Assembly (NCBI GenBank): GCA_019358985.1
Contig: JAHHIJ010000006.1
Coordinates: forward strand, 156,355-220,354
Direction: 5' to 3'
From: Tolypothrix brevis GSE-NOS-MK-07-07A
Lineage (GTDB): Bacteria; Cyanobacteriota; Cyanobacteriia; Cyanobacteriales; Nostocaceae
Length of the DNA stretch: 64,000 nucleotides
In this document: positions 1 through 64,000 of the stretch, in pieces
Position numbering within the stretch: the stretch's first letter is position 1
Layout of the letters: every line of letters begins with the position of its first letter
Program-made: the position numbers and the translations under genes
Notes under the pieces: model-generated
What the model was told of the DNA's origin: nothing
What the model saw: the letters and a program-made list of their open reading frames with translations, nothing else
Database searches by the model: none

Positions 1-16
1 CGCCTAATCAAGAAAG

Positions 17-283
17 TCAAGAGGAAGATTCGCAGCTAGAGTGATAATTAAGATTGATTCTACTGGGGTTTGAAGCTGGTATTTCTTGTGGACGTAATCC
101 AGGTTTGCCATCGTCTTTAGCTCCAATTCCCATTGCTGGTGCATAGAAAGCATCTACAGTTGAGCGATCGCTTGCCACAAATGCCAAATGAAAACCTGAC
201 GATGGCGGAATTTCGGTTAATTCCCCTCGATTACCAATCCAAAACATCGGGCATTCATTACCATAAGCTGCAACATAAGGCAA
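17..283 (-). pseudogene. VOC (glyoxalase/bleomycin-resistance-like) protein remnant
   Basis: The 88 codons match the central part of a VOC-fold protein: a PMFWIG strand, a GFHLAFVASDR strand, then DAFYAPAMGIGAKDDGKPGLRP. Family members are about 125-130 residues long. About 40 N-terminal residues are missing, and the usual ending after LRP (HPNYY...DPDGN) is replaced by unrelated residues. The reading frame begins two bases from the end of the MITE at 285-522, so that insertion or a linked deletion probably removed the 5' part. The specific substrate cannot be told. The family call is fairly safe; a functional product is unlikely. Confidence 0.6.
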
Positions 284-284
284 C

Positions 285-522
285 AGGACTTACGCAATCC
301 GATGTCGTAAGTAGCGGTAATTCATGAATTACCGCGACTGTATAACGCTCTTTTATTACTCTTGTCAGAGTAAATTTGAAACCCTATTTTCCCTTAGTCC
401 GCGTAGGCGGACTTTGTTCGTTTAGCCGCGACTTCCAGTCGTCAGGGCTTCATTAAATTATTCTTTCTCCAGAGTCATAGAAGAGGGATAATAGGCTTTT
501 CAATTATTTTTGCGTAAGTCCT
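285..522. mobile_element. 238-bp MITE with perfect 13-bp terminal inverted repeats
   Basis: The left end AGGACTTACGCAA (285-297) and right end TTGCGTAAGTCCT (510-522) are perfect inverted repeats. The interior has no plausible ORF and contains a GTCCGCGTAGGCGGAC palindrome near 398-414. The size, inverted ends and lack of a transposase fit a non-autonomous element. No clear target-site duplication is visible. It abuts the broken VOC gene. The parent transposon family cannot be assigned without a search. Confidence 0.7.
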
Positions 523-569
523 AGGCAAGTTAAATAAGCATTTAATAGCACTTATTAACCAGGCTAACT

Positions 570-1613
570 CTAGAATCCGAAGAAACTCTTCGCGACACCC
601 AGCCAACTAGATAATTGCATCAGGATGGGTTTGACATTCTCCCAAATGCTCTTAGTTGATGTCACAGTGTCGCCTGCGTTTTTCAATGTTTCCGCCATAC
701 GTTTGAGATTTCCAGCTGCAAACTGTTTATCAGGTTGTGTTGTCTGAACTTCTTCTTTAACTGTTTCCAAATATCGGAGTGACTTTTCTTTCATTCCTTG
801 TGGCAGTTCTTCTGTTGCTTGAAGCAATTGCTCAACCTGCGCTAGCATCTGAATCACTTCTTCTTGGGTTAGCTGTTTTTCATCAGACGCTACGACTTTA
901 GTTTGCATTGTTTGTTGGTTATAGTCGCCCTGCGCCGCCTGCATCCCACCAAACACTTGACCACCGCTAACACTTTGGGAAATTCCACCAAAGGTTTTAG
1001 GCTGTGAGTTTTTCTCTTCTTTTGCTTGTGTTTCTACAGGTAAGGAAAAAGCTTGAAACGGATTTACTTTAATTACTGGGGTTAGATGTTCTGGAATCCC
1101 ATCCAGTGCAATGGCATTACAACCCAATTTGTAGGCTTCTCCATAGGATTTACCAGCACCCAATGCATCATAAAACCCTTTCGCAAAATTTATCGCTGCC
1201 CTATCTCCTATCGCTTGGTTCATGCCCACCACATAATTAATATGTTGGTAAATTGCCTCCGCTTGTGTTTCGGAATAGCAAGCGTTTAAAAACACACATT
1301 CAATCTTTGTTTTGAACAGTTCAAATAACCCTCCTAAAGATTCTGTACTCACCAGTTGCATTTGCCCAGAGTTATTTTCTAGGGCTAAACCGTGACTTCC
1401 TTCCCCATGCCCAGAAAAGTGTACAATCGTCGGCTGGTAATCTAAAAGGGCGCGGCGTAAGTCGTCCACCCGTACAGCCCATTCGGTGAAAAGTTCAAAC
1501 TCATCTCGGCTTTTGGCTCGTTTCAGTGCAGCTTTAATTTCCCGCACTTCCTCATCCAGACGCAGCTTGTCTGTGTTCTTGGGATTGGCTGACAAAATTA
1601 AGATTTTTTTCAT
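570..1613 (-). CDS. CHAT-domain (caspase-like) protease with C-terminal helical domain
   Basis: Probable cysteine protease of the CHAT clan, a caspase relative used by bacteria as a regulated death or processing effector. The N-terminal half (numbering from the upstream TTG codon at 1637) has the His motif HFSGHGEG (His77) and the Cys motif VFLNACYS (Cys120), the expected dyad. A low-complexity linker with GGMQAAQGDYNQQT (about 230-243) leads to roughly 110 helical residues ending in a hydrophobic tail, probably an adaptor or association domain. I chose the ATG at 1613 (MKKILIL) because AAGGA lies 11 bases upstream; the longer form would start at TTG. It is the last gene of a same-strand group led by a STAND NTPase whose N-terminus carries a similar GMQAA motif. 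The substrate is unknown. Confidence 0.8.
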   Translation of the reverse strand: MKKILILSANPKNTDKLRLDEEVREIKAALKRAKSRDEFELFTEWAVRVDDLRRALLDYQPTIVHFSGHGEGSHGLALENNSGQMQLVSTESLGGLFELFKTKIECVFLNACYSETQAEAIYQHINYVVGMNQAIGDRAAINFAKGFYDALGAGKSYGEAYKLGCNAIALDGIPEHLTPVIKVNPFQAFSLPVETQAKEEKNSQPKTFGGISQSVSGGQVFGGMQAAQGDYNQQTMQTKVVASDEKQLTQEEVIQMLAQVEQLLQATEELPQGMKEKSLRYLETVKEEVQTTQPDKQFAAGNLKRMAETLKNAGDTVTSTKSIWENVKPILMQLSSWLGVAKSFFGF

Positions 1614-1729
1614 AATATTATTTGTCCTTAAATGCAATTTTTTGGAGCAATCCTAAATCATTCTGTAGGGCGGGCATTGCCCACCCTACTTAGTACACAA
1701 CTGAACTGTATTGCTGTATAAACTAGAAT

Positions 1730-2665
1730 TTATTTTGGAAAGTCAACTAATTGAATGAAGCCAGAAGAGGATTTAAATTGATATCTTTTACCTGGTTGCA
1801 ATGATTGGGGTGGAGTTTTTGGCTTGCAACCAACTGGACAAGTTGAATTAAACTGAATGCTTAAAGATCCAGCAGTGTATCTTTTTTCTTCTCCAGGGCG
1901 TAATGTATATATATTACCATTCAGTACGTACACCACATCACCAAACATCTGATTAGAAATGATTGTCGTGATTTCAGGGTTATTTGGTTCAACAATTGAG
2001 CGAAGAATTTTGTTGTTTGGACAAGTGTATTCAGTTTTGTTTCGGATATCAGCGCACACATTGAGATCAACAGCCGAGTTGAAACAAACAGAATTTTTAG
2101 TTACGGTAGCATCTCTGCGTCTAACATCAAGTTCTTTATCAATTACAGCTATGAATGAGCCGGAATCTATCACTGTCTTATTTTCTTTAATCTCGTACTG
2201 AAATTCATTTTCACTCTCCATAACAATGAAATTACTACCACGATGGCTTGTCCCAAAAATAATTTGGGTGCTTTCAGAAGATTTTCCCTTTTGGTATTCT
2301 CTGTCTGTGTATGGGTATGGATTGCTTTCCAAACCTCTAGTGACATTTTTAACAATTACACGTCTTTTAGGTGCTGGAGGAGTTTTACTGGAGGTAAACC
2401 AAGCTTTGATTGAGCGTGAGTCCTTTCCTGGACACTCACCTTCGTACTCAATTTCTTGAATAGAGCCTTTGTTTAACTCTTGACTTCCTTCAAACTCCCA
2501 CCCTATATCAGCAGAAGATTGCGGTTGTTGAGTCAATTGTGCTGTTGAAGATGCTAGAAAAAATGTCACAACTAGAGTGCAGCTAAAAGCTATGAGCAAC
2601 AAAAATCTAGTAGTTGGTAAGATGAAATGACGTAGTTTGTTCCAGAATCGATTGAACTTTTTCAT
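1730..2665 (-). CDS. Membrane-anchored exported protein of unknown function
   Basis: A 311-residue protein with a basic N-terminus and one hydrophobic segment (about residues 17-43), followed by a polar, Ser/Thr-rich extracytoplasmic region. The segment could be a signal peptide or an anchor. The C-terminal half is rich in short beta-type stretches (DVVYVLNGNIYTLRPGEE) and has several cysteines in pairs (TCPVGC, YTCPNN), suggesting disulfides outside the cytoplasm. No family is recognised. It lies 92 bp upstream of the CHAT reading frame and 147 bp downstream of the FecR-like protein, all on the same strand, so it probably belongs to that transcription unit as a sensing or surface component. 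This role is inferred from position only. Confidence 0.6.
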   Translation of the reverse strand: MKKFNRFWNKLRHFILPTTRFLLLIAFSCTLVVTFFLASSTAQLTQQPQSSADIGWEFEGSQELNKGSIQEIEYEGECPGKDSRSIKAWFTSSKTPPAPKRRVIVKNVTRGLESNPYPYTDREYQKGKSSESTQIIFGTSHRGSNFIVMESENEFQYEIKENKTVIDSGSFIAVIDKELDVRRRDATVTKNSVCFNSAVDLNVCADIRNKTEYTCPNNKILRSIVEPNNPEITTIISNQMFGDVVYVLNGNIYTLRPGEEKRYTAGSLSIQFNSTCPVGCKPKTPPQSLQPGKRYQFKSSSGFIQLVDFPK

Positions 2666-2812
2666 AGGAAAATGTGACTTGGATTGAATAATTTACGTTG
2701 TAGTAATAATGCACCCTAAAAGTTGGCAGTTTTCAGACTACTGGGAGAAAAAGCATTGACTACTAAGCCTCTACTAAAGAACTTAGAAGTGAGCTAAGAA
2801 ATAGCTATCGTA

Positions 2813-4057
2813 TTATGGTATGGGTGGTATAGTTGGCTGTGTAGTTGGTTGTGTAGTTGGACGTGTAGTCGGGCGTGTAGTTGGGCGTGTAGTCGGGCGT
2901 GTAGTTGGCTGTGTAGTTGGGCGTGTAGTCGGGCGTGTAGTTGGACGTGTAGTCGGGCGTGTAGTTGGCTGTGTAGTTGGACGTGTAGTCGGGCGTGTAG
3001 TTGGCTGTGTAGTCGGACGTGTAGTAGGGCGTGTAGTAGGACGTGTAGTAGGACGTGTAGTAGGTTCAGGAACGCTTGGAATAGGAGTACCAGACTCAGG
3101 TGGGCGTGATTTCTGACTTTCCACAGCTTTTTGGAAATCTTGAATGTCAGAACGGATATTTTCAGACCAGTTATTAGAGTCTAAAAAGATTTGCACAGGT
3201 CTTGAGTCGTAGACCTCTTTTGGTATGGTGGTTGTATCCCCTCTCCTACCATCACCAGCATCGGCGTATCTGATACCTGCTCTGACTGTTGTTGTACCGA
3301 TGGTGACGGAACCAGTAAGTACATCAACCACGGTCTTATCGGCATCCTGATGAATGTAAATCAAGGTCAAATTTCCTCGGGGTACAACAGTGAGTTGATC
3401 CGCATCGGCTTGAGCAATCAAGGTATCTTTAGAATCTTTACCTTGTTTTGATTTCTGAGCTATGTTGGCGTTGCTGATGCTAGCTCGCTGTCTGCTCTTC
3501 ATTACAACTATACGGTCACATTCTTTTACACTCTTCTTACGGTTGTGAACCCCCCACAACCCGCCACCACTATGTTGGCAGGGGAAAATGTATTGGCTGT
3601 CGTTCGTATCAGGACCAACTTGCACTAGAGGATTAAGAAGCGAGCTTCCTACTTTAAATTGAAGGTGAACCCAGTGTTCATCTCCACCACTGGTACGTGG
3701 AACCTCAATAATATTTTGGGTTTCTAATTCATCCGCAGGACGAATTTTAGTTGATTGACCTGTTGTTGTGAACCGCCTGCTGATAAATCCCTTCAGAAAG
3801 TCTACTCTTGCACTTGTTGGTTTTCCCGACTTTTCACTAATAATATTTTGGGTTTCTAATTTCTCCTGCGGATGAATTTTAGTTGATTGACCTGTTGTTA
3901 TGAGCCGCCTGCTGATAAATCCCTTCAAAAAGTCTACTCTTGCACTTGTTGATTCTCCCGACTTTTCGCTTTTGCTGCTTTGGATAGAAAATATGAGAAA
4001 AAATAGAGGAATTAAGATGCCTATTGAAGCTAATAGAAAACGGTATCTAGTTTTCAT
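2813..4057 (-). CDS. Membrane-anchored FecR-like protein with PTTR/PTTQ repeat tail
   Basis: A 414-residue protein. Residues about 7-26 form one membrane or signal segment. A unit of about 44 residues, ARVDFLKGFISRR...TGQSTKI...LETQNII, follows twice in tandem. The central region (about 130-330) resembles FecR-type sensory domains: a CDRIVVMKSRQRA-like strand, then LTVVPRGNLTLIYIHQ and VDVLTGSVTIGTTTVRAG. The C-terminus is about 80 residues of PTTRPTTRPTTQ, a probable wall-spanning or glycosylated stalk. The gene starts 14 bp after the STAND gene stop, indicating co-transcription. The FecR match is by pattern only; FecR domains sense envelope signals in other systems. Confidence 0.6.
   Translation of the reverse strand: MKTRYRFLLASIGILIPLFFLIFSIQSSKSEKSGESTSARVDFLKGFISRRLITTGQSTKIHPQEKLETQNIISEKSGKPTSARVDFLKGFISRRFTTTGQSTKIRPADELETQNIIEVPRTSGGDEHWVHLQFKVGSSLLNPLVQVGPDTNDSQYIFPCQHSGGGLWGVHNRKKSVKECDRIVVMKSRQRASISNANIAQKSKQGKDSKDTLIAQADADQLTVVPRGNLTLIYIHQDADKTVVDVLTGSVTIGTTTVRAGIRYADAGDGRRGDTTTIPKEVYDSRPVQIFLDSNNWSENIRSDIQDFQKAVESQKSRPPESGTPIPSVPEPTTRPTTRPTTRPTTRPTTQPTTRPTTRPTTQPTTRPTTRPTTRPTTRPTTQPTTRPTTRPTTRPTTRPTTQPTTQPTIPPIP
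2820..3065. repeat. 12-bp tandem repeat encoding PTTR/PTTQ
   Basis: About 20 copies of a 12-bp unit (plus-strand consensus GTAGTTGGNCGT) run without a frame break inside the C-terminus of the minus-strand gene. Each unit encodes Pro-Thr-Thr-Arg or Pro-Thr-Thr-Gln on the minus strand. Copy number is likely to vary by slippage. Long plus-strand frames here (Val-Val-Gly-Arg) are by-products. Confidence 0.9.
3721..3972. repeat. Tandem duplication of about 132 bp inside the FecR-like gene
   Basis: The sequence starting TTTCTAATTC at 3721 recurs at 3853 with few mismatches and runs to about 3972. The period of 132 bp equals 44 codons, so the duplication keeps frame and gives two near-identical juxtamembrane segments. 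The high identity suggests a recent event. Confidence 0.8.
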
Positions 4058-4071
4058 AGGTTTTGCAGTTG

Positions 4072-6519
4072 CTATTGTAAGTTGCTCATAGATACAATTT
4101 TTTGGTTTGAAGTTTCCGGAGAGGGTACTTTACAATACTTAAATCGCTCAACAACAAATTCTGCGGGAAAATCAAAAATTGACTTTGTGAGTGTACTGGC
4201 ATTAATGTCAAGTACATTACAATCAGTGTCTTCATATTCAGATTCAGAACCATACCAACCGCAGCGTTGTTCCGTAGCTTCACGCCACAATCTTTCAATC
4301 TCTTTCAAAATTTCACAGGGAAGTTGGTTAGCTTCCTGTTTATCCTGGATAAAACCATCATTATTAAGGTCTGCTCCGGCTCCATCACCTCTCATCAAGA
4401 TATTATATGTTGTTCGTAATGCACCTTCTGTATACTGATTTTCAAAATCTATTTTTTCAGTATTACCTAAAACTTTTCCAATATTAGGATTGGGTTTTTT
4501 AAGATATTTATGAAGTTGAGGTATTCGGTATTTCAAAATTAGTTTTGCAAGAGAAGCTTCAGCTTCTTGCAAAATACCGTCGATTTTTTGCGAGACTTGT
4601 GGAAGTTTCTCACCATTTTTTAGAGAGGTTGAAAACTGTTGAGGATGTTTTTTGATTTGCTGTTGCAGCCTACCTGCCGCTCTCAAAATCTGGCGGTAAT
4701 AAGCAAATGACTTATCAATGTCACTTTGATGATTCTGGTAGTATACGATCGCTTGCTCAATATCAGCTGTGTTTCCAAGATGGTCTACTTGATTTTTGTA
4801 GTCACGAGCTTGCTGTAAAAGCCTGGGCAAAGCATTGAGAATTTCTGTTGTATCTGTATCTAAAAAAACAGCCTCAACAGTTTTTTGTGCTTGCTGTTGT
4901 TGTATTGCAAACAGTAGGGTAGAAATAGCGATAATTGCAGGGAAGGCGATCGCAACTGCAATTCTCCGTCTTTGCACGCGATCGCGCAATCCAACACTAG
5001 CATCAATAAATTGATTCGCAGCAGGACTAAACCCACCCAACACTTGATTAAACGTGGAGTCCTTTCGCATCTCTAAAACCTGCTCCAACTTGGAACCAGC
5101 CCACAGTTCATCCTCTGCTTTCCTTGCTTGCCAGTGTGCTACATCCTCATTGAGTCTGTTACGTAGGGCGATGCTGTTACGATTTTCCCTAATCCAGATA
5201 TTTAAGCTAGTCCAAGAAGTCAGCAATGTTTCATGAGTAATTTCCACTGTAGATTCTTGAGATGTTAGCTGGCGGTTGCTAACCAATAAATTCTCATTAA
5301 TCAAGTTCACCAACACTGTGCGCTCAAGTTCATTGGTAAACTCAGACATTGATGCTCTTCTGCGAACTGGCTTCCATTCAGTACCAGATTCAGAATTCTT
5401 GCCTATGTCAACCAGTTTCAGAAAGATTTTCTGAGTAGCTAACTTTTCCGGTTCTGGTAACGCCCCATAAATGCTATCCACTCGTTGTTGCAGCGCACCC
5501 CTGACACCACCTAGCTGGCGGTAGGTACTAATATTTAACGTGCGGTCTTGAATACTCCCATTTTTGACTTCTGTTTTCCAGAGTAAATCCAACGTGTACT
5601 GTAATAATGGTAGATAGCCTGCCTGTCCTTGAATATCCTTGATAATTTCCTCTACCAGTCCAGTTTCAAACACTACACCATGATGCGCCGCAGGTTGTTC
5701 AATTGCTAACCGCAACTCATCGGATGGTTGCATTTCTGCAATCAACGGACGATGTTTATCCGTAGCTTTTACTAGCTGGGGATAGGGGCTTAATCTATCA
5801 AGAAAATCAGCCCGCATTGTCGCCATAATTTTGACAGAACGATTCTTGGTGTTATTCAATTTCACCAAGCTGGCGATAAACTGGTCGCGCTTTTGGGGCT
5901 GACTGGTGGTGAATAACTCCTCAAACTGGTCAATTAAGATGAACCAATAATCATCAGGCTGCTTTAACCTTGTTACTACCTGAGTAAGGGTGTCAGCTTT
6001 AGCTTCACGGACAATTTCGGCATCCGCTTGATTGTATTTACTAGACAATGCAGTATAAAAAGATTCAAATGGATCGCGGTCTGGTTTAAGTATCAACTTA
6101 ACTAACTGTGACCCCTCTTTTTGTAGCAGCCAAGGAATTAACCCTGCACGCACAACTGATGATTTACCACTACCACTAGCTCCTAATAGCAAAATCAGAT
6201 TGGTCTGTTCTAATTCATTGACCAAACCTGTGAGAAATTGGTCACGCCCAAAAAATAGGTCTTTGTCTTCTAGCTCGAATTTCTTTAAACCTTTGTAGGG
6301 TGAGGTCTGTAGAAATTGACGAGTTTTAATCTCCGCAACAGATATTTGTAGAATCTCTGTCTTATTAAATGTGACAACGTTGCTGTCACCCTGAATCTGG
6401 ATATTACCATCACCGATCGCTGCTTGCATTCCATCCATTGCCGAGTTATCAGCCTGCTGCGAAATACTAGGCTGATATGAGGATGATGGATTCTCTTCTG
6501 GGTTCAAAGGCTGATTCAT
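4072..6519 (-). CDS. STAND-class NTPase (nSTAND1-like) with transmembrane segment
   Basis: An 815-residue signal-transduction ATPase. A short N-terminal region carries GMQAAIGDGNIQIQGDSN (about 30-47). The NTPase follows: FFGRDQF, Walker A GASGSGKSS (about 113-121) and Walker B WFILIDQFEELF (about 192-203), then the helical/winged-helix region (ETLLTSW). A hydrophobic segment, AVAIAFPAIIAISTLLFAI, lies near residues 520-538. The C-terminal 270 residues are helical with no WD40 or TPR repeats and contain DLNNDGFIQD, an EF-hand-like loop. STAND proteins act as switchable scaffolds in defence and death pathways; here the likely output is the CHAT protease encoded downstream. The start at 6519 has no clear ribosome-binding site. 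Confidence 0.85.
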   Translation of the reverse strand: MNQPLNPEENPSSSYQPSISQQADNSAMDGMQAAIGDGNIQIQGDSNVVTFNKTEILQISVAEIKTRQFLQTSPYKGLKKFELEDKDLFFGRDQFLTGLVNELEQTNLILLLGASGSGKSSVVRAGLIPWLLQKEGSQLVKLILKPDRDPFESFYTALSSKYNQADAEIVREAKADTLTQVVTRLKQPDDYWFILIDQFEELFTTSQPQKRDQFIASLVKLNNTKNRSVKIMATMRADFLDRLSPYPQLVKATDKHRPLIAEMQPSDELRLAIEQPAAHHGVVFETGLVEEIIKDIQGQAGYLPLLQYTLDLLWKTEVKNGSIQDRTLNISTYRQLGGVRGALQQRVDSIYGALPEPEKLATQKIFLKLVDIGKNSESGTEWKPVRRRASMSEFTNELERTVLVNLINENLLVSNRQLTSQESTVEITHETLLTSWTSLNIWIRENRNSIALRNRLNEDVAHWQARKAEDELWAGSKLEQVLEMRKDSTFNQVLGGFSPAANQFIDASVGLRDRVQRRRIAVAIAFPAIIAISTLLFAIQQQQAQKTVEAVFLDTDTTEILNALPRLLQQARDYKNQVDHLGNTADIEQAIVYYQNHQSDIDKSFAYYRQILRAAGRLQQQIKKHPQQFSTSLKNGEKLPQVSQKIDGILQEAEASLAKLILKYRIPQLHKYLKKPNPNIGKVLGNTEKIDFENQYTEGALRTTYNILMRGDGAGADLNNDGFIQDKQEANQLPCEILKEIERLWREATEQRCGWYGSESEYEDTDCNVLDINASTLTKSIFDFPAEFVVERFKYCKVPSPETSNQKIVSMSNLQ

Positions 6520-6623
6520 AGGCTAGTCATACTAAAAACTGAGTAAATTTTTAGATTCACTTAGTCAGACGCTAGAGAAAATGTCACTAATTGCTCAGTA
6601 GTTACAAGTTATTAACACACCAG

Positions 6624-6725
6624 CTACTCTTCACTTTCCAGAAATGCTGGTCGCTTGACATAAATATTTTTCATGTGCTTTTTCACGGTGTTGGCGCTAA
6701 TATAAAGCTTACCAGCAATTTATTT
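6624..6725 (-). pseudogene. LuxR/NarL-type HTH regulator remnant
   Basis: Translating the minus strand from 6719 gives IAGKLYISANTVKKHMKNIY, then VKRPAFLESEE and a stop at 6624-6626. This matches the recognition half of a LuxR-type HTH (normally preceded by LTNKEIA). An in-frame TAA just before IAG and lack of the upstream receiver part show the gene is broken, probably by a one-base deletion. It lies about 105 bp upstream of the STAND gene on the same strand and may be a decayed response-regulator gene. Confidence 0.6.
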
Positions 6726-6726
6726 G

Positions 6727-7110
6727 TAACTATAATTAGTTTGGTAAAGACATCAAACTTCGGTTTATCTTGTGTCAGGCTGTATTGTTTTGCATCTGCG
6801 ATCGCAGTCCTTTTCATAAAACTCATATCGATTTTTTAATTAGCCAATTTTACTTTTAAAAAATAATATTTATCAAGTAAGAACAAGTTTACAACTGAGT
6901 ACGTAGAGTACACAGACAAAGAGACAAGAAAGAGTTTCACGCTCTTATTTAGGGTTGCTATAGCAGTTCTTGCCGACTCAAAATAAACTCAAAATCACCT
7001 GATCGGGTGATGAAGCGTAATCCCTTTCATATTAAAGTCTCTTGGTTTGTAGTGAGCGCTGAAACGCTTCAGCGCTTACTACATTAGAGAGTACTTATTT
7101 TAGCAAACCT
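6727..7110. other. Intergenic region between the STAND cassette and the GT4 gene
   Basis: No credible coding frame is seen apart from possible extra debris of the LuxR-type gene near 6780. An inverted repeat GTAGTGAGCGCTGAA / TTCAGCGCTTACTAC (7049-7063 and 7068-7082) sits 29 bp before the next start codon and could be a hairpin or dispersed repeat. Promoters for both divergent units probably lie here, but none can be fixed by eye. Confidence 0.4.
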
Positions 7111-8199
7111 ATGAAATTACTTTTCGTTTCCACTTCCGTTGGATCTCTTGGCTCTGGACTGGGCGGTGGTGTGGAATTAACCCTGTATAATATAGCTCAA
7201 CAAATGATCCAGCGGGGTCATGAAGTGCAAATCGTCGCTCCCGCAGGTTCCACATGGGATAATCTACCTTTAGTGCAGATTCCTGGTAATTTACAGATTA
7301 TTGCCCAAAAGCAAGAACGTACAGACCCGGCTATGATGCCAGAAAATTCTGTTTTGGCAAATATGTGGGATTATGCTCGTCAGGTTCAAGCTAATTATGA
7401 CTTGATTGTAAATTTTGCTTACGATTGGTTGCCATTTTACCTGACACCTTTTTTCACTCGTCCCATCGCCCACTTAGTCAGTATGGGTTCACTCAATAAC
7501 GCCCTAGACAAGATTATAAAACAAGTTGCCGAACATTTTCCTCTGACAATTGGTTTTCATACCCAAGTACAAGCTGCCACATTTGCCCTTGAGAAGCCGT
7601 ATTCTTGTTTGAGCAATGGAATTGATTTATCACTTTATCAGTTTTGCGATCGCCCAAAACAACAATTAGCCTGGTTAGGTCGCATTGCCCCGGAAAAAGG
7701 TTTAGCAGATGCGATCGCAGTCGCGCAAATTACCCAAATCCCCTTAAAAATTATGGGTAAAATTCAAGATGAATTATACTGGCAGCAGATTTGCGAAAAG
7801 TACCCAAATGATCTGTTTGAATATCTGGGATTTTTACCAACAAATGAAATGCAGCAGGTATTAGGTGAGTGTCGGGCATTATTAATGACACCTCATTGGG
7901 TAGAAGCTTTCGGTAATGTCGTAATTGAAAGTTTAGCTTGTGGAGTGCCTGTAATATCCTACCGTCGTGGTGGACCTGGGGAAATTATCCAAGATGGCAA
8001 AACTGGCTTTTTGGTAGAACCGGATAGCATTTCTGAATTAGTAAATGCTACCCAGCGTCTTGATGAAATTGACCGTCAAAATTGTCGCGCTGACGCAGAA
8101 GCTGAATTTTCTTTAGAAGCTTTAGGTTCACGCTTTGAAAAATGGTTTCAAGAGATTTTAGATAATAAACATCTCCGAAAATTAAATATGCGTTACTAA
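7111..8199 (+). CDS. Glycosyltransferase family 4 (GT-B)
   Basis: A 362-residue GT4-type glycosyltransferase. The N-terminus GSGLGGGVELTLYNIAQQMIQRGHEV is the usual glycine-rich acceptor loop and first Rossmann helix. The donor half begins near QQLAWLGRIAPEKGL (about residue 190), and the EX7E motif is in EAFGNVVIESLACGVPV. It transfers a sugar from an activated donor; donor and acceptor are unknown. No glycan genes flank it, so it may act alone in surface-glycan or glycolipid synthesis. The stop codon (8197-8199) is the first triplet of a 17-bp tandem repeat array. Confidence 0.85.
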   Translation: MKLLFVSTSVGSLGSGLGGGVELTLYNIAQQMIQRGHEVQIVAPAGSTWDNLPLVQIPGNLQIIAQKQERTDPAMMPENSVLANMWDYARQVQANYDLIVNFAYDWLPFYLTPFFTRPIAHLVSMGSLNNALDKIIKQVAEHFPLTIGFHTQVQAATFALEKPYSCLSNGIDLSLYQFCDRPKQQLAWLGRIAPEKGLADAIAVAQITQIPLKIMGKIQDELYWQQICEKYPNDLFEYLGFLPTNEMQQVLGECRALLMTPHWVEAFGNVVIESLACGVPVISYRRGGPGEIIQDGKTGFLVEPDSISELVNATQRLDEIDRQNCRADAEAEFSLEALGSRFEKWFQEILDNKHLRKLNMRY

Positions 8200-8275
8200 A
8201 GACGTAGCAGTGCTAAAGACGTAGCAGTGCTAAAGACGTAGCAGTGCTAAAGACGTAGCAGTGCTACGTCTCTAC
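8197..8275. repeat. 17-bp tandem repeats of the GACGTAGCAGTGC family
   Basis: The unit TAAAGACGTAGCAGTGC is repeated four times (8197, 8214, 8231, 8248); the last copy completes the full palindrome ending TACGTCTCTAC. The array begins on the stop codon of the glycosyltransferase gene. Confidence 0.9.
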
Positions 8276-8277
8276 AT

Positions 8278-8369
8278 TAGACATCTGTTGGAAAAGAGGT
8301 AAAGACGTAGCACTGCTACGTCTCTACAAGGGTTTGGGGCAACGCATAATTAATTTCTGGAGATGTCTA
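8278..8369. mobile_element. 92-bp MITE with TAGACATC ends (copy 1)
   Basis: Bounded by TAGACATC (8278) and GGAGATGTCTA (ending 8369), which are inverted, with a central GACGTAGCACTGCTACGTC hairpin. Similar elements occur at 14203-14296 and 47042-47133, and partial ones near 43760, 44400 and 50768. No coding capacity. Confidence 0.65.
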
Positions 8370-8432
8370 TTGATTTTCGCAAATGTCTAATTGGGAAAAA
8401 GTTGTTTATTGTTGACAAATAGATAATTATTA

Positions 8433-9455
8433 ATGCAATCTCAAATCGAAAATTCCCAATCTATAATCATACCACCTTTCCTCAAACCTGGTGATTTACT
8501 GCGAGTAATTGCGCCTAGCGGTGCTTTGCGAGAATTTACGAACTTTGAACGCGGGGTAGAAATATGGCGATCGCGTGGTTACAAAGTAGAAATCTCTCCC
8601 CAGATAGATGACAGGTGGGGCTATTTAGCGGGAAAAGATAATAAGCGGCGAAAGGAACTAGCATCAGCATGGCAAGATCCAGAATGTCGGGGTATCCTCT
8701 GCGCTAGAGGTGGTTTCGGTAGCACCCGCATTTTAGAAAATTGGAATTGGGGACAGGAGGACAAGGGGACAGGGGGACAAGGAGATAGGGGGACAGGAGG
8801 ACAAGAGAATAACGAGGAATTTGCTTCGTTATCTTCCCCCACTCCTCCCTTCCCCCACTCTCCCCCTTCCCCCAAGTGGCTAATTGGCTTTTCTGACATC
8901 ACTGCGTTATTGTGGAGCTTGGAAAAAGTTGGAATTTCCAGCGTTCATGCACCTGTACTGACAACTTTATCATCAGAACCAGATTGGTCAGTTCAGCGTT
9001 TATTCGATTGGGTAGAAGGTCGTCCTATTGCCCCTTTAAAAGGTTCTGGATGGGGTGGAGGTGTGAAAAGTGGAATTTTACTACCAGCTAACTTGACGGT
9101 AGCAACTCATCTATTGAGTACACCATTTCAACCAAATTTAGATAATGTGATTTTGGCGTTTGAAGATGTGACAGAAGCACCTTACCGCATTGATCGAATG
9201 CTGACACAATGGCGGATGAGTGGAGCTTTATCAAAAGTTAGTGGAATTGCATTGGGTAGCTTTACGAAATGTGAAGCACCGGCTGATGTCCCCAGTTTGA
9301 GTATAGAGGAAGTTTTGCGCGATCGCCTGAGTGATTTGGGTATTCCCATTGTCTCCAATTTACCATTTGGTCACGAAGCACCTAACGCAGCTTTACCAGT
9401 TGGTGTTATGGCGACTTTGGATGCAGAGCATGGTATTTTGAGTGTAGAAGATTAA
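8433..9455 (+). CDS. LD-carboxypeptidase (peptidase family S66)
   Basis: Cytoplasmic serine peptidase that removes the terminal D-residue from murein tetrapeptides during peptidoglycan recycling. Start region PPFLKPGDLLRVIAPSGALRE is typical. The nucleophile is Ser154 in GFSDITALLW; the Glu and His partners lie in FEDVTEAPYRID and PFGHEAPNAALPVG. The family is usually about 300 residues; this one has 340 because residues about 106-147 are a low-complexity Gly/Gln then Pro/Ser stretch encoded by a GGGACAGGAGGACAAG-type repeat. The insert precedes the nucleophile loop and keeps frame, so activity may survive. Not obviously in an operon. Confidence 0.85.
   Translation: MQSQIENSQSIIIPPFLKPGDLLRVIAPSGALREFTNFERGVEIWRSRGYKVEISPQIDDRWGYLAGKDNKRRKELASAWQDPECRGILCARGGFGSTRILENWNWGQEDKGTGGQGDRGTGGQENNEEFASLSSPTPPFPHSPPSPKWLIGFSDITALLWSLEKVGISSVHAPVLTTLSSEPDWSVQRLFDWVEGRPIAPLKGSGWGGGVKSGILLPANLTVATHLLSTPFQPNLDNVILAFEDVTEAPYRIDRMLTQWRMSGALSKVSGIALGSFTKCEAPADVPSLSIEEVLRDRLSDLGIPIVSNLPFGHEAPNAALPVGVMATLDAEHGILSVED
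8748..8875. repeat. Purine-rich repeat inserted in-frame in the S66 peptidase gene
   Basis: A block of GGGGACAGGAGGACAAG-like units is followed by a C-rich CCCCCACTCTCCCCCTTCC block, partly complementary to it. The same kind of sequence appears at 42520-42660 inside another gene. The homologous peptidase fold does not need these residues, so this looks like a repeat that landed in a coding region without breaking frame. Confidence 0.65.
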
Positions 9456-9457
9456 GA

Positions 9458-9859
9458 TTACGGAAACAAGTTCAAACGAATCCATAGTTGTCGTGCCATC
9501 ATCTGTGGCTGACTGTTCATCTCCAAATAATCAACAGTTGTTCTTCCTTGTTCAGTTGTACCTACAATCATCGCAGATGCGGTATCTACTTGGAAATGAT
9601 TATCCCATTGGTCTTGTCTTGGATGGAAAAAACGAACTTCGGTCTTCGAGTCAGGATCTATTCCACTAACACGATTTCCTTTACGGAGATTACACGACCG
9701 ACAAGCAAGAGCTAAATTAAATTCAGAATCTGCGCCTTGTCTACTAATTGGTATGATATGCTCGACTTCAAATGGAAAGTTGAACACAAGTTCCGGAGCA
9801 TGACAATACTCGCATCGATGGTTAGCCCGGTCTGCAATCAACCTGTAGTAAGGGTTCAT
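9458..9859 (-). CDS. HNH endonuclease-domain protein
   Basis: A 133-residue protein with a compact HNH nuclease core: zinc-binding CEYCHAP, the catalytic EVEHIIPISRQG, then N..LACRSCNLRKGN. Such stand-alone HNH proteins are common in cyanobacteria, and their substrates are mostly unknown. The start codon overlaps the stop of the upstream 119-residue gene by one base (TAATG), so the pair is translationally coupled. It ends three bases after the convergent S66 peptidase gene. Possible roles are DNA nicking in repair or defence; nothing here decides. Confidence 0.8.
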   Translation of the reverse strand: MNPYYRLIADRANHRCEYCHAPELVFNFPFEVEHIIPISRQGADSEFNLALACRSCNLRKGNRVSGIDPDSKTEVRFFHPRQDQWDNHFQVDTASAMIVGTTEQGRTTVDYLEMNSQPQMMARQLWIRLNLFP

Positions 9860-10218
9860 TAACTTGCTGCTTCCAGAAAAGATGCTGTTCGCGCTGTTGC
9901 AGCATTCAGTTCAGCTTCGACAAGATTATCTAACTCAGTTTGCAGTTTTTGCGAGAGTGACTGTCCATTATCGCGTGCTTTCCGCCATAAATCCATTAGC
10001 TCAGATAAACGTTTTTGCTGCTCGACATTAAAGAACTGGTCAGGATGAAAGCTTTGAAGCAAAAGTAAAGCACTAAATTCAGTTTCACCTAATTGAGCAG
10101 TCAAAGCATCTAAAGCTTGACCGGGAGTTTTCCCAACAGATTGCTTATCAAGAGCGATCGCACGATAAGACCTTTCACCGCTAGCATCAAATATAGGTAA
10201 TATTGCTACTTTTGTCAT
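9859..10218 (-). CDS. Small conserved-type protein coupled to HNH nuclease
   Basis: A 119-residue protein of unrecognised family. The N-terminal third (VAILPIFDASGERSYRAIALD) looks like a beta-hairpin, and GKTPGQALDALTAQLGE recalls HicB-like spacing without being a firm match. The C-terminal two thirds are predicted helical and acidic. It overlaps the HNH gene by one base (TAATG), implying co-translation and perhaps a regulator/nuclease or antitoxin/toxin-like relation. A homology search of both proteins as a pair would test this. Confidence 0.6.
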   Translation of the reverse strand: MTKVAILPIFDASGERSYRAIALDKQSVGKTPGQALDALTAQLGETEFSALLLLQSFHPDQFFNVEQQKRLSELMDLWRKARDNGQSLSQKLQTELDNLVEAELNAATARTASFLEAAS

Positions 10219-10269
10219 GTTCGGGCTTCAAATTCGCTTGTTTATCAATTGTATATCTTGTATTGGGAC

Positions 10270-11112
10270 TTATCTTAATCCTTGCTGTTTCAAAAGCTCA
10301 TCAACCCAAGCAACATTGTTTACTGACATGGCAGGTACAGGTTCTTGAGCGTAGTCAATTACCAAATCATAGTTACCTTCGCTGTATAATTCACTAATTA
10401 ATGTTTGTATTTCAAGTAATGGTTCTGTATCGCCTTCACGTAAAGGTAAGGGAAAAGAAGGTATTGAATTTTGCAAATTAAAAGCATATAAATCTGCTTT
10501 GGGACGCTTGGATGCACGGCTAACCAAAATCCTATAGTCAGTTTGAATATTATTTTGTAGTTGCTGAATTGGCTTGCCATCTCGCAGCAAATCAACTTCA
10601 ACTAAATTCGTATAACTTCCTAACACCTGTAACCGTTTTTTTACATAGGCATTTCGTCCTTCTCCGGAACGTTTATTTTTAGGAGAAAGGATTTCAATTA
10701 CAGTTACGACTTCTTGCGTCGCGACATCTCGCACTTCCAAGTAAGTCTCTTTGACTGTTTCCGGCATCGTAACATCAACTGTCACAGCTTCGACTACTGG
10801 AGATGCAACAGCAACACTCGCTGGTTCTGGTAATGGCATTTTTTCTATACTCTGGACTGCTACATCTGCAACACCTACCAAAAGCGAATCTTCATCTATT
10901 GTTTGATATACTCGTTTTTCAATAGCAACTCTGTACTTTGGACGTAATTGAGGATTCAATTTCCGGAAAATTGCTGCTATGAGAAGATTATGAACTTCTG
11001 ACCAAAATAGTGTATTTTCTAAATATGGGTTCATTCCTGGAAATGGTGAAACAGCCTCCGGATTAGCGGTTTCCGGAGATAGGGGACTATCGAATTCGGA
11101 GAATGAAGCCAT
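10270..11112 (-). CDS. DUF4058 family protein
   Basis: A 280-residue cytoplasmic protein with the DUF4058 signature FPGMNPYLE near residue 25, followed by the VHNLLIAAIF helix, AIEKRVYQ, and the central VVTVIEILSPKNKR.GEGR motif. That E-x-LSPKNK block resembles a PD-(D/E)XK-type nuclease core, but no activity is known for the family. DUF4058 genes are numerous in filamentous cyanobacteria and often sit near transposons. It is separated from the HNH pair by 51 bp on the same strand and could be co-transcribed with it. Confidence 0.85.
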   Translation of the reverse strand: MASFSEFDSPLSPETANPEAVSPFPGMNPYLENTLFWSEVHNLLIAAIFRKLNPQLRPKYRVAIEKRVYQTIDEDSLLVGVADVAVQSIEKMPLPEPASVAVASPVVEAVTVDVTMPETVKETYLEVRDVATQEVVTVIEILSPKNKRSGEGRNAYVKKRLQVLGSYTNLVEVDLLRDGKPIQQLQNNIQTDYRILVSRASKRPKADLYAFNLQNSIPSFPLPLREGDTEPLLEIQTLISELYSEGNYDLVIDYAQEPVPAMSVNNVAWVDELLKQQGLR

Positions 11113-11150
11113 TACAGCACCTCAAAAAAAATTACACCCTACCGACATAT

Positions 11151-11256
11151 ACAGCAGATTTCAGGTAAATCAAGTACATGCGTAAAACCCAAAACCCTGT
11201 AAAGACGTTCCGACGGAACGTCTCTACGTGTATTTAATAACAACGCAATCTGCTGT
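11151..11256. mobile_element. About 106-bp MITE-like element with ACAGCAGATT ends
   Basis: Begins ACAGCAGATT (11151) and ends AATCTGCTGT (11256), an inverted pair. The centre holds the hairpin GACGTTCCGACGGAACGTC (11204-11222). A second copy with the related ends but a different core is at 52947-53054, in the other orientation. This suggests a non-autonomous element carrying exchangeable hairpins. Confidence 0.6.
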
Positions 11257-11312
11257 AAGTGTGCCTTCAAATTAAATACGCAGAGGAATAATCTCCTCTG
11301 CTTCAGAAATAA

Positions 11313-13385
11313 TCAAATATCTCCTAATCCCAATCTATCCAAAATAAAAGCGTAATCAAAAGCTAACTCTTTTAAGCTTTCATAACGCCCAGATGCACCA
11401 CCATGTCCAGCACTCATGTTAGTTTTAAGTAGGAGAATGTTGTTATCTGTCTTCAATTCTCGTAGCTTTGCTGTCCATTTGGCTGGTTCCCAATATTTCA
11501 CACGAGAATCATTTAAGCCGGCGGTAATTAGCATATCTGGGTAATCTTTCGCCTCAACATTATCATAAGGCGAGTAAGATTTCATGTAGTCGTAATAAAC
11601 TTTGTCGTTAGGATCACCCCATTCTTCCCATTCCATCGCCGAAAGGGGCAAGGAAGTATCTAAAATAGTAGTTACGACATCTACAAATGGGACATCAGCA
11701 ACTACTACCTTGAATAATTCCGGACGCATATTTATGACTGCTCCCATCAATAAACCACCTGCGCTACCCCCAGAAATAACTAAGCGATCGCTTTGTGTCA
11801 ATTTCTCGGCAATCAAATATTCTGCACATGCGATAAAATCTGTGAAGGTATTTTTTTTCTGCAAAAATTTACCATCTTCATACCACTTGCGTCCCATTTC
11901 TTCACCACCACGAATATGAGCGATCGCATAAACTATAGAACGATCTAACAGCGTTAATCGAGTTGATGAAAACATCACCGGGTAAGAATAACCATAAGAA
12001 CCATATCCTGTGAGAAACAAGGGGTTTGTACCATCTTTTTTGGTTCCTTGTTTGTAAACAATAGATATAGGGACTTGCGTTCCATCTTCCGCTGTAACCA
12101 TTAGCCACTCACTTTTATAATGGCTTTTATCATAGCCTCCAAGAACTTCTGTCTCTTTTTTCAATTCTCGCTTATCTGTTTCCATGTCGTAATCGAACAC
12201 AGATAATGGTGTGATTAAAGATGTGTAATTGAAGCGTAGAATATTCGTGTTAAATTCTGGGTTGCTTCCTTCATAAAAGGTATATGTAGGTTCTGGAAAA
12301 GTTATATTATTTTCCTTACCTGTAGATAAGTTTTGCACTCTTGCTGTTTGTAATCCCGCTTTTCTTTCATAAATTACCAAATGTTTGGTAAACAAACTCA
12401 CTCCTGATAGCATTACATCTTCGCGATGGGGAATTACAGTTTGCCAATTTTCTTTATTCGGGGTTGCTACCGGGGTTTTCACTAACTTAAAGTTAGTTGC
12501 TTCGTCATTTGTAACGATGTAAAAATAATCGCTGTGATGTTCAACATCGTATTCCATCCCTGTAGTGCGTGGATGAATAATCTGAAAATCACCAGTAGGA
12601 TTATTCGCATCTAAATAATGAATTTCGGTAGTGATGCTACTTGACAACATCATGAAGATGTATGCGTTACTACGGGTTTTGCCTACATCTAAATTGTAAA
12701 TATCATCAGGCTCGTGGTAAATTAGAACATCTTCAGTTGTCGGTGTTTGTAAAGTATGGCGAAATAGTTGATAAGGACGATTTGCCGCGTTTATTTTCGT
12801 GTAAAATACCGTTTGATTATCGTTACCCCAAGTTAAAGATAAATAAGTTTCCGGTATAGTTTCGGAATACAACTCAAATGTGTTCAAATTCAGAAAGAAA
12901 AGCGTGTATTGTTCAGAGCCGCTAGTATCAGTTGAATAAGCTAATATTTGATGATTAGGACTGATTTGAAATACACCTAAGCTGAAAAAATCATGTCCTT
13001 GCGCTAATTCATTTTGGTCTAACAGCACTTCTTCTGTTGCGTCGAGACTACCTTTTTTGCGACAGTGAATTGAGTAAGCTTTTCCTTCTTCAGTGCGAGA
13101 ATAATAGTAATAATCATCTTTGCGGAAAGGTACTGATAAGTCAGTTTCTTGAATTCGTGCCAACATTTCATTATAAAGCTTTGTTTGCAAAGCTTCAGTA
13201 TGTTGCATCATCCTTTGTGTGTAAGCGTTTTCGGCTTCCAAATAAGCGATCGCTTTATCGTTTTCAATATCCCGCAGCCAAAAGTAATCGTCAATTCGGC
13301 GATCACCGTGTAACTCTAAAACTTGCGATTCTTTCTCAGCAATTGGTGGGTTCACAATATCTTGTAACCGGTTATCTTTATTCAT
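11313..13385 (-). CDS. ptrB: Oligopeptidase B (prolyl oligopeptidase family S9A)
   Basis: A 690-residue serine peptidase that cleaves short peptides after basic residues in the cytoplasm. The N-terminal beta-propeller (about 70-410) is followed by the alpha/beta-hydrolase domain. The nucleophile is in SGGSAGGLLMG (about Ser536), Asp is in GLNDSRVKYWEP (about 625), and His is in SAGHGGASGRYE (about 660). The N-terminal HGD.R.DDYFWLRD block is typical of oligopeptidase B rather than of strict prolyl endopeptidases. Length is normal. It appears monocistronic. Confidence 0.9.
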   Translation of the reverse strand: MNKDNRLQDIVNPPIAEKESQVLELHGDRRIDDYFWLRDIENDKAIAYLEAENAYTQRMMQHTEALQTKLYNEMLARIQETDLSVPFRKDDYYYYSRTEEGKAYSIHCRKKGSLDATEEVLLDQNELAQGHDFFSLGVFQISPNHQILAYSTDTSGSEQYTLFFLNLNTFELYSETIPETYLSLTWGNDNQTVFYTKINAANRPYQLFRHTLQTPTTEDVLIYHEPDDIYNLDVGKTRSNAYIFMMLSSSITTEIHYLDANNPTGDFQIIHPRTTGMEYDVEHHSDYFYIVTNDEATNFKLVKTPVATPNKENWQTVIPHREDVMLSGVSLFTKHLVIYERKAGLQTARVQNLSTGKENNITFPEPTYTFYEGSNPEFNTNILRFNYTSLITPLSVFDYDMETDKRELKKETEVLGGYDKSHYKSEWLMVTAEDGTQVPISIVYKQGTKKDGTNPLFLTGYGSYGYSYPVMFSSTRLTLLDRSIVYAIAHIRGGEEMGRKWYEDGKFLQKKNTFTDFIACAEYLIAEKLTQSDRLVISGGSAGGLLMGAVINMRPELFKVVVADVPFVDVVTTILDTSLPLSAMEWEEWGDPNDKVYYDYMKSYSPYDNVEAKDYPDMLITAGLNDSRVKYWEPAKWTAKLRELKTDNNILLLKTNMSAGHGGASGRYESLKELAFDYAFILDRLGLGDI

Positions 13386-13428
13386 ATTTTTTCACCTTGA
13401 TCTAAATATTCAGCAATTATACTTCTAG

Positions 13429-14175
13429 CTATGATGAACTAGAAATATTATTATGGCGCGATTTTTTCAGCCTACACAACCCAATGGCTGGTACAACTCC
13501 CAGAATCACCGCAGTAAGTCCTTGTCCACTCAAATACAATATCTGAGTCCGGTTTGCTTCGGGAATAAAACCTTGCACCAGCGAAAGTAACCAAATCGAG
13601 ATACTGATGAAGAAAAATGAAACTGAGGGTAAAAAAGTCCACCACCAAGCATTTGTTGTGTAGCGTCGCAATACGAGAAACTGGCAAAATCCCAGCCAAA
13701 TCCCAGAAAAAATATATAAAAAAGTTGACAAAATGCCCAAAATAACAGTTTGATTAGGAGATAAAGTTAAATTTGATGATGTAGCGATCGCACTAATGTA
13801 GGCAATCCAGCTTGTAGAAACGCTATTGGCAATCAGCCAACCAAAACTGGTCCCAAGCAGCCACAACCAACCAGATACATATTGTCGCACAACGATCGCT
13901 TGATCTGCGCCAAAAATTAAGGCAAAAATTAAATTACTGCTGAAGCTTTTGCCCAAAGAGTACCACGTCAGATATTGCTGGAAAATGCTTGGTGGGATGC
14001 TTTCGGTAATAGTTTTTTCTAAAGCGATGCTGGCAATTCCACCTACCATCCATCCTAAAATCGTCAAAATCGAAAATTGGATAAAGAAACTTTGACGTTG
14101 CGATCGTTGTATTAAAAGCATTTGCCGCTGAGAATCGTTTGAAATCAAGGTAAAATCAGAATTATCGGTTTGCAT
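13429..14175 (-). CDS. Polytopic membrane protein of unknown function
   Basis: About 248 residues from the ATG at 14175, with five to six hydrophobic segments (for example FILTILGWMVGGIASIAL-like, YISAIATSS.., LSTFLYIFSGIWLGFCQFLVL, FLPSVSFFFISISIWLLSL, GLTAVILGVVPAIGLC). The frame is open to 14259, but those extra 28 codons lie over a 94-bp MITE, so the later ATG is the more likely start. No domain was recognised. WLGFCQFLVLRRY resembles segments of small cyanobacterial membrane proteins of unknown function. Confidence 0.6.
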   Translation of the reverse strand: MQTDNSDFTLISNDSQRQMLLIQRSQRQSFFIQFSILTILGWMVGGIASIALEKTITESIPPSIFQQYLTWYSLGKSFSSNLIFALIFGADQAIVVRQYVSGWLWLLGTSFGWLIANSVSTSWIAYISAIATSSNLTLSPNQTVILGILSTFLYIFSGIWLGFCQFLVLRRYTTNAWWWTFLPSVSFFFISISIWLLSLVQGFIPEANRTQILYLSGQGLTAVILGVVPAIGLCRLKKSRHNNISSSS

Positions 14176-14202
14176 ATCAATTTTCTTCAGGGGAAAGGGG
14201 AA

Positions 14203-14296
14203 TAGACATCGACCTAATTTAAATATGTGCTGTCCAAAACCCTTCATTAGACGTAGCACTGCTACGTCTCTACATTGTTTTTCACTCCTATGTCTA
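14203..14296. mobile_element. 94-bp MITE with TAGACATC ends (copy 2)
   Basis: Starts TAGACATCGACC (14203) and ends ATGTCTA (14296), with internal GACGTAGCACTGCTACGTC and the AAACCCTT stretch shared with the other copies. It overlaps the potential N-terminal extension of the membrane protein gene. Confidence 0.6.
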
Positions 14297-14335
14297 ATGG
14301 GGAAGGAGTGCCACTACAAGGTAAAAAATTTTATT

Positions 14336-14487
14336 CTAGTACAGCACGGCGTAAATAAACCACCCATTCTCAATCGCTAAAAAGCTTATTCCATATTACT
14401 TTTGAATGAGTGAATGAGTGACTTCCGCGTTCGCGTAGCGTCTCCGTTCGCGCTTGCGTCTCCGACAGGAGAAGGAGAAGCGGTACT
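14336..14487. repeat. About 150-bp dispersed repeat with TAGTAC ends (copy A)
   Basis: Contains GGCGTAAATAAACCACCC, an AAGCTTATTCCATATTAC block, GAATGAGTGA repeats and a nested GTTCGCGTAGCGTCTCC module. A near-identical inverted copy lies at 46006-46167; the two differ mainly by the number of GAATGAGTGA-type units. Both ends read TAGTAC/GTACTA. The remaining part of this 340-bp gap shows no coding sequence. Confidence 0.8.
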
Positions 14488-14603
14488 ACTCCCTCACTCC
14501 CCCCATCCCCCTCTCCCTTTTCCGCAAAGCTCCTGAAAAAGCGTAATCCCAGAATGATAAGCTAAACAGTGACATAAAAAAATGACTTAGGATGAAGTGT
14601 TAA

Positions 14604-15662
14604 ATGGGTGTTTCCTTAAGCGCTCCTCATCTCCTGCGAGCTGCTCGTGGTGAAGTGTTAGATCGTCCTCCAGTATGGATGATGCGTCAAGCTGGACGGT
14701 ATATGAAAGCGTATCGAGATTTACGCGAAAAGTATCCATCGTTTCGCGATCGCTCCGAAATTCCCGAAGTAGCGATTGAAGTCTCTTTACAACCTTGGCG
14801 AGCTTTCCAGCCTGATGGAGTAATTCTATTTTCCGATATTGTGACGCCTCTACCTGGTTTGGGCATTGAAATGGATATTGCTGAAGGCAAAGGTCCAATT
14901 ATTCAATCACCCATTCGCACTCAAGCCCAAATCGATCAACTGCGTCCTTTAGAACCAGAAGCATCCCTGCCATTTATTAAAACAATTTTGCAGGCTTTGC
15001 GTACTGAAGTCAACAATCAATCTACGGTGTTGGGTTTTGTTGGGGCACCGTGGACTTTAGCAGCTTATGCTGTGGAAGGAAAAGGTTCTAAAACCTATTC
15101 CGTGATTAAAAATATGGCGTTTTCTGATCCGACAATTTTGCATCAATTGTTGTCAAAATTTGCCGATGCGATCGCTATTTATGCCCGTTACCAAATTGAT
15201 TGTGGCGCTCAAGTAGTACAAATGTTTGATTCTTGGGCAGGTCAACTCAGCCCCCAAGATTATGACACCTTTGCTTTGCCCTATCAACAAAGAGTGTTTG
15301 AACAAGTCAAGCAAACTCATCCAGATACACCGTTAATTCTGCTAGTTAGCGGTAGTGCCGGTGTACTGGAAAGAATGGGCAAATCCGGTGCGGATATTGT
15401 CAGTGTAGACTGGTCAGTAGACATGACAGACGCACGGGCAAGATTGGGCAAAGAAGTGAAAGTGCAAGGAAATCTCGATCCGGGTGTACTTTTTGGTTCC
15501 CAAGCATTTATTCGCGATCGCATTCATGATACTGTTCGCAAAGCTGGTAATTGGGGTCATATTCTCAACCTCGGTCATGGTGTGCTACCCACAACCCCAG
15601 AAGAAAATGTTGCTTTCTTCTTTGAAACAGCAAAACAACTGAGTTTAACAGCGGTTACTTAA
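14604..15662 (+). CDS. hemE: Uroporphyrinogen decarboxylase
   Basis: Cytoplasmic enzyme that decarboxylates the four acetate side chains of uroporphyrinogen III to give coproporphyrinogen III, the branch leading to haem and chlorophyll. The 352-residue length is normal. The signature [20 protein letters not shown] lies near residues 22-41, and [20 protein letters not shown] and the C-terminal [13 protein letters not shown] are conserved. A purine-rich GGATGAAG stretch precedes the ATG. An inverted repeat just downstream may terminate transcription. Confidence 0.97.
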
Positions 15663-15671
15663 GGTTGCTTG

Positions 15672-15713
15672 TCGCTAATGACTATTGGTGAAAATGCGAT
15701 TAGTCATTAGCGA
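15672..15713 (+). terminator. Candidate hemE terminator
   Basis: Perfect 12-bp arms TCGCTAATGACT (15672-15683) and AGTCATTAGCGA (15702-15713) separated by 18 bases and followed by a T-rich TTATCTTTATT. It lies 10 bp after the hemE stop. The AT-rich stem makes it a moderate rather than strong terminator candidate. Confidence 0.45.
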
Positions 15714-15802
15714 TTATCTTTATTGAAAGCTAAATATTTGCAGTCATAAACCCACTCTTCGCATTTCCTTTTACTATCATTTACGAAAAATATTTTGGGA
15801 TT

Positions 15803-16420
15803 ATGGTTCAAACAATACAGGCTAAAGAAATTACGCTACTTGATTTAGAGACCAGCTTTGGACTCGAATTAGTTGAGGATGAGCAATTTTTTAGAGAGTG
15901 GCAAGATAACTTACCAGAAATTACCAACTCCCAAAAACAACAGCTCGACCGAGTTAAGGCAAGTTATGCCAATTTGCTCAAGTACCCTCCTCTGCTAGAA
16001 AACACTGTCAAGATGGTGGTGTTGTCTCCCTTGTTGGATTTAGCAGACTTTTATCTATCTCCGTTTCATGTCAAATCTGAAAAATCTGTAGAAGTTTCGG
16101 CTGTTGATGAAGGTGTAAGGATCAAAGGGCAGATTGATATCTTAGTTTTGTTTGAACAGCTAGTAGTAGTAGTTATAGAGTCTAAACAAGCAGCTTTTTC
16201 TCTGGAGGTGGGCAAACCACAACTGCTAGCTTATATGCTGGCAGTCTCTAACTCAGATAAACCAGTATATGGACTAATTTCCAATGGCAGTAGTTTTATT
16301 TTTGTTAAATTGATCAAACAAGAAACACCAAAATATGTATTGTCTCGTTTGTTCTACATCTTCAATCCGGGAAATGAATTATATACGGTTTTGAGTGTGT
16401 TGAAGCGTCTGGGCAATTGA
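15803..16420 (+). CDS. PD-(D/E)XK-like, HsdR-N-related protein
   Basis: A 205-residue protein of the kind often labelled type I restriction subunit R in cyanobacteria. The likely nuclease core is GQIDILVLFEQLVVVVIESK: Asp112, then Glu126 and Lys128 in ESK, followed by a helix (GKPQLLAYML) and a SNGSSFIFVKL strand. There is no helicase part and no hsdM/hsdS neighbour, so it is not a working restriction subunit in this context. It may be a solitary nuclease or a binding-only relative. Its function is unknown. Confidence 0.65.
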   Translation: MVQTIQAKEITLLDLETSFGLELVEDEQFFREWQDNLPEITNSQKQQLDRVKASYANLLKYPPLLENTVKMVVLSPLLDLADFYLSPFHVKSEKSVEVSAVDEGVRIKGQIDILVLFEQLVVVVIESKQAAFSLEVGKPQLLAYMLAVSNSDKPVYGLISNGSSFIFVKLIKQETPKYVLSRLFYIFNPGNELYTVLSVLKRLGN

Positions 16421-16487
16421 CGAGAAATGGCGATCGCTAAAAATAATTTTATAGCGTAATTTACCCGGACGGGGAATAGATATTTGT

Positions 16488-16700
16488 ATGAGTAAGCCAG
16501 ATTTTATATCAATGAGCCGCCCTCAGTTTCGCCAATATATCTTTGAACATAGGGAAGATGACGAGGCACTTTCAATTTACCTAGAAAGATTCCAGTCCCC
16601 TAATTCAATCCGGCATCCAGCACCAAAAAGTTTAGAGGATTTGGATAATTTCCCAGAGCTACATCGCAAGCACCTAGAGCAGCGGGAAAATCAGGCTTAA
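16488..16700 (+). CDS. Small conserved protein, DUF6887-like
   Basis: A 70-residue protein beginning MSKPDF..MSRPQFRQYI, then EHREDDEALSIYLERFQ and a proline-containing linker. This layout resembles DUF6887 proteins of cyanobacteria, which have no known role and often pair with another short gene. No partner is seen here; the nearest gene is the PD-(D/E)XK-like one 67 bp upstream. The ATG follows a purine-rich GGACGGGGAATAG stretch. Confidence 0.55.
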   Translation: MSKPDFISMSRPQFRQYIFEHREDDEALSIYLERFQSPNSIRHPAPKSLEDLDNFPELHRKHLEQRENQA

Positions 16701-17129
16701 TTTTGACGCTGGGTTATTTTCACGCGGAGTTTTCGTTTTAATTTTGTACTAAATACTATGCAACAAGCCTTTTTGCATTTAGATTATCAATAATATTTTA
16801 TAAAGATACAGTAAATTTGCAGAGGCAATTCGACGATTAATATTTACTTAATATGCTTTTAATCTTTAAATAGTAGCCTTAAATATAGTTAAGCAAAGTA
16901 TTAGATTACACATGAAACCTTTGTAGTCTAATAAACTTCTGCTTTTAACGCCAGGGTTTCTGCATGATAGATGCCATTGAAATGGCTCGATACCTGGTGC
17001 ATGAAAGCGAGAGAAATATAGTGGTGCGATATGCATTTTCTGTCGCTGATGTCAATTGCCATGCGAATTCTACCAACCGCACCTCAACACTGAAACATTA
17101 TTAACCTTTACAACAACCCAGGTACTTTT
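16701..17129. other. Intergenic region upstream of the secreted nuclease
   Basis: About 430 bp of AT-rich sequence without credible ORFs or long repeats. It probably contains the promoter of the large nuclease gene; no -10/-35 pair or regulator site could be assigned with confidence. Confidence 0.3.
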
Positions 17130-20100
17130 ATGGCTGCAATTAATTTGAGCAGTTCCTATTCTCAAAACTTTGATTCGTTACTCAATTCAGGCACCAATAA
17201 CACATGGACTGATGACTCCACTATTGCCGGGTGGTACTCCACTAGGGTAACTTACAATGCAGGTACTGGCTCAAGCACCACAGGGTCACTCTACAGTTTT
17301 GGTACCACGAATGCCACTGAGCGAGCTTTGGGATCTGTAGCATCTGGCAGCACTAGCACGATTTTTTATGGAGTTCGCTTTCTCAACAACACGACTAACA
17401 CAATTAACTCACTCAATATTGGCTACATCGGTGAACAGTGGAGAAATAGCGGCAATACCACCCCTCAACAATTAGACTTTCAATATCAAATTGGTGCAAC
17501 CGCTATAAATTTAGGTACTTGGATTGACTTCGACTCCCTAGACTTTATCAGTCCAGTTGCTACAGCAACTGCTGGTGCCTTAGATGGTAATGCAACGGCT
17601 AACCGCACTACTTTATCCTCTACTTTAAGTGGTCTAAGCCTTGCCCCCAATCAAGAAATATGGCTTCGCTGGCAAGACATAGACAACACCGGTAGTGACC
17701 ACGGTTTGGGAATAGACGACTTTAGTATTTCCGCAGGAGGAGTTACCCCACCAAGTGCGATCGCTGTTACAATTCAAGCAACAGACTCAGCAGCAGCAGA
17801 AGCGGGGACTGAGCCAGGAACTTTCAGAATTACGCGCACAGGTGACACTAGCACCTCCCTAAGTGTAAATTACGCCGTTGCTACGGGTGCAGGTCAAGCA
17901 ACGAATGGTACTGATTACACACCTAACTTAAATGGCACTGCCACGATCGCAGCAGGTCAATCCTTTACAGATATCACGATTACACCTGTTGATGATAATA
18001 CAGTAGAAGGTTCGGAGACAGTAACACTCACGCTGGTTGATACTGCTGACTACGATTTGGGTGGTTCTAGCACCGCAACCGTGACTATTGCAGATAACGA
18101 TGTTGCTCCTGCTGTTCGCATCCGTGAGATTCAAGGTGCCGCGCATATCTCCCCCTTGAATGGTCAGGCAGTAAACAACGTTGCTGGTATTGTAACAGCG
18201 ATCGCCTCCAACGGATTCTACCTGCAAGACCCCAACCCCGATAATAATGATGCCACCTCAGAGGGCATTTTTGTTTTCACCACCTCTGCACCAACAGTAA
18301 GTGTCGGCAGCTCGATTTTAGTTAACGGTACAGTAAGTGAATTCCGTCCTGGTGGTTCCGCTGATAACCTCACCACCACTCAGATTATCAGCCCAACGAT
18401 TACCACATTATCAACTAACAATCCTCTCCCAGCTGCCACCATTCTTGGTAACGGCGGAAGAACAATTCCCACTACGGTAATTAGTAATGATCAAGTGGGT
18501 AACAATGTCGAAAATGCTGGTACAGTATTTGATCCCGCTCAAGATGGTATCGACTTCTACGAAAGCCTAGAAGGGATGCTGGTTCAGGTTAACAATCCGG
18601 TAACTACATCTCCAACCAATGTCTTTGGTACTTCTGAAGAAATTTGGGTACTCGCAGACAACGGAGCCAATGCCACCAGCCGCACTGCCCGTGGTGGTAG
18701 CCTGATTACAGAGAGCGATTTCAACCCAGAGCGAATTCAGATCGATGATTTGAACAATTCCCTGGTATTACCAACTGTCGATGTGGGTGCCCAACTCAGC
18801 ACAATTACCGGGGTTGTTAATTACAACTTCAACAACTACGAAGTTTTGGTTTCCACAGCACCAACAGTTGTACAGGCATCTACTCTGCAAAGAGAAGTGA
18901 GCAACCTGACTCCCCTCGCCAACCAACTTACCCTTGCCACCTTTAACGTAGAAAACCTTGACCCTGGTGATGGTGCGACCAGTTTCAACAACCTCGCAAA
19001 CCGGATTGTTAATAACCTCAGATCGCCCGATATCATCAACCTGGAAGAAATTCAAGATAACAATGGCGCCACCAATGACAGTGTTGTAGATGCCGACGTG
19101 ACGCTTCAGACCTTGATCGACGCGATCGCAAACGCAGGTGGTCCTACCTACCAGTACCGACAAATCAACCCTGTAGACGATACTAATGGTGGAGAACCCG
19201 GTGGCAACATCCGGGTTGCGTTCCTGTTCAATCCCCAACGAGTTAGCTTTGTTGATCGTGCCGGTGGTACCCCTACGTCCGGCATAACAGTCACCGATGT
19301 TGGAAGTGATGGCATCCCAGACCTTTCTGCCAGTCCTGGTCTAATTGATCCAAACAATGCTGCCTTTAACAGCAGCCGTAAACCCCTGGTTGGCGAATTT
19401 CTCTTTAACGGGCAGACCGTTTATGTAATTGGCAACCACTTCAACTCCAAAGGTGGTGACGATCCCCTATTTGGACCGACTCAACCCCCAGTCGTCTCTA
19501 CTGAGGTGCAGCGTAACCAGCAAGCCACCATTGTCAGGAACTTTGTTCAAAACATCCTAACAATTAACCCCAATGCCAACGTGGTTGTAGCGGGTGACTT
19601 GAATGACTTTGAGTTTTCTAACCCCCTGAGTATTTTAGAAGCTGGGGGATTGAATACCCTGATTGAAACGCTACCTGAGAACGAGCGTTACACCTTCAAC
19701 TTTCAGGGCAATGCTCAAACACTCGATCATATTCTAGTCAGTAACAATTTGTTCACTAGACTGAATGGATTTGATGCAGTTCACATCAACTCAGAGTTTG
19801 CCGATCAGGACAGTGACCATGACCCCGTTCTTGCTCGGTTTGATTTGATAAATGTGATTAATGGCACATCTGGTCGGGACACTTTAATCGGAACTGCCTT
19901 TGGTGACAGAATTACTGGTTTTGATGGTAAAGACGATATCACCACCGGCGCTGGTAATGATTTGATTGTCTACACCAGCTTATATGGTAAGGGCAACAGT
20001 ATTAATGAAGGCGACGATATCCTGGACTTTACAGTAGGTGCTGACAAGTTTGTTTTTACTGACTTGCTTGATAGTATTGTCCCAGGTGGCTACAACGGAA

Positions 20101-20264
20101 CTAATGCGATCGCTGATGGCTACATATCTTTTGGTGCAAGAGGACGAGATACTCAGATTCTGATTGACAGTGATGGTTCTGGAAATCTTCCCGCTCGACC
20201 GTTTATCAGAGTAGATAATGTTTCAGTTGCAGCCCTGAATAATGTGAATAATTTTGTCTTCTAG
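17130..20264 (+). CDS. Secreted endonuclease/exonuclease/phosphatase-family nuclease with Calx-beta and RTX-like end
   Basis: A 1044-residue probable extracellular DNase. Order: N-terminal beta domain (1-205); a Calx-beta repeat (about 212-325, ending STATVTIADND); an OB-fold domain (about 328-445, VRIREIQGAAHISPLNG); and an EEP nuclease (about 600-905) with TFNVENLDP, LEEIQD, GNHFNSKGGDD, VVAGDLNDF and the catalytic DSDHDPV. The last 130 residues contain GRDTLIGTAFGDRITGFDGK and GGAGNDLI-like calcium-binding turns and a hydrophobic end, as in type I secretion substrates. There is no signal peptide, which fits type I export. Uses may include phosphate scavenging or eDNA turnover; no exporter is adjacent. 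Confidence 0.85.
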   Translation: MAAINLSSSYSQNFDSLLNSGTNNTWTDDSTIAGWYSTRVTYNAGTGSSTTGSLYSFGTTNATERALGSVASGSTSTIFYGVRFLNNTTNTINSLNIGYIGEQWRNSGNTTPQQLDFQYQIGATAINLGTWIDFDSLDFISPVATATAGALDGNATANRTTLSSTLSGLSLAPNQEIWLRWQDIDNTGSDHGLGIDDFSISAGGVTPPSAIAVTIQATDSAAAEAGTEPGTFRITRTGDTSTSLSVNYAVATGAGQATNGTDYTPNLNGTATIAAGQSFTDITITPVDDNTVEGSETVTLTLVDTADYDLGGSSTATVTIADNDVAPAVRIREIQGAAHISPLNGQAVNNVAGIVTAIASNGFYLQDPNPDNNDATSEGIFVFTTSAPTVSVGSSILVNGTVSEFRPGGSADNLTTTQIISPTITTLSTNNPLPAATILGNGGRTIPTTVISNDQVGNNVENAGTVFDPAQDGIDFYESLEGMLVQVNNPVTTSPTNVFGTSEEIWVLADNGANATSRTARGGSLITESDFNPERIQIDDLNNSLVLPTVDVGAQLSTITGVVNYNFNNYEVLVSTAPTVVQASTLQREVSNLTPLANQLTLATFNVENLDPGDGATSFNNLANRIVNNLRSPDIINLEEIQDNNGATNDSVVDADVTLQTLIDAIANAGGPTYQYRQINPVDDTNGGEPGGNIRVAFLFNPQRVSFVDRAGGTPTSGITVTDVGSDGIPDLSASPGLIDPNNAAFNSSRKPLVGEFLFNGQTVYVIGNHFNSKGGDDPLFGPTQPPVVSTEVQRNQQATIVRNFVQNILTINPNANVVVAGDLNDFEFSNPLSILEAGGLNTLIETLPENERYTFNFQGNAQTLDHILVSNNLFTRLNGFDAVHINSEFADQDSDHDPVLARFDLINVINGTSGRDTLIGTAFGDRITGFDGKDDITTGAGNDLIVYTSLYGKGNSINEGDDILDFTVGADKFVFTDLLDSIVPGGYNGTNAIADGYISFGARGRDTQILIDSDGSGNLPARPFIRVDNVSVAALNNVNNFVF

Positions 20265-20333
20265 GTAACATATTTTCTTAGGAGTTTCCACTAAATATCA
20301 CCGGACAAAATTTTCTGTCCCATTGCAACCGTC

Positions 20334-20362
20334 GTAGAGACGTTCCACCGGAACGTCTTTAC
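20334..20362. repeat. GACGTTCC hairpin repeat
   Basis: Hairpin GTAGAGACGTTCC/GGAACGTCTTTAC with an ACCGTC flank and a nearby CACCGGACATGATA, an inverted version of the modules in the 43.9-44.4 kb array. It lies in the 240-bp gap between the nuclease and SDR genes, which otherwise looks empty. Confidence 0.8.
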
Positions 20363-20506
20363 TTTACATTGTAAGTAATACACCGGACATGATAGAATTT
20401 CCAAGTTTATGTCCCGACCCAGTAATTGATTAGTTGTAGTTGTTAATTGCTAGATATGCATTCAAAATAGTTAAGCTGTATAACAACTACAATCTAAAAA
20501 ATATTT

Positions 20507-21475
20507 ATGAGCCAGAAACGGATTTTTGTGACTGGTGCAAGTGGCTGTGTCGGACACTACCTGAGCGAAACTTTAATTAAAGAGACGAATCACGAACTGT
20601 ATTTGCTGGTAAGAAACCCAGATAAACTGAAAGTCGATACTCAAGCACGTCCTGGTATCACAGTTTTGCAAGGTGATATGCAAGAAATTGGCTTATTTGC
20701 GGACTTGCTGAAAACAATTGATACTGCGGTGTTAACGGCGACGGCTTGGGGTGGAGACAACACATTTAAGATTAATGTAGATAAAACCCTAGAATTAATG
20801 AGTTTGTTAGATCCAGATAGATGCGAACAGGTAATTTATTTTTCTACCGCTAGCGTTTTAGGTCGCAACGAACAACCATTGAAGGAAGCTGGGGAACTAG
20901 GGATAGATTATGTCCGGTCTAAGTATGAATGTTTACACAAAGTACCAAAATTAGATATTGCCCCCAAAGTTACCACAGTTTTTCCCACTTTAGTTTTAGG
21001 TGGTGAAGCTGATAAACCTTATTCTCATATTTCTTCGGGTATTTCCGAAGTTACAAAATATATTGATTTAATTCGTTTTTTGCAACTAGATGGTAGCTTC
21101 CACTTCATTCACGGGCGAGATATTGCTACAGTCGTGGGATATTTAATAGATAATCCTCCCAAAGAAAAGCGATCGCGAAAGTTAGTTTTAGGTCAAGCGC
21201 AGTTAACAGCAAACCAAGCAATTGAAGATGTTTGCGCGTATCTTGGTAAAAAAATCATCTTTCGTCTTCCGCTATCTTTATCGCTAGCTAATGTCATAAT
21301 CGCGGTATTTCGCATTCAAATGGATGCTTGGAGTCGATTTTGCATGAACTATCGCCATTTTACTTACAAAAATGCCATCAATCCTGCCACTTTCAGCTTA
21401 CCAAATTACTGCGCCACCATGAGCGATGTTTTGAAAATAAGCGGTGTTAAACCTGCCAATACCAATTCTCTGTAA
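20507..21475 (+). CDS. NAD(P)-dependent epimerase/dehydratase (extended SDR)
   Basis: A 322-residue extended short-chain dehydrogenase/reductase. The nucleotide-binding TGASGCVGHYL is at residues 9-19, an ATAWGG segment follows, the STAS strand carries the catalytic Ser, and YVRSK supplies Tyr and Lys. FIHGRDIATVVGYL is the usual end of the substrate domain. The C-terminal 60 residues include a hydrophobic LSLANVIIAVF stretch, so membrane association is possible. Substrate is unknown; sugar-nucleotide or isoprenoid-type substrates are typical. Confidence 0.8.
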   Translation: MSQKRIFVTGASGCVGHYLSETLIKETNHELYLLVRNPDKLKVDTQARPGITVLQGDMQEIGLFADLLKTIDTAVLTATAWGGDNTFKINVDKTLELMSLLDPDRCEQVIYFSTASVLGRNEQPLKEAGELGIDYVRSKYECLHKVPKLDIAPKVTTVFPTLVLGGEADKPYSHISSGISEVTKYIDLIRFLQLDGSFHFIHGRDIATVVGYLIDNPPKEKRSRKLVLGQAQLTANQAIEDVCAYLGKKIIFRLPLSLSLANVIIAVFRIQMDAWSRFCMNYRHFTYKNAINPATFSLPNYCATMSDVLKISGVKPANTNSL

Positions 21476-21770
21476 CAATAAACTCAATTAGCCCACCCAG
21501 GTAAGCTCAGAAAATCTGAATGAAAACTCTGCGTACCTTTGCGCTTACCTTAGCGTTCCTTTGCGTTAAAAAAGAATAATTGAGCGCAACTAGATACTTT
21601 TAGCAACAAATTACACAAGTATTTATTCATAAGGAACCAGGCGATCGCTAATAGCGTCTCATCAATCATTGTTAAAAGAAAATAAAACTAGCAATAAATC
21701 AATTACTCTTAGTTTTAGCTACATTAATTACAGTTAAAAAAAATAACCATAACCTGAGGATTTCTACTAA

Positions 21771-23363
21771 ATGCGAATTTTACTGGTGTATCCTATATTT
21801 CCCAAAACCTTTTGGTCATACGAAAAAATCTTGGAATTAGTTAACCGCAAGGTTTTATTACCACCTTTAGGTTTAGTAACAGTAGCAGCCATTTTGCCCC
21901 AAGAATGGGAATTCAAACTTGTAGATCGCAACATTCGCACCGCAACTGAAGAAGAATGGGCATGGGCAGATGTAGTAATTTTATCTGCGATGATTGTCCA
22001 AAAAGCAGATTTACTCGACCAAATTAAAGAAGCAAAAAGACGTGGTAAGTTAGTTGCCGTGGGTGGTCCTTACCCGACTTCCGTACCCCACGAAGTTGAG
22101 AATGTAGGTGCAGATTTTCTCATTCTCGATGAAGGAGAAATTACTCTACCAATGTTTATTGATGCAATCAAGCGAGGAGAAACATCAGGTGTTTTTCGCG
22201 CTACCGAAAAACCCGATGTGACATCTACACCCATACCCCGCTTTGATTTACTAGAACTTAATGCTTATGACATGATGTCAGTTCAATTTTCGCGGGGTTG
22301 TCCTTTTCAGTGCGAATTTTGTGACATCATTGTTCTTTATGGTCGCAAACCGCGCACCAAATCACCAGCACAACTTTTAGCAGAATTAGATTGTCTTTAT
22401 AATTTGGGTTGGCGTCGTGGTGTCTTTATGGTGGATGACAACTTTATCGGCAACAAACGTAACGTTAAATTGTTGCTGAAAGAGTTAAAAGTCTGGATGG
22501 CAGAACATCAATATCCCTTTGCATTTGACACTGAAGCTTCAATTGATTTAGCCGAAGATGCAGAAATGATGGAATTGATGGTTGAGTGCGGTTTCGCTGC
22601 CGTATTCTTAGGAATTGAAACACCCGATGAAGACAGTCTGCAACTAACGAAGAAGTTTCAAAATACCCGCAGTTCGCTAACTGAAGCGGTGGAAAGCATT
22701 ATTAAAGCTGGATTGCGACCGATGGCTGGCTTTATTATTGGTTTTGATAACGAAAAAGCAGGTGCAGGCGATCGCATTGTCCGTTTTGCCGAATTATCAG
22801 CAATTCCCTCTACCACCTTCGCCATGTTGCAAGCGCTACCCAATACAGCGTTGTGGCATCGTCTGAAAAAAGAAGGACGACTGCGCGAAAACCAAGACGG
22901 CAACATCAATCAAAGTACTTTGATGAACTTCGTTGCCACCCGTCCTTTAGAGGATATTGCCAGAGAATATATTGAGGCATTTTGTGCTTTATACGACCCC
23001 GTAAAATATTTAGACCGCACTTATCGTTGCTTCTTGATGATGGGTGGTCCAAGTTGGACACGACCAGCGAAGATGCCAGAGTTAATACTTGTGAGAGCAT
23101 TTCTAATTATTATCTGGCGACAAGGAATCAAACGCGAAACTCGCTGGAAATTCTGGCATCACTTGTTTAGCATCATCAAGCGTAATCCAAGAGCTGTAGA
23201 GCATTACCTCTCAGCCTGCGCTCATATCGAACATTTCTTCGAGTATCGTCAAATTGTGCGCGATCAAATTGAATCTCAGTTAGCTGAGTATTTAGCACAA
23301 GGCAAAGAAAAGCCCTATGAGGTGAAAGTTGAGCCAAAAGTTGAGGCAGTAGCATCCAAATAA
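21771..23363 (+). CDS. B12-binding radical SAM protein with DUF4070-like C-terminus
   Basis: A 530-residue radical SAM enzyme. Residues 1-140 form a cobalamin-binding-type Rossmann domain (MRILLVYPIFP, VAVGGPYPTSVPHEV). The [4Fe-4S] cysteines are Cys177, Cys181 and Cys184 in RGCPFQCEFCDIIV, followed by GRKPRTKS and VDDNFIGNK. The C-terminal 150 residues resemble DUF4070. This architecture includes the hopanoid C-2 methylase HpnP, but cyanobacteria have several paralogues and no squalene-hopene genes are adjacent, so the substrate is left open. The His loop typical of B12 binding (DxHxxG) is not evident. Confidence 0.8.
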   Translation: MRILLVYPIFPKTFWSYEKILELVNRKVLLPPLGLVTVAAILPQEWEFKLVDRNIRTATEEEWAWADVVILSAMIVQKADLLDQIKEAKRRGKLVAVGGPYPTSVPHEVENVGADFLILDEGEITLPMFIDAIKRGETSGVFRATEKPDVTSTPIPRFDLLELNAYDMMSVQFSRGCPFQCEFCDIIVLYGRKPRTKSPAQLLAELDCLYNLGWRRGVFMVDDNFIGNKRNVKLLLKELKVWMAEHQYPFAFDTEASIDLAEDAEMMELMVECGFAAVFLGIETPDEDSLQLTKKFQNTRSSLTEAVESIIKAGLRPMAGFIIGFDNEKAGAGDRIVRFAELSAIPSTTFAMLQALPNTALWHRLKKEGRLRENQDGNINQSTLMNFVATRPLEDIAREYIEAFCALYDPVKYLDRTYRCFLMMGGPSWTRPAKMPELILVRAFLIIIWRQGIKRETRWKFWHHLFSIIKRNPRAVEHYLSACAHIEHFFEYRQIVRDQIESQLAEYLAQGKEKPYEVKVEPKVEAVASK

Positions 23364-23378
23364 AAGCACCTGCACCCG

Positions 23379-23540
23379 AATAAATGCGATCGCACTTCTC
23401 TAACATCATAAATGCGATCGCACTCTCCTCAACCCAATAAATGCGATAGCCGTTCGCGTAGCGTGTCCGACAGGACAAGGCTTAAGCGGAGCTTATCGCA
23501 CTTTCCCAGTTATCACAATAAACGCGATCGCTTTATACGC
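23379..23540. repeat. ATAAATGCGATCGCACT repeats, one split by a 47-bp element
   Basis: Several units of AATGCGATCGCACT, each centred on a HIP1 octamer, follow the radical SAM gene. The third unit is interrupted at 23448-23494 by a module containing GCCGTTCGCGTAGCGTGTCC and ending AAGCGGAGCTT. The flanks read GCGAT and ATCGC, so the insertion duplicated AT inside GCGATCGC. Confidence 0.75.
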
Positions 23541-23571
23541 TGGAATATGGTGTTTAATGTGAGTCTCTTTT

Positions 23572-23841
23572 TTAAATAACAACTTCGTCTTCTTTAACTA
23601 ACACATCTTGTTTCTCTTTTATGTTGTCCCAATCAATAACAGCTACCCACAGATTTTCTGCTGTTGAATATTGAACAACTCCATCTACTTCTAAATCTTC
23701 GCTATAAAGCGTTATTTCTTGACCATTTTGCAACCAAATTTTCTGATGAGCTAAATCCTCAATCGTACCAGTACAATTAAGGCGTAAGCGACCTTGAACA
23801 TCAGCGTTATGGAAATCTACAAAGACTTTTGACTTTTCCAT
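23572..23841 (-). CDS. Small protein of unknown function, second gene of a coupled pair
   Basis: An 89-residue, probably all-beta protein (FVDFHNADVQGRLRLN, QEITLYSEDLEVDGVVQY) with an acidic C-terminus. No family is recognised. TAGGAGTT lies 8 bases before the ATG and overlaps the stop codon of the upstream interrupted gene (23855-23857), so the two were probably co-translated. With the upstream gene broken, its current expression is uncertain. Confidence 0.6.
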   Translation of the reverse strand: MEKSKVFVDFHNADVQGRLRLNCTGTIEDLAHQKIWLQNGQEITLYSEDLEVDGVVQYSTAENLWVAVIDWDNIKEKQDVLVKEDEVVI

Positions 23842-23854
23842 ATATTGATAACTC

Positions 23855-24535
23855 CTAATTTAACTTGCCTGGGTTGCCAATTGTGGGTGTCAACAAATTA
23901 CTAATCTGCTCAGGTGTCAAGCCTATTAATGTAGCATGATGGAGGCTTCTGCCAGATGTCCGAATAACATCACCGCTCGGTTAAACTTACCCAAAACTAC
24001 CCAAGTCTAGACTTGGGTAGTTTTGGCGTTAACTTCCTGTTTCACAGCGGTCTTAGAATGGCTTCTAAGAGGTTTATCCGCTCCGCAGGCAATCTCGGTA
24101 GAGCTTACCGTTCTTACAAAGTTCGACGGGACGGAAACCGAAGAAAGAGCCGACTTTGCGCTTTCTGACCGTTTAGGGACGTGAATATCCTCAAACCATC
24201 GGTCTATGTTACGAGCCGCGTTTAAGTCTCTGTCAGATAAGTAGCCACAATCAGGACAGATGTAAACGCGGTTTTTAAGAGGCATTTTGTGACGATGATT
24301 ACCGCAGTTAGAGTTTCCTACCCCCTTGTTTACGAATTTCACCTACGGTTGTCACGCCAATTTGCCCATGAGGGATTTTTGCAGATAGTTCCTTTACAGA
24401 TAATCCTACCGCGCTTTCTACAGAGATTCCAGTTACACCACTGGGGTGTGTTCCAATTGCTCGTTCAATATCTTCTGGACGATTGCGTCCTCCTCGAACA
24501 ACTACAGCTTCATCTGGTATTGTTTCTAGGCTCAC
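23855..24535 (-). pseudogene. Unknown gene interrupted by an IS200/IS605 remnant
   Basis: The N-terminal part (24535 to about 24318) reads MSLETIPDEAVVVRGG...VGEIRKQGG. The C-terminal part (23974 to 23855) reads GDVIRTSGRS...LTPEQISNLLTP and ends with TAG. The two join smoothly at the GG/GD boundary into one protein of about 112 residues, with about 343 bp of foreign sequence between. That insert carries the end of a tnpB gene. The family is not recognised; the RGGRNRPEDI and THPSGVTGISVE segments look well ordered, so it was probably a real gene recently. Confidence 0.7.
23975..24318 (-). mobile_element. IS200/IS605-family remnant: tnpB 3' end and right-end hairpin
   Basis: The frame at 24342-24007 contains the TnpB zinc ribbon and RuvC III region: CGNHRHKMPL, YICPDCGYLSDRDLNAARNI, then VSSTEIACGADKP. 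A perfect 36-bp palindrome (23991-24026, arms CCAAAACTACCCAAGTCT) marks the right end, as expected for this family. The left end, any tnpA and most of tnpB are gone, so it cannot move by itself. The 3' end of tnpB plus right end is where the guide (omega) RNA is encoded in active relatives. Confidence 0.75.
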
Positions 24536-25143
24536 AAGCTAATGATATTTATTTTATCAACAACAGCATACTATCGGTATTGGGTAATATTTAGTATAAG
24601 TAAAAAAATATTTACATCAATGCGATCGCATAAATCCCTACATCACAAATGCGATCGCAGTTTGTGACCCTCTGATACTGTTGGGGGAGGTAGATAAGCG
24701 CGTACCTCCCACCAGGGGCAACATCTTGCGATGGCATCTGGGGAATGTGGGTGAAAAGTCAGATTCCCGACTTCTTAAAGAAGTCGGGAATCTGAACATC
24801 ACAAACAAAACACAACATTGTATACCATTATTGGTATGTAATTATATAGATATTTTACCAGCTTCCCTAATCTTTACAAAACTTTACATTGCGCTTCGTC
24901 TTAAGCTTTATGAAAGAAGTATTTGTACTTTTATAAAGTATAATTAAGAATAAAGATAAAAAAGACGGGGAACCTCCCTTGGCTAATATTACCTAGAAAG
25001 TTACCCGGAAATGTAAAAAGTTTAATTGTTGTAGATATTTGTAGATAAAAACTACAAACATATTGTCTTTGCAACCAACTTGTGGTTAATAAAGACGAGC
25101 AAAGAAAACAGTAAAATTATCGGTTTAAGAGGCAAAGGTCGGC
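24536..25143. other. Intergenic region before the ABC1 kinase gene
   Basis: About 600 bp with HIP1-containing ATGCGATCGCA units near 24620 and 24650, an AGGTAGATAAGCGCGTACCTCCC partial palindrome and the hairpin at 24760-24794. An 88-codon plus frame at 24681 runs through the hairpin and has no protein-like features. The promoter of the downstream gene should be here. Confidence 0.4.
24760..24794. repeat. GACTTCTTAAAGAAGTC hairpin (copy 1)
   Basis: A near-perfect inverted repeat with arms CAGATTCCCGACTTCTT and AAGAAGTCGGGAATCTG. Similar hairpins lie at 28492-28522 and 36563-36595, so this is a dispersed, terminator-like family. Confidence 0.75.
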
Positions 25144-26853
25144 GTGGGTCAGTATCAACCTGCTCAGTTAAGGAGCTATAATCCAAACGCGATCGCTCGC
25201 TACTACAGCTTGCGTCCCTGGCTAGCTGTAGCGCGGGCAATAAAGGTAGTTTGGTTTTTTGCGGGATTTATTCTCGGTTTAAAGTGGGATGAATGGCGTG
25301 GGGAAGTTGAACAAAACAAGTTCAAACGAGCCATTCAGTTGCGAGAAATATTAACACGTCTGGGTCCAACTTTTATTAAAGTAGGTCAAGCTCTCTCGAC
25401 GCGACCGGACTTAATACGTAAAGATTTCTTAGAGGAACTGATAAAGCTACAAGACCAGTTGCCACCTTTTGATAATGCGATCGCTTATCAGATTATCGAA
25501 ACTCAACTGAACGCAAGCGTTTCAGAAATTTATAGCGAATTGTCGCCAACTCCAGTCGCTGCGGCTAGCTTAGGTCAAGTATACCGTGGTCGTCTCTACA
25601 GCGGCGAAGAAGTAGCGGTAAAAGTGCAACGACCAAACTTGCGTCCGGTGATTACACTCGACCTTTATCTAATGCGCTGGGCAGCAGGTTGGTTGAGTCC
25701 TTGGTTGCCCCTCAATCTCGGTCACGATTTAAGTTTAATTGTGGACGAGTTTGGCACAAAGTTATTTGAAGAAATCGACTATATCAATGAAGGTCGTAAC
25801 GCGGAAAAATTTGCGATTAACTTCCGCAACCATCCCCAAGTCAAAATACCAGCTATTTATTGGAGTTATACCAACACTCGCGTTTTAACCCTGGAATGGA
25901 TTAACGGCTTCAAACTGACAGACACGAAAAACATTCGCGGTGTCGGTTTAGACCCAGAAGCGATTATCCAAATTGGTGTCACCTCAGGTTTGCAACAGTT
26001 GTTAGAACATGGTTTCTTTCATGCAGATCCCCATCCGGGTAACTTGTTTGCCATGCATGATGGTCGCATGGCTTACGTTGACTTTGGCATGATGGATCAG
26101 CTAGAGGAAACCACCAAAGAAACTCTTGTGGATGCGTTGGTGCATGTAGTCAATAAAGACTATAGCGAGTTCGCTGAAGACTTAGTAAATTTAGGATTTC
26201 TCACACCAGAAACGAATATTGCTCCGATTGTGCCGGCATTAGAAGCGGTGCTGGGAAACGCAATTGGCAAAAACGTCAAGGATTTTAATTTCAAAACAAT
26301 TACCGATGAATTTTCGGAATTGATGTATGAATATCCTTTCCGCGTTCCGGCGAAGTTTGCCTTAATTATTCGTTCTTTGGTGACACAAGAAGGTATTGCT
26401 TTAAGCCTCAATCCTAATTTTAAAATAGTCGAGGTAGCTTATCCTTACGTAGCACGAAGGTTGCTAACAGGAGATTCTCCAGGATTGCAGCGACGATTAT
26501 TAAATGTGTTGTTCAAAGATGGAAAATTCCAGTGGCAGCGATTAGAAAATTTAATTGCGATCGCTCGCACTGATAACAACTTTGATTTATTACCAACAGC
26601 GCAATTAGGTTTACAATATTTACTGTCTGATGAAGGCAAGTTTATCCAAAGACAGTTGCTGCTTGCTTTGACTGAGGATGACCGTCTTCACACCGAAGAA
26701 GTTCAACGCTTGTGGAATCTGGTGAAAGATGACTTAAAGCCGAATCGTTTATTGAATGTAGCGATCGGCATTTTGACAGAATTCTCTAGAGAAAGCGCTG
26801 CCGCTATTTTACCAACTGCTACATCCCTTGTTTCTTTTGGAAAAAAACAGTAA
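25144..26853 (+). CDS. ABC1/UbiB-type atypical kinase (AarF family)
   Basis: A 569-residue ABC1-family protein. The KxGQ motif (FIKVGQALSTRPDLI, about 78-92) and the alanine-rich loop PVAAASLGQVYRG are family hallmarks, with VAVKVQRP as the lysine strand, FHADPHPGNLF as the catalytic loop and YVDFGMM as the metal-binding motif. Members affect quinone or prenyl-lipid metabolism; cyanobacteria have several. A second hydrophobic region near residue 35 (VVWFFAGFILGL) may contact the membrane. The start is GTG at 25144; no upstream ATG in frame was found. Confidence 0.88.
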   Translation: MGQYQPAQLRSYNPNAIARYYSLRPWLAVARAIKVVWFFAGFILGLKWDEWRGEVEQNKFKRAIQLREILTRLGPTFIKVGQALSTRPDLIRKDFLEELIKLQDQLPPFDNAIAYQIIETQLNASVSEIYSELSPTPVAAASLGQVYRGRLYSGEEVAVKVQRPNLRPVITLDLYLMRWAAGWLSPWLPLNLGHDLSLIVDEFGTKLFEEIDYINEGRNAEKFAINFRNHPQVKIPAIYWSYTNTRVLTLEWINGFKLTDTKNIRGVGLDPEAIIQIGVTSGLQQLLEHGFFHADPHPGNLFAMHDGRMAYVDFGMMDQLEETTKETLVDALVHVVNKDYSEFAEDLVNLGFLTPETNIAPIVPALEAVLGNAIGKNVKDFNFKTITDEFSELMYEYPFRVPAKFALIIRSLVTQEGIALSLNPNFKIVEVAYPYVARRLLTGDSPGLQRRLLNVLFKDGKFQWQRLENLIAIARTDNNFDLLPTAQLGLQYLLSDEGKFIQRQLLLALTEDDRLHTEEVQRLWNLVKDDLKPNRLLNVAIGILTEFSRESAAAILPTATSLVSFGKKQ

Positions 26854-26938
26854 CAACACAGGCTGTGGGGAACGCTTAGGGCAAGGGAAAGAGTAGTATA
26901 TTCCCTATTTTCAATTCCCATATTAATCAGGAGTTTTC

Positions 26939-27313
26939 ATGTATTATTACCCTCTACATCCGCCATATTTTCTATTAGCTGTTGGCTTATTTATTGCATT
27001 AACCTCTGGTGCAGCCTTATCAGGAACGCTAAAGTTAATTATGCAAAAATTGCAATTAAATACTGTAGAAAATTTCGGTTCTCGTTTTTGGAGCAAAAAG
27101 TTATTTGTCCCCTTTCTCGGAATCGCTGGTGGTGTTTGTTTATTTCTTACATCAGGTTTTCAGATATTCGGTTTTCCACCATTCCTTGCTTATATAATTG
27201 GTGTACCAGTTTCTCTTTTAACTAGCGTGCTACTTTGGTTACAGTTAGGAAGTATGCTGGCTTTTATAGAACGCCAAGGAATGACATCTCTAGACTTAGA
27301 TTCTATGCCTTAG
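26939..27313 (+). CDS. Small membrane protein of unknown function
   Basis: A 124-residue protein with about three hydrophobic segments (YFLLAVGLFIALTSGAAL, LFVPFLGIAGGVCLFL, FLAYIIGVPVSLLTSVLLWL). CAGGAG lies 6 bases before the ATG. It follows the ABC1 kinase gene by 85 bp on the same strand and may be co-transcribed. No domain is recognised. Confidence 0.65.
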   Translation: MYYYPLHPPYFLLAVGLFIALTSGAALSGTLKLIMQKLQLNTVENFGSRFWSKKLFVPFLGIAGGVCLFLTSGFQIFGFPPFLAYIIGVPVSLLTSVLLWLQLGSMLAFIERQGMTSLDLDSMP

Positions 27314-27547
27314 AGATAACAATATTCACATCAAGCTTGAATATAAATATGGGCACATAAATACTGTGTCCAATTTGAATTTATTGTATTACTGAAAATC
27401 TCCTTAATGGCTTATTGCAGCCAATTTGTTTTTGTATTTCTTTCTTAAACTAAGTATTAAGTAAAACTACTGAACTTAGTAACTGTATTTGTAGCTATAC
27501 TTAATTTTCCGAAAGTTTTTCGATCAAAAGTAGGAAATTAACAAACA

Positions 27548-28429
27548 ATGAATCAAGCAGAGCCAGAATTTTGCTTTTGTAGTATAGCATTTGGTAAAAA
27601 ATATCGCGTTCTTGCCTTGTTATTAGCACAAGATATAGAGAGATATTCGCCGAAAACTTTTTTTATAGTTTTAACTGACAATCCCAGCGATTTTAACAAA
27701 CAAGCTAACATTTTAGCCTTTAAGCATCGGTCGCAGAGCGTTAAGTTTTATCACGACAAAAGGTTTGCGATCGCCAAAGCATTATCTCTCTTTAATTCCT
27801 GCATATTCATTGATGCAGATATGCGAATCCTAGCACCAGTGCCAGTAGATATGCAATGGATTCAAAAAGTAGGAATAACAGCAAGAACTTGTGAAATTAT
27901 GCCCAAAAAGTATGCCAAAGTTCTTGCAGGAACTGCTAGCGCTAAACTTTGTCAAAAATTTAAAGTAACCAAAAAAGCTGCACAAAAGCTAAATATAGAC
28001 CTAGAAAATGAAAAGGTTAAATTTGTTTACGAATATTTATTTGCAGTTACAAAAGACTCAGGAAAAGAACTTGAATTTTTAAAACAATGGGAGACACTCG
28101 CCAATTATTTTGAATTAAATGGAATTTATGATGGTGAAGGAAACGCAATAGGTTTAGCTGCTGCTAAGGCTGATTTTGATGTTAGATGGAGTGAGATGGA
28201 TGGCATTTCCTTTTTTAAAGATAAAACCGAATTAGTCAGAATCCAAAAGGGACAGTCAAAGATGGAGGATATGTCTAAATATTTTGAGCAACAGAAAATG
28301 CACGAATACCCCAAGCGTTCCCTTCTGGAAAAAGTTACAGCTAAAATTAGTCAAAATGTTACTCATTTATATAATTTAGCACGTCTGAGAATTGTTACCT
28401 TGAGTAAGTTTGATTTTTATTATCGATAA
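27548..28429 (+). CDS. GT-A-like hypothetical protein
   Basis: A 293-residue soluble protein. The N-terminal half has a nucleotide-sugar-transferase look: CFCSIAFGKKYRVLALLLAQDI, TFFIVLTDN, then FIDADMRIL with a DAD (DxD-like) metal-binding motif. It resembles the Npun_R2821-type proteins encoded convergently next door, but is more diverged. Probably a glycosyltransferase of a surface-glycan locus; substrate unknown. A terminator-like hairpin lies between it and the convergent gene. Confidence 0.55.
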   Translation: MNQAEPEFCFCSIAFGKKYRVLALLLAQDIERYSPKTFFIVLTDNPSDFNKQANILAFKHRSQSVKFYHDKRFAIAKALSLFNSCIFIDADMRILAPVPVDMQWIQKVGITARTCEIMPKKYAKVLAGTASAKLCQKFKVTKKAAQKLNIDLENEKVKFVYEYLFAVTKDSGKELEFLKQWETLANYFELNGIYDGEGNAIGLAAAKADFDVRWSEMDGISFFKDKTELVRIQKGQSKMEDMSKYFEQQKMHEYPKRSLLEKVTAKISQNVTHLYNLARLRIVTLSKFDFYYR

Positions 28430-28491
28430 GTAGGTAATATAGCAATTTTGTCTGATTTGTGTTCACGCAAGCGCTCAAATTCCCAGCATCC

Positions 28492-28522
28492 AGATCCCCG
28501 ACTTCTTTAAGAAGTCGGGGAT
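28492..28522. terminator. Bidirectional terminator candidate (GACTTCTTTAAGAAGTC hairpin copy 2)
   Basis: Arms AGATCCCCGACTTCTT and AAGAAGTCGGGGAT form a perfect stem with almost no loop. It sits in the 110-bp gap between convergent genes ending at 28429 and 28541, which fits a shared terminator. The same hairpin family occurs at 24760 and 36563. Confidence 0.55.
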
Positions 28523-28540
28523 ATAGCTTTTCACAAAAAC

Positions 28541-29461
28541 TTACTTTTTCCGAAAGCGAAATAAAGTTTTAATTTGACTTAAAGTTTGCTGCCAAGAACT
28601 TTTTTTGACCTTAACGGGGAAAATTGGCGGTGGGAATGATGGATTGAGATTGCGGTAATACTCCCAAATTTCCCAATAAGGGCAACCAGGTTCAATCCGC
28701 ATTCCTGCCCAGTGAAGAAAGTGTAGAGGTTGATTCAACTTAGAATCTATAAGTATATGCCCTTGAGCTTGAAAATGAGGGCTACCTGCCCAGTTTCCAG
28801 GTGCTCTACCAGGTCTTTTGACTATATTAAATCGGCGCGGAACATGCTTTAATACGAGATAGTTAATGATAGGTTGATCGACAGTTGATAAATCAAAATA
28901 TTCTGGATGTTCCGCGACTTGATTAAGCGCTTTCCAAACATCTTTTTCGGAAAAAACATGCTTTTTTGAAGCCCAAAAACCGCTATTAAAAACATCTTTT
29001 ACCTCATGAGATGAGAAAATTTTATTTTCTAATATTGGTTGTTTAAATACTTCATAAATACCACTTAAATGTTGATAATCATAACAGACAAAATCATATT
29101 CTGCTAGATATTTGAGATTATCAATTATTTTCTCAAAAACAATGATATCCGTATCAATATACAGAAACTCGTCGAAAATTCCAAACCAGCAAATTAGCTT
29201 GCGAAGCAAATTCGGTCGTTCAAATAAATCTTGACCACAGATTTGATTAGCTTGCTCAGAAAACTTCTGAATAAATTCCAAGTCTTCATAAATATTTACT
29301 TTGGGAAAATTGCTAATAACCTCTGCGATCGCTTGATAATTTTCATTGTATGGAATCATCACAATTGGCGTATCCTGGTCATAAAATCGGATACTGTTAA
29401 TTAAAGCGATCGCATTATCCATCACGCGATCGTTGGCAACAATATAAATTCCGCGATTCAT
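28541..29461 (-). CDS. Npun_R2821/Npun_R2823-family protein (GT-A-like)
   Basis: A 306-residue protein starting GIYIVANDRVMDNAIALINSI, with IVMIPYNENYQAI and FLYIDTDIIVF (DTD, the DxD-type metal site). QPIINYLVL and HFLHWAGM are typical of glycogenin-like GT8-related folds. A second member follows immediately upstream (10-bp gap, same strand). They probably transfer sugars to a polysaccharide or protein; biochemical function is unknown. The C-terminus is basic (LFRFRKK). Confidence 0.7.
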   Translation of the reverse strand: MNRGIYIVANDRVMDNAIALINSIRFYDQDTPIVMIPYNENYQAIAEVISNFPKVNIYEDLEFIQKFSEQANQICGQDLFERPNLLRKLICWFGIFDEFLYIDTDIIVFEKIIDNLKYLAEYDFVCYDYQHLSGIYEVFKQPILENKIFSSHEVKDVFNSGFWASKKHVFSEKDVWKALNQVAEHPEYFDLSTVDQPIINYLVLKHVPRRFNIVKRPGRAPGNWAGSPHFQAQGHILIDSKLNQPLHFLHWAGMRIEPGCPYWEIWEYYRNLNPSFPPPIFPVKVKKSSWQQTLSQIKTLFRFRKK

Positions 29462-29471
29462 TTCTTATTCC

Positions 29472-30476
29472 TCAAGTTTTTAATCCTAACTTTTTGAAAA
29501 CTCTCGTAGTTAAACTAGGAGGTGCATTGTAATATCTTGGCTTAGTTGTAAACTTTGGTCGCTTTTCTGGTTCATGTAAATAGCGATAGTGCAAGAAAAT
29601 ATCTCTATAGGGAAAGTCAATATTTTCACCGTTGCACACTCTATCAAATAAACTAGATGACAAACCAATATAATGCAGATAAGTTAGTTGGCTACCTTTG
29701 TCGTACAAAAGATTACCTCTTAATTCAAAGTGATCAGAAGTAACAGCACAACCAGTTATTTCATTAGGAGGTAATTGCAATGATAAGTTATAAACTGGGA
29801 TATTACATCGCATTACCATATAGTTCAAAACAGATTGATTTGGGGCTTTCATCAATAATATTTCTGCTTCCCCACTTTCTAATTTTGATACTATGTAATC
29901 CCGTTCTTCTGGGGTAAATAAACCCTTAGTTCCGGCATAAAAACCCGCGCAGAAAATATCTGAATTGATGCGTTCTTTGCTGAAAATAGTTGATAATTTT
30001 TCCGATTCCGTATTGAAAATAAACGATGGATCTTTGTACTGAAAGTCATAAACAATTAGGGGATGAGCCTGCAATTTTTCAAAAACTAATTGCAGAGAAT
30101 CTAAGACCAAAATATCTGCATCAAAATAGGCAAATTTGTCAAAGGGACTGCTGTTATCAAAAGCGCAGTATCGACGATTCATACCAATCCGACGCACCCC
30201 TTTAATGCCTTGTTCTTCCCAAACTTTTAAAGCAGTGGGATGTGTTTGCCATACTTGCAGAGAAAAATCTTCCCAACTTTTAAACAATTGGGCATCATTT
30301 AGCAGAGTCACATTTTTTCTAGTAGCGACTTCCGCACTAACTTTTTCGATGTTGTCGTCATAGGCAATTACACATACTGGAATATCTGTACCTACATTGA
30401 CTTCAACACTATTAAGAAAAGCTACGAGTTGGTTATAAACTACATCGTTCGCGATTGTATAGATACCATTAGTCAT
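29472..30476 (-). CDS. Npun_R2821/Npun_R2823-family protein (second copy)
   Basis: A 334-residue relative of the next gene: NGIYTIANDVVYNQLVAFLNSV at the start, VCVIAYDDNIE, and FAYFDADILVLDSL with a DAD motif. NQSVLNYMVMRCNIP and YLHYIGLSS follow. The two proteins share the plan but differ widely, so the duplication is old. Ten bases separate the stop of this gene from the start of the next, and 18 bases separate it from the GT10-like gene, which makes an operon likely. Confidence 0.7.
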   Translation of the reverse strand: MTNGIYTIANDVVYNQLVAFLNSVEVNVGTDIPVCVIAYDDNIEKVSAEVATRKNVTLLNDAQLFKSWEDFSLQVWQTHPTALKVWEEQGIKGVRRIGMNRRYCAFDNSSPFDKFAYFDADILVLDSLQLVFEKLQAHPLIVYDFQYKDPSFIFNTESEKLSTIFSKERINSDIFCAGFYAGTKGLFTPEERDYIVSKLESGEAEILLMKAPNQSVLNYMVMRCNIPVYNLSLQLPPNEITGCAVTSDHFELRGNLLYDKGSQLTYLHYIGLSSSLFDRVCNGENIDFPYRDIFLHYRYLHEPEKRPKFTTKPRYYNAPPSLTTRVFKKLGLKT

Positions 30477-30494
30477 GGAAATTTCCTGAATGTT

Positions 30495-31451
30495 TTAGGT
30501 AATTTGATTAACTGCGTTATCTAACCAGTTCAGCAGATTTAATTTGTGCAAAATAATCTGCCTAGCTTCAGCGATCGCCTCTTTAGCTGCGTACCATGCA
30601 TCAGGAGTAGACGTTACTTCCTGAATGTATGCCAAACCCTTTTCATCTATACTCGGTAGTCTTAAAAAGCTTCCTGGTGGCAATAATTTATCAGCGGCAG
30701 AACCACCATAATAAATTGGCAAACACCAAGCCAAAAGAGAATCCCAAAGCTTCTCACTCACATACCAATTATTGTCAGCATAATTTTCTATTGCCAAGTT
30801 GTAATAATAGGGAGCCATGCTATGCCATTTATTATTAACTTTGCCATTTCCCTGTGCCCAATCTGGTAAATCTCGTCCATATAAATCGAATACTAAACCG
30901 TTTTCTCGCAACATTTTTAAAAAGTTAAGACGTTGCTGATGATTTGCCGTGCGATCAATTCCCGATGTAATCCAACTGCAAGGACGAACCTTTTCTGGAG
31001 ATGGCATTTCGTTCAATTCTCTAAAGGAATTTGCATGATACCAAATAGCAGGCATATACTCAGGTATTGGGGCAAAATCATCGGGACCAGAGACATAACC
31101 GCAGTATTTAGAAGCGTTTTTGTAATCACTAATTCGCTTTTTTTTTAACTCTAGAAATGGCGGTTCTCTTACTATATAAAAGATTCTTTCTTTCGGTACT
31201 TCTCGTAGTAAACTTGTTATGTTTTCTTCTTGCTGTTGCTGCGGTATAAACTTATTCAACCAGCTTTTATTGACAACAGGCTTAACAAAGTCGCAGAAAT
31301 TGTATAACAAGAGCAAATCTGGTTTTGAGTTATTTGCTTGTATTTGAATATTTTTCCACTCACCAAATGCATCAGGGGTTTGATGCCAAAGCCAATCACT
31401 TTGGTTAATAGCTTGGTAGCTGGTAATCATGCCAATAGTCTTTTTTACCAT
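30495..31451 (-). CDS. Fucosyltransferase-like protein (GT10 C-terminal type)
   Basis: A 318-residue glycosyltransferase. The diagnostic GT10 block is NLAIENYADNNWYVSEKLWD followed by SLLAWCLPIYYGG, equivalent to the alpha-1,3-fucosyltransferase donor-binding motif (N-AxEN...EKLW-A-G-P-Y-G). ERIFYIVREPPF and the SGIDR segment precede it. It likely adds fucose or a similar sugar to a surface glycan. It lies within a same-strand row of glycosyltransferase and exporter genes. Confidence 0.75.
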   Translation of the reverse strand: MVKKTIGMITSYQAINQSDWLWHQTPDAFGEWKNIQIQANNSKPDLLLLYNFCDFVKPVVNKSWLNKFIPQQQQEENITSLLREVPKERIFYIVREPPFLELKKKRISDYKNASKYCGYVSGPDDFAPIPEYMPAIWYHANSFRELNEMPSPEKVRPCSWITSGIDRTANHQQRLNFLKMLRENGLVFDLYGRDLPDWAQGNGKVNNKWHSMAPYYYNLAIENYADNNWYVSEKLWDSLLAWCLPIYYGGSAADKLLPPGSFLRLPSIDEKGLAYIQEVTSTPDAWYAAKEAIAEARQIILHKLNLLNWLDNAVNQIT

Positions 31452-31486
31452 ACTTTTGAATTACTAGTTTTTTCAGTCATTTAATC

Positions 31487-32704
31487 TCAATTGATTGTTA
31501 CTGGACGCATAGGAGCATCGACATAGCTAAGAGTTTTTTGAATTCTATCTTCCCAAGAAAACTGTTTACCAAAATTTATACTATCCGTGTAACCTTCTAC
31601 TTTTCTCGGATATTTTTCTAATATCTGCTGGATACATTCAGCAAATTTCTGCGGATTATCTGGTTCACACCAACCTGCTACTAAGGGTGTATTTTTGAAT
31701 TCCATTAAAGGTGGAATTTCTGTCACTGCAATGGGAGTTCCAGTAGCCATATATTGGAAAAACTTCACTGGATTCGTGAAATTTGCGGCTTCACCAGAAC
31801 AGTGAGGATGCGCTAAAACGTCCGCAGCTTGCATCAAGCTAACCAATCGTTCTCTTGGAAGAATCCAGCCTAAGAATTTAACGTTATTGATATTTTTATC
31901 TTGAGCAATTTGTTGATACTCTTTGACTTGGGAATCTTTCCCACCTGTAATAGCAAACTGGATTTCTGGTAAATATTTTGCCGCATCAATTAAATCATCA
32001 ATTCCTTTGAAGCGATACAAAGCACCAGAATAAACAACCAGATGATTGCGTCCATCCACAAGTAATTCTTGACGCCATGCTTGGGCTTCTTCCGGTTGTC
32101 TTTGTAAAAATGCTTGACTAAAACCATTGTGCAACCAGATAACTTTTTTTTCTGGCATTCCATATTTTATCAAGCTTTGTCTGATGATTTCTGACTGAGT
32201 TATTGCTAGTTGAAAATATGGACTATTAACAATTTCTGGCTCAAATTCTTTGTCTGGGAAATAATGGCGTTCGTAAATAACAGGAATATGATTCTTTATG
32301 GCGAGTTTAACAAATTGCCAATCTTGTGTATGAACAATTTTGGCATGGGGTTGGATTTGCTTAGGAAAATAATACTTTGAGACTATTTCTTGAGTATTTA
32401 GCCATCTTTTAGCTATGCGGTCAATGGGCCAGGGTAGAGGTAATGGTAAAATTTTGAGAGCTTCATCAACGTTGTAAAAATCGATGAATTCTTGATGTGG
32501 TTGTTTGGGTTGAGAAGGACGAATTAATTCTAGAGGATTCAAAGTAGCGTTGTGCTTATTTCCATAAATCAAAACTGTGGAATAACCTAAATTAGCTGCG
32601 GCATTTGCACAAAGAACATCATGAATTTGATGCGCCGTATTTGGCTGCATATTTAGTTCTCTGGCATAAAAAACGTATTTATTTTGTTGATTGGTATTTT
32701 GCAT
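31487..32704 (-). CDS. Glycosyltransferase family 4
   Basis: About 405 residues from the ATG at 32704. The open frame extends to 32797, but that would overlap the upstream exporter gene by 59 bp, so the later start (MQNTNQQNKYVFYAREL) is preferred; it leaves a 34-bp gap. Features: TAHQIHDVLCANAAANLGY N-terminal lobe, VIYERHYFPDKEF, LVVYSGALYRFKGIDDLI as donor domain start, and AHPHCSGEAANFTNPVKFFQYMATG as the C-terminal loop. Retaining GT4 enzyme for glycan assembly; sugar unknown. Confidence 0.8.
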   Translation of the reverse strand: MQNTNQQNKYVFYARELNMQPNTAHQIHDVLCANAAANLGYSTVLIYGNKHNATLNPLELIRPSQPKQPHQEFIDFYNVDEALKILPLPLPWPIDRIAKRWLNTQEIVSKYYFPKQIQPHAKIVHTQDWQFVKLAIKNHIPVIYERHYFPDKEFEPEIVNSPYFQLAITQSEIIRQSLIKYGMPEKKVIWLHNGFSQAFLQRQPEEAQAWRQELLVDGRNHLVVYSGALYRFKGIDDLIDAAKYLPEIQFAITGGKDSQVKEYQQIAQDKNINNVKFLGWILPRERLVSLMQAADVLAHPHCSGEAANFTNPVKFFQYMATGTPIAVTEIPPLMEFKNTPLVAGWCEPDNPQKFAECIQQILEKYPRKVEGYTDSINFGKQFSWEDRIQKTLSYVDAPMRPVTIN

Positions 32705-32738
32705 GAGTGTTGATTTTAGGTAATGTGGAAATATGTAT

Positions 32739-34970
32739 TTACTTTTGATAACTGGTTTCAAAATCTTGGAGAATGCCAAGTAGATGTACTGCGTCATCGT
32801 AGGCAGATTTGATAACTTTATATTCTTCGTTTTCTTGTTCTATTAAATCATCAGCTAGAGAACGAAGAGAATAGAGCATCGGATTGAGATGGGTACGGAA
32901 TTCATTAGAGATATTGTTCAAAATATCTTGTGAGTTATTATCATTAACTAATGTTGATTGGCAGCTATTATGTAAGTTGAGCATATCGTCAAAAACATCA
33001 ACAGCGTTGAGAATTCTAAAAGCTGATTTGTAAGATTCTGCGATTAATTCCTGCCGTTCTTGGGGATTTTCTACCAGATCATCAAGTATTAAGCGCAAGA
33101 AACCAATCATCGAATTAAGACGCGATCGCATTTCATGAGAAATCCTGATCAAGCTTTGATGAGGTTTGGTAGCAACTTCCGAGCGATCGCTAAATTGCAT
33201 CGAGTACAAACGCGAATAGTAGCCATTCTTGCTTAACAGTTCTTGATGAGTTCCCACCTCAACGACACGTCCTTGATCTAATACAGCAATTTGATCAGCT
33301 TTTTGGACTGTAGAAAGCCGGTGTGCAATTACTAAAGTAGTGCGATCGCGACTGAGATCGTCAATTGCAGTTTGTACCAAGCGTTCAGAAACGGTATCTA
33401 AAGCGCTGGTAGCTTCATCTAGAATGAGAATTTCTGGATTTTGCAGTAATGCACGAGCGATCGCTAATCTTTGTCTTTGTCCACCAGATAACATTACACC
33501 GCGATCGCCAATCATCGTTTCAAATCCCTCAGGCAATTTGCTGATAAACTCATAAGCATTTGCCTTTTGCGCTGCTGCAATAACTTCATCTTTGGTAGCT
33601 TCAGGTTTTCCGTAAGCTATGTTATTCCCCACCGAATCATTGAATAGAAAGGTATCTTGACTAACAATTCCCATCGCTTTTCGTAGGGACGTAAGATTGA
33701 AGTCACGCAGATCGGTTTTGTCAATGGTAATACTGCCAGATATTGGGTCATAAAATCTTGGTAAAAGGTCTGCAAGTGTTGATTTACCCGCACCCGAACC
33801 ACCTACTAAAGCTAAAGTAGTACCACGCGGTAAATATAAATCGACATCTTTCAACACCAATGTCTCTTGATTGGGGTAAGAAAACGAAATGTTATTGAAA
33901 TGCACTCCTTCCTCTAATTTTGTGTAGTTTAACTCACCCTTATTCATTAAAGGTTTATTGTCGAGTCGTAAAAACTCTGTCACCATATCTACACTACCAG
34001 CGGTATTAGCAAATGCACTGCGAACAGTATTTAACTGAGAAATTAAGGGCAAAAGTCGCAAAAGTACTAATAAATATGTAAAAATAACTGCTGAAAGTGA
34101 CGAAATTTGTGATGCAAAAAAGGTGCGACTTAAAAAGACAATTAGTAGTAAAGCCGTAATTCCCATCACCTCACTAACTGGTGCAATTATCTCAGAATTA
34201 GCCTGAGATTGGTACTCTGCTTTTTCGCGATCGCGAATTAGTTTTTTAATTCTTTGATATTCCTTCTCTTCATTACCAGTTGCCTTGACTAAGCGAATTC
34301 CACTCAGGGTTTCTAGTGTAGTGACTGAATAAGCTTTCGACATCTCTGATAATTGCTGACCAAACTTTTTGGAACGACCTATAGCATACTGATTAATTAG
34401 CATTACCAAAGACAGCAAAAATGTAGCAGCAATTGTCAATTGCCAAGAGATTGATAACAAGAAGCCAACAAAGACTAAAATTGTCATTCCGAGAATAACT
34501 AATTTAACTGCATTCCCTATAGCGCTAGCAGCACGATTAATTTCTCCACCAAGACGGTTGATTAAATCACCAACTTTCATCTTGCTATAATAATCTATAT
34601 CAACTTCTAGTAATAACTTTACTCCCGCTTCTCGCATATCTGATGTTAGCATTCGCGTTAAAGTACTAGATGCTAAACTACTAGCATAAGTTGCAGCATT
34701 TTTTAAAAAAATTGTCAATATAATTGCTCCTGCCATCAATGGTAATCTGTAACTTTCCGATACCTTATCAAAGGGATACATAATTACTTTGAGAATACCA
34801 GGAGCGCTGGTTAAATTCACTTCTTGTCCGACGATTTTTAAAATCACTGGTACAATTAGTGCCGTACTTATGCCATTAAATAAAGCTCCAGAAAATCCCA
34901 AGATTATTGTTAGAATAATCCAGCCTGGATAAGGTTTAGCAAATTTGATTAGTAGCTTATTGCCCAACAT
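32739..34970 (-). CDS. ABC exporter fused to histidine-kinase-like H-box helices
   Basis: A half-size ABC exporter (MsbA/HepA type). About six membrane helices (1-320) precede the nucleotide-binding domain: Walker A GGSGAGKST, signature LSGGQRQRLAIARAL, Walker B ILILDEATSALD and H-loop VIAHRLSTV. After the usual end (about residue 590 from 34970) come some 150 extra residues. These contain ISHEMRSRLNSMIGFLRL, a good match to a HisKA H-box, and a second weaker one, ISNEFRTHLNPMLYSL, with no HATPase domain. The frame is open to 35036; MLGNKLLIKFAKPYPGW at 34970 fits the family start better. It probably exports the glycan made by the adjacent enzymes. Confidence 0.88.
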   Translation of the reverse strand: MLGNKLLIKFAKPYPGWIILTIILGFSGALFNGISTALIVPVILKIVGQEVNLTSAPGILKVIMYPFDKVSESYRLPLMAGAIILTIFLKNAATYASSLASSTLTRMLTSDMREAGVKLLLEVDIDYYSKMKVGDLINRLGGEINRAASAIGNAVKLVILGMTILVFVGFLLSISWQLTIAATFLLSLVMLINQYAIGRSKKFGQQLSEMSKAYSVTTLETLSGIRLVKATGNEEKEYQRIKKLIRDREKAEYQSQANSEIIAPVSEVMGITALLLIVFLSRTFFASQISSLSAVIFTYLLVLLRLLPLISQLNTVRSAFANTAGSVDMVTEFLRLDNKPLMNKGELNYTKLEEGVHFNNISFSYPNQETLVLKDVDLYLPRGTTLALVGGSGAGKSTLADLLPRFYDPISGSITIDKTDLRDFNLTSLRKAMGIVSQDTFLFNDSVGNNIAYGKPEATKDEVIAAAQKANAYEFISKLPEGFETMIGDRGVMLSGGQRQRLAIARALLQNPEILILDEATSALDTVSERLVQTAIDDLSRDRTTLVIAHRLSTVQKADQIAVLDQGRVVEVGTHQELLSKNGYYSRLYSMQFSDRSEVATKPHQSLIRISHEMRSRLNSMIGFLRLILDDLVENPQERQELIAESYKSAFRILNAVDVFDDMLNLHNSCQSTLVNDNNSQDILNNISNEFRTHLNPMLYSLRSLADDLIEQENEEYKVIKSAYDDAVHLLGILQDFETSYQK

Positions 34971-35042
34971 ACTGTATGTATTTACTCTCAGAATATTACG
35001 TATTAATAATACCGTGAATGACACTTTTACATCCATGCACTA

Positions 35043-36242
35043 CTATATCTTTTGCATGATGTTTCCTAAGGTAGCTGTCATTGCATCAATACTGTAGTAT
35101 TCTACACATCTTTCTCTGGCTAGCTTTCCTCGCTCATTTGCTTCATCTAAATGCTGGAATATATATTGAATTTTCTCGGCTATTTCAAGAGGGGAACTTG
35201 GCTCAACTAGATAACCAGTTTCACCTAAAATATCAGGAATATCTCCTACCCGTGTTGCTAAAACTGGCTTTGCCATAGCCATTCCATCGGTTAATTTTAA
35301 TGGAAACTGAGCTAAAGCTGCCGGGGTATTTCGCTGGGGAACAACAATAACGTGCGCTGCTGCGACAATTGCAGGCATTTCTGTAGATGGATACTTTGGT
35401 AATTTAATTATCCAACGTCCCCATTTTTCAGTGAGTTCAGCATCATAGTTATCATAAGGGCTACCACCAACAATCACCAGTCTCAAATCTGGCTGATTTA
35501 GTTCATCTAACGCCATCAATACATCTTCAACACCTTTGTATGGTCTTGGCGCACCAGGAAACATTAAAATGCGATAGCCACTAAGTCCATAACGTGTTCT
35601 GCTTTCTTCAGGATCGTAGTGTGAGGGATTAAATAGAGTCGTGTCTTTACCATTGGGTAAATAAAAACCACCAAATCGCTCTTTTAAAAACTTAGTGTGA
35701 ATTGTAATAGCATTAGCATTTTGTGCCATCCCTTCAACCCACTTTAAATAAAGCGGATGATCCGGATATCTAAGGGCACCATCTGATTTAAAAATGTCTC
35801 TAGCAAATTGCTTAATTGAAGGGCGATATTGCCACTTATCTCCACCATGCCAACTTAATTCCCAATCGTCTATATCTAAAATTACAGGTCGATGATTATT
35901 TAATTTTTTTAGCAAAGATAAACCGAAGGTTGTTGGTTTCGGTCGCATTGCATAAATAATATCACCATCAAGTTTTTTTAGAAGCCCAGAAGCTGATACT
36001 AGAAATTTTGGATAGTTGTAGCCCACAAAGCTACTAACTGGAATTTCCGACTGAGGAATTACTGCTGGCTCGTCACCAAAAACAAATCCTAAAATTTCTA
36101 CTTGATATTCAAGCTTTTGGAGTGCTTGAGCTAGTAAAAATGAACGAACACCTCCACCTCCCCACCTTCCTGCTCCAGCGCTCGATAGGTCACTGACAAG
36201 TATTGAAACTTTCAATTGAGTTTTGCTTTGCTGTAAACTCAC
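35043..36242 (-). CDS. Glycosyltransferase family 4
   Basis: A 399-residue retaining glycosyltransferase. The start carries a glycine-rich acceptor loop (AGAGRWGGGGVRSFLLAQAL); the donor half has RILMFPGAPRPYKGVEDVLMAL and LRLVIVGGSPYD, and the C-terminal loop is VVPQRNTPAALAQFPLKLTDGMAMAKPV. The stop is about 70 bp before the preferred exporter start. Together with the downstream genes it forms a block running from 36242 to 28541 on the minus strand, consistent with one polysaccharide or glycolipid pathway. Confidence 0.85.
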   Translation of the reverse strand: MSLQQSKTQLKVSILVSDLSSAGAGRWGGGGVRSFLLAQALQKLEYQVEILGFVFGDEPAVIPQSEIPVSSFVGYNYPKFLVSASGLLKKLDGDIIYAMRPKPTTFGLSLLKKLNNHRPVILDIDDWELSWHGGDKWQYRPSIKQFARDIFKSDGALRYPDHPLYLKWVEGMAQNANAITIHTKFLKERFGGFYLPNGKDTTLFNPSHYDPEESRTRYGLSGYRILMFPGAPRPYKGVEDVLMALDELNQPDLRLVIVGGSPYDNYDAELTEKWGRWIIKLPKYPSTEMPAIVAAAHVIVVPQRNTPAALAQFPLKLTDGMAMAKPVLATRVGDIPDILGETGYLVEPSSPLEIAEKIQYIFQHLDEANERGKLARERCVEYYSIDAMTATLGNIMQKI

Positions 36243-36609
36243 AATACTTTACTGCTGTTAATGTGTGCAAAAAACTAGTAGATTCCTCACACCCTTGTTT
36301 TAAAAGTAACACTTGATCTGGATTGTACGGTATTTAAAGATTTTATGTTACTTGCAATTAGAAAAATCAAAATCAATCTAACCTTGCATATGCTACCATT
36401 TCAATAGAAAATTCACGGATAAATCAAACTTATTTTGCTGATATATGAAAAATAATCAGTAAAATCACGGTAGCCAATCAGAAAAATATTATTGCTATTC
36501 CCGAAGCAGAAAATACCGATAGTAGCGAATAACGCGATCGCCATGATCGCCCGTGAAAAGCAAGATCCCCGACTTCTTTAAGAAGTCGGGGATCTGAGTC
36601 TTTGACATA
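36243..36609. other. Intergenic region upstream of the glycan block
   Basis: No coding sequence. It holds the hairpin AGATCCCCGACTTCTT/AAGAAGTCGGGGATCT (36563-36595), copy 3 of the family, placed 15-47 bp after the stop of the CAP-domain gene, where it may act as terminator. The AT-rich stretch 36300-36530 is the likely promoter zone for the glycan genes. Confidence 0.5.
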
Positions 36610-38040
36610 TCAAGTAGAAATTACACCAAAATCTTGCGTCCAGTAGAAATTTTGATTGACATTACCCGTGTCGTTTGCCAGGTAATAGTAACCAATGCCA
36701 ATTTCTCGATAACTGGGATTAAGAATGTTAGCGCGATGTCCTGGACTGTTGAGCCATCCTTGAACGACATCTTCAGGTGTAGCATAGCCTGCCGCAATAT
36801 TTTCCCCAAGTCGAGAAAAGTTATAGCCCGATGCTTTGGCGCGATCGCCCATTGAAGAACCGTTTGAACCCTTATGGTCAAAAAAGTCACGAAGTGCCAT
36901 GTCTTCACTATGGGTTTGAGCAGAATTATTCAACTTACTATTCAATGTTAAGGGTTGCAAACCAGCTTGCAAACGTTGAGCATTCGTCAACTCCAAAACG
37001 CGATTTATAAAAGGATTACCAGATGATGGTGGGTTGGGAGACTGAGGAGTGGCAGATGTAGATGTAATTACAGGCGTAGCAGACAGGCTTAAATTGTAAT
37101 TAGTATCACCTGCACCTTGGTAAACCCGGATGTAGTAACTACCAGCCTGTAAATTGCTGACATTCAACAATTCACTGGCATTACCAACATTACTTCCACG
37201 AGCTATCGCTTCTCCATTGCTATTGAGTAGTTCCACATCTGCATTATTCACCAGACCATTCACTGCTATTTTAAAGTTGCTGGTTTGACTGAAGTTGACG
37301 CTATAAAAGTCATTCTTGTCAGTATTGCCAACAGAATCTCTAAAGGTAACTTGCTGAGAGTCTACAGCTATCTTGTGAGCGTCATTCATCGTATTACCGA
37401 TGCGATCGCTCTTGATATAGTCGCTAGCATTACGACCCTCGCTCAAGCCATTAGAAACAAAGTGTTGCAATGCTTGATAGTAGCTCAAATTTGCTAAATC
37501 CGAATTATTAGACACATAAAACTTTGCATTGAAAGTTTCTGATGATGCACGTCCCTCAATTGAACCTGAAAGTGCAAAATTGTTGAAAAGTTCCTGGTTA
37601 TTTAGATTTTTTGCAGCTAAGTCAGAATTAGCACTTCGATAGTAATTGACATTAAATGCAACTGAAGATGCACGTCCTTCATTCAGTCCATGAGTTTCAA
37701 AGTGATTTAATGCACCCTCTCTGTTTCCTCGATAAGCTTGAGCTATATCAGGGTTATCAGCAACATAAAAATTGAGATCGAACAACGGTGAAAATCTGCG
37801 TCCTTCAGCCACACCGTATTTTTCTAGATGCTCAAATGCTTGTTTATTGCTGAAGCTAGCCAAATCACTATTGCTTGCACGATAGAAGTTTAGATCTACC
37901 AATGGAGAAAACGAACGGTTCTGATTCAGACCAAATTCTTGAAAATGTGATAATGCTTGGGCATCATTTAACCCACGCAAGTCACTATTTGCGGCGCGAT
38001 AAAAATTCGCGTCGAACAAGTTTTGTAAGTTTTGGGGCAT
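36610..38040 (-). CDS. CAP-domain (SCP/PR-1) protein with N-terminal repeats and PPC domain
   Basis: A 476-residue probably surface protein. Residues 1-205 are five repeats of about 40 residues, each with FDxNFYRAxNSDL ... ALxHFxxxGLxEGR. Residues about 220-320 resemble a bacterial pre-peptidase C-terminal domain (DFYSVNFSQTSNFKI, GSYYIRVYQGAGDTNY). The last 135 residues are a CAP domain: LTNAQRLQAGLQPL, AQTHSEDMALRDFFDH, LGENIAAGY, GWLNSPGHRANIL. There is no classical signal peptide, so export may use type I secretion or another route. CAP domains bind lipids or cleave peptides; the role here is unknown. Confidence 0.85.
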   Translation of the reverse strand: MPQNLQNLFDANFYRAANSDLRGLNDAQALSHFQEFGLNQNRSFSPLVDLNFYRASNSDLASFSNKQAFEHLEKYGVAEGRRFSPLFDLNFYVADNPDIAQAYRGNREGALNHFETHGLNEGRASSVAFNVNYYRSANSDLAAKNLNNQELFNNFALSGSIEGRASSETFNAKFYVSNNSDLANLSYYQALQHFVSNGLSEGRNASDYIKSDRIGNTMNDAHKIAVDSQQVTFRDSVGNTDKNDFYSVNFSQTSNFKIAVNGLVNNADVELLNSNGEAIARGSNVGNASELLNVSNLQAGSYYIRVYQGAGDTNYNLSLSATPVITSTSATPQSPNPPSSGNPFINRVLELTNAQRLQAGLQPLTLNSKLNNSAQTHSEDMALRDFFDHKGSNGSSMGDRAKASGYNFSRLGENIAAGYATPEDVVQGWLNSPGHRANILNPSYREIGIGYYYLANDTGNVNQNFYWTQDFGVIST

Positions 38041-38547
38041 AGGTAAGTTTGACTTATGAGTGTCTACTTTTGCTTGGACTTAGTATTCCCTATGCCATAG
38101 GACTTCTAACTTGAAAATGAAAACTTTTTAGGATTATCATCACACTTGATTTTTCTGGGAACACACGTAGGCATTGTATCAGAGTGACCACCCCAAAACT
38201 TGTATTTGTCATTCGATAGAAATTAGGAAGCCCGGTATTAATGATTGCGCGATCGCCCAAAATCATCGAAAAGTCTAAAATTTACCAAAAATTAGACTTA
38301 GTAAGCGATCGAAAAAAAAAGCCACTAGTAGCAAATACTGATTTAACCTACCCTTTTAAATAAGGATAATTTATGGTTTTAATTTCTCTGGCAGTATAAA
38401 AAGATAAGTCTTCAAAGCTCTCGAAATTGACTTTCTTAATTCAGATAATGCAAGTACTAAACTCTAAAAACTTGCGCCTAATGGTATGGTTAAAATTACC
38501 GCTTTTAATGGGATTTTGACCCAACCGCCAGATTTATAGCTAATAAA
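38041..38547. other. Divergent promoter region of CAP gene and rfbD
   Basis: About 500 bp between divergent genes. It contains two HIP1-type GCGATCG sites and AT-rich stretches but no ORF, repeat or hairpin of note. Both genes must be driven from here; specific promoters cannot be assigned. Confidence 0.35.
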
Positions 38548-39432
38548 ATGAGTCAATCAATTTTGCTGATCGGCAATAATGGTCAACTGGGCAAAGAACT
38601 AGAAACAATTCTCGCCCCTGACGGTAATATAATAACAGTGGCACGCCCCACCGTAGACCTTACCCAACCAGATATCCTCCGCAGCGTCATTGCTGTAAAT
38701 CAACCAAAAATCATCATCAATGCTGCTGCTTATACCGCTGTTGACAAAGCCGAAAACGAGCCAGAACTAGCAAAAATTATCAATGCAACAGCACCTTTGA
38801 TTATCGCCGAAGAAAGCCAAAAACTAGGAGCTTTTTTAATTCATATTTCCACCGATTACGTCTTTGATGGGTCATCTTGCAGCCCTTACCAAGAAAGTAG
38901 CGCAACTAATCCCTTGAGTGTCTACGGTAAAACTAAACTTGCAGGAGAAGAAGGAATTCGCCGTACTTGCAACGATTATTTAATTCTTCGCACTGCTTGG
39001 GTTTATGGAACATATGGCAAAAGTAACTTTGTCAAAACTATGCTGCGATTGGGTGCCCAAAAAGAAGAAATCCGCGTTGTTGCCGATCAAATTGGTAGTC
39101 CCACTTGGGCAAAAGATATAGCCGGTGCGATCGCTTCTCTAATTGAAAATAGAATTAACACCAAAATTACTGGCATTTATCACTACACAAACAGCGGTGT
39201 TGCTACCTGGTACGACTTCGCCGTTGCTATCTTTGAAGAAGCCCAGCAATTAGGCTTCCCTCTGAAAATCCAACGAGTTGTCCCCATCACCACTCCCGAA
39301 TATCCCACACCAGCTTGTCGCCCTGCCTATTCCGTCCTTGCTTGTGAGAAAATATCCGCAGTCCTCGGAACTTATCCCCCCCATTGGCGACAAAGACTTC
39401 GGAAAATGTTGAAGGAGTTAGTTGATAGTTGA
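38548..39432 (+). CDS. rfbD: dTDP-4-dehydrorhamnose reductase
   Basis: Reduces dTDP-4-dehydro-6-deoxy-L-mannose to dTDP-L-rhamnose, the last step of rhamnose donor synthesis. The 294-residue SDR has GNNGQLGKEL at 8-17, INAAAYTAVDKAE, the STDYVFDG strand, YGKTKLAGE with Tyr and Lys of the active site, and RTAWVYG. The rfbA/B/C genes are not in the window. It lies near the glycan block and may supply rhamnose to it. Confidence 0.92.
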   Translation: MSQSILLIGNNGQLGKELETILAPDGNIITVARPTVDLTQPDILRSVIAVNQPKIIINAAAYTAVDKAENEPELAKIINATAPLIIAEESQKLGAFLIHISTDYVFDGSSCSPYQESSATNPLSVYGKTKLAGEEGIRRTCNDYLILRTAWVYGTYGKSNFVKTMLRLGAQKEEIRVVADQIGSPTWAKDIAGAIASLIENRINTKITGIYHYTNSGVATWYDFAVAIFEEAQQLGFPLKIQRVVPITTPEYPTPACRPAYSVLACEKISAVLGTYPPHWRQRLRKMLKELVDS

Positions 39433-39491
39433 ATCCTGTATCGTTGCCGATAAACAATGCGGGAAAAGTAAGTAATAAACCTGACATTACA

Positions 39492-42400
39492 TTACTCCCA
39501 TTCTTGAAATTCACCGCTAGTATTGCGAAGTAGAGAATTTATTTGAGTGCGACGGGTTTCAAAGTTGGCTGCTATGGAAATCAACGCTACACCGACTAAT
39601 AAGCCAATTACCCATTTGAAAAAGGGATATCGCAAGCTGAAAATTATTAGTTGATAGATACTAGTACTGAAAAAAGTCGCTGTACCAACGTAAAGAAAAG
39701 CCCGCACTCGCAAAGCTAATCCGGCAAATATGGCAATGAGGCTGAAAATTCCTGGCACGATCGCACTTTCACTATGAAATAAAATTGCCCATCCACAAAT
39801 TATGCTGCTGCCTAGCAGTCGTAAGTAGTGACGAGATGTTTTATAATCTGGAAGGACAAGGTGTGGATCTACTTGAGCAATATAGAGTAGTGATAATCCG
39901 ACTGGTGTGATGTACCACAAAGTATCTGTGAGATGTAAGTTCGCAAACCAGCGGAATAGCGCCCAATCAATCAAGGCGACAGTGATGTAGGTAAAACGAA
40001 TATTTTCGCGAATCTTGGCGAGGAAGATGTAATACCCAGCTGCGATCGCTATGGTAATTGGGTATACATGCAATCTCGTTTCCCATAAAATAATCAGTGG
40101 AATTATGTATGCAGCGTTTTGCCAAGGTTTTTTCGACCAACCCCAACTCTCCCAAGGTAAGATGTAGAGAAAATAGGCAACTAGACAAGCGATCGCACCA
40201 TTCCAAGGAACTAAAACACCAGTTAATAAGTGTCCTATTGCCGTTTCGCGCCAGTAAATTCGCATACCAGCAAATTCTAATAAACCTAAGTAAACCCAGA
40301 TTTCCTGTGTAGAGACGTTCCACTGGAACATTGTAGAGACGTTCCACCGGAACATTGTAAAGACGTTCCACCGGAACATTGTAAAGACGTTCCACCGGAA
40401 CGTCTCTACGGTGGTGGGAGAACGGCGTCCTTGAAAAATGGCGTAGCGAACTAAAAATGCGCCTGTTGCTAATCCTACAAGGCGATTGACGGCGATGGGG
40501 GCGCTAATGGCTGCCATTAAGAAGAAACTACTCCCAGCCCAGTGAAGATGAGCGATCGCTTTTAATTCTTGGGGTGTAACACGTAAATAGTTAATTAGCC
40601 AAGGCGACAATATACGATAAGCATACATGATGCTTGCGCCCAAAGCTGACATGGCAATCAATCCATCACCTCTACCACCTCCTGAAGCTTGGGACATTTG
40701 ATAAAACAAAAGTTCATAAGCGGAAATTGATATACCTGCGATTCCTAAATAAAGTAGCGGTTTTAAATCTTGATGGCGTCGCCCTACACCAATTACAATC
40801 AAGGCTACACCTAAAGAATATAAACCCGTCCACTCGGTAAAGGTGTTTAAACGTAGCAATATGCTGAATGCACCATATATTAACGGTAATATGTGGAAAC
40901 TACTGGGCATTTTGGCTAATTGATGTTGTCTTCGCCACCATTCACCAAAAAGCTGCGCGATTAAACCTAAGGCGATGTTAGAAATAGCAATCTTGATAAT
41001 ATCGCCTTTGCCAAAGCCTAAAACTTGAGCTATCAACAATTCCAGACACCAACCGATGCCATAAAATGCCCAATTTGTCGGTTGTCGCCAACTGCGATAA
41101 ACGATTGCAGTTAAAGTTAATGCGGTAGAAATTAAGTATAAAAAACCGGGAGTTCCAAAGCTTTGGTAAACAAGTAGTGAGTGCAGTGTCAGACTCAATA
41201 ATTCAAAACTACATAAAGCGATCGCCCATTTGTCGGTGACAGTTGCATATATAGTGGCTAATTCTTCACCTCCACTGAGTGCTTTGCTCATCAGCCATAA
41301 ACTGAAGATAGCGATCGCTCCCACCACAAACCATCCATCTAGGGATAGATGCGGTAAATTAAAAATGCCATCCCACAGCAGCACAGCAACAAAACTCAGC
41401 CCAAAACCTACCGTAGTTCCCGCAGATTCCTTGTTTCGTAAATAGCGCGTGTTTGCAAACATCCCTGCCGTACCCACACCTAAACCAATTAATCTGGTTC
41501 CTGGCAAAGGTAAAATAAGTAACTGTGCCACGAACAACGTTAAAACGCTCAAGTAACTACTGGTAATGCTTCGTGGTGCAGAGGTGCGGCTAGCAATGAC
41601 CGTGAGAGTAATAGGGGTAATTAACCAAATTAAGCCCCAATTCTGATTGTTTATTATACCGCTTGTCCAAAAAGCGGAAGCATTCACCCAAAGTAGTAAA
41701 TAGCTAGTTACCGCCAATCCTAAACCGATGTGCCATGCAGTACGTCGCCAGATTCCAGCGCCAAGGCTTTGTAGCCACTCTGCAACCATCAGCGCTAACA
41801 AAATGCTTGCCCAGACTTGAGTATGCAGATTTGGGAACAGCCAATCAATTGTTGAGCAAAGTGTTAGTACCCCGGTGATGTGTGTCAGATATATCAAGGG
41901 GGGAGGGGAAAAGGGGAGGCAGTGCGTTGCGGGGGTTCCCCCCGTTGTAGCATCTGCCGTGAAAGGGGAAAGGGGAAAGGGTAAGAAAGAAGAAATATTT
42001 CCCCCTTGTCTTCCTCTCTCCTGATAACTCCGTCGCTGGGTGACTGCGGCGAGAGTTATTGTAGAAAAGAGAAGATTTAGCGATCGCAATATCGGATTGA
42101 CTAGAGCGATGGAAGTTAAGCAAATACCGAATAAAAGCGTTAAAACATCCCCAAAATTAGCTAATTCCCGCTTTTGGCTACGTTCTAGTTTATCCGTTAG
42201 CGCCACCATGAAAATTAGGTAGGGAAATAAAGCTACACTGAGTAACGCCCAAGGTTCGTTTTGCGAATTGGTAAGTTTTGTTGCTTCTTCGATCGCTGAT
42301 TCTTGTAATTCAGCAGGTATCAATCGCCAAGCTAGCCAAACTGTTTGTAAGCCTATAACGAAAATTGCCGCTAAATCAACTTTAAAAGCATATTGCTGCA

Positions 42401-43652
42401 AACGACGGCTGAAAAACCACAAACTCAAACCGCTAACTGCGATCGCTTGCCAAGGTAATGATACTACCGAAACTACCCAACCGAGGAAAAGTAAGATTCC
42501 TCCAAGGGTTTCCCACGGTAGTTGAGGAGTGGGGGAAGGGGGGAGTAGAGACGCGATTAATCGCGTCTGTACAAAAGAGGAGGATGAGGGGGATGGGGGG
42601 GAAATTCCTCCTTGTCTCCTTGTCTCCTTGTCCCCTTGTCTCCCACTCCCCCCCTCTCCCCTTTGCGCTAACCAAGCGACTAACCAACCGCAAATTCCAA
42701 TAGCTAAACCTAACTGCGTGATATCTACTTGGACAACAAAAATCGCCCGTACTAATAACACCGCCAAAGCATAAACTACTATTAAGGCAGGTAAGGTGAT
42801 ACCAAGTCCGACGCGTTTATCTTGTTCTTCTTGGAAAGAATTTGCGGATCGATCGCGATTGTGATATACGGTAATGATAGTTGTGCTGATCATCGCCAAA
42901 TAAACGGCAATTAGGGGAAATCCTGGTAATTTCCAACCCCAGTGTAAGTATGACAGCGCTAAAATATTTATTAGGGGCAATTTCCCGATTGGAGAATTGG
43001 TGACAAATAGCGGGTTTTTGCAGAGTAAAATAGTAACAGTTGTGAGAATAGGAAAAGCGATCGCTATTACTAACCAATCCACAGGATTTTGCCACAACTT
43101 GAAGCTATCCATCGCCCAAAAGTTCACCGGCACCAATAAAAGAGTGACAATTAGCAATGTTTGTGCCGTTAATCTGAGATTAGGCTGTTTGCCTGCCCAA
43201 AAACTGAACCCCCAGAAACTCAAAGTATAAGCTAACAAAACTCCATATTGTCCCGAAGCGGGGAATCTCTCCCACTGAGTTGCAGCTAACACTCCAGAGG
43301 ACACTACTACCAAAAATACACCTAAAAATAGCAGCCAACGGACACTTAATTCTGCCCCCAATGACTGCAACATTGTTGCCATCAAGTTCGGTTTAACAGG
43401 CTTTGGTGGTAAAGCTGCTACGGCTTTCACTGGTTTATTCGTTGTAAACGCTACCTGCAATTCTGGTTGAGTCTGAGGTTGCGACACCATCGGACAAACG
43501 AGAAATTCAAAAGCTATCTGCTTAACTTGAGCATCGGATATCAAACCCAAGCGCAGCAATGTATCCAATCCTTCTAATAACTCTGGATGAGAGGATGGTA
43601 GCTTGACTTCAAATTTCAAAGAGCGATCGAGGGGTGAAGACATAAGCCGCAC
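39492..43652 (-). CDS. Giant polytopic membrane protein with in-frame repeat insertions
   Basis: A 1386-residue membrane protein with a soluble N-terminus (about 1-95; a predicted regulatory or binding segment) and some 25-30 hydrophobic segments. The design resembles large DUF2157-like cyanobacterial proteins of unknown function. Three low-complexity stretches interrupt loops: about 332-378 (GRQGDKETRRQGG...), about 540-585 (SPFTADATTGGTPATHCLP) and about 1082-1114 (RWNVFTMF repeated). Each matches repeat DNA found elsewhere in the window and keeps frame. The long ORF is therefore real but swollen. MSSPLD at codon 4 is an alternative start. Confidence 0.7.
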   Translation of the reverse strand: MRLMSSPLDRSLKFEVKLPSSHPELLEGLDTLLRLGLISDAQVKQIAFEFLVCPMVSQPQTQPELQVAFTTNKPVKAVAALPPKPVKPNLMATMLQSLGAELSVRWLLFLGVFLVVVSSGVLAATQWERFPASGQYGVLLAYTLSFWGFSFWAGKQPNLRLTAQTLLIVTLLLVPVNFWAMDSFKLWQNPVDWLVIAIAFPILTTVTILLCKNPLFVTNSPIGKLPLINILALSYLHWGWKLPGFPLIAVYLAMISTTIITVYHNRDRSANSFQEEQDKRVGLGITLPALIVVYALAVLLVRAIFVVQVDITQLGLAIGICGWLVAWLAQRGEGGSGRQGDKETRRQGGISPPSPSSSSFVQTRLIASLLPPSPTPQLPWETLGGILLFLGWVVSVVSLPWQAIAVSGLSLWFFSRRLQQYAFKVDLAAIFVIGLQTVWLAWRLIPAELQESAIEEATKLTNSQNEPWALLSVALFPYLIFMVALTDKLERSQKRELANFGDVLTLLFGICLTSIALVNPILRSLNLLFSTITLAAVTQRRSYQERGRQGGNISSFLPFPLSPFTADATTGGTPATHCLPFSPPPLIYLTHITGVLTLCSTIDWLFPNLHTQVWASILLALMVAEWLQSLGAGIWRRTAWHIGLGLAVTSYLLLWVNASAFWTSGIINNQNWGLIWLITPITLTVIASRTSAPRSITSSYLSVLTLFVAQLLILPLPGTRLIGLGVGTAGMFANTRYLRNKESAGTTVGFGLSFVAVLLWDGIFNLPHLSLDGWFVVGAIAIFSLWLMSKALSGGEELATIYATVTDKWAIALCSFELLSLTLHSLLVYQSFGTPGFLYLISTALTLTAIVYRSWRQPTNWAFYGIGWCLELLIAQVLGFGKGDIIKIAISNIALGLIAQLFGEWWRRQHQLAKMPSSFHILPLIYGAFSILLRLNTFTEWTGLYSLGVALIVIGVGRRHQDLKPLLYLGIAGISISAYELLFYQMSQASGGGRGDGLIAMSALGASIMYAYRILSPWLINYLRVTPQELKAIAHLHWAGSSFFLMAAISAPIAVNRLVGLATGAFLVRYAIFQGRRSPTTVETFRWNVFTMFRWNVFTMFRWNVSTMFQWNVSTQEIWVYLGLLEFAGMRIYWRETAIGHLLTGVLVPWNGAIACLVAYFLYILPWESWGWSKKPWQNAAYIIPLIILWETRLHVYPITIAIAAGYYIFLAKIRENIRFTYITVALIDWALFRWFANLHLTDTLWYITPVGLSLLYIAQVDPHLVLPDYKTSRHYLRLLGSSIICGWAILFHSESAIVPGIFSLIAIFAGLALRVRAFLYVGTATFFSTSIYQLIIFSLRYPFFKWVIGLLVGVALISIAANFETRRTQINSLLRNTSGEFQEWE
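40309..40409. repeat. 24-bp tandem GACGTTCC hairpin array inside a gene
   Basis: Four units of GTAGAGACGTTCCACCGGAA + CATT type start at 40309, 40333, 40357 and 40381; the last ends with the full CGTCTCTAC arm. The 24-bp period equals 8 codons, so the host reading frame (RWNVFTMF repeats on the minus strand) stays open. Confidence 0.9.
41897..42035. repeat. Dispersed repeat in the giant membrane-protein gene
   Basis: Contains GGGGGTTCCCCCCGTTGTAG and purine-rich AAAGGGGAAAGGGG blocks; related sequence is in intergenic DNA at 47217-47245. It encodes the TADATTGGTPATHC segment of the host protein, which looks unrelated to its membrane helices. Confidence 0.6.
42520..42660. repeat. Dispersed repeat in the giant membrane-protein gene
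   Basis: Includes the perfect hairpin GAGACGCGATTAATCGCGTCT (42548-42568) and TCTCCTTGTCCCCTTG-type units matching the insert of the S66 peptidase gene. It encodes the polar stretch near residues 332-378 of the host protein without breaking frame. Confidence 0.7.
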
Positions 43653-43782
43653 TAGTAAAGCTTGATACTTTAATCATCAGTTTGATTCAAGTATCTTTTA
43701 GCCTTAACTATGCCACTTCTTTATGCTGACTTGTATTAATTGTAAATTATTTGTTATTAGGCATCTGTTGAAAAAGAATGTA

Positions 43783-44440
43783 GAGACGTAGCAGTGCTAC
43801 GTCTCTACTACGTCTCTACTACGTCTCTACTACGTCTCTACTACGTCTCTGCTACGTCTGTGCTACGTCTCTAGGGGTTCTGGATAATGCATATTTAAAT
43901 TCGGTCGATAATATCATGTCCGGTTTATTACACATAGTGTAAAGACGTTCCGCCGGAACGTCTCTACGACGGTTACGATGTTTTTATTACTGTTAATTAA
44001 AATGTAGAGACGTAGCAGTGCTACGTCTCTGCTACGTCTGTGCTACGTCTCTAGGGGTTCTGGATAATGCATATTTAAATTCGGTCGATAATATCATGTC
44101 CGGTTTATTACACATAGTGTAAAGACGTTCCGCCGGAACGTCTCTACGACGGTTACGATGTTTTTATTACTGTTAATTAAAATGTAGAGACGTAGCACTG
44201 CTACGTCTGTGCTACGTCTGTGCTACGTCTCTAGGGGTTCTGGATAATGCATATTTAAATTCGGTCGATAATATCATGTCCGGTTTATTACACATAGTGT
44301 AAAGACGTTCCGCCGGAACGTCTCTACGACGGTTACGATGTTTTTATTACTGTTAATTAAAATGTAGAGACGTAGCACTGCTACGTCTGTGCTACGTCTC
44401 TAGCGGTTCTGGATAATGCATATTTAAATTATGGAGATGT
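43783..44440. repeat. 180-bp tandem array of composite hairpin repeats
   Basis: A unit starting CTAGGGGTTCTGGATAATGC occurs at 43871, 44051 and 44231 (exact 180-bp period), with a partial fourth at 44399 (168 bp on). Each unit contains ATATCATGTCCGGT, a GACGTTCCGCCGGAACGTC hairpin and a GACGTAGCA-TGCTACGTC hairpin. The number of TACGTCTCTAC half-repeats varies (most at 43800-43860). It fills the gap between the giant membrane-protein gene and the photolyase gene and overlaps the photolyase stop. Confidence 0.9.
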
Positions 44441-45878
44441 CTAGCATCTTCTCTTTTTGCTGTTGATAAAGTGCTTTAAACTTGCGTTGCTGTAGGTTGT
44501 GATCGACAATTGGGTGAGGATAGCCAACAGCCTCCCGTTCTAATGGTGGGATTTTACCGGTAACTAAATATTCTGTATCCATAGAGCGCAATTCGCTAAC
44601 CCATTCCCGAATATATTCTCCTTCGGGATCGAATTTTTGCGCTTGACTGGCAGGGTTGAAAATCCGCAAGGGTTTGGAGTCCATCCCGCTAGAAGCACTC
44701 CATTGCCAACCACCGTTATTAGCAGATAAATCACCGTCAATCAACTTCTGCATAAAGTATTTTTCTCCCAGTTGGGGATTTATCAGCAAGTCTTTGGTGA
44801 GGAAACTAGCAACAATCATCCGACAGCGATTGTGCATCCAACCGAGTTCATTCATTTGACGCATCGCTGCATCTACTATGGGATAACCTGTTTTACCTTC
44901 ACACCAAGCTTGAAAGTATTCTTCGTTGGTTTGCCAAGGAAAGTTTTTCAAAGCTTCGCGGAAAGCACCTTCTGCTAATTCTGGGAAGTTGTACATTGCG
45001 TGTTGATAAAATTCCCGCCATGCAATTTCTTGTTGCCATGTGCGGATGTTACTTTCTGTTTCTTCACTGCGACTGTTTTGTAGCGCTTCTAAAGTAGCGA
45101 TCCATACGGTGCGAATACCGATCGCTCCAAATTTCAAAGCTGCACTCAGTTGAGATGTGCCGTTAATTGCGGGAAAATTCCGCTGTTCTTTATATTCGTT
45201 GATGGCAGAATTAGTAAATTCTTCCAGCTTTTCAAGTGCTGCACCTTCTCCTGGTGCAATTATTAAGTCTTGATCCCAAATAAATCCTAAATCTTTTGCT
45301 GTCGGTAATGCGATCGCACCATTTTCTTTGGCAATTTCCTCTTCAGCTTTCGTCAATCCTTCGGCATTTTCTAGAGTGGCAACTGGGTTAGCCTTCGGTT
45401 TGCTAATCCATTTCTTCCAAAACGGAGTGTACACCGTGTAAGGTTGATTGACACCACTGCGAATCTCGTCGGGGAAGTGGAGAATTTGATCCCAGTTTTG
45501 ATCGAGAAACTGAATCCCTTTTTCTTTTAACCCATCAATAATATTGCGATCGCGTTTTTGAGAATACGGTTCTACATCCCAATTCCAAAATACAGCTTTA
45601 GCTTTTAAAGCCGCAGCTATTGCGGGTATCGCTTGTACCGGATTGGCATGAAGTATTAATAGTTGGCTGCCAACTTCAGCATATCGCTGTTGTAGTGCTT
45701 GCAAACAGCCAATCATATAAGTTACTCTAGCTGGGGCAATATCATCTCGTTCTAAAATATTCGGATCGAGGCAAAACACACCTACGATTTTTTGACTTTG
45801 CGATCGGGCTGCTGCAAGTCCTGTATTATCTGAAATGCGTAAATCACGACGATGCCAAAACAAAATTAAATCAGACAT
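44424..45878 (-). CDS. phrA: Deoxyribodipyrimidine photolyase (8-HDF type, class I)
   Basis: Light-driven repair of cyclobutane pyrimidine dimers, using FADH- plus an antenna pigment. The 484-residue protein has an N-terminal alpha/beta antenna domain (LILFWHRRDLRISDNTGL) and a C-terminal FAD domain with the conserved WQQEIAWREFYQH, MRQMNELGWMHNRCRM and DGDLSANNGGWQWSASSG segments. It resembles the Synechococcus 8-HDF-using enzyme. cofG, needed for deazaflavin synthesis, lies 5 kb away. The last residues (LDISII) are encoded by the terminal TAGACATCTCC sequence of a dispersed repeat. Confidence 0.92.
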   Translation of the reverse strand: MSDLILFWHRRDLRISDNTGLAAARSQSQKIVGVFCLDPNILERDDIAPARVTYMIGCLQALQQRYAEVGSQLLILHANPVQAIPAIAAALKAKAVFWNWDVEPYSQKRDRNIIDGLKEKGIQFLDQNWDQILHFPDEIRSGVNQPYTVYTPFWKKWISKPKANPVATLENAEGLTKAEEEIAKENGAIALPTAKDLGFIWDQDLIIAPGEGAALEKLEEFTNSAINEYKEQRNFPAINGTSQLSAALKFGAIGIRTVWIATLEALQNSRSEETESNIRTWQQEIAWREFYQHAMYNFPELAEGAFREALKNFPWQTNEEYFQAWCEGKTGYPIVDAAMRQMNELGWMHNRCRMIVASFLTKDLLINPQLGEKYFMQKLIDGDLSANNGGWQWSASSGMDSKPLRIFNPASQAQKFDPEGEYIREWVSELRSMDTEYLVTGKIPPLEREAVGYPHPIVDHNLQQRKFKALYQQQKEKMLDISII

Positions 45879-46324
45879 TCCATCTTCTTAATAGTTCCCC
45901 TGTACTAGATTAGATGCTAATTGTACCATTTCGCATTACTCTGCCGAACTATTTCTGCTCTCAATTCAGCACTAAGCTTAAGAATGAGAATTTTATTGTT
46001 TGGGCTAGTACCGCTTCTCCTTCTCCTGTCGGAGACGCAAGCGCGAACGGAGACGCTACGCGAACGCGGAAGTCACGCATTCACTCATTCACTCATTCAA
46101 AAGTAATATGGAATAAGCTTTTTAGCGATTGAGAATGGGTGGTTTATTTACGCGCCCACTGTACTAGTCCCCAGACTCATTCCCAAAGTTCATTCATTTG
46201 TCCATAAGTATAGTCATCAAAGTCGCAATTAAAAAAGTCAGAGAAAGTACATCTTTTATGATTAAATTTTGGTTATGAAATACATCGGATTTCACTTACG
46301 CTACCTTTAGTTTCAGAAAAGCCA
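45879..46324. repeat. Intergenic region with inverted copy B of the TAGTAC-ended repeat
   Basis: Positions 46006-46167 are the inverse of 14336-14487: TAGTACCGCTTCTCC, the nested GGAGACGCTACGCGAAC module, TCACTCATTC repeats and GGGTGGTTTATTTACGC. Several short frames overlap it and are by-products. The rest of the gap shows no other structure. Confidence 0.8.
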
Positions 46325-46525
46325 TTGCATACCCCGAAGACTTTTCCAATTGGAGAAAGAGTGTTGATTCTACATCCAGCATATGTGGCTGGGAAAATTG
46401 GAGTAGTCCGCGCTAAAGAAGTGCTTTGGGACGGTCAACCTAGCGGACGTTGGCTGATTTCGATAGATTCTGAGAATATCATAGTATCCCTGAATGCAAA
46501 CGAATTTCAGGTGATTATACGCTAA
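46325..46525 (+). CDS. Small KOW-like conserved protein
   Basis: A 66-residue protein with FPIGERVLILHPAYVAGKIGVV and a W-containing LISIDSENIIVSL strand. The G-[ERK]-V-x(5)-G-x-G-V pattern is typical of KOW or SH3-like barrels. The only in-frame start is TTG at 46325; no ATG is available, which lowers confidence in the exact 5' end. Function unknown. Confidence 0.6.
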   Translation: MHTPKTFPIGERVLILHPAYVAGKIGVVRAKEVLWDGQPSGRWLISIDSENIIVSLNANEFQVIIR

Positions 46526-46536
46526 AAAGAGCAATT

Positions 46537-46797
46537 TTAGGTCGATGTTGGTGGTTCTTCACCAATTCCTAGCTGCTTTTTGCTATGTTTCAACTGCTTC
46601 CAAAGCGCTTTAATTTGGTCGTAAGCGTCAACAGGAGATAATTTACCAGATGTTTCTAAAGCGGTAATAAAGCCGACTTTTTGAGCAAACTCTTGGAGAT
46701 TGGCATTAAATACAAGCTCTTGTGGTCTAGCTTGACCGTAATAGCGACTTCGAGGGTAAAGAAACTTATCTTTCTCGTTGTGATTTGGCTGCACCAT
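46537..46797 (-). CDS. Small conserved protein, DUF7219-like
   Basis: An 86-residue protein with KFLYPRSRYYGQARPQELVF, then NANLQEFAQKVGFITALETSGKLSP and IKALWKQLKHSKK. This pattern resembles DUF7219 proteins of cyanobacteria, which have no assigned role. It ends 12 bp from the convergent KOW-like gene. Confidence 0.6.
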   Translation of the reverse strand: MVQPNHNEKDKFLYPRSRYYGQARPQELVFNANLQEFAQKVGFITALETSGKLSPVDAYDQIKALWKQLKHSKKQLGIGEEPPTST

Positions 46798-47323
46798 TAA
46801 TTTACCCCTTATAGAAAATAACTTTATGCTTTAATCTATTCTTAACCTAATTTTTCAAGATAACATATTTAATCAAAATATCATACGTAATATCCTCCTA
46901 AAGGTTGAGTTAAGGAGAGATGGGGGAGACAAGGAGACGAGTAACTAAATAGAAAATAATTGCTTAAATCTTCATAAATATAGCGCTTCTCGGTTGCGTA
47001 CAATACGTGGTGTAGAGACTTCGTATTTCGCGTCTCTACATTAGACATCGACCGAATTGAACTATGCGTTGCCTCAAACCCTTGATTAGACGTAGCAGTG
47101 CTACGTCTCTACATTGTTTTCTGGAGATGTCTATTAGACATAGGAGTGGAAATGAACTATGCATTGCCTAAAACCCTTGTAGAGACGTAGCACAGAATAG
47201 TCTTTACGTTTTTGCGCGAACAACGGGGGGGAACCCCCGCAGAGCGCCGGCTCCCCATCCCCTCTCCTTTTTAAGGAGGGGGTGAGGTGAGGTTAAACGG
47301 ATATTATAATTAATCATGCGAAC
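46798..47323. repeat. Intergenic block of hairpin repeats
   Basis: Contains the hairpin GTAGAGACTTCG...CGTCTCTAC (47012-47039), the 92-bp MITE copy 3 (47042-47133), a second partial MITE from 47134 (with a broken GACGTAGCAC arm) and a GGGGGGGAACCCCC palindrome (about 47225-47238) related to the repeat at 41.93 kb. No ORF is credible in this stretch. Confidence 0.75.
47042..47133. mobile_element. 92-bp MITE with TAGACATC ends (copy 3)
   Basis: From TAGACATCGACCGAATT to GGAGATGTCTA, with a central GACGTAGCAGTGCTACGTC hairpin and the AAACCCTTG stretch. Same length and layout as the copies at 8278 and 14203. Confidence 0.7.
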
Positions 47324-47524
47324 ATGATATTACCTATGAATAATGCACAATCTTGGCACATTGTCAAGCGCCCTGCCGGAAATTGCGAAATCGTCCCCAG
47401 CCAAGAAATAACCGAGGACGATAATCTAGAAATTATAGAACAATGGGGACCATTTATCTCAGAAGGAGAGGCGATCGCCCGCCGCGTAGGGCTGATTCGC
47501 TCAGGCAAATGTCAACCCGTTTGA
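47324..47524 (+). CDS. Small conserved cyanobacterial protein
   Basis: A 66-residue protein: SWHIVKRPAGNCEIVPSQ, then EQWGPFISEGEAIARRVGLIRSGKCQP. I recall similar sequences as a short cyanobacterial family sometimes mislabelled as DDE transposase; nothing in it resembles a transposase. The second ATG (47336, MNNAQSW) may be the true start. It ends at the edge of an IS200/IS605-like right-end relic. Confidence 0.6.
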   Translation: MILPMNNAQSWHIVKRPAGNCEIVPSQEITEDDNLEIIEQWGPFISEGEAIARRVGLIRSGKCQPV

Positions 47525-47690
47525 CATACTCCCTGACCTGAAAGTTCAGGGATTCTGGATTCAAACAGCAACAGCAGGCATAGCCCGTCTTAGATCACCT
47601 AGTCCAACAGACAAAGCCAAGCGCCTGCTCCTACTATTGTACCAAAAACCAGTACTTTAAGGACGGGGCTTTAGACCCAAATTTTTGGTA
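47522..47690 (-). mobile_element. IS200/IS605-like solo end relic (tentative)
   Basis: The minus strand ends CAGGGAGTATGTCAA after a CCCTGA/TCAGGG stem, the same design as the relic at 59899 (GGGGAGTGTCAA). No tnpA or tnpB frame remains. It may be the leftover of a TnpB-only element or a palindrome-associated mini-element. The opposite boundary is uncertain. Confidence 0.4.
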
Positions 47691-47731
47691 AACACGTGTA
47701 GAGACTTCGTATTTCGCGTCTCTACAGGTGT

Positions 47732-49015
47732 TCATTTTTCTGCCCTTGTAGTACCTTTGCCAGCAATTTCTTTACCCAAAACTTCTACTGCTTTCGCGAA
47801 TTGCGGGTCGGCTTGTGTAGCAAGTTTATCACGTTCGCGCAGCCACAATTGGTCTTTCTGGGCATTAGTCAAATCTACCTTGACATCTGGGTCTATTCCA
47901 TGCTTATTAATATCTTTACCACTGGGGGTATGATATTTAGCGATCGTTACTGCTAATCCTGAGCCATCATCAAGAGGACGTACCGATTGTACTAAACCTT
48001 TCCCAAAGGTTTGAGTACCAACTATAACAGCACGCTTATTATCCTGCAATGCGCCGGAGAGGATTTCACTAGCACTAGCGGAACCTTTATCTACCAACAC
48101 CACCAGCGGTTTATTTGTCAAAGCGCGTCCGTTTGCCACTTCTGCTTCTGCCTCACCTTGGCGAGGAATAGTTGAGACAATGGTACCCTTATTGATAAAC
48201 ATTCGGGCAATGTCCACACTAGCGAATAATAAACCACCTGGATTTCCGCGCAGATCCAGAACATAACCAGCAACCTTTTTGCTTTCTAAATCTTTAATTG
48301 CGCTTTGCATTTCCTTAGCCGCATTAGCGCTGAACTGGTTCAAGCGAATGTATCCGGTGTTTCCTGCTGGCGTCTGCTTTTGGGAATACTTCACAGGATG
48401 GATTTCAATCCGTGCGCGTTTAATTTGAAAATCTTTTTGTTGACCGTTACGCTCAACACTTAAATTTACCAAAGTATTTGGTTCACCACGAATTAAGGAT
48501 ACAGCCTGATTGGTATCCATTCCCTTAGTCGATTTCCCGTCAATTTTGAGGATCTTATCCTTTGCCAGAATTCCAGCCTTAAAAGCCGGTGTATCCTCAA
48601 TGGGAGCAATTACAACCAACTGCTTCGTTTTTTCATCTTGACTAATTGTGATGCCTATGCCTATCAATTCGCCAGAGGTGTCCACTTGCATATTCTTGAA
48701 CTCCCTGGGGTCCATAAACCGGGTATATGGATCATCCAGCTTTTTCAGCATTTCCCGGATGGATTTGTAAGCTTCTTGCTTGTTGGTGTAGGACTTGCTC
48801 AAGTACTCACGACGAACAGCCTGCCAATCTAATTGATTAAAAGTACCGTCTACGTATTGACGTTGAACAATTTGCCAAACCTGGTCTACCAATTCTTTGG
48901 GACTTTCTTTAAATAAAGCCTGTCCTTGGGAGTTAATGCCAAGACTAGTAACAGCAATTGTAGTTAATGTTACTGCCGTAGCACCCAAAACAAGTCCATT
49001 TCTTGTAATCACCAT
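47732..49015 (-). CDS. ctpC: Carboxyl-terminal processing protease (S41), probably CtpC
   Basis: A 427-residue C-terminal processing peptidase of the thylakoid or periplasmic space. An N-terminal membrane or signal segment (about 8-27) is followed by the LVDQVWQIVQRQYVDGTFNQ helix, a PDZ domain (about 110-200, SGELIGIGITIS and LAKDKILKIDGKS) and the peptidase core. The Ser nucleophile is in DKGSASASEILSGAL, and the general-base Lys is in TFGKGLVQ. Cyanobacteria have CtpA, CtpB and CtpC; CtpA processes the D1 protein. Length and N-terminus suggest CtpC, but paralogue assignment is provisional. Confidence 0.88.
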   Translation of the reverse strand: MVITRNGLVLGATAVTLTTIAVTSLGINSQGQALFKESPKELVDQVWQIVQRQYVDGTFNQLDWQAVRREYLSKSYTNKQEAYKSIREMLKKLDDPYTRFMDPREFKNMQVDTSGELIGIGITISQDEKTKQLVVIAPIEDTPAFKAGILAKDKILKIDGKSTKGMDTNQAVSLIRGEPNTLVNLSVERNGQQKDFQIKRARIEIHPVKYSQKQTPAGNTGYIRLNQFSANAAKEMQSAIKDLESKKVAGYVLDLRGNPGGLLFASVDIARMFINKGTIVSTIPRQGEAEAEVANGRALTNKPLVVLVDKGSASASEILSGALQDNKRAVIVGTQTFGKGLVQSVRPLDDGSGLAVTIAKYHTPSGKDINKHGIDPDVKVDLTNAQKDQLWLRERDKLATQADPQFAKAVEVLGKEIAGKGTTRAEK

Positions 49016-49345
49016 AATGACAGCTGCGCGGCTAAGGAAAAAACATATTCAGTATGCCCAATCTAACACAGGGTATCACTGTAAAGACCGGGCATGTATT
49101 CTTCTTTCAGAAAAATGATTTGCAATCCGGTTTTTCTGGGGACTGGGGACTAGGGATCGGGATCGGGATTAGCACCTTAGTAAGTAGATGGGCATAAATA
49201 AACGCTCCTGAACGTAGTAACGGCTTCAGCCGTTAATCCCGACTCGACGAGCGGTAAACCGCTCACTACGAACCAGGAGAGTATTTTACATTTAATTTCG
49301 CCCACTTACTTAATCTATTTCAACTAGTCCCTAGTCCCTAATCTA
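49016..49345. repeat. Imperfect inverted-repeat element between ctp and ispG
   Basis: From about 49145 (GGGGACTAGGGA) to 49342 (TCCCTAGTCCCTA), outer arms are complementary. Inside, AGTAAGTAGATGGGC pairs with GCCCACTTACTT, and CGCTCCTGAACGTAG pairs with CTACGAACCAGGAG. Together they could form a long cruciform of roughly 200 bp, consistent with a MITE. No coding content. Confidence 0.45.
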
Positions 49346-50572
49346 TTATGGTTCTACCCAGCGATCGTCTGCTTTAATCAAATTAATTAACTCTTCTACA
49401 CCTTTCTCTTCTGGTACTTTTTTGATTTCTTCTCTCCCTCGATAGAGAGAAATATAGCCAGGAGTCTTGCCGACATAACCATAGTCAGCATCAGCCATTT
49501 CTCCTGGACCATTGACAATACAACCCATAACTGCAATATCTAGCCCAGTTAAGTGTTTTGTTGCTTCCCGGACTTTGTGTAGCACTTCTTCTAAATTAAA
49601 CAAAGTACGTCCGCAGGAAGGACACGCGACGTACTCCACCATCGTCTTTCGCAATCCTAAAGCTTGTAAAATGCTGTAACAGACGGGAATTTCTTTTTCT
49701 GGTGCTTCAGTCAGAGAGACGCGAATTGTATCGCCAATGCCATCAGCTAGCAAGGTGGCAATACCCGCAGTGGATTTAATCCGTCCGTATTCACCATCAC
49801 CAGCTTCTGTCACGCCCAAATGTAAAGGATAATCCATACCGAGGTCGTCCATGCGCTTTGCCATCAAGCGATATGCGGCTACCATCACCGGCACTCGTGA
49901 AGCTTTCATGGAAATAACCAAATTATGAAAATCCAAAGATTCACAGATGCGAATGAATTCCAAAGCAGATTCTACCATTCCTTCTGGGGTGTCGCCGTAG
50001 GTAAATAGCATTCTTTCGGCTAGGGAACCGTGATTTACGCCGATTCGCATTGATTTACCTTGGTCGCGCAAGGAAACTACTAGAGGTTCTAAAGTTTCAC
50101 GCACTTTTTCGCCGATTTCATCAAATTCCTTTTTAGTAAATTCGTTTCTATTCGCATTTGGCTTTTCAAACACATATAAACCAGGATTAATCCGCACTTT
50201 TTCGATGTGTTTGGCAACTTCCAAGGCAATTTTCATGCCGTTGTGATGCACATCAGCAACAATGGGTACGTCTTGGTAAGTTTTAATTAATTTTTGTTTA
50301 ATTTCTGCTAATGCTTTGGCATGAGCCATACTTGGTACTGTGACTCGGACAATTTCGCAGCCAATTTCGTGCAAACGCCGAATTCCTGCTACAGAACCAT
50401 CAATATCAAGTGTGTCTTCATTAATCATCGACTGGACTACCACGGGGAAGCTGCCCCCAATGGTGACATTGCCAACTCTCACGGGACGGGTTTTGCGTCG
50501 TTTAATAGTTGTGTCAAAAGAGGCTGAACTGGATGCGGTGCTTGAAGTTGTAAGTGTTGGTAAGGTTTGCAT
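49346..50572 (-). CDS. ispG: 4-Hydroxy-3-methylbut-2-enyl diphosphate synthase (GcpE)
   Basis: Iron-sulfur enzyme converting MEcPP to HMBPP in the MEP isoprenoid pathway. The 408-residue length is normal. [21 protein letters not shown] start ([16 protein letters not shown]), GINHGSL-type loop (IGVNHGSL), and the [4Fe-4S] ligands in CPSCGRT and GCIVNGPGE are all present. It uses ferredoxin in cyanobacteria. It appears to stand alone; neighbours are a protease gene and cofG, both over 280 bp away. Confidence 0.96.
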
Positions 50573-50856
50573 AACCTATTAGGTAAATTTGCTGTAGCTA
50601 AAATATCAGATTAAAAAAAGCTCTGTTTCCCAGATTGCCATAGATGAGGCATTTTTTGGAGTATGTAGTTGAAAAAAGGATGAAATCTGTTCGCGTTCGC
50701 GGAGCGTCCCGAAGGGAAGCGTCTCCGAAGGAGAAGGATGAAGGATGAAAAAAGAAAGAATATACTTTAGACATTGACCGAATTTAAATATGCGTTATCC
50801 AGAAAGCCTAGAGACGTAGCAGTGCTACGTCTCTACATTTTTTGATCCTTTTTTGG
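50573..50856. repeat. Intergenic gap with truncated MITE and hairpin
   Basis: Holds a GTTCGCGGAGCGTCCC/AAGCGTCTCC module (50691-50735) of the small dispersed type, a TAGACATTGACCGAATTT end (50768) and the hairpin GTAGCAGTGCTACGTC (50814 onward), a one-ended copy of the 92-bp MITE. No ORF. Confidence 0.6.
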
Positions 50857-51843
50857 TCAAAGACTGTGTTCTTGTGGCTTATGGGGATTAGTTCGCTTTT
50901 GCTTCACCGGTGTTTGCAATTCCACTGATAACCAATCATCAAACTGCGGATAAATTGGCAACCTCGGCACAACTTCCCAGCCAGCGGGGTGTAGAATTTC
51001 TTCCAATGTCTCTGCTTGAAGATGCTGATAATCGGGATTTACTTCATCTTTTGGTCCAATTCCCCCTAAATCCCTTGCCCCAGCTTCTATACAAGCGAGT
51101 AACCATCGGTGATCTTTGACTAAATTCGGGGGAATTTGAATGGTAATATCTGGGGGGAGAATTTGACGTGCTTGAAAAACGACTTCTGGTAATTTATACA
51201 GGTCAAAACCAGGTGCATCAAAGGTTTGCTGATATCCGGGGCTATGAGGTTGCAAGATGACTTCTTGAATGTGATGATAACGCTGATGTAGGCAAGTTAT
51301 GGCTTCTAATGTTTCCCACCAATCATCCTCAGTTTCGCCTATTCCCAGTAGTAACCCTGTTGTAAAAGGAATTTGTAACTTACCCGCTAACTCTAATTGT
51401 TGCGATCGCACGAATGGTACTTTACTTGGTGCGTATTTATGTACTGTATTTAATAATATTGGGTTTAATTGCTCTAACATCAACCCCATAGATACATTAA
51501 CTGTCTTTAATTTTTCCATTTCTTCATAGCTCAAAACTCCCGCATTAGTGTGTGGCAAAAACCCCATTGAAAGTGCCAACTTACACAAATCATAAATCCG
51601 CTGAAACCAAGCTTGACGCCGTGACGAAGAGGGATGCACTTCACCACTGAGTATGAGGATTTCACAGACATTTTTGCTTTGAAGTTGTTTTAAAAGACTT
51701 TCTGCGGCTGATACAGTCATCCAGGGACTAATAAACGAATCTGTGCGAAAGTTGCAGTAAGTACAGCGATTAAAGCACTCGTATGTCGGAACAATTGTAT
51801 AAGCAGGACTATAAGTAACTGTGCGTGAATGAGAAATTTCCAT
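50857..51843 (-). CDS. cofG: 7,8-Didemethyl-8-hydroxy-5-deazariboflavin synthase subunit CofG
   Basis: Radical SAM half of FO synthase. With CofH it joins a tyrosine-derived fragment to a ribityl-aminouracil to give 8-HDF (FO), the antenna chromophore of some photolyases. The 328-residue protein has Cys23, Cys27 and Cys30 in CFNRCTYCNFR, and SGEVHPSSSRR, HTNAGVLSYEEM and GLMLEQLNP are CofG-typical. CofH is not in the window. Fits the 8-HDF-type photolyase at 44.4 kb. Monocistronic as far as can be seen. Confidence 0.92.
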   Translation of the reverse strand: MEISHSRTVTYSPAYTIVPTYECFNRCTYCNFRTDSFISPWMTVSAAESLLKQLQSKNVCEILILSGEVHPSSSRRQAWFQRIYDLCKLALSMGFLPHTNAGVLSYEEMEKLKTVNVSMGLMLEQLNPILLNTVHKYAPSKVPFVRSQQLELAGKLQIPFTTGLLLGIGETEDDWWETLEAITCLHQRYHHIQEVILQPHSPGYQQTFDAPGFDLYKLPEVVFQARQILPPDITIQIPPNLVKDHRWLLACIEAGARDLGGIGPKDEVNPDYQHLQAETLEEILHPAGWEVVPRLPIYPQFDDWLSVELQTPVKQKRTNPHKPQEHSL

Positions 51844-51995
51844 AGAAAACCTGAGGATATGACAAAGAGAGCTAGAATGCAGACAATATAAGCATCATAG
51901 TTCTCTGACGCTGTTGATAATATAGGGCAAACACACCTGAAAGTGGTATAATAAAGGTTGATTTTTGGATGAATGTATGATTAAAATTTGATTTT

Positions 51996-52913
51996 TTATT
52001 GCTTGGGTGAAGCATCGCCAAACTTAATTAAAAGTGCGATCGCTATACTCACAACTAAAATTATTACCATACTCAAAGCTGAACCAAAGCCCCAATTTTG
52101 GGTAGATCCAAGAAACTGATTATAAATCAATCTTGCGGCTGTCATACTAGAAGCACCACCGAGCAATTCTGGGTCAACAAAATCCCCCAATCCGGTTATG
52201 AATACTAACATTGAACCAGCAGCAATTCCTGGCAAAGTTTGAGGTATAGTCACTTGCCAAAAAGCTTGCAGAGGATTTGCACCTAAATCTGCCGCAGCTT
52301 CTAACAAGCGTTTGTCTAGTTTTTCTAAAGAGGCATATAAAATTAAAGCCATGTATGGCAGCAATCCATAGCTCATACCAATTAATACTGCTGAATCTTG
52401 GTTTAATAAATCTAAAGTAGGCAAACCTAAATTGCTGAGGATACTGTTAATTAAACCAGTGGGACGGAGGATTGTAATCCAAGCGTAAGAACGAAGTAAA
52501 GAAGAAGTCCACAAAGGTAAGACAAAGCCTAATAAAAGTAAATTACGCCAGCGCTTCGGTGCTATTTGAGCAATCCAATAGGCTACGGGTAAAGCGAAAA
52601 TTAAACAAATTATTGTGGTAGCGATCGCCAAAAAAAGCGATCTCTTAATTACTTGCAAATAAAGTGGGTCAAATATCCGAATATAATTACTCAATCCACT
52701 CGGATTTACTAAATCCCCCGGTCGAATATTCGGTACTAAACTTAATTCAAAAATTATCAGTGTGGGTAAAACTAGCAAAAGTAACAACCAAACACCAGAT
52801 GGTGCAAGTAATGCCAGCGGTTGCAGCCAGTTAAAATTTAAGCGATGCACTTTTGGCAATTGAGCGATATCGCTTGACGAATTTAGTTGAGAACGACGAG
52901 TTTGGGTAGACAC
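51996..52913 (-). CDS. potB: ABC transporter permease (PotB-type)
   Basis: Inner-membrane permease of a spermidine/putrescine-type importer. The 305 residues have about six membrane segments and the EAA loop EAAADLGANPLQAFWQVTIPQTLPGI that contacts the ATPase. It follows the binding protein gene by 169 bp that hold a MITE-like element. No PotC-type second permease is present; the next gene is cofG. Polyamine specificity is inferred from the PotA/PotD-like neighbours, not shown. Confidence 0.8.
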   Translation of the reverse strand: MSTQTRRSQLNSSSDIAQLPKVHRLNFNWLQPLALLAPSGVWLLLLLVLPTLIIFELSLVPNIRPGDLVNPSGLSNYIRIFDPLYLQVIKRSLFLAIATTIICLIFALPVAYWIAQIAPKRWRNLLLLGFVLPLWTSSLLRSYAWITILRPTGLINSILSNLGLPTLDLLNQDSAVLIGMSYGLLPYMALILYASLEKLDKRLLEAAADLGANPLQAFWQVTIPQTLPGIAAGSMLVFITGLGDFVDPELLGGASSMTAARLIYNQFLGSTQNWGFGSALSMVIILVVSIAIALLIKFGDASPKQ

Positions 52914-52946
52914 AAAATTGAGTTTTTTAGTTGTTAATTTTTAGTT

Positions 52947-53054
52947 ATAGCAGATTCCGCTTTCATGGAATACAAGAGACGTAGCACTGCTACGTCTCTA
53001 CAAGGAGAGGGGTTTTATATATATATGTACTTCATTTACCTAAAATCTGCTGTA
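52947..53054. mobile_element. About 106-bp MITE-like element with AGCAGATT ends (copy 2)
   Basis: ATAGCAGATT at 52947 and AATCTGCTGT at 53044 are inverted; the inside holds a GACGTAGCACTGCTACGTC hairpin and TGTACTTCATTTACCT, the inverse of the flank at 11165-11190. It lies between the binding-protein and permease genes. Confidence 0.6.
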
Positions 53055-53082
53055 TTAGTTGTTTCGTAAAATCCTAACTATT

Positions 53083-54168
53083 TTAGCCGCTGGTTAATTG
53101 TGTCCAGTAGCGTTCGTAAACTTCTTCAAATTGTCCCAAAGGAGTTAAGCGATCGCACTTCTCTAAAACTGACTCTGGAGGAAATAAATTTAGATTGTTT
53201 TGTAATTCTTTTGGTAATTTCTCAAATCCAGCGCGATTGGGGGTAGAAATGCCCAAACGTTCACTGATTTGTGCGGCTACTTGTGGTTGTAAAACAAAGT
53301 TAATCCAAGCATAAGCTCCATCGATATTCGGGGCTGTTTTGGGAATTACAATTGTATCAGTCCATAACGAAGAACCACTGCGGGGAGTTACATATTTGAG
53401 TTTAGGATTTTCTTTAGTCATTTTTACCCCATCTGTTGAGTAACACATTGCCAATACTAAATCTCCTGCCAAGATTTGATTTCTCCATGTATCAGTATCA
53501 AAAGCAGCGATCGCTGGTTTCAGAGTTTTCAATTTTTCATAAGCTTCTTTAATTTCATTTTCGTTTTTTGAGTTATAGGAATAACCAAGCATTTTCAAAA
53601 CTGCACCCATTACCTCTCGCACATCATTTAACAACGTCATCCGCTTTGATAATAGCTTTTGGTTCTGCCAAAGATAGTCCCAATCTTCCGGTGGTGGATT
53701 GAGTATTTCGGAATTGTAAAGTAAACCGGTTGTCCCCCAATTAAAGGGGATACTATAGCGGTTATTGGGATCGTAACTGGGATTTTGAAATCGGGGAAAT
53801 AAATTATCGAAACCAGTCAAGCGATCGCGTTTTATTTCTGCTAACAACCCTAATTCAACCATCTTCTGCACCATATAATCAGATGGGTAAATCGCGCTGT
53901 AAGTACCACCACCACTAGCTTGCAATTTAGCTAACATTACATCATTGGAATCATACACATCTGCAAGCACTTTCACGCCAAGCTGGTTAGTAAAACTTTG
54001 CAGCAATTCTGGATCAGTATATTGTGTCCAAGTGTAGATATATAATTGGTCACGGGAACCTTTACTAGTAGAATTAGCTCGCACTTGGGCAAGTCTCCAG
54101 CCACAACTAGTCAAAGATAAACTAGAAAGTGCTGCAACTCCTTTTAAAATTTCTCTTCTTTTAGTCAT
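53083..54168 (-). CDS. potD: Extracellular solute-binding lipoprotein (PotD/PotF-like)
   Basis: A 361-residue periplasmic binding protein. The N-terminus MTKRREILKGVAALSSLSLTSC ends in a lipobox LTSC with Cys22, so it is probably a lipoprotein. The mature part has the PotD-like layout: LYIYTWTQYTDPELLQSF, DVYDSNDVMLAKLQASGG, YPSDYMVQKM and the hinge at RYSIPFNWGTTGLLYN. It likely captures polyamines or similar amines for the PotA/PotB-type transporter. The 4HB cassette splits it from the ATPase gene. Confidence 0.85.
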   Translation of the reverse strand: MTKRREILKGVAALSSLSLTSCGWRLAQVRANSTSKGSRDQLYIYTWTQYTDPELLQSFTNQLGVKVLADVYDSNDVMLAKLQASGGGTYSAIYPSDYMVQKMVELGLLAEIKRDRLTGFDNLFPRFQNPSYDPNNRYSIPFNWGTTGLLYNSEILNPPPEDWDYLWQNQKLLSKRMTLLNDVREVMGAVLKMLGYSYNSKNENEIKEAYEKLKTLKPAIAAFDTDTWRNQILAGDLVLAMCYSTDGVKMTKENPKLKYVTPRSGSSLWTDTIVIPKTAPNIDGAYAWINFVLQPQVAAQISERLGISTPNRAGFEKLPKELQNNLNLFPPESVLEKCDRLTPLGQFEEVYERYWTQLTSG

Positions 54169-54173
54169 TTGTT

Positions 54174-54242
54174 AATAGTCAATGGTCAAGAGTCAATGGT
54201 CAATGGTCAATGGTCAATGGTCAAGAGTCAAGGGTCAATAGT
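54174..54242. repeat. Left heptad repeat block (GTCAATG) of the 4HB cassette
   Basis: Tandem GTCAATG/GTCAAGA units begin six bases before the ATG of the binding-protein gene on the minus strand. They are the inverse of the TTGACTA/TTGACTC units at 54623-54710. Confidence 0.85.
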
Positions 54243-54244
54243 TA

Positions 54245-54616
54245 TTAAGTTTCTGGGACGTTGCCAATTGACTTGAGGTATGCATTTAATTGAGGTGCTA
54301 GATCGTGAATTATTAACTTAAGTTTATCTATTTGTTGATCTGTTAACAGCTTCCGTGTATACGCTCGTCTTAGCCAGTGCTGAGTTTCATTTAAAGAGCC
54401 TCTTGCTATTTTTACAAATCTTCGATTGTCTTGGTAACTACCTCTTCCAACACCTTCTGCTATGTTTGCCCCAATGCTATCTGCTGACCGTACAATTTGT
54501 TTACCGATAGTATCCTTCGCAAAAAAATTCCATTGTTCAACTATTTTCCAAATTTCATCTGCTAATTGTTCTGCCAATCGATAAACCCTTAATTTTTGAA
54601 AATACTTACTAGACAT
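54245..54616 (-). CDS. Four-helix-bundle protein (23S rRNA intervening-sequence type)
   Basis: A 123-residue helical protein with the family signature FQKLRVYRLAEQLADEIW, then IVRSADSIGANIAEGVGRGS and EAGSLNETQHWL-type helix (ARGSLNETQHWLRRA). Such proteins are encoded within 23S rRNA intervening sequences and in free-standing cassettes; they bind RNA or form pentameric bundles, but the role is unclear. It stands between heptad-repeat blocks inside a pot-like operon, so it looks like an inserted cassette. The reading frame is intact. Confidence 0.85.
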   Translation of the reverse strand: MSSKYFQKLRVYRLAEQLADEIWKIVEQWNFFAKDTIGKQIVRSADSIGANIAEGVGRGSYQDNRRFVKIARGSLNETQHWLRRAYTRKLLTDQQIDKLKLIIHDLAPQLNAYLKSIGNVPET

Positions 54617-54622
54617 TTACGC

Positions 54623-54710
54623 ACTCTTAACTATTGACTATTGACTCTTGACTCTTAACTATTGACTCTTGACTATTGACTCTTGACTCTTAACTATTGA
54701 CTCTTGACTA
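54623..54710. repeat. Right heptad repeat block (CTATTGA/CTCTTGA) of the 4HB cassette
   Basis: About twelve 7-bp units alternating TTGACTA, TTGACTC and TTAACTA. They run into the stop codon of the ATPase gene (54708-54710) and are inverse to the left block. Confidence 0.85.
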
Positions 54711-55835
54711 TGGACTAATAGCTAAACAATCAGTTTCTGCCCACCAAACATAAATAGGTTTGTCACGGTCTGGTAAACTGCCAAAGGTATTAGGTTGCAA
54801 AACAGTGATAGTGATACCATTGGCTAATTCCACAACGTAATTAACGTGGGTTCCCAAATACATGACGTTACCAAGTCGTCCTTCAAAGCAGTTAGTCGGC
54901 AAATTTGGTGGATAAAGTGAGAGTTGAATTTTTTCTGGACGCACACTTACAATGACTGCTTGGGATAATTCAGTTGGTGTACCTTCAAAACGGTTGACAA
55001 CAATTGAAAGTCCTGATTTTGTGATAATTTGTACACAATCGGGTTCTACTGCTGCTATTTCACCGCTGAATAAATTGGTATCCCCAATAAAATCAGCGAC
55101 AAATGGGGTTCGAGGATGTTCGTAAATTTGACTGGGAGTGCCAATTTGTTCAATTTTACCTTGATTCATGACTGCAATGCGATCGCTCAAAGATAGGGCT
55201 TCTTCCTGGTCATGTGTCACCATGATGAAGGTCAACCCCAAATCTTTGTGTAAATTCGACAGTTCAACCTGCATTTCTTTACGCAGTTTTAAATCTAAGG
55301 CTCCCAAGGGTTCATCCAGCAACAGCACTGCGGGACGGTTGACTAATGCCCGCGCTAATGCTACCCTTTGCTGTTGACCACCTGATAATTGACTGGGAAA
55401 ACGCGATCGCAAGCTTTCCATTTTCACTAGCTTTAAAGCATCTTTAACTCGACTTTCAATTTCTGAAAAGCGCAATTTCCGCAAACGCAGACCGAAGGCA
55501 ATGTTATCCCACACATTCAAATGGTTGAATAGAGCGTAACTTTGAAATACAGTATTTACAGGTCGGCGGTAAGCAGGGACATTAGTCATATACTGACCCC
55601 GAATCAATAGCTTGCCAGCATCCACCCTTTCAAATCCAGCAATTAAACGGAGTGTAGTTGTTTTGCCGCAACCGGATGGACCGAGGATACTAAAAAATTC
55701 TCCCTGTTTCACATCCAAATTGATTCCATGTACCGCTGCTTCAAAGTTAAAAAACTTAAAAACATCATGCAGTTCCACATCAAGCGACTCAAAAGCCGCC
55801 ATCCCCCCCTGATTCTGCGTTAAACTTTGAGCCAT
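54708..55835 (-). CDS. potA: ABC transporter ATPase (PotA-type)
   Basis: ATPase of a polyamine-type importer, 375 residues from the ATG at 55835 ([11 protein letters not shown]). The open frame continues to 56021, but those residues lack family similarity. Walker [11 protein letters not shown]-loop [11 protein letters not shown], signature [15 protein letters not shown], Walker [13 protein letters not shown] and H-loop VTHDQEEAL are intact, followed by a TOBE-type domain ([10 protein letters not shown]). The stop codon is within a heptad repeat, so the extreme C-terminus may have been altered. Confidence 0.9.
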
Positions 55836-56090
55836 AATTCTCAGTAGAATAAATACCGTGATAATACTAGATTTTATCGACTTATGTAGTCTATTACGCA
55901 GACTACATATAACATTTTGGTTTATTGTGTCCGGCAAAAACAAGGTATTAGGGCATTGGACATGGGGCATTGGTAATAATTCTTTTCCTATTCCCCAATA
56001 AAAAGTCCCCAAAGAAAGCACTAAAGTCCTGCCCGGTATTTAGCGCAATTGTATACAGTTAATGCTAATCTTGAAATCCTTATTTGTCTT

Positions 56091-57941
56091 ATGTCTATTT
56101 TACAATCTTTTAAACTTGGCGGAAAAAAAGATACACGTACAGTCGGACGAAGTTATCAGTCGATATTTTTCATCATATTTACCCTGGTTATGATGACTGG
56201 TGTTGCTGCTCGTTTGGGATATTTAGAAATTGTTCAAGGACCACAACTCCGGAAACGAGCAGAAGCAAACCGAATTCGGATTATTTCTAAACAACCAGAA
56301 AGAGGTAATATTTTTGACCGCAATGGTAAACTTTTAGCTACTACTCGCTACCCTCGCTCTGTCTACTTGTGGCCTATGGCTCACACGAAACCAGAGTGGT
56401 CAATTGTTGCCCCGCGTCTATCTAAAATTCTGGAATTTTCTCAAGATGAAATTGAAGAGAAACTGATACAGGCAAGTCCTAACTCTTCCACACTTGTACG
56501 GATTGCTCGCAATTTGAACGAAGCACAAATTACCGCACTCAAAGAGTATGAAACCGAACTCAAAAACGTAGAAATTCATACAGAAGCAGTGCGTTATTAT
56601 CCCTACAGTCAAGCCTTGGGTCATGTGCTGGGTTATACGCGAGAATTGACTGCGGACCAATTGAAAAAAAGAGTCAAAGATGGTTACAGATTGGGAGATG
56701 TCATTGGTCAGATGGGGGTAGAAAAGGCGTATGAAAAAACACTGCGGGGTGAATGGGGTGGTCAGCAGGTAGAAGTAGATGGCAGAGGTCGTCCGTTGCG
56801 GGTATTGGGAGAGAAAGAGGCAAAAGCTGGTAACGATTTACACTTGACTATAGATTTAAAGGTGCAACAGGCAGCAGCACAAGCTTTAGGCACTACCAAA
56901 GGTGGGATTGTGGCAATCGATCCGAGGAATGGTGCTGTTTTGGCAATGGTGTCTTATCCTAGCTTTGACCCAAATATCTTTTCTAAACAAAAACTCTCTC
57001 AGAAAGACTGGGAAATCTTACAAGGTAAAAACCATCCGTTGGTGAATCGCACCCTCAGCGCTTTTCCACCTGCCAGTACATTTAAAATTATCACTACGTC
57101 GGCGGGGTTAGAATCAGGTAAATTTACTCCCGACACGGTGTTGCAAACTTTCGGCTCGCTAACTGTCGGTGGGGTAACTTTTGGTGAATGGAACCACGCT
57201 GGATTTGGTCCATTGGGATTTCCCAGAGCGATGGCTATGAGTAGTGATACCTTTTTCTATCAAGTTGGTAGAAGAACTGGTGGTCCAACTTTGATAGAAT
57301 GGAGTCGCAAATATGGCTTTGGTCAAAGAACCGGCATTGAATTTGCTTCGGAAGAATCAAAAGGCTTGGTTCCAGACGAGTCATGGAAACAGAAAGCTTG
57401 GAAGATACCCTGGACTGTCGGCGATACCATAAATATGTCAATTGGTCAAGGTGCTTTGCAAGTCACACCACTGCAAGCTGCGATTATGTTTTCTGTTCCT
57501 GCTAATGGTGGATACCGCGTACAGCCACATTTGCTCAAAGACAACGAACAAGCAAAAAACTGGCGCACATCCTTAAATATGAAACCGACAACCATCAAGG
57601 TTCTCCGCGATGGTCTACGCAAAGTAGTAACGGAGGGGACGGGTCAGCGTTTGAACGTACCGACAATTGCCCCATCATCTGGAAAAAGTGGCACTGCGGA
57701 AGCTGGTGTCGGTCGTCCAAATCACACTTGGTTTGGTGCCTATTCTCCCAGCGATAAGCCGGAAATTGCAGTTGTAGCGTTTGGTGAAAACTCCGGTGGA
57801 CATGGCGGTACTGATTGTGGTCCAATGGTTTTAAAAGTGCTAGAAGCCTATTTTGAATCAAAGTACCCAGGCAAGTATCAAAAACTTCAAGTTGAGGGCA
57901 AAGATAAAACTCCGAAATCAGGCGGTAGAACTGGCGACTAG
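56091..57941 (+). CDS. mrdA: Penicillin-binding protein 2 (transpeptidase), copy 1
   Basis: Peptidoglycan transpeptidase for cell elongation. I chose the ATG at 56091 (MSILQSFKL); the frame is open from a TTG at 56049. An N-terminal membrane segment (IFFIIFTLVMMTGVAARLGY) is followed by the dimerisation domain and RGNIFDRNGKLLATT. The catalytic Ser329 is in PASTFKI, the SxD motif is SSD (about 385) and the third is KSGTAE (about 532). Length is normal at 616 residues. A 593-residue homologue follows 173 bp downstream, indicating gene duplication. Confidence 0.9.
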   Translation: MSILQSFKLGGKKDTRTVGRSYQSIFFIIFTLVMMTGVAARLGYLEIVQGPQLRKRAEANRIRIISKQPERGNIFDRNGKLLATTRYPRSVYLWPMAHTKPEWSIVAPRLSKILEFSQDEIEEKLIQASPNSSTLVRIARNLNEAQITALKEYETELKNVEIHTEAVRYYPYSQALGHVLGYTRELTADQLKKRVKDGYRLGDVIGQMGVEKAYEKTLRGEWGGQQVEVDGRGRPLRVLGEKEAKAGNDLHLTIDLKVQQAAAQALGTTKGGIVAIDPRNGAVLAMVSYPSFDPNIFSKQKLSQKDWEILQGKNHPLVNRTLSAFPPASTFKIITTSAGLESGKFTPDTVLQTFGSLTVGGVTFGEWNHAGFGPLGFPRAMAMSSDTFFYQVGRRTGGPTLIEWSRKYGFGQRTGIEFASEESKGLVPDESWKQKAWKIPWTVGDTINMSIGQGALQVTPLQAAIMFSVPANGGYRVQPHLLKDNEQAKNWRTSLNMKPTTIKVLRDGLRKVVTEGTGQRLNVPTIAPSSGKSGTAEAGVGRPNHTWFGAYSPSDKPEIAVVAFGENSGGHGGTDCGPMVLKVLEAYFESKYPGKYQKLQVEGKDKTPKSGGRTGD

Positions 57942-57988
57942 TAGTGAGCAGTGAACTGCTTCAAGAGAGCAGTTCACTGCTCACTACT
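57940..57988. terminator. Perfect 21-bp hairpin over the PBP2 stop codon
   Basis: AGTAGTGAGCAGTGAACTGCT (57940-57960) and its exact complement at 57968-57988, loop TCAAGAG. The stem begins within the mrdA stop codon. No U-tract follows, so either transcript stabilisation or a dispersed repeat is also possible. Confidence 0.6.
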
Positions 57989-58114
57989 GATAGAAAATTC
58001 TGATAGTTACCCTGTTGTTTTTCAATACATCCTGTATGGGAATTTAGCTGACTTAGTGACTATTTTGTTGAATGATATACAAAGAAGATTTATCTAAAAA
58101 TTACTATTTGTGTT

Positions 58115-59896
58115 ATGACCCCATTACAGTTATGGCTTGCCAATAAAAAAGATACACTTACAGTCGGACGGGGTTTTAAGTCAATATTCTTCATCCTATT
58201 TACTTTATTAATGACGGGTGGAATGGGTTCTCGTTTGGTATATTTGCAAATTGTTGAAGGAACGCAGCACCGCAAGCAAGCTGAGTCCAACCGGATTCGG
58301 GTGATTCCCAAACAACCCGAACGAGGCAACATTTTTGACCGCAATGGCAAACTTTTAGCTAGCACTCGCTATACTCGGTCTGTGTATTTGTGGCCTATGG
58401 CTCACACTAAACAAGAATGGGACAAAATTGCACCGCGTTTATCGCAGATTCTCGATATCCCCCAAGAGGAAATTGAAAATAAATTACAAGAAGCTGGTTT
58501 TAGGTCTTCTTCGCTGGTGCGGATTGCTCGTGATTTAAATGAAGCGCAAGTTACTGCATTGAAGGAGTACGAAAATGAACTCCACAATGTAGAAATACAT
58601 ACCGAAGCAGTTCGCTACTACCCCCACGGTAAAGCCCTGGCTCACGTACTCGGTTATACGCGGGAACTGACCGCTGAACAGTTGCAAAAAAAGAAAAAAG
58701 AGGGCTACCGATTAGGAGATGCCATCGGTCAGATGGGGGTAGAAAAAGCTTATGAGAAAACGCTACGGGGCGAATGGGGCGGTCAGCAGGTGGAAGTGGA
58801 TGGTAGAGGTCGTCCGCTGCGAGTTTTGGGCGATAAAGACGCAAAAGCTGGTAACGATTTGCACTTGACTATAGATGTGAATCTGCAAAAAACAGCAGAA
58901 AAAGCTTTAGGAGGTCGCAACGGTACAATTATCGCACTTGACCCAAACAACGGTGCGGTTTTAGCTATGGTGTCTCATCCTACCTTTGACCCAAATATCT
59001 TTTCTAAGCAAAAAGTTACTAAAAAAGATTGGGAGACGGTACAAGGTGAAGATTATCCTTTGCTCAATCGTGCTCTGAGAGCTTATCCCCCTGCTAGTAC
59101 TTTTAAAATTGTGACTACGGCAGCTGGGTTGGAATCGGGTAAATTTTCTCCTAATACAATATTGCAAACTTACGGTTCGCTGACTTTCGGTGGGACTAGA
59201 TTTGGTGAATGGAACCATGCCGGCTTTGGTCCGTTGGGATTTACGGGAGCGATGGCTAACAGTAGCGATACCTTTTTCTACCAAATTGGTCAGAAAGTCG
59301 GTGGTCCAACTTTAATTGAATGGACTCGTAAGTTTGGATTTGGCGAAAAAACCGGCTTTGAGTTCGCTTCTGAAGAATCGAAAGGCTTTGTTCCAGACGA
59401 GTCATGGAAACAGAAAACTTGGAAAATGCCTTGGACTGTCGGCGACAGCATTAATATGTCAATTGGTCAAGGTGCCCTATTAAGTACACCGTTACAAGTC
59501 GCCGGCATGTTTGCCGTACCTGCTAATGGTGGTTATAGAGTTCAGCCGCATTTGCTTAAAGACAATCAAGAAGCAAAAAGTTGGCGCGAACCTGTAAATA
59601 TGAAACCATCAACCGTGAAAATTCTTCGTTCTGGATTGCGTGAGGTAATTACACAAGGTACCGGTAAGGCTTTAAATGTGGCTACACTTCCCCCAATAGC
59701 TGGTAAAACTGGCACAGCCGAAGCATGGACGCGTCAAGGTGTCAAAGCAAATCATGCTTGGTTTGGTGGTTATGCACCCGCTGATAAACCCCAGGTTTTA
59801 ATTGTAACATTTGCCGAACATTCCGGCGGTGGCGGTGGTAGCACTGCTGCACCGATGGCGTTAAAAGTTATGGAAGAGTATTTTCAAAAGAAGTAA
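58115..59896 (+). CDS. Penicillin-binding protein 2 (transpeptidase), copy 2
   Basis: A paralogue of the upstream gene with the same layout: N-terminal membrane segment (FILFTLLMTGGMGSRLVY), RGNIFDRNGKLLAST, catalytic Ser328 in PASTFKI, SSD in NSSDTFFYQ, and KTGTAE at about 531 (the usual KTG, where copy 1 has KSG). Identity between copies is high over long stretches. They could divide work between vegetative cells and specialised cells, but nothing in the sequence shows this. It ends three bases before an IS200/IS605-like right-end relic. Confidence 0.9.
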   Translation: MTPLQLWLANKKDTLTVGRGFKSIFFILFTLLMTGGMGSRLVYLQIVEGTQHRKQAESNRIRVIPKQPERGNIFDRNGKLLASTRYTRSVYLWPMAHTKQEWDKIAPRLSQILDIPQEEIENKLQEAGFRSSSLVRIARDLNEAQVTALKEYENELHNVEIHTEAVRYYPHGKALAHVLGYTRELTAEQLQKKKKEGYRLGDAIGQMGVEKAYEKTLRGEWGGQQVEVDGRGRPLRVLGDKDAKAGNDLHLTIDVNLQKTAEKALGGRNGTIIALDPNNGAVLAMVSHPTFDPNIFSKQKVTKKDWETVQGEDYPLLNRALRAYPPASTFKIVTTAAGLESGKFSPNTILQTYGSLTFGGTRFGEWNHAGFGPLGFTGAMANSSDTFFYQIGQKVGGPTLIEWTRKFGFGEKTGFEFASEESKGFVPDESWKQKTWKMPWTVGDSINMSIGQGALLSTPLQVAGMFAVPANGGYRVQPHLLKDNQEAKSWREPVNMKPSTVKILRSGLREVITQGTGKALNVATLPPIAGKTGTAEAWTRQGVKANHAWFGGYAPADKPQVLIVTFAEHSGGGGGSTAAPMALKVMEEYFQKK

Positions 59897-59898
59897 TT

Positions 59899-60039
59899 CA
59901 GTTGACACTCCCCGCGATAAATCGACGGGGATTCTTGAATCTAAGACATAACTTGCTCATACAGGTTTGCACTCCTCTTGAGTAGAGGTTTCATCTCCGC
60001 AAGCGTTGCCTGCATCTAGTGCAGAGGTTCCGATATGCC
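59899..60039 (-). mobile_element. Solo IS200/IS605-like right end (possible omega-RNA scaffold)
   Basis: On the minus strand the end reads GAATCCCCGTCGATTTATCG then CGGGGAGTGTCAAC, a hairpin-plus-terminus typical of TnpB-bearing elements of cyanobacteria. Upstream are stem-forming blocks (CCTCTACTCAAGAGG; CTCTGCACTAGATGCAG). A broken frame VGHIGTSALDAGNACGDETS overlaps it. No tnpB body or left end is present. In active members this region specifies the guide RNA. Confidence 0.5.
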
Positions 60040-60153
60040 CTACCGTACGAGTATACCGCTTTCTCCCTTAATACCCAGGTCTAGATTCAAGCTTTCTTTT
60101 TGTGCAACTAAACGAACGAGGGATTCACACTGATGAGTATTGAGACAATCCAT
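60040..60153 (-). other. Short ORF of 37 codons adjoining the right-end relic
   Basis: ATG at 60153 gives MDCLNTHQCESLVRLVAQKE, followed by SLNLDLGIKGESGILVR and a TAG at 60040-60042. It is too short for automatic calling and may be the tail of a decayed transposon gene or a real small peptide. No homologue is recognised by eye. Confidence 0.3.
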
Positions 60154-60188
60154 AATTAAATGCCATCTTTGTTAACCAAAACAGATCA

Positions 60189-60748
<560 letters not shown>

Positions 60749-60824
60749 TTAAAAATATTTAGATTCCCCAGATTTCTCTTTTGAAAAGACCCTAAGAGTA
60801 CTTCAAGTAAAAAAGTGTCTAATA

Positions 60825-60909
60825 GTCATTGCGAATGCAGCGAAGCGGAATGAAGCAATCTCAAAGTCCCTGCGATTGCTTCGCTCCACTACGTTACGCT
60901 CGCAATGAC
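60825..60909. repeat. REP-like palindromic element (GTCATTGCGA ends)
   Basis: Ends GTCATTGCGA and TCGCAATGAC are perfect inverted repeats; GCGAAGC and GCTTCGC stretches inside also pair. This type of element is widespread among bacteria as a dispersed palindrome. Confidence 0.75.
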
Positions 60910-61046
60910 AGGCTTTGGATTATTTATTTATTGGAACACTCTAACTTACAGCGTATTCTCTAAACTGCCTCATAAATGGTGACTGAAACCCCAGCACTAT
61001 ATCTTCCTTTGGGACTCCCGCAGCAACCAAATCAGCGCCTGATTTA

Positions 61047-61069
61047 AGTGTATGATTAAATCATACACT
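61047..61069. promoter_or_regulatory. Putative ParD operator
   Basis: A perfect 11-bp inverted repeat, AGTGTATGATT-A-AATCATACACT, 34 bp upstream of the antitoxin start. Type II antitoxin-toxin complexes usually bind such palindromes to repress their own operon. TATGAT inside it could serve as the -10 element. Confidence 0.6.
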
Positions 61070-61102
61070 GTGATAAGTTGGCTTTAAGTAGGAGAACCCC
61101 TT

Positions 61103-61387
61103 ATGAGAACGACACAGGCACTCACGATCACCTTGCCTCATGACATGCTGGAGATGGTCAAGGCTAAAGTCACCTCTGGCGAGTATGCTACCGAAAGTGA
61201 AGTTATCCGAGATGGTCTGCGTACCCTCCAGGCGCGTGATGCTGCTGTTGAAAAGTGGCTGCGCGAAGAAGTTGTCAAAAGCTATGACGAATGTGAAGCT
61301 GATGCAACGCTGGGTGTCCCCGCAGAGCAGATCATGGCGCGTATCCGCTCTGAATACCACAAACGGACTACCACAGAGCAGAGCTAG
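61103..61387 (+). CDS. parD: ParD-family antitoxin
   Basis: A 94-residue antitoxin with an N-terminal ribbon-helix-helix: TQALTITLPHDMLEMVKAKV, then GEYATESEVIRDGLRTLQ, a good CopG/ParD match. The acidic C-terminal half (EKWLREEVVKSYDECEAD) is the toxin-binding tail. AGGAGA lies 8 bases before the ATG. The stop TAG is directly followed by the toxin ATG. Likely autoregulated through the palindrome upstream. Confidence 0.9.
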   Translation: MRTTQALTITLPHDMLEMVKAKVTSGEYATESEVIRDGLRTLQARDAAVEKWLREEVVKSYDECEADATLGVPAEQIMARIRSEYHKRTTTEQS

Positions 61388-61702
61388 ATGAAACAATACA
61401 GCGTCATCTTCTCACCACGGGCAGAGCAACAACTCGGCAGTCTCTACGTTTATATCGCCGACCGTGGGGGAGAGGAGCGGGCAGAGCGTTATATCAGCGG
61501 CATCATTGCCTTTTGCCAAGGTCTTTCCACCTTCCCAGAACGCGGAACCAAACGTGATGACCTGCGACCGCATTTGCGGGTTATTGGGTATGCCAAACGT
61601 GTTGCGATCGCCTTTTCTGTGAAAGATGACGGGGTGATGATCCACGGTGTTTTTAACAGAGGGCAGGATTACGATTCTATCCTGCAAGAGGAGGAGTTAT
61701 AA
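61388..61702 (+). CDS. parE: RelE/ParE-family toxin
   Basis: A 104-residue RelE/ParE-fold toxin: YSVIFSPRAEQQLGSLYVYIADRGG at the start, RAERYISGIIAFCQGLSTFPERG, and RVIGYAKRVAIAFSVKDDGVMIHGVFNRGQDY at the end (conserved R..Y...F and RG). ParE toxins poison DNA gyrase; RelE types cleave mRNA. The ParD partner suggests ParE. The start is immediately after the antitoxin stop. Confidence 0.9.
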   Translation: MKQYSVIFSPRAEQQLGSLYVYIADRGGEERAERYISGIIAFCQGLSTFPERGTKRDDLRPHLRVIGYAKRVAIAFSVKDDGVMIHGVFNRGQDYDSILQEEEL

Positions 61703-61740
61703 CTCCTGTACGGACGGGATTACCCCGTGCCTTTTGTAGA

Positions 61741-61766
61741 AGAGACGCGATTAATCGCGTCTCTAC
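61741..61766. repeat. GACGCGATTAATCGCGTC hairpin
   Basis: Perfect palindrome AGAGACGCGATT/AATCGCGTCTCT between the parE and PRTase genes; a second copy lies in the giant membrane-protein gene at 42545-42572. Shares outer arms with the GACGTAGCA and GACGTTCC hairpins. Confidence 0.8.
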
Positions 61767-61775
61767 ATAACTCCC

Positions 61776-62318
61776 CTAAAGACGTTCCAGCGGAACGTCT
61801 CTACCTCTGACCTTTTCCGCTAAATCTGCCGGCTTCATGTATTCGTAATGCTCAAAGGGTTGATGAATCCAAGGATTATCCGGTAAATAATCAACGTAGT
61901 AATCGGGAATGATCGCAGAACACGCTTTATACCAAAGTACAGCGGTGCGAATTTCCTCAATGGGAAACTCATCATTTTCCTTTAACCAAGGAATAGTTTC
62001 TTGCAGCGTCACACCAGAATCTACCAAATCATCGACTAAAAGAATCCGCGAACCTAACTCTTCAGTAGTCATCGTCATGTGACGCGAGAAGGTTAAATTG
62101 CCTCTTTCTTGCTTGCCAGAACCACTGTAAGATGATGTGGCTAATATTGCTAACGGCTGGTCGTATATACGAGAAATTATATCTCCTACGCGCAGTCCGC
62201 CTCTAGCAAGACAGATAATCTGGTTAAATTCCCAACCCGATTGATAAATCTGAGCAGCCAGTTGTTCAATTTTCTGGTGATAATCTGACCAAGAAACGTA
62301 AAGGTCTAGCATAAACAA
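61776..62318 (-). CDS. Phosphoribosyltransferase (xanthine-guanine type)
   Basis: A 180-residue PRTase with the PRPP loop ILLVDDLVDSGVTLQE, a CLARGGLRVGDIISR strand near the start and an IPDYYVDYLPDNPWIHQPFE hood. It resembles XGPRT-like salvage enzymes that attach purines to ribose phosphate; specificity is not determined. The final eight codons (RDVPLERL) and stop are encoded by a GACGTTCC hairpin repeat (61778-61804), so the C-terminus has been replaced or extended by repeat DNA. MLDLYVSW (codon 3) is an alternative start. Confidence 0.85.
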   Translation of the reverse strand: MFMLDLYVSWSDYHQKIEQLAAQIYQSGWEFNQIICLARGGLRVGDIISRIYDQPLAILATSSYSGSGKQERGNLTFSRHMTMTTEELGSRILLVDDLVDSGVTLQETIPWLKENDEFPIEEIRTAVLWYKACSAIIPDYYVDYLPDNPWIHQPFEHYEYMKPADLAEKVRGRDVPLERL

Positions 62319-62379
62319 TATAATTTATAGCTAAAACACGGATAGCAAACTTTATATTTTAATATGAGCGCAACATATT

Positions 62380-63828
62380 ATGAATGATTCTGACGATAAT
62401 GCCTACTCTCAACCTGGGGAAACCGAAAAACTAGACATAAGTACTAAACTGGCTTTTGGTGCTGGGGATTTGGGAACAGCGATCGCAGCGATGATTGGCA
62501 TTTCTTATTTATCGCCTTTTTTAACGGATGTAGCTGGTTTAAATCCCTATTTAGCCGGACAAACTCAGCTAGTGGGTAAAGTTTGGGATGCTGTCAACGA
62601 TCCGATGGTGGGAGTGTTGAGCGATCGCACTCAAAGCAAACAGGGAAGACGTTATCCTTGGATGATTTGGGGAGCAATTCCCTTTGGAATTTTCTTTTTT
62701 CTACAGTGGATTGTACCTCACTTTAGTAATAATGAAAATACCAATCAATGGGGTTTATTTTGGTATTACACTGCGATTTCGATTTTATTTAACGCCTTTT
62801 TTACAATTGTTAATTTACCATATACCGCCCTCACAGCAGAACTAACCCAAGACTACGACGAACGCACCAGTTTGAATAGTTTTCGCTTTTCATTTTCCAT
62901 TGGTGGTAGTATTCTTGCCTTAATTATCGGTTTAGTTATTTCTTTACTAGTTCCAAGCGATCGCCGTCAACAGTATCTTTTAATCGGAGCAATCTGTGCA
63001 ATTATCTCAGTTTTGCCTGTATACTGGTGTGTTTGGGGAACCAGAAAACGCGCTCAAGCTGTCGCAAACCTACACCCAGAAACTGAGCAAAGTGTTTCTC
63101 TACCCATATTCCAGCAACTTAAAATTGCTTTTACAAATCGTCCTTTCTTATTCGTAGTCGGTATTTATTTATGCTCTTGGTTAGCCGTGCAACTGACCGC
63201 CGGCATTATACCCTATTATGTCACCAGTTGGATGCGTCTTCCCCAATGGCACATTAGCTTAGTACTTTTAGCGGTGCAAGGAACTGCGATGGCTATGCTA
63301 TTTGTTTGGAATGCTGTGAGTCGGCGCTACGGCAAACAAGCTGTATACTTTATGGGAATGAGTTTGTGGCTTATCGCTCAAACTGGACTATTTTTCGTAC
63401 AACCCGGTCAAATTGCCTTGATGTATATCTTAGCAGTCATGGCAGGTTTTGGAGTATCTACAGCTTATCTTGTTCCTTGGTCGATGTTACCTGATGTAAT
63501 TGAACTCGATGAATTAAATACAGGACAACGACGGGAAGGTATTTTCTATAGTTTCATCGTATTTGTACAAAAAATCTGTTTAGGAATTGCCATTAACGTC
63601 ATTTTACAAAGACTGGGAATAGCAGGATATATTAAACCCACAACCGAAATTGCGATACCAATCCAACCAAACTCAGTATTAGACGTTATTCGCTTTTCCA
63701 TTGGTCCCATACCAGCGATCGCCTTAGTTTGTGGCTTAATTTTAGCTTATTTTTACCCACTTACCCGCGAAGTACACGCAGAAATTTTGCTCAAACTCAA
63801 ACAACGTAAAGAAGGAGTAGGGAATTAA
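62380..63828 (+). CDS. MFS transporter, glycoside-pentoside-hexuronide:cation symporter type
   Basis: A 482-residue, 12-segment symporter of the GPH/MelB type: FGAGDLGTAIAAMIGISYL at helix 1, VWDAVNDPMVGVLSDRT (the conserved loop 2-3) and RRYPWMIWGAIPFGI. The central loop (about 230-245) and DVIELDELNTGQRREGIFYS are family-typical. Substrate is unknown, probably a sugar or glycoside taken up with Na+ or H+. The last codons and stop (GGG-AAT-TAA) are duplicated 105 bp downstream as part of a tandem repeat. Confidence 0.88.
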   Translation: MNDSDDNAYSQPGETEKLDISTKLAFGAGDLGTAIAAMIGISYLSPFLTDVAGLNPYLAGQTQLVGKVWDAVNDPMVGVLSDRTQSKQGRRYPWMIWGAIPFGIFFFLQWIVPHFSNNENTNQWGLFWYYTAISILFNAFFTIVNLPYTALTAELTQDYDERTSLNSFRFSFSIGGSILALIIGLVISLLVPSDRRQQYLLIGAICAIISVLPVYWCVWGTRKRAQAVANLHPETEQSVSLPIFQQLKIAFTNRPFLFVVGIYLCSWLAVQLTAGIIPYYVTSWMRLPQWHISLVLLAVQGTAMAMLFVWNAVSRRYGKQAVYFMGMSLWLIAQTGLFFVQPGQIALMYILAVMAGFGVSTAYLVPWSMLPDVIELDELNTGQRREGIFYSFIVFVQKICLGIAINVILQRLGIAGYIKPTTEIAIPIQPNSVLDVIRFSIGPIPAIALVCGLILAYFYPLTREVHAEILLKLKQRKEGVGN

Positions 63829-64000
63829 AATTATATACAATATATGTCTGGTAAATCACACATCTTGTAAAGACGTTCCGCCGGAACGTCTCTACGGTTG
63901 CGCTCCGCCGGAACGTCTCTACGGGGGAATTAAAATTATATACAATATCATGTCCGGGAAATCACACATCTTGTAAAGACGTTCCGGCGGAACGTCTCTA
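63821..64000. repeat. 105-bp tandem repeat with GACGTTCC hairpins
   Basis: GGAATTAAAATTATATACAA recurs at 63821 and 63926, each followed by ATGTC-GG-AAATCACACATC and a GACGTTCCGCCGGAACGTC-type hairpin (63872, 63977). Related to the ATATCATGTCCGG module of the 44-kb array. The second copy continues past the window end. Confidence 0.8.

What the first reader, a model, noticed from the sequence alone, without database searches (positions are those of the whole stretch)
570..6519. Four-gene STAND NTPase-CHAT protease cassette with two exported partners
Seen: four minus-strand genes in order STAND NTPase, FecR-like PTTR-tailed protein, cysteine-containing exported protein, CHAT protease; the first gap is 14 bp. 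Known: STAND ATPases and CHAT proteases are parts of bacterial immune and death pathways. Inference: the exported proteins sense an envelope or phage signal, the STAND protein (with its own membrane segment) relays it, and the CHAT protease executes. I do not recognise this four-gene combination as described.
Basis: partly seen in the sequence, partly recalled or inferred. Interest (0 to 1): 0.75.

Follow-up and report, generated by a model that had tools for sequence, protein, structure and literature searches.

The report
Envelope-facing NLR with motif-matched protease
A cyanobacterium carries a STAND receptor with one predicted membrane-spanning stretch; its tail shares a short motif with a CHAT-domain protein encoded three genes away, and in relatives the same receptor usually sits beside a predicted exported protein whose modelled fold is FecR-like, so the set is predicted to sense trouble at the cell surface and would then likely switch on the CHAT protease inside the cell.

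The parts
4072..6519 (-). Receptor gene: short motif tail, nSTAND1 NTPase, one TM-like segment, C-terminal domain (815 aa)
   Evidence: Pfam PF20703 2e-108
6346..6468 (-). Receptor N-terminal tail (residues 18-58) with the shared motif; core GMQAAIGDGNIQ at 6397-6432
5113..6300 (-). nSTAND1 NTPase domain (residues 74-469)
4906..4962 (-). Predicted transmembrane segment (residues 520-538), 5 K/R on the N side, 1 on the C side
4075..4887 (-). C-terminal domain (residues 545-815), all four cysteines of the protein, all-helical AlphaFold model (pLDDT 89.5), weak GUN4-like similarity; predicted extracytoplasmic
2813..4057 (-). Gene 3: predicted exported FecR-like partner of the receptor, PTTR-repeat tail
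3176..3724 (-). Part of gene 3 that superposes on PupR/FecR-type signalling domains (residues 112-294)
2830..3061 (-). Twelve-base tandem array coding the Pro-Thr-Thr-Arg/Gln tail of gene 3
1730..2665 (-). Gene 2: predicted exported cysteine-containing protein, probably an optional passenger
570..1637 (-). CHAT effector gene: CHAT domain, shared motif, C-terminal helical part
1134..1598 (-). CHAT peptidase domain (residues 14-168; His77 and Cys120 in this numbering)
912..947 (-). Core of the shared motif in the CHAT protein, GMQAAQGDYNQQ (residues 231-242)
573..884 (-). C-terminal part of the CHAT protein (residues about 252-355), judged helical by eye; 66% identical to a frame without CHAT in G746 (L210/L219)

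Best explanation
The cassette most likely encodes a membrane-anchored NLR-type signalling complex in which the receptor's cytoplasmic tail, after a signal predicted to arrive from outside the membrane, would recruit and activate a CHAT protease through a short motif that both proteins share. Steps: (1) the FecR-like gene 3 protein, predicted exported and anchored by its N-terminal segment, binds or monitors an envelope or surface cue (inferred); (2) it acts on the receptor's C-terminal domain, which lies after the TM-like segment and carries four conserved cysteines (location predicted, contact inferred); (3) the nSTAND1 NTPase oligomerises on ATP binding (inferred from the STAND class); (4) clustered N-terminal tails template the matching motif of the CHAT protein, probably as a beta-arch/amyloid-like stack (inferred from the shared motif and from the known BASS pairs); (5) CHAT proteins are brought together, become active and cleave a target, possibly killing or disabling the cell, helped or targeted by their C-terminal helical part (inferred). 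Shown here: genes, domains, motif sharing, conserved receptor/gene 3 adjacency, interchangeable effectors. Not shown: any biochemical step.
Against: The window STAND tail scores as high or slightly higher against a CHAT protein of another species (L037_4) than against its own, and in G746 the L222 tail scores its own CHAT third. In the window the motif is internal in the CHAT protein, not at its end. The cognate partner was best in its row in 8 of 11 pairs; the L046 pair is weak (42 of 500 shuffles) and the L210 pair fails (142 of 500). The CHAT gene is separated from the receptor by gene 2, which is not conserved there; a separate CHAT gene lies by the receptor in only 3 of 66 loci. Gene 3 is absent behind the receptor in 9 of the 62 testable loci and 301-900 bp away in 3, and absent in a weak receptor hit left out of the count (L113). 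nSTAND1 proteins with WD40-like repeats have a TM-like segment at the same place (L222, L223), so the segment alone does not prove an outside location. No Pfam FecR match. The gene 3 profile was built from these same neighbourhoods; the window's gene 3 alone finds 34 frames. A 41-aa motif query in the own genome found only the STAND itself.
Confidence: 0.62

Rival explanations
1. The motif works as an ordinary, non-amyloid adaptor (a small homotypic or beta-augmentation contact, like an effector-associated domain) that docks CHAT on the receptor.
For: An effector-associated domain is thought to recruit a protease effector to a STAND protein by homotypic contact (PMC10907252, passages; EADs in PMC8195603, passages); the Gloeothece plasmid copy carries a TRADD-like N domain in the upstream gene. 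Nothing here shows fibre formation.
Against: The shared pieces are about 20-30 residues, Gly/Asn/Gln rich, differ from locus to locus and also flank small helical, partly HetE-N-matching effectors, as described for BASS motifs with Bell domains (PMC7889193, section read).
Confidence: 0.2
2. The system is a housekeeping stress switch: the C-terminal domain is a diverged GUN4 tetrapyrrole-binding domain and the protease adjusts photosynthesis or iron/tetrapyrrole physiology rather than killing.
For: GUN4 profile hits in 21 of 33 family members at E up to 1 (best 4.7e-5), profile-profile 78% probability. FecR-type domains usually serve iron-uptake signalling (recalled).
Against: The receptor hits to GUN4 whose bits were shown (5, the window's) are below the curated cut-off, while 7 other GUN4 places of the genome are above it; the FGFSVQ residues of those GUN4 segments are replaced; effectors swap among caspase, TIR, trypsin, CHAT and Bell-like, which suits death or defence better.
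Confidence: 0.12
3. The four genes are neighbours by chance and CHAT and STAND are unrelated members of large cyanobacterial families.
For: The genome has 17 matches to the CHAT protein (some fragments) and 14 to the STAND (several per gene); gene 2 is not conserved in the setting; a separate CHAT gene lies near the receptor in only 3 of 66 loci.
Against: Shared motif specific to the pair within the genome, same arrangement in L037, fusions of CHAT to the same kind of receptor.
Confidence: 0.06

Closest known systems
NLR-associated amyloid signalling pairs of filamentous bacteria (BASS motifs; Dyrka et al. 2020, known here only through the review PMC7889193, section 9 read, and passages of PMC9815663 and PMC8086366)
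   Same: NLR-type gene near an effector gene; a short motif shared by the NLR N-terminus and the effector; effectors Bell, and less often CHAT or TIR
   Different: Here the receptor has a TM-like segment, a conserved four-cysteine C-terminal domain and a conserved, predicted exported FecR-like partner; the motif is internal in the CHAT protein; membership in BASS1-10 could not be tested
STAND/effector-associated-domain conflict systems of multicellular bacteria (PMC7159879, PMC8195603, passages)
   Same: NTPase hub with exchangeable protease, TIR and other effectors; GUN4 named as a cyanobacterial associate
   Different: FecR does not occur in the main text of PMC7159879; coupling here is by a short motif, not a folded EAD
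DGR-diversified STAND sensors of Thiohalocapsa (PMC10907252, passages)
   Same: nSTAND1/NACHT proteins with peptidase partners, one sensor predicted periplasmic
   Different: Sensor there is a hypermutated C-type lectin domain; here a conserved helical domain plus FecR-like protein
FecR/PupR cell-surface signalling regulators
   Different: No cytoplasmic anti-sigma domain; the neighbour is a STAND receptor

Membership tests
NLR-associated amyloid (BASS-type) signalling pair | NLR-type STAND gene clustered with an effector gene | tested here: met
   in the window the CHAT gene is three genes downstream, not adjacent
NLR-associated amyloid (BASS-type) signalling pair | Short motif shared by NLR N-terminus and effector, locus-specific | tested here: met
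NLR-associated amyloid (BASS-type) signalling pair | Motif at the C-terminus of the effector | tested here: not met
   residues 231-242 of 355 in the window CHAT; it is at or near the end in the small partners L042, L044, L053, L090 and in the CHAT proteins L111 and L156
NLR-associated amyloid (BASS-type) signalling pair | Motif belongs to one of the ten described BASS families | not testable with these tools
   the BASS profiles are not held
NLR-associated amyloid (BASS-type) signalling pair | Motif forms amyloid / prion-like assemblies | not testable with these tools
   needs bench work
CHAT peptidase (PF12770) | Profile match above cut-off and His/Cys pair | tested here: met
   47.5 bits vs 24; His77 in HFSGHG, Cys120 in NACYS; that they are catalytic is recalled
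nSTAND1 NTPase (PF20703) | Profile match above cut-off over the full domain | tested here: met
   363.9 bits, positions 1-377 of 379
FecR-type anti-sigma regulator (gene 3) | Periplasmic FecR/PupR signalling fold | tested here: met
FecR-type anti-sigma regulator (gene 3) | Cytoplasmic N-terminal anti-sigma domain | tested here: not met
   hydrophobic segment at residues 7-25, only 6 residues before it; that FecR has such a domain is recalled
GUN4 (PF05419), receptor C-terminal domain | Profile match above cut-off | tested here: inconclusive
   window 14.6 bits vs 29.2; 21 of 33 members hit at E up to 1; hhalign 78% and 61% probability
Known anti-phage systems in PADLOC-DB | Match of the set to a defined system | tested here: inconclusive
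   CHAT-type models (chat 8.6e-22, SAVED_CHAT 6.4e-8) and PDC-M14B for the CHAT tail (8.5e-8) hit; no model for gene 2; only weak hits for gene 3 (0.0088) and STAND (9.6e-5)

The most novel reading that the evidence does not exclude
This is a transmembrane inflammasome: a bacterial NLR that is triggered from outside the membrane by an exported FecR-like co-receptor, and that passes the signal inward by prion-like templating of a protease. The receptor ectodomain is a GUN4-derived, disulfide-bonded domain, and both ends of the machine (exported sensor tail and cytoplasmic executioner) are swapped freely between cyanobacteria while the receptor and the FecR-like core stay constant.
Probability: 0.35. 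Interest if true: 0.85.

Novelty: new variant of a known kind. Interest (0 to 1): 0.62.

Why it matters
The biological role of the microbial NLR/amyloid-motif cascades is called a major blind spot (PMC7889193, passage). Here a conserved, predicted exported partner and a receptor domain on the predicted outer face of the membrane give a place to look: the trigger would be an envelope or surface cue. The set offers a compact test in a cyanobacterium or E. coli of whether an outside signal can drive motif-templated protease activation, and a family of natural swaps (caspase, TIR, trypsin, CHAT, Bell-like) to compare.

Tried and rejected

Rows left out. L113, a weak receptor hit without gene 3, was left out of the 66. 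Hits not fetched or not used: G087, G107, G171, G273, G054, G504:C50, G685:C178 and G685:C429. 4 of 66 loci had under 600 bp downstream. Genome tallies are lower bounds, since only the first candidates (up to 7 or 12) of each genome were scored. Motif pairs: 17 scored; L045, L200, L202, L203 and L204 (close kin of scored ones) were not; L155 has no same-strand gene in front; L150, L154 and L198 have no such tail in the frame read. The original BASS paper was not available.

Full report
Observation. Pfam confirms nSTAND1 (2e-108) and CHAT (2.1e-12); genes 2 and 3 have no Pfam domain above cut-off. The STAND protein has one strongly hydrophobic segment at 520-538, and all four of its cysteines (735, 753, 767, 796) lie behind it; genes 2 and 3 start with a hydrophobic segment. 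The window is G000:C50:156355-220354 of a 6.5-Mb genome.

The missed link. The STAND protein starts with a short tail that contains GMQAAIGDGNIQ; the CHAT protein contains GMQAAQGDYNQQ between its CHAT domain and its C-terminal part. Among 16 CHAT-matching frames of the same genome the neighbour scores best against the STAND tail (48, next 35). A second CHAT/STAND pair of this genome, on contig C60, shares a different motif (NQAIG..), and there too the neighbour ranks first (66, next 33). In genome G746 of the same family two more adjacent CHAT/STAND pairs carry the window's motif, with WD40-like repeats (by eye) behind the NTPase; there the L223 tail scores its own CHAT first and the L222 tail its own third, behind two CHAT proteins of the same motif type.

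A family of receptors. The part of the STAND behind the TM-like segment defines a cyanobacterial family: 54 proteins (the window's own included) in the protein search, with caspase, trypsin or TIR domains or only short tails in front. Genome searches found it in 29 of 388 genomes of the order (E up to 1e-6), 24 of 388 of the class (E up to 1e-10; the two draws overlap) and 17 of 217 of the family (E up to 1e-10); these are lower bounds. 20 named loci came from GTDB contigs. A copy with CHAT fused to the receptor lies on plasmid pP742402 of Gloeothece citriformis PCC 7424, typed as conjugative.

Conserved neighbour. Of 66 receptor loci (window included), 62 have at least 600 bp behind the receptor; a gene 3-like frame starts within 300 bp in 50 of them and within 900 bp in 53. 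After clustering the receptors at 85% identity, 45 of 53 clusters have it in at least one testable member, 44 in all. None was found in L098, L103, L107, L109, L196 and L206-L209. The profile was iterated on the same neighbourhoods (63 hits among 598 frames of 200 aa or more); the window's gene 3 alone finds 34 frames, itself included. Of 65 gene 3-like frames of any length, 54 have an N-terminal hydrophobic segment, against 127 of 535 other frames. Gene 3 homologues have variable C-terminal ends: CAP domains in 3 of 10 and Ig-like domains in 1 of 10 scanned; in the window it is a PTTR array.

Topology. A TM-like window (mean hydropathy above 1.4) precedes the C-terminal domain in 62 of 62 receptors of at least 600 aa, with more Lys/Arg on the N side in 60; cysteine is about twice as frequent behind it (1.64 against 0.75 per 100 residues). 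With the predicted exported neighbour this points to an N-in, C-out receptor. The two nSTAND1 proteins with WD40-like repeats have a similar segment (by eye), so this is an inference.

Effector exchange. By cluster (56): caspase 13, TIR 4, CHAT 1, trypsin 1, frames of 870 aa or less 24, longer frames without label 10, no NTPase in the frame 3. The 24 include broken frames and frames that start inside the NTPase (such as L035 and L040), so they are not all true short-tail receptors. Of the longer ones scanned with Pfam, CHAT was found in L039, L089 and L095 and not in L093; the same call confirmed CHAT in L048 and in the plasmid copy L224. Receptors with short tails often have a separate effector beside them: small proteins (HetE-N above the cut-off in 2 of 4 scanned, L042 and L053; just below it in L104; none in L044), 172-aa proteins (no Pfam match above cut-off in 2 scanned), or CHAT. 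A separate CHAT gene lies by the receptor in 3 of 66 loci (window, L037, L156).

Motif statistics. For 17 tail/effector pairs (chosen for a short tail and an adjacent candidate; the C60 pair has no such C-terminal domain) at most 5 of 500 shuffles reach the cognate score in 15; L046 (42 of 500) and L210 (142 of 500) fail. In 11 pairs taken as independent the cognate total is 762 against a permuted mean of 352 and a maximum of 707 in 100000 permutations; the cognate is best in its row in 8 of 11. Two of the 17 partners (L144_4, L100_5) are themselves large proteins with the motif at the N-terminus; L100, in the set of 11, contributes the highest single score (192). Without it: 570 against 315, 0 of 100000 (10 pairs); also without C60: 504 against 278, 0 of 100000 (9 pairs); also without L108: 459 against 250, 2 of 100000 (8 pairs, 7 best in row).

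Gene 2. Forty-six proteins, the window's own included, match. In the order search 56 of 388 genomes match, many with a shorter, about 220-aa form. Of 8 near-full-length homologue stretches fetched (up to about 10 kb on either side), none holds the receptor, gene 3 or CHAT; nor do the 3 shorter or fused ones. It is beside the receptor only in the window and in L037. Two more protein pairs share a longest-contig length with a receptor protein; they could not be placed.

What is known. A review describes bacterial NLR/effector gene pairs with shared BASS motifs, mostly with Bell domains and less often with CHAT or TIR, in filamentous bacteria (PMC7889193, section 9 read). So a CHAT/NLR pair with a shared motif is a known kind. 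A search for papers holding both FecR and STAND NTPase found none among 5.39 million open-licence papers; a search for nSTAND1, periplasmic and cyanobacteria found one, on DGR-diversified sensors, which predicts one periplasmic STAND-associated sensor (passages). Searches (listings) gave no description of the receptor/FecR-like pair that I recognised; the library lacks most subscription journals.

Verdict. The likely functional core is receptor plus FecR-like partner, with a motif-coupled CHAT executioner; gene 2 looks optional. Mechanism steps beyond sequence are inferred.

Noticed in passing
window 285-522: MITE-like repeat with 13-nt perfect terminal inverted repeats, 47 bp behind the CHAT stop; 44 matches (itself included), mostly partial, in the genome.
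   Followed up: partly
window 3707-3967: Gene 3 holds a 132-bp two-copy tandem duplication (92% match) besides its PTTR array.
   Followed up: no
window 2820-3116 (+): Two plus-strand ORFs opposite the PTTR array are most likely by-products of the 12-bp repeat.
   Followed up: no
L111 (G000:C60:8696-28695): Second CHAT/STAND pair of the same genome with a different shared motif at the very end of the CHAT protein.
   Followed up: yes
L210 9837-10277 (-): A 147-aa frame close to the window CHAT's C-terminal part (66% identity over residues 252-355), without CHAT or motif, in front of a receptor that keeps the GGMQAVIGDNN motif.
   Followed up: partly
L050 3237-6919, L051 6964-10654: Okeania: a trypsin-TIR protein in front of a TIR-fused receptor, i.e. 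TIR in both partners.
   Followed up: no
L224 4238-10207: Gloeothece plasmid pP742402: DUF1822/TRADD-like N protein, CHAT-nSTAND1 receptor and overlapping gene 3 on a plasmid typed as conjugative.
   Followed up: partly
L100 5909-10729, L144 4887-9237: Each locus has a second large protein in front of the receptor with the same N-terminal motif, as if one recruits the other.
   Followed up: no
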